A stretch of 13,606 nucleotides of DNA, from NCBI GenBank assembly GCA_013695175.1, contig JACDAZ010000259.1, forward strand, positions 1-13,606, written 5' to 3'. Source of the DNA: Flavisolibacter sp. Lineage in GTDB: Bacteria; Bacteroidota; Bacteroidia; Chitinophagales; Chitinophagaceae. This document shows positions 1 to 13,606 of the stretch, piece after piece. The stretch's first letter is position 1. Every line of letters begins with the position of its first letter. A model generated the notes under the pieces. That model worked only from the letters and a program-made list of their open reading frames with translations. It was not told where the DNA came from and searched no databases. Both the position numbers and the translations under genes were made by a program.

Positions 1-16
1 TTATACCTCTACTCAT
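1..16 (-). CDS. Possible start of a further operon gene, cut by the left window edge
   Basis: Two bases after the YceI stop codon there is an ATG on the minus strand (positions 16-14) followed by an open frame reading M-S-R-G-I before the window ends. The spacing matches the tight packing of the genes upstream. Five codons are too few to identify a product. From memory, YceI genes of Bacteroidota are often followed by a β-barrel gene of the DUF5777 type, but nothing here tests that, and the ATG may be chance. Confidence 0.22.
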
Positions 17-18
17 AA

Positions 19-558
19 CTATTTCAATAAAAATTCTGCTTTAACAGAAACATCAATTTGCTCTGAAATTTTATCTCTTACCACTGACGGAATTTTAATA
101 TTAAAGTCTTGTGGCTTTAATTTAAAATTTGAAACAGCAGTGAGTTTACCTGATCTAATTTCTACTGTAGCCGGAACAGTAATTGATTTTGTTACACCAT
201 GAAAGCTTAAATTTCCCTTTACCTCAATTGGATAGATTCCTTCCTGTAAATAATTTACATTTCCTGTAAATATTCCGCTAAAATCAGCTTTAGGATATTT
301 GTCGCTTTCAGCATAATTTTCATTAAAATGCTGCTGCATTAATTGCTTTTTAAATAAAAAACTTTTCACCAAAAGTGTAAATGCAAGTTGTTGCTTATCT
401 AAATCAATTACTGTTCTTACCTGCCTGTTTTCAGCCCTGATATCTTCCAAAGGAGTTTTAGAAAAAAATCCTATATAGGCATTACCTGTACTATACTTCT
501 GAGCATGCACAAAATTTGAAGTAAAAAATAATGCAAGAAATAATAGAAATATTTTCAT
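19..558 (-). CDS. YceI-family periplasmic lipid-binding-like protein
   Basis: This is a 179-residue secreted protein of the YceI family, whose members form a periplasmic lipocalin-like β-barrel that binds long hydrophobic molecules such as polyisoprenoids. Residues 1-20 (MKIFLLFLALFFTSNFVHAQ) are a clear signal peptide ending in AHAQ-like sequence. The mature part carries family features: F-x-S-K-T near 32-35, K-Y-P-K-A-D-F near 87-93, G-N-L-S-F-H-G-V-T-K near 115-124, and a C-terminal D-F-N-I-K-I-P segment. I chose the ATG at 558. A GTG at 579 is in frame but would overlap the preceding gene and put seven residues before the signal peptide. The gene is the last complete member of the minus-strand unit and starts four bases after the haem lipoprotein stop, so co-expression with that protein is likely. 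The bound ligand cannot be inferred. Confidence 0.88.
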   Translation of the reverse strand: MKIFLLFLALFFTSNFVHAQKYSTGNAYIGFFSKTPLEDIRAENRQVRTVIDLDKQQLAFTLLVKSFLFKKQLMQQHFNENYAESDKYPKADFSGIFTGNVNYLQEGIYPIEVKGNLSFHGVTKSITVPATVEIRSGKLTAVSNFKLKPQDFNIKIPSVVRDKISEQIDVSVKAEFLLK

Positions 559-562
559 AGCA

Positions 563-958
563 TCAATTATTAGGTGCACCCCTGTTAATCCAACCTCTTA
601 TTCTGTTAATGTTACAATCAGAAAGTTTAGGTAAACCCTTTGGCATCGGTGAAAATCCTGCAGCATGGGTTATAGTACCTAATAATTTTCCATCATCTAC
701 TCTGGCTTTTAAATTAGCATATCCCTCAAGGCTGATTCCTGATATTGCCATATTTGCAGTGCTATGGCAACTAAAGCAATTAGTTTGAATAAGTGGCGCT
801 ATATGTGCTGCATATTGCATATTTACTGTATCGCATGCTCCCGGTGGAGGATTATTGCCCGGTGGAGGATTCTGCTGTGTTGTTTCATTACTTTTTGAAC
901 AGGAGTAATAAAACATCAGTAAGAGGCAAAAACATAAGATGCTTATTATCTTTTTCAT
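563..958 (-). CDS. Haem-c-binding lipoprotein (small monohaem cytochrome c-like)
   Basis: This 131-residue protein has an N-terminal hydrophobic segment ending in YYSC (Cys20), read as a lipoprotein signal, then a Pro/Gly/Asn-rich linker (residues 30-40) and a compact domain with one haem attachment motif, CFSCH, at residues 61-65. The Met in S-P-M-P-K-G (residue 105) is a good candidate for the second axial haem ligand. W-I-N-R-G-A-P at the C-terminus is typical of the planctomycete-type or PSCyt-like cytochrome domains found in Bacteroidota. It should sit as a lipid-anchored electron carrier on the periplasmic face of a membrane. I prefer the ATG at 958, eleven bases after the OB-fold gene. 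An in-frame upstream start at 988 would overlap that gene and lengthen the basic n-region. Its electron donor and acceptor are unknown. Confidence 0.85.
   Translation of the reverse strand: MKKIISILCFCLLLMFYYSCSKSNETTQQNPPPGNNPPPGACDTVNMQYAAHIAPLIQTNCFSCHSTANMAISGISLEGYANLKARVDDGKLLGTITHAAGFSPMPKGLPKLSDCNINRIRGWINRGAPNN
840..871. repeat. Two-copy tandem repeat encoding the Pro-Gly linker
   Basis: The 14-base unit CCCGGTGGAGGATT occurs at 840-853 and again at 858-871, an 18-base period. It encodes the duplicated P-P-P-G-N-N linker of the haem lipoprotein. The period is a multiple of three, so copy-number change would lengthen or shorten the tether without breaking the frame. Confidence 0.75.
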
Positions 959-969
959 TTTATAAAATT

Positions 970-1380
970 TTAATTTTCTATTATACAATCCACCAGGTAT
1001 ACGTCACTTAGAAAGCCCGTACAACGTCCTTTAATCTTTATAATATTTCCGGAAAACATTTTTTCATTTTTATTCTCTTTATCTAATTCAGCATTTATGC
1101 CTCCGTTATCATTACCAGCTATCAGCTTAATTATTAAATGCTCAGCTGTCTCTGAAATCTCTTTTATAGTACCGGTTACAACAAGTATCTTATCAACATA
1201 TTTTGCAGTTGCCCCAGCTTCATTTTTTTCAAATGCATTATATAATTCAACAGCAGTTAATTCATATTCAGCATCTTGTCCAACTACATTTTTTCTTGGT
1301 TGCTGGTATAGGTAATACAACCATCCGGCGGTCATAACAAGCAATAAGGTGCCAGCCAAATAAATCCACTTTTTTTGCAT
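970..1380 (-). CDS. Membrane-anchored OB-fold protein (tRNA_anti-like)
   Basis: This 136-residue protein has a single N-terminal membrane helix (about residues 5-25) and a soluble domain of the tRNA_anti-like/OB-fold putative lipoprotein type. Recognisable elements are the V-E-L-Y-N-A-F-E-K-N-E helix (44-54), A-K-Y-V-D-K-I-L-V-V-T-G-T-I (59-72), and the ending G-R-C-T-G-F-L-S-D-V-Y-L-V-D-C (118-132), with two cysteines in the spacing usual for this family. There is no lipobox cysteine, so it is probably an inner-membrane protein facing the periplasm rather than a lipoprotein. The family name refers to fold similarity and does not imply tRNA binding, and its biochemical role is not known. The start ATG lies three bases after the barrel protein's stop codon, placing it firmly inside the sigma-factor unit. 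Confidence 0.8.
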   Translation of the reverse strand: MQKKWIYLAGTLLLVMTAGWLYYLYQQPRKNVVGQDAEYELTAVELYNAFEKNEAGATAKYVDKILVVTGTIKEISETAEHLIIKLIAGNDNGGINAELDKENKNEKMFSGNIIKIKGRCTGFLSDVYLVDCIIEN

Positions 1381-1383
1381 TGA

Positions 1384-2601
1384 TTATTGATCCATTTTTT
1401 TACTAAACGGGTACCGTACTCCCACCAAAATACCGGCACTTGATAATCGCATATCACCTACTCCCATACCCTTTACCGGTAGTTTTACATAAGGCTCTAT
1501 CCTTAACGCAGTTAGTTTTCCTACTCTTTTTTCAAAACCTGCTCCCAGGTTTATTACGTTGAACAATTCATTTGAAGATTTGCTATATGATTTATTACTG
1601 CTGTATATATTGTTATACCTGCTATATTGATAATCGTACTCTTCCCTCTGAACGAGGTATGATGATAAACCTGCCAAAGCAAATAAATTATAGTTATTGT
1701 TTGTTGCGATATTATACCTGATGTTGAGTGGTATTTCAATCATGTTGCAATACCCTGAGACATTGAGCAGTTTACTGTGATCAGGTAAATACAATTTTTC
1801 AGCTTTAAAATATTCTCCTTCTGCAACATATTTTTTCTGATCTAAAAATGCGCCGGTTTCAACTGAAATTCTCTTTGTTAACTTAAATCCTACGGTAATT
1901 CCAATACTGTGACCGGCTGCTTTAATTTCACTGAATTTTACCGTACTGATGTCTGGTCCCAATAAAAAAGCTGCATAAAATCTTTTTTCCTTTGCAGACT
2001 TTGTTTTCACAGGAATTATTTGATCTTCCGTCTTTTTATTTTCTGTAGAATTTTCATCTGTGATCTTGATTACAGAATCTTCATGTAAAGTCGAAGTAAT
2101 ATTTTCATTACCATTCGAGCCAGAAACGTCTGAAACACTCAGGTTCTCTATTTTTTCATGTGTTGCATCAGCATCAATATTTTTTTCAACTAACTCTAAT
2201 AAAGTAGTAGTTGCATCTTGTGCGTATACAGGTGTAGTATAATAATGCTTTAATGTTCCAAATTTTTTAACTAATGGGTTTTTATTGTTGTTATTGCTTA
2301 ATGCGATAAACCCGATATTATTTTTTTCTTTTAAAGGCGGATTTATATTAATATTTTTCAGATTAGCTTTTGATTGGTTATTGTATAAAATGTAATAAAA
2401 TTCATTGCACAATAAACTGCTTAGCAAAAACAGCAGAAGAAATAAATATTTTTTACTTTTTTCTTCAGCTTTTACAGATGCTTCTTCTTTATTAACAAGC
2501 TTGTTGAACACACTATCCCAATCAGCTCCTTTTGCCTTTATGGGATTCAATTCGGCTGCCTGCCTTACCAGATCTTCTATATGGTCATTCCGAAATTGCA
2601 T
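1384..2601 (-). CDS. Putative anti-sigma/outer-membrane β-barrel fusion (PorT-like C-terminus)
   Basis: This 405-residue protein has an unusual layout. Residues 1-50 are hydrophilic, with D-H-I-E-D-L-V-R-Q-A-A and A-D-W-D-S-V-F-N-K-L, a pattern seen at the N-terminus of Bacteroidota proteins encoded beside ECF sigma factors. Residues 51-73 form one hydrophobic helix. Residues 74-205 are an Asn/Lys/Thr/Glu-rich linker, and 206-405 form an outer-membrane β-barrel domain of the PorT-like type (I-E-I-P-L-N-I-R-Y near 288-296, I-E-P-Y-V-K-L-P near 368-375, G-V-R-Y-P-F at the end). The start codon lies inside the sigma gene, with a 17-base overlap, implying translational coupling. I infer that the N-terminus binds the sigma factor in the cytoplasm while the rest senses the envelope. 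No classical anti-sigma domain such as FecR is visible, so that role is a context-based inference. Confidence 0.78.
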   Translation of the reverse strand: MQFRNDHIEDLVRQAAELNPIKAKGADWDSVFNKLVNKEEASVKAEEKSKKYLFLLLFLLSSLLCNEFYYILYNNQSKANLKNININPPLKEKNNIGFIALSNNNNKNPLVKKFGTLKHYYTTPVYAQDATTTLLELVEKNIDADATHEKIENLSVSDVSGSNGNENITSTLHEDSVIKITDENSTENKKTEDQIIPVKTKSAKEKRFYAAFLLGPDISTVKFSEIKAAGHSIGITVGFKLTKRISVETGAFLDQKKYVAEGEYFKAEKLYLPDHSKLLNVSGYCNMIEIPLNIRYNIATNNNYNLFALAGLSSYLVQREEYDYQYSRYNNIYSSNKSYSKSSNELFNVINLGAGFEKRVGKLTALRIEPYVKLPVKGMGVGDMRLSSAGILVGVRYPFSKKMDQ

Positions 2602-3163
2602 ATTTCATTTTATCACTATCTTTTTTAAATATTTTTTGTAAATGAGCTTTCGCTTTAAACAAATTTGATTTAGATGTACCAACTGATATATTCATCAAAG
2701 CAGCGATCTCTTTATGAGAATATCCATCTACCACATATAAGTTAAATACTGCACGGTAAGCAGGCGGTAAACTTTTAACCTGTTTTAATATCTCTTTATA
2801 TAATAATCCCTGGTCTGCCTGTCCATGCTGATCACTCAGTTCCCATGCCTCATCAGGCATAGCTCCAATTTCAGGCATCAGGTTGTTTTTCCTTAATTCA
2901 TCAATTGCAGTATGAATGATGATCTTTTTGATCCATGCCAGCAGGTTGTATTCATTTATAGGTTCCTCTTTAATAATATAACCGTAAAAATTTCTGAAGA
3001 TTTTTACAAAACCGTCATTCACCACTTCCGGAATATTATCGTAATGGTATATATACCTGAAAGCTATTTTAAAGGCATAGTTATAATACTGCTCATAAAG
3101 TATTTTCTGATACTTATGATCATTAACTATACATCCTTTTAATATAGAATTCAGATCTTCCAA
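2585..3163 (-). CDS. ECF-type RNA polymerase sigma factor (sigma-70 family)
   Basis: This 192-residue sigma factor has only regions 2 and 4. Region 2 spans about residues 22-92, with the N-Y-A-F-K-I-A-F-R-Y-I core, D-G-F-V-K-I-F-R-N-F and L-L-A-W-I-K-K-I. Region 4 spans about 125-178, with L-P-P-A-Y-R-A-V-F-N-L and the helix-turn-helix H-K-E-I-A-A-L-M-N-I-S-V-G-T-S-K-S-N-L. It should direct RNA polymerase to a small regulon, probably including its own operon. The only start near the expected N-terminus is TTG at 3163-3161: the frame is open upstream for about 25 codons without an ATG or GTG, and the next in-frame ATG falls after region 2. The gene heads a five-gene unit and overlaps the fused barrel protein, its likely regulator, by 17 bases. 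Confidence 0.92.
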   Translation of the reverse strand: MEDLNSILKGCIVNDHKYQKILYEQYYNYAFKIAFRYIYHYDNIPEVVNDGFVKIFRNFYGYIIKEEPINEYNLLAWIKKIIIHTAIDELRKNNLMPEIGAMPDEAWELSDQHGQADQGLLYKEILKQVKSLPPAYRAVFNLYVVDGYSHKEIAALMNISVGTSKSNLFKAKAHLQKIFKKDSDKMKYAISE

Positions 3164-3234
3164 AACCTTATAGCTAAATGAGTTCTTTAATGGAAGAATA
3201 CGGAGCTTTTAATACACAGGTTGCCTGCCAGTAT

Positions 3235-3261
3235 ATTTTATTTTAAGCTACAAAATAAAAT
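3235..3261. promoter_or_regulatory. Perfect 10-base inverted repeat upstream of the sigma-factor gene
   Basis: ATTTTATTTT at 3235-3244 and its exact complement AAAATAAAAT at 3252-3261 flank a seven-base loop. It lies about 48 bases past the GLPGLI stop and 72 bases before the sigma TTG start. The stem is entirely A/T, so it would be a weak intrinsic terminator for the upstream unit. It could instead be an operator, and it overlaps a minus-strand TATTTTG that resembles a Bacteroidota -7 element. The role is undecided. Confidence 0.4.
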
Positions 3262-3309
3262 TGATGTAAAATATATTGTTAGAATAAAAATGGGGTAAGC
3301 GTAAATAAG

Positions 3310-4047
3310 CTAAATAGCAAAATTGATGATCATTTTACTGCCATATTTACCCCATTGACGCATTATTTTATCAAGAGATTGCAACATATCACTTCTTGAT
3401 ACTTTTTTACCTTTGGTAGCTGGTACTACGGCCTTCATATTAACATCAAAAACTTCCACTTTAGTAGCAAACCATGTTGCATGTAATCGTGGTATGCCCA
3501 TTCCAAGGATCATTCCCGGTAATCCATGAATACCTTCAGGTCCACCGTTGATGATGAATTCATCTGAATAAAATGCAAATATGGCAATGGAATCATCTAA
3601 TATGCCTACAGCTTTCCTGCATTCATACCCGGCAATGATTCTGGTATCAGGAGTAATTTTCCATTTAATTTTTAAAAGGCTGTCTTCTATTAAAAATGTT
3701 TCTTCATAAACAGGTTTTTGAGATATGGATTTCCCTGATTTGAAATCTGTAAAAATTACATTTTTATCAGCAACAGGCCTGTACCAGCTGCGTGGATCAA
3801 TAGCTGCATCTTTACCCGGTTTAAAAACAGATCTTGTACTGTCGCCAATAAATTCATGATATGTTATTGCTGTTTGGGGTAAACGTTCTTTGATCTGGTC
3901 ATACCACTGCGGATCCAACTCCTTATAAATAGCATGAACATTAAGTGTTTTTTCAAACTCAATTTTCACCTTACCAAAAAACTGCGTTTGTGCATGTATG
4001 TTGCCTGCAATAAACAAAGTGAAAACTATGATTAATAACTTTTTCAT
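3310..4047 (-). CDS. GLPGLI family protein
   Basis: This 245-residue exported protein has a signal peptide (residues 1-20, ending IHAQ) and the family signature H-G-L-P-G-M-I-L at about 174-181. The mature part shows the usual GLPGLI order: an early F-G-K-V-K-I-E-F-E strand, a middle D-S-L-L-K-I-K-W-K and I-A-G-Y-E-C-R-K-A stretch (about 122-146), a central F-Y-S-D-E-F region, then the signature followed by W-F-A-T-K-V-E-V. The C-terminus after the signature is short. The family is confined largely to Bacteroidota and has no established biochemical function. Its genes very commonly follow TonB-receptor-like barrels, as here, where only six bases separate it from the 915-residue barrel gene. 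It probably acts in the periplasm or at the outer membrane with that partner. Confidence 0.9.
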   Translation of the reverse strand: MKKLLIIVFTLFIAGNIHAQTQFFGKVKIEFEKTLNVHAIYKELDPQWYDQIKERLPQTAITYHEFIGDSTRSVFKPGKDAAIDPRSWYRPVADKNVIFTDFKSGKSISQKPVYEETFLIEDSLLKIKWKITPDTRIIAGYECRKAVGILDDSIAIFAFYSDEFIINGGPEGIHGLPGMILGMGIPRLHATWFATKVEVFDVNMKAVVPATKGKKVSRSDMLQSLDKIMRQWGKYGSKMIINFAI

Positions 4048-4053
4048 AATTAA

Positions 4054-6801
4054 TTATTTTCCGGGCACTTTATTAAACGACCATTCAAACCGCAACAGGA
4101 AGTATTGACCTACTCTTAAAAAGCGTTCTTCTGTCACAAATGTGCTGGAGATGTTCCTGTTAAAGCCCCTGTTTTGATCTAATATATCATTGCTGACAAG
4201 CAAGATCTTACCACTTTTATCTTTGAAAACAGTTCTTCCAATACTTGAATTCAATTGAATGATGTTTAGGTTATCAGCAAAAGCATCTATCTGTTGTCTC
4301 ATATCAAACCTTACATCGCTTCGTAGTTCAATTTTGCCCGGCAACATAATGAATCCATTTATATTACCACCATAAGTAAAAAAGTTGTTGCTTAAGTTTG
4401 GCTGAATAGAAGACCTTGAATAGTTATGTCCTACTTCCGGGCGAATTTCAAAACTGAATTTTTCTTCTTTTGATGCCATCACACTAAAACTGAACCTGAT
4501 GTTTCTAAAGTCTACAACATTTTTTCTGCCGTTTACAAACATGTTATTCCGGCCACCATTGCCGCTCAATTGTAAACCATAACCAAGTTTACCGGGTTCA
4601 GCACCTTTATGCCAGTTACTCCAAACATTCCAGGTATGGTTACCGTCAACATTTATTGGAGTATAAAATTGTTTACCTGTAAGTGTATCCAATATATTGT
4701 AATTGGTTATTGCATTATCCATAAAATTAAGGCTGGCACTCACCCATACACCCCTGCGTTTTAAAACTTTGTACTCATTAAAAAAGGCATTAATGTTATG
4801 ATTGAAGCCCACTTTTAGATCAGGATTACCTGTAAACTCATAGAGTGGATCATTATTATCTCGGATGGGTTGTAATTGATTTATGGTAGGCTGCCTGGTA
4901 GTACCTCTATAGTTTATTGATACTGATGTTTGAGGCTTGAACTGGTAATTTAACTGCGACTGCGGTGTGAAGTTCAAAAATCGGTAACGTGATTTTTGTG
5001 CGTCATCTATATTTAATAAATTAAGTGTAACAGCAGAAAAACCGGAACCCAAAGCAAAACGTAATTTTTTATCTACAAATCTTAAAATAGCCATACTGCT
5101 ATGCGAATAAGCATTCATATCAAAATTGTTGCTGAATGCAGTATCAAGCATTTCATACTTTCCGCTGGAACTTTTATTAAATGTATTTCTGAAAGATGAA
5201 GAATTATTTCGGTTATGACTATAATCTAATACCAGGTTGAATTTGGCTGACAAAGGCTCACTAAAGGTTATTTTTCCACCGACTGTTTGTGAATTACCAT
5301 CAAATTTTTTGTATTGGTCTATTAAAGCTGCAGAATCAAAAACTCCATTTTTAAAATACTCTATTTGAGTAATGATGGTATTTTCCTGGTCATCATCTGT
5401 AACACCAAAATGTAAAGCAGTAATTAGTTGCCTGTTTTTCTTTTTAAACAGCTGCTTATATGTTAAGCGGTTATCGGTCTGCATCCGGATTGTATTCCCA
5501 TCCCTGCCCTGGTTGCTTTTATTTACAAACTCCTGGGCCATGTTTAAAAATTCACTTGTGGTGTTGGTGAATTGATCAGTAATTTTTCTTAAACCTGCAG
5601 TTGTGAATTTGAAAGAAGCAAATGAATCCACCTTCCACTCATACTTGGCATTAATTGCATGTTGTTCATTCAACCCCGTACTGTTTGTAAACCTGTTACG
5701 ATAGTTAACAGTGTTGGGTAAAATATTTTGAGTTAATACTGATCCTACATTTGTTGATGAAAGCTTATTGTACCTGTATGATCCATTAATATTGTGTTTG
5801 TCCTCATCCCATTTATTACTGTATAAAGCACCTGCAGTACTGGAGTTTGGCAAACCTCTTAAGCTCCAGTCATTAAAACCATCATCCGAGCCAAAGCTGT
5901 AATAAAAACCACTTATATCATCAAACTCCATATCTTCTTCCATACCCAATTTTCTTCTATCTTCCCAGTTTAAACTGCCTGTACTAATATCACTTTTTGT
6001 GGCATAAAGAGATAGTTTTTTCTTACCTACAAAGCGGTTGTATAATGCTTTTGCATCTACATAATCTTTAAAGTCGGAAGCTGCATGAAATTTACCAAAG
6101 CCTCCTTTTTTCTGGTCTTCTTTTAGCTTGATATTTATAGTTTTGCCATCGCTACCGGTTGAAATGCCTGTCAGTTGCTGCTGTTCAGATTTAGTATCAA
6201 ATACCTGCACTTTATCTACAGCTTTAGCAGAAATGTTTTGTGTTGCCATAGTGGGATCGTCACCAAAAAATTCTTCGCCATCTACAAGTACTTTGTCAAC
6301 TCTTCTTCCCTGTGCAGTTATTTCACCTTTTGTATTTACCTGTAAACCCGGCAATTTCTTCAGCAGGTCTTCTACTGTTGCACCTTCTCTTACAATAAAA
6401 CTGTCTGCTGTAAATTCTGTTGTATCGCCCCTGATTTTTATTGCCTGTCCGCTTCGTATTACAACTTCCTGCAACAGAATACTCCGTGGTGTTAATGTAA
6501 TACTGCCTAAGTCCAGGTCGCCCTCAAGTTTATATTCGTCAGCAAAATCTGCATATTTTGGATATGAAATAAGTAAGATGTAATTCCCCTGCTCAATTTC
6601 CGGTAATATAAATTCACCCTCCTTATTGGAACGGGTATAAGTTATAAGCGTACTGTCTTTTTTAGACATTAATGTTACAACTGCATGTTGTAAATTTTTA
6701 TTTTCAGATGTATCTCTTATTGCCCCTTTAAGAGTGAACTGTGCCTGTGAAGACAGGGAAAAGAAGAAGGTTATAAGCAGAAAGAAGAAGCAATTTTTCA
6801 T
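4054..6801 (-). CDS. TonB-receptor-like outer-membrane β-barrel protein with carboxypeptidase-regulatory domain
   Basis: This 915-residue outer-membrane protein starts with a signal peptide (1-20, SSQA before Gln21). Residues 22-105 form a carboxypeptidase-regulatory-like β-sandwich (F-T-L-K-G-A-I-R-D, then G-E-F-I-L-P, G-N-Y-I-L-L-I-S-Y). Residues 108-230 form a plug domain with E-V-V-I-R, T-V-E-D-L-L-K-K-L-P-G-L-Q-V (142-155) and V-L-V-D-G-E-E-F-F-G-D-D-P (171-183). The remainder is a large β-barrel of the outer-membrane protein β-barrel family 3 type, ending in an alternating aromatic strand (L-R-F-E-W-S-F-N). Such proteins are TonB-receptor relatives thought to move or bind large ligands, but the substrate cannot be read from the sequence. 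It is neither SusC-like in length nor followed by a SusD gene; its partner is the GLPGLI protein downstream. A possible promoter and inverted repeat lie just upstream. Confidence 0.9.
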   Translation of the reverse strand: MKNCFFFLLITFFFSLSSQAQFTLKGAIRDTSENKNLQHAVVTLMSKKDSTLITYTRSNKEGEFILPEIEQGNYILLISYPKYADFADEYKLEGDLDLGSITLTPRSILLQEVVIRSGQAIKIRGDTTEFTADSFIVREGATVEDLLKKLPGLQVNTKGEITAQGRRVDKVLVDGEEFFGDDPTMATQNISAKAVDKVQVFDTKSEQQQLTGISTGSDGKTINIKLKEDQKKGGFGKFHAASDFKDYVDAKALYNRFVGKKKLSLYATKSDISTGSLNWEDRRKLGMEEDMEFDDISGFYYSFGSDDGFNDWSLRGLPNSSTAGALYSNKWDEDKHNINGSYRYNKLSSTNVGSVLTQNILPNTVNYRNRFTNSTGLNEQHAINAKYEWKVDSFASFKFTTAGLRKITDQFTNTTSEFLNMAQEFVNKSNQGRDGNTIRMQTDNRLTYKQLFKKKNRQLITALHFGVTDDDQENTIITQIEYFKNGVFDSAALIDQYKKFDGNSQTVGGKITFSEPLSAKFNLVLDYSHNRNNSSSFRNTFNKSSSGKYEMLDTAFSNNFDMNAYSHSSMAILRFVDKKLRFALGSGFSAVTLNLLNIDDAQKSRYRFLNFTPQSQLNYQFKPQTSVSINYRGTTRQPTINQLQPIRDNNDPLYEFTGNPDLKVGFNHNINAFFNEYKVLKRRGVWVSASLNFMDNAITNYNILDTLTGKQFYTPINVDGNHTWNVWSNWHKGAEPGKLGYGLQLSGNGGRNNMFVNGRKNVVDFRNIRFSFSVMASKEEKFSFEIRPEVGHNYSRSSIQPNLSNNFFTYGGNINGFIMLPGKIELRSDVRFDMRQQIDAFADNLNIIQLNSSIGRTVFKDKSGKILLVSNDILDQNRGFNRNISSTFVTEERFLRVGQYFLLRFEWSFNKVPGK

Positions 6802-6818
6802 CCAGGTGTTTATTAAAT

Positions 6819-6845
6819 ATTATTCGACTAAATACTACGAATAAT
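6819..6845. promoter_or_regulatory. Perfect 8-base inverted repeat in the leader of the β-barrel gene
   Basis: ATTATTCG at 6819-6826 is matched exactly by CGAATAAT at 6838-6845, with an 11-base spacer that itself contains ACTA twice. The arms lie 18 to 44 bases upstream of the ATG at 6801 and immediately downstream of the candidate promoter, so this could be an operator or a leader hairpin. An eight-base perfect repeat in AT-rich DNA can also arise by chance. Confidence 0.4.
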
Positions 6846-6850
6846 TTCGC

Positions 6851-6881
6851 ACAAGTTAGAGTTAATGAATTCACCTGCAAA
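6851..6881 (-). promoter_or_regulatory. Candidate Bacteroidota-type promoter for the barrel/GLPGLI unit
   Basis: On the minus strand TTTG (6881-6878) is followed after 19 bases by TAACTTGT (6858-6851). The known Bacteroidota pattern is TTTG or TTG near -33 and TAnnTTTG near -7 with about 19-21 bases between. The -33 match is exact and the -7 match is partial. The inferred transcript would start near 6844, giving a leader of about 45 bases. Confidence 0.3.
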
Positions 6882-7034
6882 ACCGTTCATCAAAAACTTA
6901 TATGTGATATTGTATCATAAATGTCCTCTCTTCATTTAATAAAAGATCATGATGTTCAAAACTTCATGTGCTGTAATACCTTTAATTACTATAATTTGAA
7001 GAAAGCAGTACTGTTAATTTGTAAATCAAAAAAA

Positions 7035-7865
7035 ATGAATTCAGAACCAATTGTTGTAAAGGAAAAACTTGATGCCCCAGTTACTAAAGTCTGGAACGCC
7101 ATTACAGATAAAAAAATAATGAAGCATTGGTATTTTGATATTGCAGATTTTAAACCTGAACCTGGTTTTGAATTTCAATTTACAGGAGGTGAAGAAGTTA
7201 AGTACCTGCACCTTTGTAAAATAAGAGAAGTAATACTACTGAAAAAATTGTCCTATACTTGGGTATATGAAGGTCAGGATGCAGAAACACTTGTAACCTT
7301 TAACTTAGAAGAAGATGGTAACAAAACCTGGGTAGAACTGGTACATGAAGGTGTTGAAAAGTTAGCACCTTATGGTGCTGACTTTGCTAAAGAAAATTTT
7401 ATAAAAGGCTGGAGCCATATCATTGGAACTTCTCTTAAAGAAGCTGTTGAAACAATGAAGATCACTTCTTCAATAGAAATAAATTCCCAACCTGAAACTG
7501 TTTGGAATCTATTGGTAGATCATGAAAAAATAAAACAATGGGCAGCTGCTTTTTCGGAAGGAACAACGATAGAAACAAACTGGAGTATAGGATCTGAAGT
7601 GATTTGGAAAGATGGTGAAGGAAATATAGGAGCTAAGGGAATTGTAAAGATATTTCAACCTCACAAAAAATTACATGTGCGTTATTACGACGATGCCAAC
7701 GCTGAACCGGGTTCGCCTTTAGGTGATTACTCTGAGATTTTTAACATAGATGGCAGCACTTTACTAAAGATTGAATCAGGACCTGTTATGAAAAAGCATG
7801 GTCTTATGCAACAACCTATGTGGGAAGATGCATTAATAAGAATAAAAACTATGGCAGAGAAATAA
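7035..7865 (+). CDS. Tandem SRPBCC (AHSA1-like) domain protein
   Basis: This 276-residue cytoplasmic protein is made of two successive SRPBCC/AHSA1-type (START-like, Bet v 1 fold) domains. Domain one is about residues 5-140, starting with V-V-K-E-K-L-D-A-P-V-T-K-V-W-N-A-I-T and ending in W-S-H-I-I-G-T-S-L-K-E-A-V-E-T-M. Domain two is about 141-274, restarting with I-T-S-S-I-E-I-N-S-Q-P-E-T-V-W-N-L-L. These folds bind hydrophobic ligands in a central cavity; AHSA1 relatives of eukaryotes stimulate Hsp90, but bacterial ones mostly have no proven role. I use the ATG at 7035. An upstream in-frame ATG at 6921 would add 38 residues that do not resemble the fold and lie in AT-rich leader sequence. 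Upstream is the divergent barrel operon. No signal peptide is present. Confidence 0.87.
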   Translation: MNSEPIVVKEKLDAPVTKVWNAITDKKIMKHWYFDIADFKPEPGFEFQFTGGEEVKYLHLCKIREVILLKKLSYTWVYEGQDAETLVTFNLEEDGNKTWVELVHEGVEKLAPYGADFAKENFIKGWSHIIGTSLKEAVETMKITSSIEINSQPETVWNLLVDHEKIKQWAAAFSEGTTIETNWSIGSEVIWKDGEGNIGAKGIVKIFQPHKKLHVRYYDDANAEPGSPLGDYSEIFNIDGSTLLKIESGPVMKKHGLMQQPMWEDALIRIKTMAEK

Positions 7866-7879
7866 TTATTTTTCTAAAC

Positions 7880-7972
7880 CTAAACATCTTCTCTAAATGA
7901 AAGCACACCTTCCTGGTCAACCCATGCTGTAAAATAACTGATAGATACAGGCACAGGTTGTGGTAGAGATTT
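7880..7972 (-). pseudogene. Relic of a YcbB-type L,D-transpeptidase C-terminus
   Basis: Read on the minus strand, this stretch gives 30 codons between an in-frame TAG at 7975-7973 and a TAG at 7882-7880. The translation contains L-P-Q-P-V-P-V-S-I-S-Y-F-T-A-W-V-D, then G-V-L-S-F-R-E-D-V. That is the characteristic C-terminal end of large L,D-transpeptidases of the YcbB/LdtD type (pattern PVP-V-x-x-x-Y-x-T-A-W-V-D-x-x-G-x-x-x-F-R-x-D-x-Y), with the stop where the conserved Tyr would be. The same frame continues upstream of the first TAG to about 8008 and may be part of the relic. The catalytic His and Cys region is absent. The piece is too short and interrupted to be functional, so I call it the remnant of a deleted or replaced gene. 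Confidence 0.68.
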
Positions 7973-8016
7973 CTACTTAATCCTCATCTTTTTGTAGTTT
8001 ACACCAAATCAATTGA

Positions 8017-8889
8017 ATGTTTGCAAAAGCATACAGCATTGCTGCTGATTATACATTTCCTGTTTTAGGTTCATTCCGTTATTTTGATGGAACAATAGAA
8101 AGTGGTTTAGGTTCTTTTGTAATTATTAATAATGAAGGCTGGATCATAACTGCAGCACATATTCTTGATCCAACACTTTTACACCAGAAGCAATCGGTTG
8201 AAATTCAAAAATACAACCAGGAGAAAGCGCTTATTGAAAATAATCAAGCACTGGCAGAAAAAGAAAAACAAAGAAGGTTTAAAAAAATGCACCCTAATCA
8301 AAAATGGATAAGTAATTATTCAATGTGGTGGGGAGCTGATCATCATTTTGTTAAATCATTTTTTATTTTAAAAGAAAACGATTTTGCAATTGGGAAAATA
8401 GAAAATTATAATCCTGCTTTTGCAAAACAATATCCTGTATTCAAAGATCCCGCAACGCTTCTTCATGGTACCAGTTTATGTAAATTAGGTTTTCCTTTTT
8501 ATGATGTGAAACCAACATTTGATGAAAAGCTGAACCGCTTCGCATTTGATCCCTCTATTTTTCCTATACCACGTTTTCCTATAGAAGGAATTTTTACACG
8601 AAATATTGCAATGGGAAAATCTGCAGATGGCAAATACGATATTCGATTTATTGAAACATCAAGCCCGGGATTGAGAGGGCATAGCGGCGGTCCAACATTT
8701 GACAGGGATGGAAAAATTTGGGCTATTCAAAGTCAGACACGCCATTTCCCATTAGGCTTCTCACCCAAAATAAAAATTCAAAATAAAGAAGTACAGGAAA
8801 ATCAATTCCTGAATGTGGGTTGGGGTGCTCACGTTGGAACTATTTTAAAATTTTTGGATGCTCATGAAATTAAATATCAAACCGGTTAA
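8017..8889 (+). CDS. Trypsin-like serine protease without export signal
   Basis: This 290-residue protein has the chymotrypsin-fold catalytic triad in the right order: His48 in W-I-I-T-A-A-H-I, Asp122 in N-D-F-A-I-G-K-I, and Ser223 in R-G-H-S-G-G-P-T-F. The G-S-F-V-I-I-N-N-E-G-W strand before the His and the W-A-I-Q-S-Q-T strand after the Ser also fit trypsin-like peptidase domains. Between His and Asp is a long insertion (about residues 56-108), with a Lys/Glu/Gln-rich helix from 60 to 91 and a W-W-G-A-D-H-H segment. No signal peptide, lipobox or membrane helix is visible, so it should be cytoplasmic unless exported by an unusual route. No PDZ domain follows. The start ATG at 8017 lies about 45 bases past the relic transpeptidase fragment, and the gene is followed by 363 bases without a gene. 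Substrate unknown. Confidence 0.83.
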   Translation: MFAKAYSIAADYTFPVLGSFRYFDGTIESGLGSFVIINNEGWIITAAHILDPTLLHQKQSVEIQKYNQEKALIENNQALAEKEKQRRFKKMHPNQKWISNYSMWWGADHHFVKSFFILKENDFAIGKIENYNPAFAKQYPVFKDPATLLHGTSLCKLGFPFYDVKPTFDEKLNRFAFDPSIFPIPRFPIEGIFTRNIAMGKSADGKYDIRFIETSSPGLRGHSGGPTFDRDGKIWAIQSQTRHFPLGFSPKIKIQNKEVQENQFLNVGWGAHVGTILKFLDAHEIKYQTG

Positions 8890-9252
8890 TAATTAAAAAT
8901 TACCACTATCAAGACTACTTTTTGTATTTGATTAAACTACCAGAATTTTTATTTAAATACTTTGCATAATCAGCGCAATTGATTTTTCTAACAAAAAGTT
9001 CATACTGTTATTTAATAACAACCTATTCGGGTAATTTTTTGTCATAAGTCAACAATAAATTTTTTAATTAAATAAGCTAATTGCGAAGGGTGTAAGAAAT
9101 GAAAAGATGGAATTTGCGATTTAAATGACTACCTTTATAACCATATGATATTCAATAAATTATTATTACTGTTGTGCCAGTTTTGATAATATTAACATCT
9201 ATCATAAAATTATCTAATTAATGTTGCAATTATTTGCCTGATTGGGTAATAA
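8890..9252. other. Gene-free AT-rich interval
   Basis: I found no supportable gene, RNA or strong hairpin terminator in this 363-base interval. The frames contain only very short open stretches, including a nine-codon plus-strand frame at 9099-9128 and a roughly 30-codon minus-strand frame without a start around 8915-9010. The right end carries the candidate promoter of the L,D-transpeptidase gene. The length is notable beside the otherwise tight packing and is discussed as a possible scar of gene loss. Confidence 0.6.
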
Positions 9253-9264
9253 ATGGGAAATTTG
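9233..9264 (+). promoter_or_regulatory. Candidate Bacteroidota-type promoter for the murein L,D-transpeptidase gene
   Basis: TTTG at 9233-9236 is followed after exactly 20 bases by GAAATTTG at 9257-9264. That matches the TTTG / TAnnTTTG promoter pattern of Bacteroidota except for the first base of the -7 element. Transcription would begin near 9270, downstream of the ATG at 9253, which supports the ATG at 9298 as the true start of the gene. Confidence 0.38.
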
Positions 9265-9297
9265 TGGTCCATTCTTTCAAAAAAATCTCGAAAATTT

Positions 9298-10035
9298 ATG
9301 CAGCAAATGAATTTCTTCACCGTCCTTTTCATCACCTTTTCAGCAGCTTTAACATCATTTAATAATTATCCGGAACAAAATAACTCCGTTGTTTTAAATA
9401 CAGCTGTTGCTTCTGTTGAAGAAAATGATGCTCCTGCAGTTTCAAAATACGCTACTTTATATGATGGCTTAGATCTGGATAAAGCAGGATTGGGAAAAGA
9501 AGCATTTGATCAAGCAATAAATGGATATGAAAAACTGATTGAAGACGGTACTGTTAAAAACCATCGTTATTTAACCATCATAGACTTTAGCCAGTCATCA
9601 CGCAAAAAAAGATTTTATCTTCTTGATCTAGAGAACGGTAAAATTGTAAAAAACACTCTTGTTTCTCACGGTAAAAATACAGGTGTTGATATGGCAGAAA
9701 GATTTTCAAACAAAATAAATTCTGAGCAAAGTTCTTTGGGTTTTTATGTAACTACTGTTACGTATTCAGGCAAGCATGGTTTATCATTAAGATTATCCGG
9801 GCAGGAAAAAGGATTTAATGACAATGCTGAAGCAAGAGGTATTGTTATGCATGGCGCTGCTTATGTTAATGCAAGCAGAATAAATAGTGCTTATATGGGA
9901 AGAAGCCAGGGTTGTCCTGCACTTGCCGAAAATGAATATGCAGAAGTGATCAAATTAATAAAAGATGGTTCTGTTATGTTTATATATCATCCTTCCCAAA
10001 ATTACCTGAATAATTCGCCACTGTTAAACAGCTGA
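9298..10035 (+). CDS. Murein L,D-transpeptidase catalytic domain family protein (YkuD_2 type)
   Basis: This 245-residue exported protein has a YkuD_2-type catalytic domain. From the ATG at 9298, residues 1-20 form a signal peptide (M-N-F-F-T-V-L-F-I-T-F-S-A-A-L-T). Residues about 50-85 are a short helical region (Y-D-G-L-D-L-D-K-A-G-L-G-K-E-A-F). The catalytic region holds the conserved G-I-V-M-H-G-A (His185) and the nucleophile in G-R-S-Q-G-C-P-A-L (Cys206). Such enzymes act on peptidoglycan stem peptides in the periplasm by an L,D-transpeptidase or related mechanism; activity of this subfamily is inferred from the conserved Cys/His. A start at 9253 is also in frame and would add 15 residues with a strongly basic n-region, but a candidate promoter overlaps it. 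The gene converges on cbpM with only two bases between stop codons. Confidence 0.87.
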   Translation: MQQMNFFTVLFITFSAALTSFNNYPEQNNSVVLNTAVASVEENDAPAVSKYATLYDGLDLDKAGLGKEAFDQAINGYEKLIEDGTVKNHRYLTIIDFSQSSRKKRFYLLDLENGKIVKNTLVSHGKNTGVDMAERFSNKINSEQSSLGFYVTTVTYSGKHGLSLRLSGQEKGFNDNAEARGIVMHGAAYVNASRINSAYMGRSQGCPALAENEYAEVIKLIKDGSVMFIYHPSQNYLNNSPLLNS

Positions 10036-10037
10036 GA

Positions 10038-10334
10038 TCAGTTCTCATACTTACGTAGTTTATTTTTCAACATTACTAGTTCATCCTGTGTCTCTTCCAG
10101 TTTTTGAAGGAGTTGGTTTATAACATCAATCCCTTCCAGGTTTATATTTAAATCATAATGGAGACGTATTATTTTTTCTACTTCCTGTAATTCTGTTACA
10201 TCAAGGTAATTTCTTTCTTCAACTGTAACCACTTCTACCAAACCGTAATCCTTCAATAGGTCAAGAAAAGTAATTTCAATATTATAATAGCGACAAAATT
10301 CTGAAGCGGGGAATAAGTTTTCTGTTTGCATCAT
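10038..10334 (-). CDS. cbpM: CbpM-like chaperone modulator
   Basis: This 98-residue protein resembles CbpM, the small MerR-like modulator that binds the J-domain of CbpA and inhibits its co-chaperone and DNA-binding activities. The N-terminal half (residues 7-60) reads as a winged-helix MerR-like fold, with F-P-A-S-E-F-C-R-Y-Y-N-I, F-L-D-L-L-K-D-Y-G-L and Y-L-D-V-T-E-L-Q-E-V-E-K-I-I-R-L-H-Y-D-L-N-I-N-L-E-G-I. Residues 70-98 form a short coiled coil (L-L-Q-K-L-E-E-T-Q-D-E-L). Its start overlaps the stop of the cbpA-like gene by four bases (ATGA), so the two are translationally coupled. The gene begins with two adjacent ATG codons, and I take the first. The assignment rests on family resemblance plus the neighbouring gene. 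Confidence 0.88.
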   Translation of the reverse strand: MMQTENLFPASEFCRYYNIEITFLDLLKDYGLVEVVTVEERNYLDVTELQEVEKIIRLHYDLNINLEGIDVINQLLQKLEETQDELVMLKNKLRKYEN

Positions 10335-11215
10335 GATCTCAGTTTTGATAATTCATGAAATAATTCTTTTTCTTTAGTGGTAAGGTTTTTAGGAACTAAT
10401 ATAGTATAGCTAACAAATAAGTCGCCATATTCATTCTCCTTCTTATAAACTGGAAAACCTTTACCTTTTAAACGAACTGTGGTTCCGTTTTGTGTTTCAG
10501 GCGGAACTTTTAATTTAAGCTTTCCATGAAGCGTATCTATTGTAACATCACCTCCTAAAACAGCTATATACAAATCAATTTTTACATCAGATAAAAGATT
10601 TTTTCCATCCCGCTTAAATACAGGATCATCAGCAATAATAAAGGTGATAAATAAGTCTCCGGCTGGTCCACCATTTACTCCGGGTCCTCCATGGCCTTTT
10701 AATTTTATCTTCTGACCATTCTCAACCCCGGCAGGAATAGTAATTCGAATATTTTTATTATTTACTGTAAGTGTTTGCTGGTGTGTTGTAAATGCATCTT
10801 TTAGATTCAAGTGTAATTCTGCCTGGTAGTCGTTACCCCTGAATTTTGTTTGCCTTCTACCACCCTCCCCAAACATGGAAGCAAAAAAATCAGAAAAACC
10901 TTCCTCATCAAATCCCCCTGAGTAAGAAGCTCCTCCGGCACGTGCTCCTCTTTGTGATTGCTGATTTCTTGCCTGTTCAAATTGGTCTGCATGTTGCCAG
11001 TCTTTGCCATACTGGTCATATTTTTTTCTTTTTGCAGGATCACTTAATACTTCATTTGCTTCATTGATCTGTTGAAATTTCTTGTGAGCCTCTTTATCAT
11101 TTGGATTCAGATCGGGATGATACTTTCTTGCTAACTTTCTATAGGTCTTCCTGACATCTTCTGTTGTTGCACTTTTATCTATGCCTAATATTTTATAATA
11201 ATCAACAAACTCCAT
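10331..11215 (-). CDS. cbpA: CbpA-like DnaJ-family co-chaperone
   Basis: This 294-residue Hsp40 protein begins with a complete J-domain (residues 5-70; D-Y-Y-K-I-L-G, and H-P-D at 33-35, the motif that stimulates the ATPase of DnaK). A Gly/Ser/Phe-rich linker follows (about 88-122; G-F-S-D-F-F-A-S-M-F-G), then two C-terminal substrate-binding β-domains (about 128-285). In these, L-H-L-N-L-K-D-A, I-P-A-G-V-E-N-G-Q-K-I-K-L-K-G-H-G and V-P-P-E-T-Q-N-G-T-T-V-R-L-K-G-K-G-F-P are readable. There is no cysteine zinc finger, which separates it from DnaJ and matches CbpA, as does the downstream CbpM. It should work in the cytoplasm with DnaK in protein folding. The upstream 95 bases are shared with the divergent lipoprotein gene and contain a 12-base palindrome. 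Confidence 0.92.
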   Translation of the reverse strand: MEFVDYYKILGIDKSATTEDVRKTYRKLARKYHPDLNPNDKEAHKKFQQINEANEVLSDPAKRKKYDQYGKDWQHADQFEQARNQQSQRGARAGGASYSGGFDEEGFSDFFASMFGEGGRRQTKFRGNDYQAELHLNLKDAFTTHQQTLTVNNKNIRITIPAGVENGQKIKLKGHGGPGVNGGPAGDLFITFIIADDPVFKRDGKNLLSDVKIDLYIAVLGGDVTIDTLHGKLKLKVPPETQNGTTVRLKGKGFPVYKKENEYGDLFVSYTILVPKNLTTKEKELFHELSKLRS

Positions 11216-11234
11216 ACATCTGGTTAATCGTTTG

Positions 11235-11282
11235 TAAATTTAATTGAATCCCTTAACAGCCGGTATGACTAAATTTAGTTGA
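11235..11282. promoter_or_regulatory. Repeated TAAATTTA element with a 12-base palindrome between divergent genes
   Basis: TAAATTTAATTGA at 11235-11247 recurs as TAAATTTAGTTGA at 11270-11282, a 35-base spacing. The second copy sits in the perfect 12-base palindrome ACTAAATTTAGT (11268-11279). Both are between the divergent cbpA and lipoprotein starts, so they could be binding sites for a shared regulator or overlapping -7-type elements reading both ways. Low sequence complexity makes chance a real alternative. Confidence 0.35.
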
Positions 11283-11310
11283 CAAATACATTCTAATTAA
11301 ATAAACCATC

Positions 11311-12036
11311 ATGAGAAGAACTATTGTATTATTTATTACCGTTGCAAGTATTATCAGTTGTACGACCTTAAAGGTGAATACACAACCCTCTCTTACTGGC
11401 TCATGGCATAACCAGTCAGGAAACATTAAAGAAGTAATGGTTTTTCAGGATGCTTATTTTTCTTATACAAAATATGACCAGGCAAATAAATTGTTTATAG
11501 AAACCAAAGGTGGATCATACCATCATGATAACAATAGCAATACCTTACACCTGACCGTTGAATTCAATACTACAGATAAAGAAAATGTTGGAAAAATGGA
11601 AACTTATGAGGCAAGGGTAAGCAACAATCAGCTAACAACAAATATTGCAGGCAACTCCGAGTTTTACAACCGGTTGGATGATGGATCAGGAGCTTTAGCG
11701 GGCACCTGGCATTTTACAGGCAGAATGAATAATGGAAATATTCAAATAACCATTCCCGGAGCAAGGAAGACAGTAAAAATTCTTTCAGGCACTCGTTTTC
11801 AATGGATGGCCATTAATACCGAAACCAAAGAATTTTTTGGTACAGGTGGTGGCACTTACACCTTTAATAATGGCGTATACACAGAGAATATTGAATTCTT
11901 TTCAAGAGACAGCAGCCGGGTTGGTGCTTCGCTTCAATTTGAAGGAAGTGTTGCAAACCATGTATGGACGCATAAAGGAAACAACTCACGTGGCGAACCT
12001 TTACATGAGGAATGGACAAGAGTTGGTAAGTATTAA
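11311..12036 (+). CDS. Putative lipoprotein with two lipocalin-like repeats
   Basis: This 241-residue protein has a lipoprotein signal (residues 1-17, I-I-S-C with Cys17) followed by two related β-rich halves. Repeat one runs from L-T-G-S-W-H (28-33) and repeat two from L-A-G-T-W-H (129-134). Each carries a T-K-G-G-S-Y or T-G-G-G-T-Y turn (about 66-70 and 178-183), then an F-N-T-T-D-K or F-F-S-R-D-S strand and a V-G-K-M-E-T-Y-E-A or V-G-A-S-L-Q-F-E-G strand. That pattern resembles lipocalin-like or DUF4488-like secreted domains of Bacteroidota, though I cannot name a specific family with certainty. The protein should be lipid-anchored in the envelope. No catalytic residues stand out and the function is unknown. 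The gene starts 95 bases from the divergent cbpA and converges on the DUF418 gene with five bases between stops. Confidence 0.75.
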   Translation: MRRTIVLFITVASIISCTTLKVNTQPSLTGSWHNQSGNIKEVMVFQDAYFSYTKYDQANKLFIETKGGSYHHDNNSNTLHLTVEFNTTDKENVGKMETYEARVSNNQLTTNIAGNSEFYNRLDDGSGALAGTWHFTGRMNNGNIQITIPGARKTVKILSGTRFQWMAINTETKEFFGTGGGTYTFNNGVYTENIEFFSRDSSRVGASLQFEGSVANHVWTHKGNNSRGEPLHEEWTRVGKY

Positions 12037-12041
12037 CTAAT

Positions 12042-13439
12042 TCAGGATTTAGTTTTAGAAATCTGCATTGGTTGTTTTTTCCAGTAAGTAACAGAACGCC
12101 ACAACCATTCAAAAGGACCAAACCTGAAATACCTTAACCATATTGCTGAAAATATGATCTGGAAGGCCCATATACCTGCCACCACATAATACAACTGGTG
12201 AAATTGTAACTTATTGTAATTGCCTAATCCATATCCATAAAATATAAGTGTGCAAAAAATACTTTGCATCAGGTAATTAGTAAATGCCATTTGACCCACA
12301 TTTGCTAAACCTTTTTTAAACCAGGGAATGAAACTACTCCTGAAGATCAGCATTAGTACACTGGCATGACCTATGGTAAGCAATACTCTTCTCAAATCGT
12401 AAAGTGCCCAATGTGGAACACGGTAAGTATCCAGGTAAGTACCAATATTTTGCGAACCAACCCAACCTTCTTTAAAAACAAGCCAGCCTAAAGGAATTCC
12501 AATTCCATAGCCCAACATTACACCCATTGCATAATTTGAACTTTTGAATGTATTAGAAAAGAAGCCACCAAGAAATAATCCCATTCCTATTAACATCATA
12601 CTTAGCATATCCCACAAACCATGATACATACCCCATGTTTCTGATCCTGAATTACGTGGCATCAACCAGGTAAAGACAGTACCGTAACCGGAACGCATGT
12701 TGGTTACATTTTCAGTTGTTCTCTCCGGATCGGGATTTTGATTATTTTCTATACCTAACCATTCTGCTTTTGCTGCTTCCTGTTTTTCAGTAAGCTTTTG
12801 ATTTGCTTTTTCAGCAGCGATCGCTTCTATATAAGCAATTCTTTTTGCTCTAAATTCTGTATAACCCCACATGTTTTTGAATAAACCGATACCCATACAT
12901 ACAATACCTAGCATGATCAACCATTTTGGCGACATCTTTCTAAAAGGAAATAAAACCATTCCGCATAGACCATAGAAATATAAAATATCACCAGGCCATA
13001 AAAAAACATAAGCATTGATAACTCCAAACAAAACCAGCCATAATAAACGCCTGTAATAAAATTCTGCTACTGTAACACCACCGGGAACATCTTTTTTATT
13101 TAACGTGAACAGCACCATGCCTGCACCAAAGAGCATTGAAAATAAACCACGCATTGTACCGGAAAAGAAAGTTTCAATGACAGCCAATGTTCTAAAGTCA
13201 GCAGTATTCTGAGGTCCTCTTATAGCTTCACTCACCTGGCCCCAGTCAATGCCAAATCCAGGAATGTTCATTAATAATATTCCAAGAAGGGCTACACCTC
13301 TTATCATATCAATGCTTTGCAGACGATCTGCTTTTGATACAGGGGCAGGAGATGATTTAGTGATTTCTTTTGTTTCAACAATAGTTGGATCAGCAGGTAG
13401 TGTAACAGCTGAAGTATCTAAAGGAGTATTAGGTTCCAT
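12042..13439 (-). CDS. DUF418 family multi-pass membrane protein
   Basis: This 465-residue integral membrane protein has the DUF418/YeiB-like signatures. After a 35-residue hydrophilic N-terminus comes R-L-Q-S-I-D-M-I-R-G-V-A-L-L-G-I-L-L-M-N-I (39-59). A helix pair with F-S-M-L-F-G-A-G follows (about 99-107), then Y-Y-R-R-L-L-W-L-V-L-F-G-V-I-N-A-Y (128-144). A large charged loop spans about 195-260, followed by the C-terminal DUF418 domain with N-V-G-Q-M-A-F-T-N-Y-L-M-Q-S (380-393) and W-L-R-Y-F-R-F-G-P-F-E-W-L-W-R (434-448). About ten membrane helices are expected. The family shares features with membrane acyltransferases, but its substrate and reaction are not established. A second DUF418 gene ends 14 bases upstream in the same direction, so the pair is probably one transcript. 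Confidence 0.9.
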   Translation of the reverse strand: MEPNTPLDTSAVTLPADPTIVETKEITKSSPAPVSKADRLQSIDMIRGVALLGILLMNIPGFGIDWGQVSEAIRGPQNTADFRTLAVIETFFSGTMRGLFSMLFGAGMVLFTLNKKDVPGGVTVAEFYYRRLLWLVLFGVINAYVFLWPGDILYFYGLCGMVLFPFRKMSPKWLIMLGIVCMGIGLFKNMWGYTEFRAKRIAYIEAIAAEKANQKLTEKQEAAKAEWLGIENNQNPDPERTTENVTNMRSGYGTVFTWLMPRNSGSETWGMYHGLWDMLSMMLIGMGLFLGGFFSNTFKSSNYAMGVMLGYGIGIPLGWLVFKEGWVGSQNIGTYLDTYRVPHWALYDLRRVLLTIGHASVLMLIFRSSFIPWFKKGLANVGQMAFTNYLMQSIFCTLIFYGYGLGNYNKLQFHQLYYVVAGIWAFQIIFSAIWLRYFRFGPFEWLWRSVTYWKKQPMQISKTKS

Positions 13440-13453
13440 TTAGTAAAAATTAA

Positions 13454-13606
13454 TTATTGATAAAGTGCAGGAATAGTTGATTCAGGAATTTCCGGTTTTG
13501 ATTTTCTGTTTGTTGGCCATTTCCCATATACAAGTCGCCGCCACAATAATTCTGCAGGTCCGTAACGATACTTTCTCAACCACAAAACACTGAATATTAC
13601 CTGCAC
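13454..13606 (-). CDS. Second DUF418 family protein, C-terminal 50 codons (cut by right window edge)
   Basis: From the window edge the minus strand is open for 50 codons down to a TAA at 13456-13454. The reading V-I-F-S-V-L-W-L-R-K-Y-R-Y-G-P-A-E-L-L-W-R lines up with I-I-F-S-A-I-W-L-R-Y-F-R-F-G-P-F-E-W-L-W-R at the end of the complete neighbour, the C-terminal DUF418 signature. A hydrophilic tail of about 28 residues (R-L-V-Y-G-K-W-P-T-N-R-K-S-K-P onward) follows. The stop lies 14 bases before the start of the complete DUF418 gene, making a head-to-tail paralogous pair. The N-terminal part, its length and its start are outside the window. Confidence 0.87.
   Translation of the reverse strand: MQVIFSVLWLRKYRYGPAELLWRRLVYGKWPTNRKSKPEIPESTIPALYQ

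Follow-up and report, generated by a model that had tools for sequence, protein, structure and literature searches.

The window analysed here, a 13,606-nucleotide stretch of DNA from Flavisolibacter sp., carries five open reading frames on its minus strand between positions 19 and 3163, which encode a sigma factor, a barrel protein, an OB-fold protein, a haem-c lipoprotein and a YceI protein (Table 1). With the starts chosen here, the junctions between them are -17, 3, 11 and 4 bases; the starts of the haem-c lipoprotein and the YceI protein were placed at ATG codons inside longer listed ORFs (563-988 and 19-579, respectively). The initial annotation had described these same five genes on one strand with these same junctions as a five-gene unit, and the ORFs of the window bear this out. 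That description lacked a sixth gene, for a DUF5777 barrel, which probably belongs to the unit, and it also lacked a promoter. The five genes are probably the visible part of a six-gene unit.

Table 1. Features of the locus, in window coordinates.
Feature	Position	Strand	Basis or remark
ECF-type promoter	3198..3226	-	ahead of sigma gene; score 26.7
ECF sigma factor, Das-like, TTG start	2585..3163	-	Pfam, NCBIfam
Dma-like dual membrane-spanning anti-sigma (barrel protein)	1384..2601	-	layout in alignment and model
OB-fold protein (PF12869)	970..1380	-	Pfam 5.8e-17; alignment
Mono-haem c-type lipoprotein	563..958	-	alignment of nine; cytochrome c6-like profile match 4e-6
YceI lipocalin-like periplasmic protein	19..558	-	Pfam 6.3e-16; profile match
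Start of sixth gene, inferred DUF5777 outer-membrane barrel, cut by contig end	1..16	-	ATG two bases past YceI stop

The sigma protein matches Sigma70_r4_2 (2.1e-17) and Sigma70_r2 in Pfam and exceeds the NCBIfam cut-off for sigma70-ECF factors. Its gene adjoins dma, with a 17-base overlap in the window, and the two are neighbours in the listed loci of 30 relatives (L001-L030). The barrel protein reaches OMP_b-brl just below the Pfam cut-off (3.3e-6) and OMP_b-brl_2 at the cut-off, and its N-terminal part has no Pfam match. The AlphaFold2 model places two short helices at residues 8-18 and 28-37 (middling confidence), a membrane helix at 48-77, a tether that extends to about residue 200 (pLDDT below 50 across most of 78-180) and an eight-stranded barrel at 208-399 (strands of high confidence), and the structure of this last domain matches OmpA, NspA and OprF. 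The same plan is seen across 25 aligned homologues: roughly 45 N-terminal residues, in which A15 and W28 of the two-helix stretch (8-37) are invariant, precede a hydrophobic helix, and a tether 129-223 residues long leads on to a barrel domain of 192-199 residues. A single membrane helix is found in these proteins, the most hydrophobic 19-mer starting at residues 47-62 in 24 of the 25 (at 72 in L024), with a mean hydropathy of 0.88 to 2.85 (1.82 in the window protein). Published Dma proteins consist of N-terminal helices, one membrane helix, a disordered tether and a C-terminal barrel (PMC13088901). Judged by alignment and model, the barrel protein is arranged like members of this anti-sigma class, which would make it a regulator of a known kind.

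The three remaining complete genes encode what appear to be envelope proteins. The OB protein matches the Pfam tRNA_anti-like OB family and has in alignment a hydrophobic stretch at its N-terminus, which we read as a membrane anchor. The YceI protein matches Pfam YceI and, in profile searches, solved YceI/polyisoprenoid-binding proteins. Weak similarity to Cytochrome_CBB3 (0.0043) is the only Pfam match of the haem-c protein, which is better recognised by a cytochrome c6-like profile; the alignment of nine such cytochromes, which lacked the first residue, contains one CxxCH, a lipobox cysteine and two more invariant cysteines. Lysine at +3, a putative mark of surface export, occurs in 28/53 Dma-linked cytochromes, 11/31 other cytochromes, 19/75 background lipoproteins and 10/11 SusD proteins, counts for which the lipobox was read in 84/99 cytochromes and 11/29 SusD proteins, in some cases at the wrong cysteine. 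The window cytochrome continues from its lipobox as CSKSNE, with one acid, and has at most a partial signal.

The window ends within the unit. The YceI stop lies at 21-19 (minus strand), and two bases on, at 16-14, an ATG opens five codons (M-S-R-G-I) before the contig ends. Because DUF5777 comes after YceI in relatives, we infer that the cut gene encodes a DUF5777 barrel. The only DUF5777 match in the same genome lies at the very edge of contig C427, where its frame is already open at base 1 and an ATG stands at base 4 (M-T-R-G-F). The window end and this one have in common GTTATGA and, after two differing bases, AGAGG, and diverge beyond that; no exact overlap of more than 5 bases was found between them. 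From sequence, the window end and C427 are likely to be adjacent. A tree built from 79 DUF5777 proteins groups this C427 copy with four Chitinophagaceae copies, all from sigma-Dma loci (SH-aLRT 99), a placement that is less sure because of its long branch (0.8). DUF5777 occurs in 32 of the 34 genomes searched from the genus and family and, in a sample of 99 Bacteroidota genomes, in 42, compared with 0/14 control genomes. The literature searched yielded no paper on this family, which here gains a genomic context.

Using the cytochrome alignment as query, a profile search of genome contigs gave 137 confirmed relatives, of which the best 80 constitute the named loci. The sigma-Dma pair adjoins the cytochrome module in 49 of these best 80 of 137, a fraction that is biased upward because every one of the nine sequences in the query came from a Dma-linked locus. 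The full order sigma-Dma-OB-cytochrome-YceI-DUF5777 is found in 32 of the best 80; elsewhere among the sigma-Dma loci of this set, a CHRD protein replaces the OB protein (8 loci, in Rufibacter and Pontibacter), neither OB nor CHRD is found at that place (4 loci), or the arrangement is otherwise (5 loci). A histidine kinase stands beside the module in another 11 of the best 80 of 137, in 10 of the 11 with LytTR, and the stretch examined contains neither sigma-Dma nor histidine kinase in 20. Median gaps in the 32 six-gene loci are -13, 25, 11, 14 and 3 bases, with starts called by script. Diverged relatives repeat this gene order, so the gene set is not a chance assembly, and these loci support the earlier view of the sigma-barrel pair and the OB, haem and YceI genes as a conserved unit. 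Linkage of the pair to the module even outlasts rearrangement, being divergent, convergent or swapped in six loci (L109, L114, L118, L120, L122 and L123). Approached from the Dma side, such pairs do travel with the module: DUF5777 lies within 15 of the 30 fetched stretches. At 1e-4 the window Dma has a match in 28/58 genomes, its own genome counted. Mapping the sigma-Dma label onto the DUF5777 tree requires 6 changes, of which starred branches force 5, so the history of the pair includes more than one gain, loss or move.

The near constancy of DUF5777, which is present at 78 of the 80 cytochrome loci (best 80 of 137), raises the possibility of a surface electron conduit, in which the haem-c protein and DUF5777 would pass electrons through the outer membrane and the YceI and OB proteins would feed it from the quinone pool. 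The DUF5777 model, a 12-strand barrel resembling solved outer-membrane barrels, would suit such a role, as would the extra cytochromes beside the module in other lineages (PSCyt1-type, in L073 and L085). We nevertheless consider a conduit quite unlikely: the window cytochrome has a single CxxCH and only the partial export signal described above, and the fold matches listed for DUF5777 (the porins KdgM and NanC, FapF, autotransporters, LpxR, FadL and OMPLA) single out no conduit.

Ahead of the sigma gene lies a candidate promoter, AGGCAACC followed by 15 bases and CCGTAT, and comparison of sigma upstreams reads GGCAACC...CGTA. A two-box matrix trained on 48 sigma upstreams scores the window site at the top of the range of its 48 training sites, with 99% of 1018 control upstreams below 16.9. 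The promoter precedes 48 of 49 sigma genes, the 48 being those on which the matrix was trained (the exception is L109), and 0/49 when reversed. A matrix built from 14 Hymenobacteraceae loci only is weaker and found 20/35 of the other sigma promoters. Across 21 whole genomes, a strict form of the pattern yields 45 sites versus 42 for the reversed control (44 versus 29 in the 14 genomes with Dma; 1 versus 13 in the 7 without). Because the pattern occurs at nearly the frequency of its reversed control, an individual site counts as evidence through where it lies. Thirty of the 45 were examined in context, and 21 of them fall inside an ORF of at least 150 aa, one of these sites (L213) being nonetheless a sigma promoter. 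A wide regulon is not supported, the own genome having 4 strict sites versus 2 for the reversed control; because the motif is hardly enriched genome-wide, the Das/Dma regulon looks local.

The informative test of regulation lies in modules that are detached from Dma. Thirty-two genomes contain the module: 10 have it collinear with the pair, 15 have Dma elsewhere than directly upstream, and 7 have no Dma match. The promoter is found at the head of the detached module in 8 of the 15 Dma-containing genomes versus 0 of the 7 without a Dma match, and in 10/1006 controls (Fisher p = 0.02, binomial 6e-13, values that are too good as the genomes are related). Among collinear modules, an internal site before the module head occurs in 0/10. 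The detached cases are diverse in geometry: module and sigma gene diverge and both have a promoter site of their own in L120, L122 and L123; the module is transcribed in the direction of dma, with a separate site still in place, in L114 and L118; and module and Dma lie on different contigs, with the site present, in L177, L179 and L192. Seven of the 15 have no promoter at threshold before the head. Two of these score 12.1 and 11.3 (L178 and L184), three have no site at threshold (L185, L180 and L193, the last a short contig on which DUF5777 stands by itself), L186 scores 0.9 before the head and 17.7 before OB, and L190 scores 2.0 before the head and 18.1 when anchored on an earlier cytochrome. 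A gene of about 710-725 aa that precedes some detached modules, and that was not counted in the module, has in L184 and L186 what we take, by eye, to be a methionyl-tRNA synthetase-like start. With the Hymenobacteraceae-only matrix, the corresponding counts are 7/15 with Dma versus 1/7 without.

Because the sigma promoter motif recurs before these 8 of 15 detached modules, the earlier suggestion of induction of the module by the sigma factor now has a good basis, at the level of sequence, and Das/Dma very probably controls the OB/cytochrome/YceI/DUF5777 module. The same recurrence, together with a membrane helix, tether and barrel adjoining an ECF sigma gene, argues against the view that the barrel protein is no anti-sigma and that sigma gene, barrel gene and module are merely co-located in a conserved operon. 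That view could draw on Pfam, in which barrel families are the only matches found in more than one of the 25 homologues scanned; we regard it as very improbable.

For the direction of control, the signal, the protein locations and the function of the cargo, we infer the following. The N-terminal helices of Dma would hold the Das-like ECF sigma factor at the inner membrane, and the disordered tether of Dma would span the periplasm to its OmpA-like outer-membrane barrel. When this barrel, as a proposed sensor of the envelope state, registers a change, the sigma factor would be released, and the freed factor would act at the AGGCAACC-N14/15-CCGTAT promoter and raise its own operon. Of the induced cargo, the OB protein would be anchored in the inner membrane, the YceI lipocalin would occupy the periplasm, and the haem-c lipoprotein and 12-strand DUF5777 barrel would both sit in the outer membrane. 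Together these would most likely carry electrons from one membrane to the other along with a quinone or isoprenoid lipid, and could serve either to quench oxidised outer-membrane lipids or to supply a surface redox reaction. The redox character of the module is also suggested by its neighbours in other lineages, where PSCyt1-type cytochromes (L073, L085) and, at one locus, a redoxin (L084) accompany it. As a whole, this explanation, an envelope operon under Das/Dma control with a cargo that carries electrons together with a quinone or isoprenoid lipid, is the one we favour as reasonably probable.

What the unit accomplishes could also be quite different. By analogy with Dma1/Das1, which act via NigD1, it might control outer-membrane vesiculation or surface remodelling, with a cargo that acts on lipids or lipoproteins rather than on electrons. 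Such a role is published for Dma1 and Dma2 (PMC13088901), and in some relatives a sugar transferase adjoining Dma bears the same promoter. We think it unlikely: a conserved haem protein is hard to account for, and deletion of the dma2-adjacent genes left vesiculation unchanged (PMC13088901). Returning to redox chemistry, a possible broader picture, which we put forward with some reserve, is an envelope-spanning redox module that is widespread in Bacteroidota and wired, depending on lineage, to different envelope sensors, namely a Das/Dma pair or a histidine kinase with LytTR; in this picture its Dma would sense outer-membrane damage of an oxidative or redox kind.

In both Chitinophagaceae and Hymenobacteraceae, these data place a Dma/sigma pair with a single compact module of redox-like appearance, and they reveal one module beside different regulators across lineages. 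Recurrence of the promoter at some detached modules names a probable Dma output and hence a small set of candidate signals; if true, an output directed at redox damage hints at what signal a Dma senses. The initial annotation knew of no pathway of this composition. Literature searches likewise found no such pathway and no description of the cargo, the promoter or the alternative regulators, but the regulator, by its layout, is of the known Dma kind.

Comparison with the Das/Dma systems of Bacteroides thetaiotaomicron (PMC13088901) shows an adjacent ECF sigma gene, the same protein layout and further operon genes downstream in common. The sigma factors there are of group ECF21, and the window pair is likened to them by layout and sigma adjacency. 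Loss of Dma2 induces das2 and neighbouring genes in that organism, and the Dma2 signal is supposed in that paper to be a glycan. The dma2 neighbours, BT_1557 (DUF4943), BT_1556 (DUF4858) and BT_1555 (enoyl-ACP reductase or nitronate monooxygenase-like), differ from the OB/haem-c/YceI/DUF5777 cargo. For the cargo itself, the closest analogy is BcnA-LcoA: YceI proteins bind isoprenoids or ubiquinone, and the YceI protein BcnA, with the cytochrome b561 LcoA, limits lipid peroxidation through lipid-peroxyl detoxification (PMC9113575). The cytoplasmic aldehyde reductase PsrA is a further component of that system. A YceI protein genetically tied to a cytochrome is common to both, and an envelope lipid/quinone redox system of this type is, tentatively, our best functional reading of the cargo. 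The window cytochrome is a c-type lipoprotein, whereas LcoA is an inner-membrane b561, and none of the nine window proteins scanned matched b561 families in Pfam. Relative to BcnA-LcoA, the module also adds an OB protein and an outer-membrane barrel, and the regulator beside it is either Das/Dma or a histidine kinase accompanied by LytTR.

The sigma-factor regulon may have a second branch, formed by the gene adjoining Dma, the gene for the anti-sigma-like barrel protein. In same-genus relatives (loci L119, L120, L122 and L126), the two-box promoter motif lies approximately 20 bases 5′ of this gene. Pfam identifies the gene in L119 as a sugar transferase, which is followed by an ABC transporter, a glycosyltransferase and, farther along, B12/radical-SAM genes; its likeness to the corresponding genes in L120, L122 and L126 was judged by eye. 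In the window, 146 bases, within which the promoter lies, separate the sigma gene from the stretch encoding a Porph_ging protein and a 915-aa ORF.

Features of the window and of related loci
Feature	Locus	Coordinates	Strand or position
Stretch with Dma-adjoining gene, its promoter motif and the genes that follow	L119	8319-16001	
Dma-adjoining gene with promoter motif	L120	from 8311	
Stretch with Dma-adjoining gene and promoter motif	L122	1786-8043	
Dma-adjoining gene with promoter motif	L126	~8311	- strand
Porph_ging protein and 915-aa ORF	window	3310-6801	same strand as, and just ahead of, the five-gene unit
Two sets of YceI and DUF5777 pieces	L122	11128-12762	
CHRD gene 3′ of DUF5777	L035	from 10202	
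Strong promoter site (own genome, contig C531)	L146	~1501-1530	
YceI gene, then histidine kinase	L073, L074, L077, L078, L081, L089, L093, L094, L100, L101, L110		
CHRD-domain protein in place of OB	L053, L057, L059-L062, L075, L079		

The module of OB-fold, haem-c lipoprotein, YceI and DUF5777 genes adjoins a YceI gene and then a histidine kinase in 11 loci, 10 of which also carry a LytTR regulator; the Pfam domains Reg_prop, Y_Y_Y, His_kinase and LytTR were checked in one of the 11, L073. Both DUF5777 pieces of L122 have identical starts, and the doubling of YceI and DUF5777 there is probably an assembly duplication.

The strong site in the Flavisolibacter genome itself (L146, score 24.1) is close to a gene in which inspection by eye shows several CHRD-like repeats; the site is directed away from that gene, with no clear gene downstream of it. 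The CHRD gene of L035 has its own promoter site (score 17.8), and in Rufibacter and Pontibacter loci a CHRD-domain protein takes the place of the OB gene.
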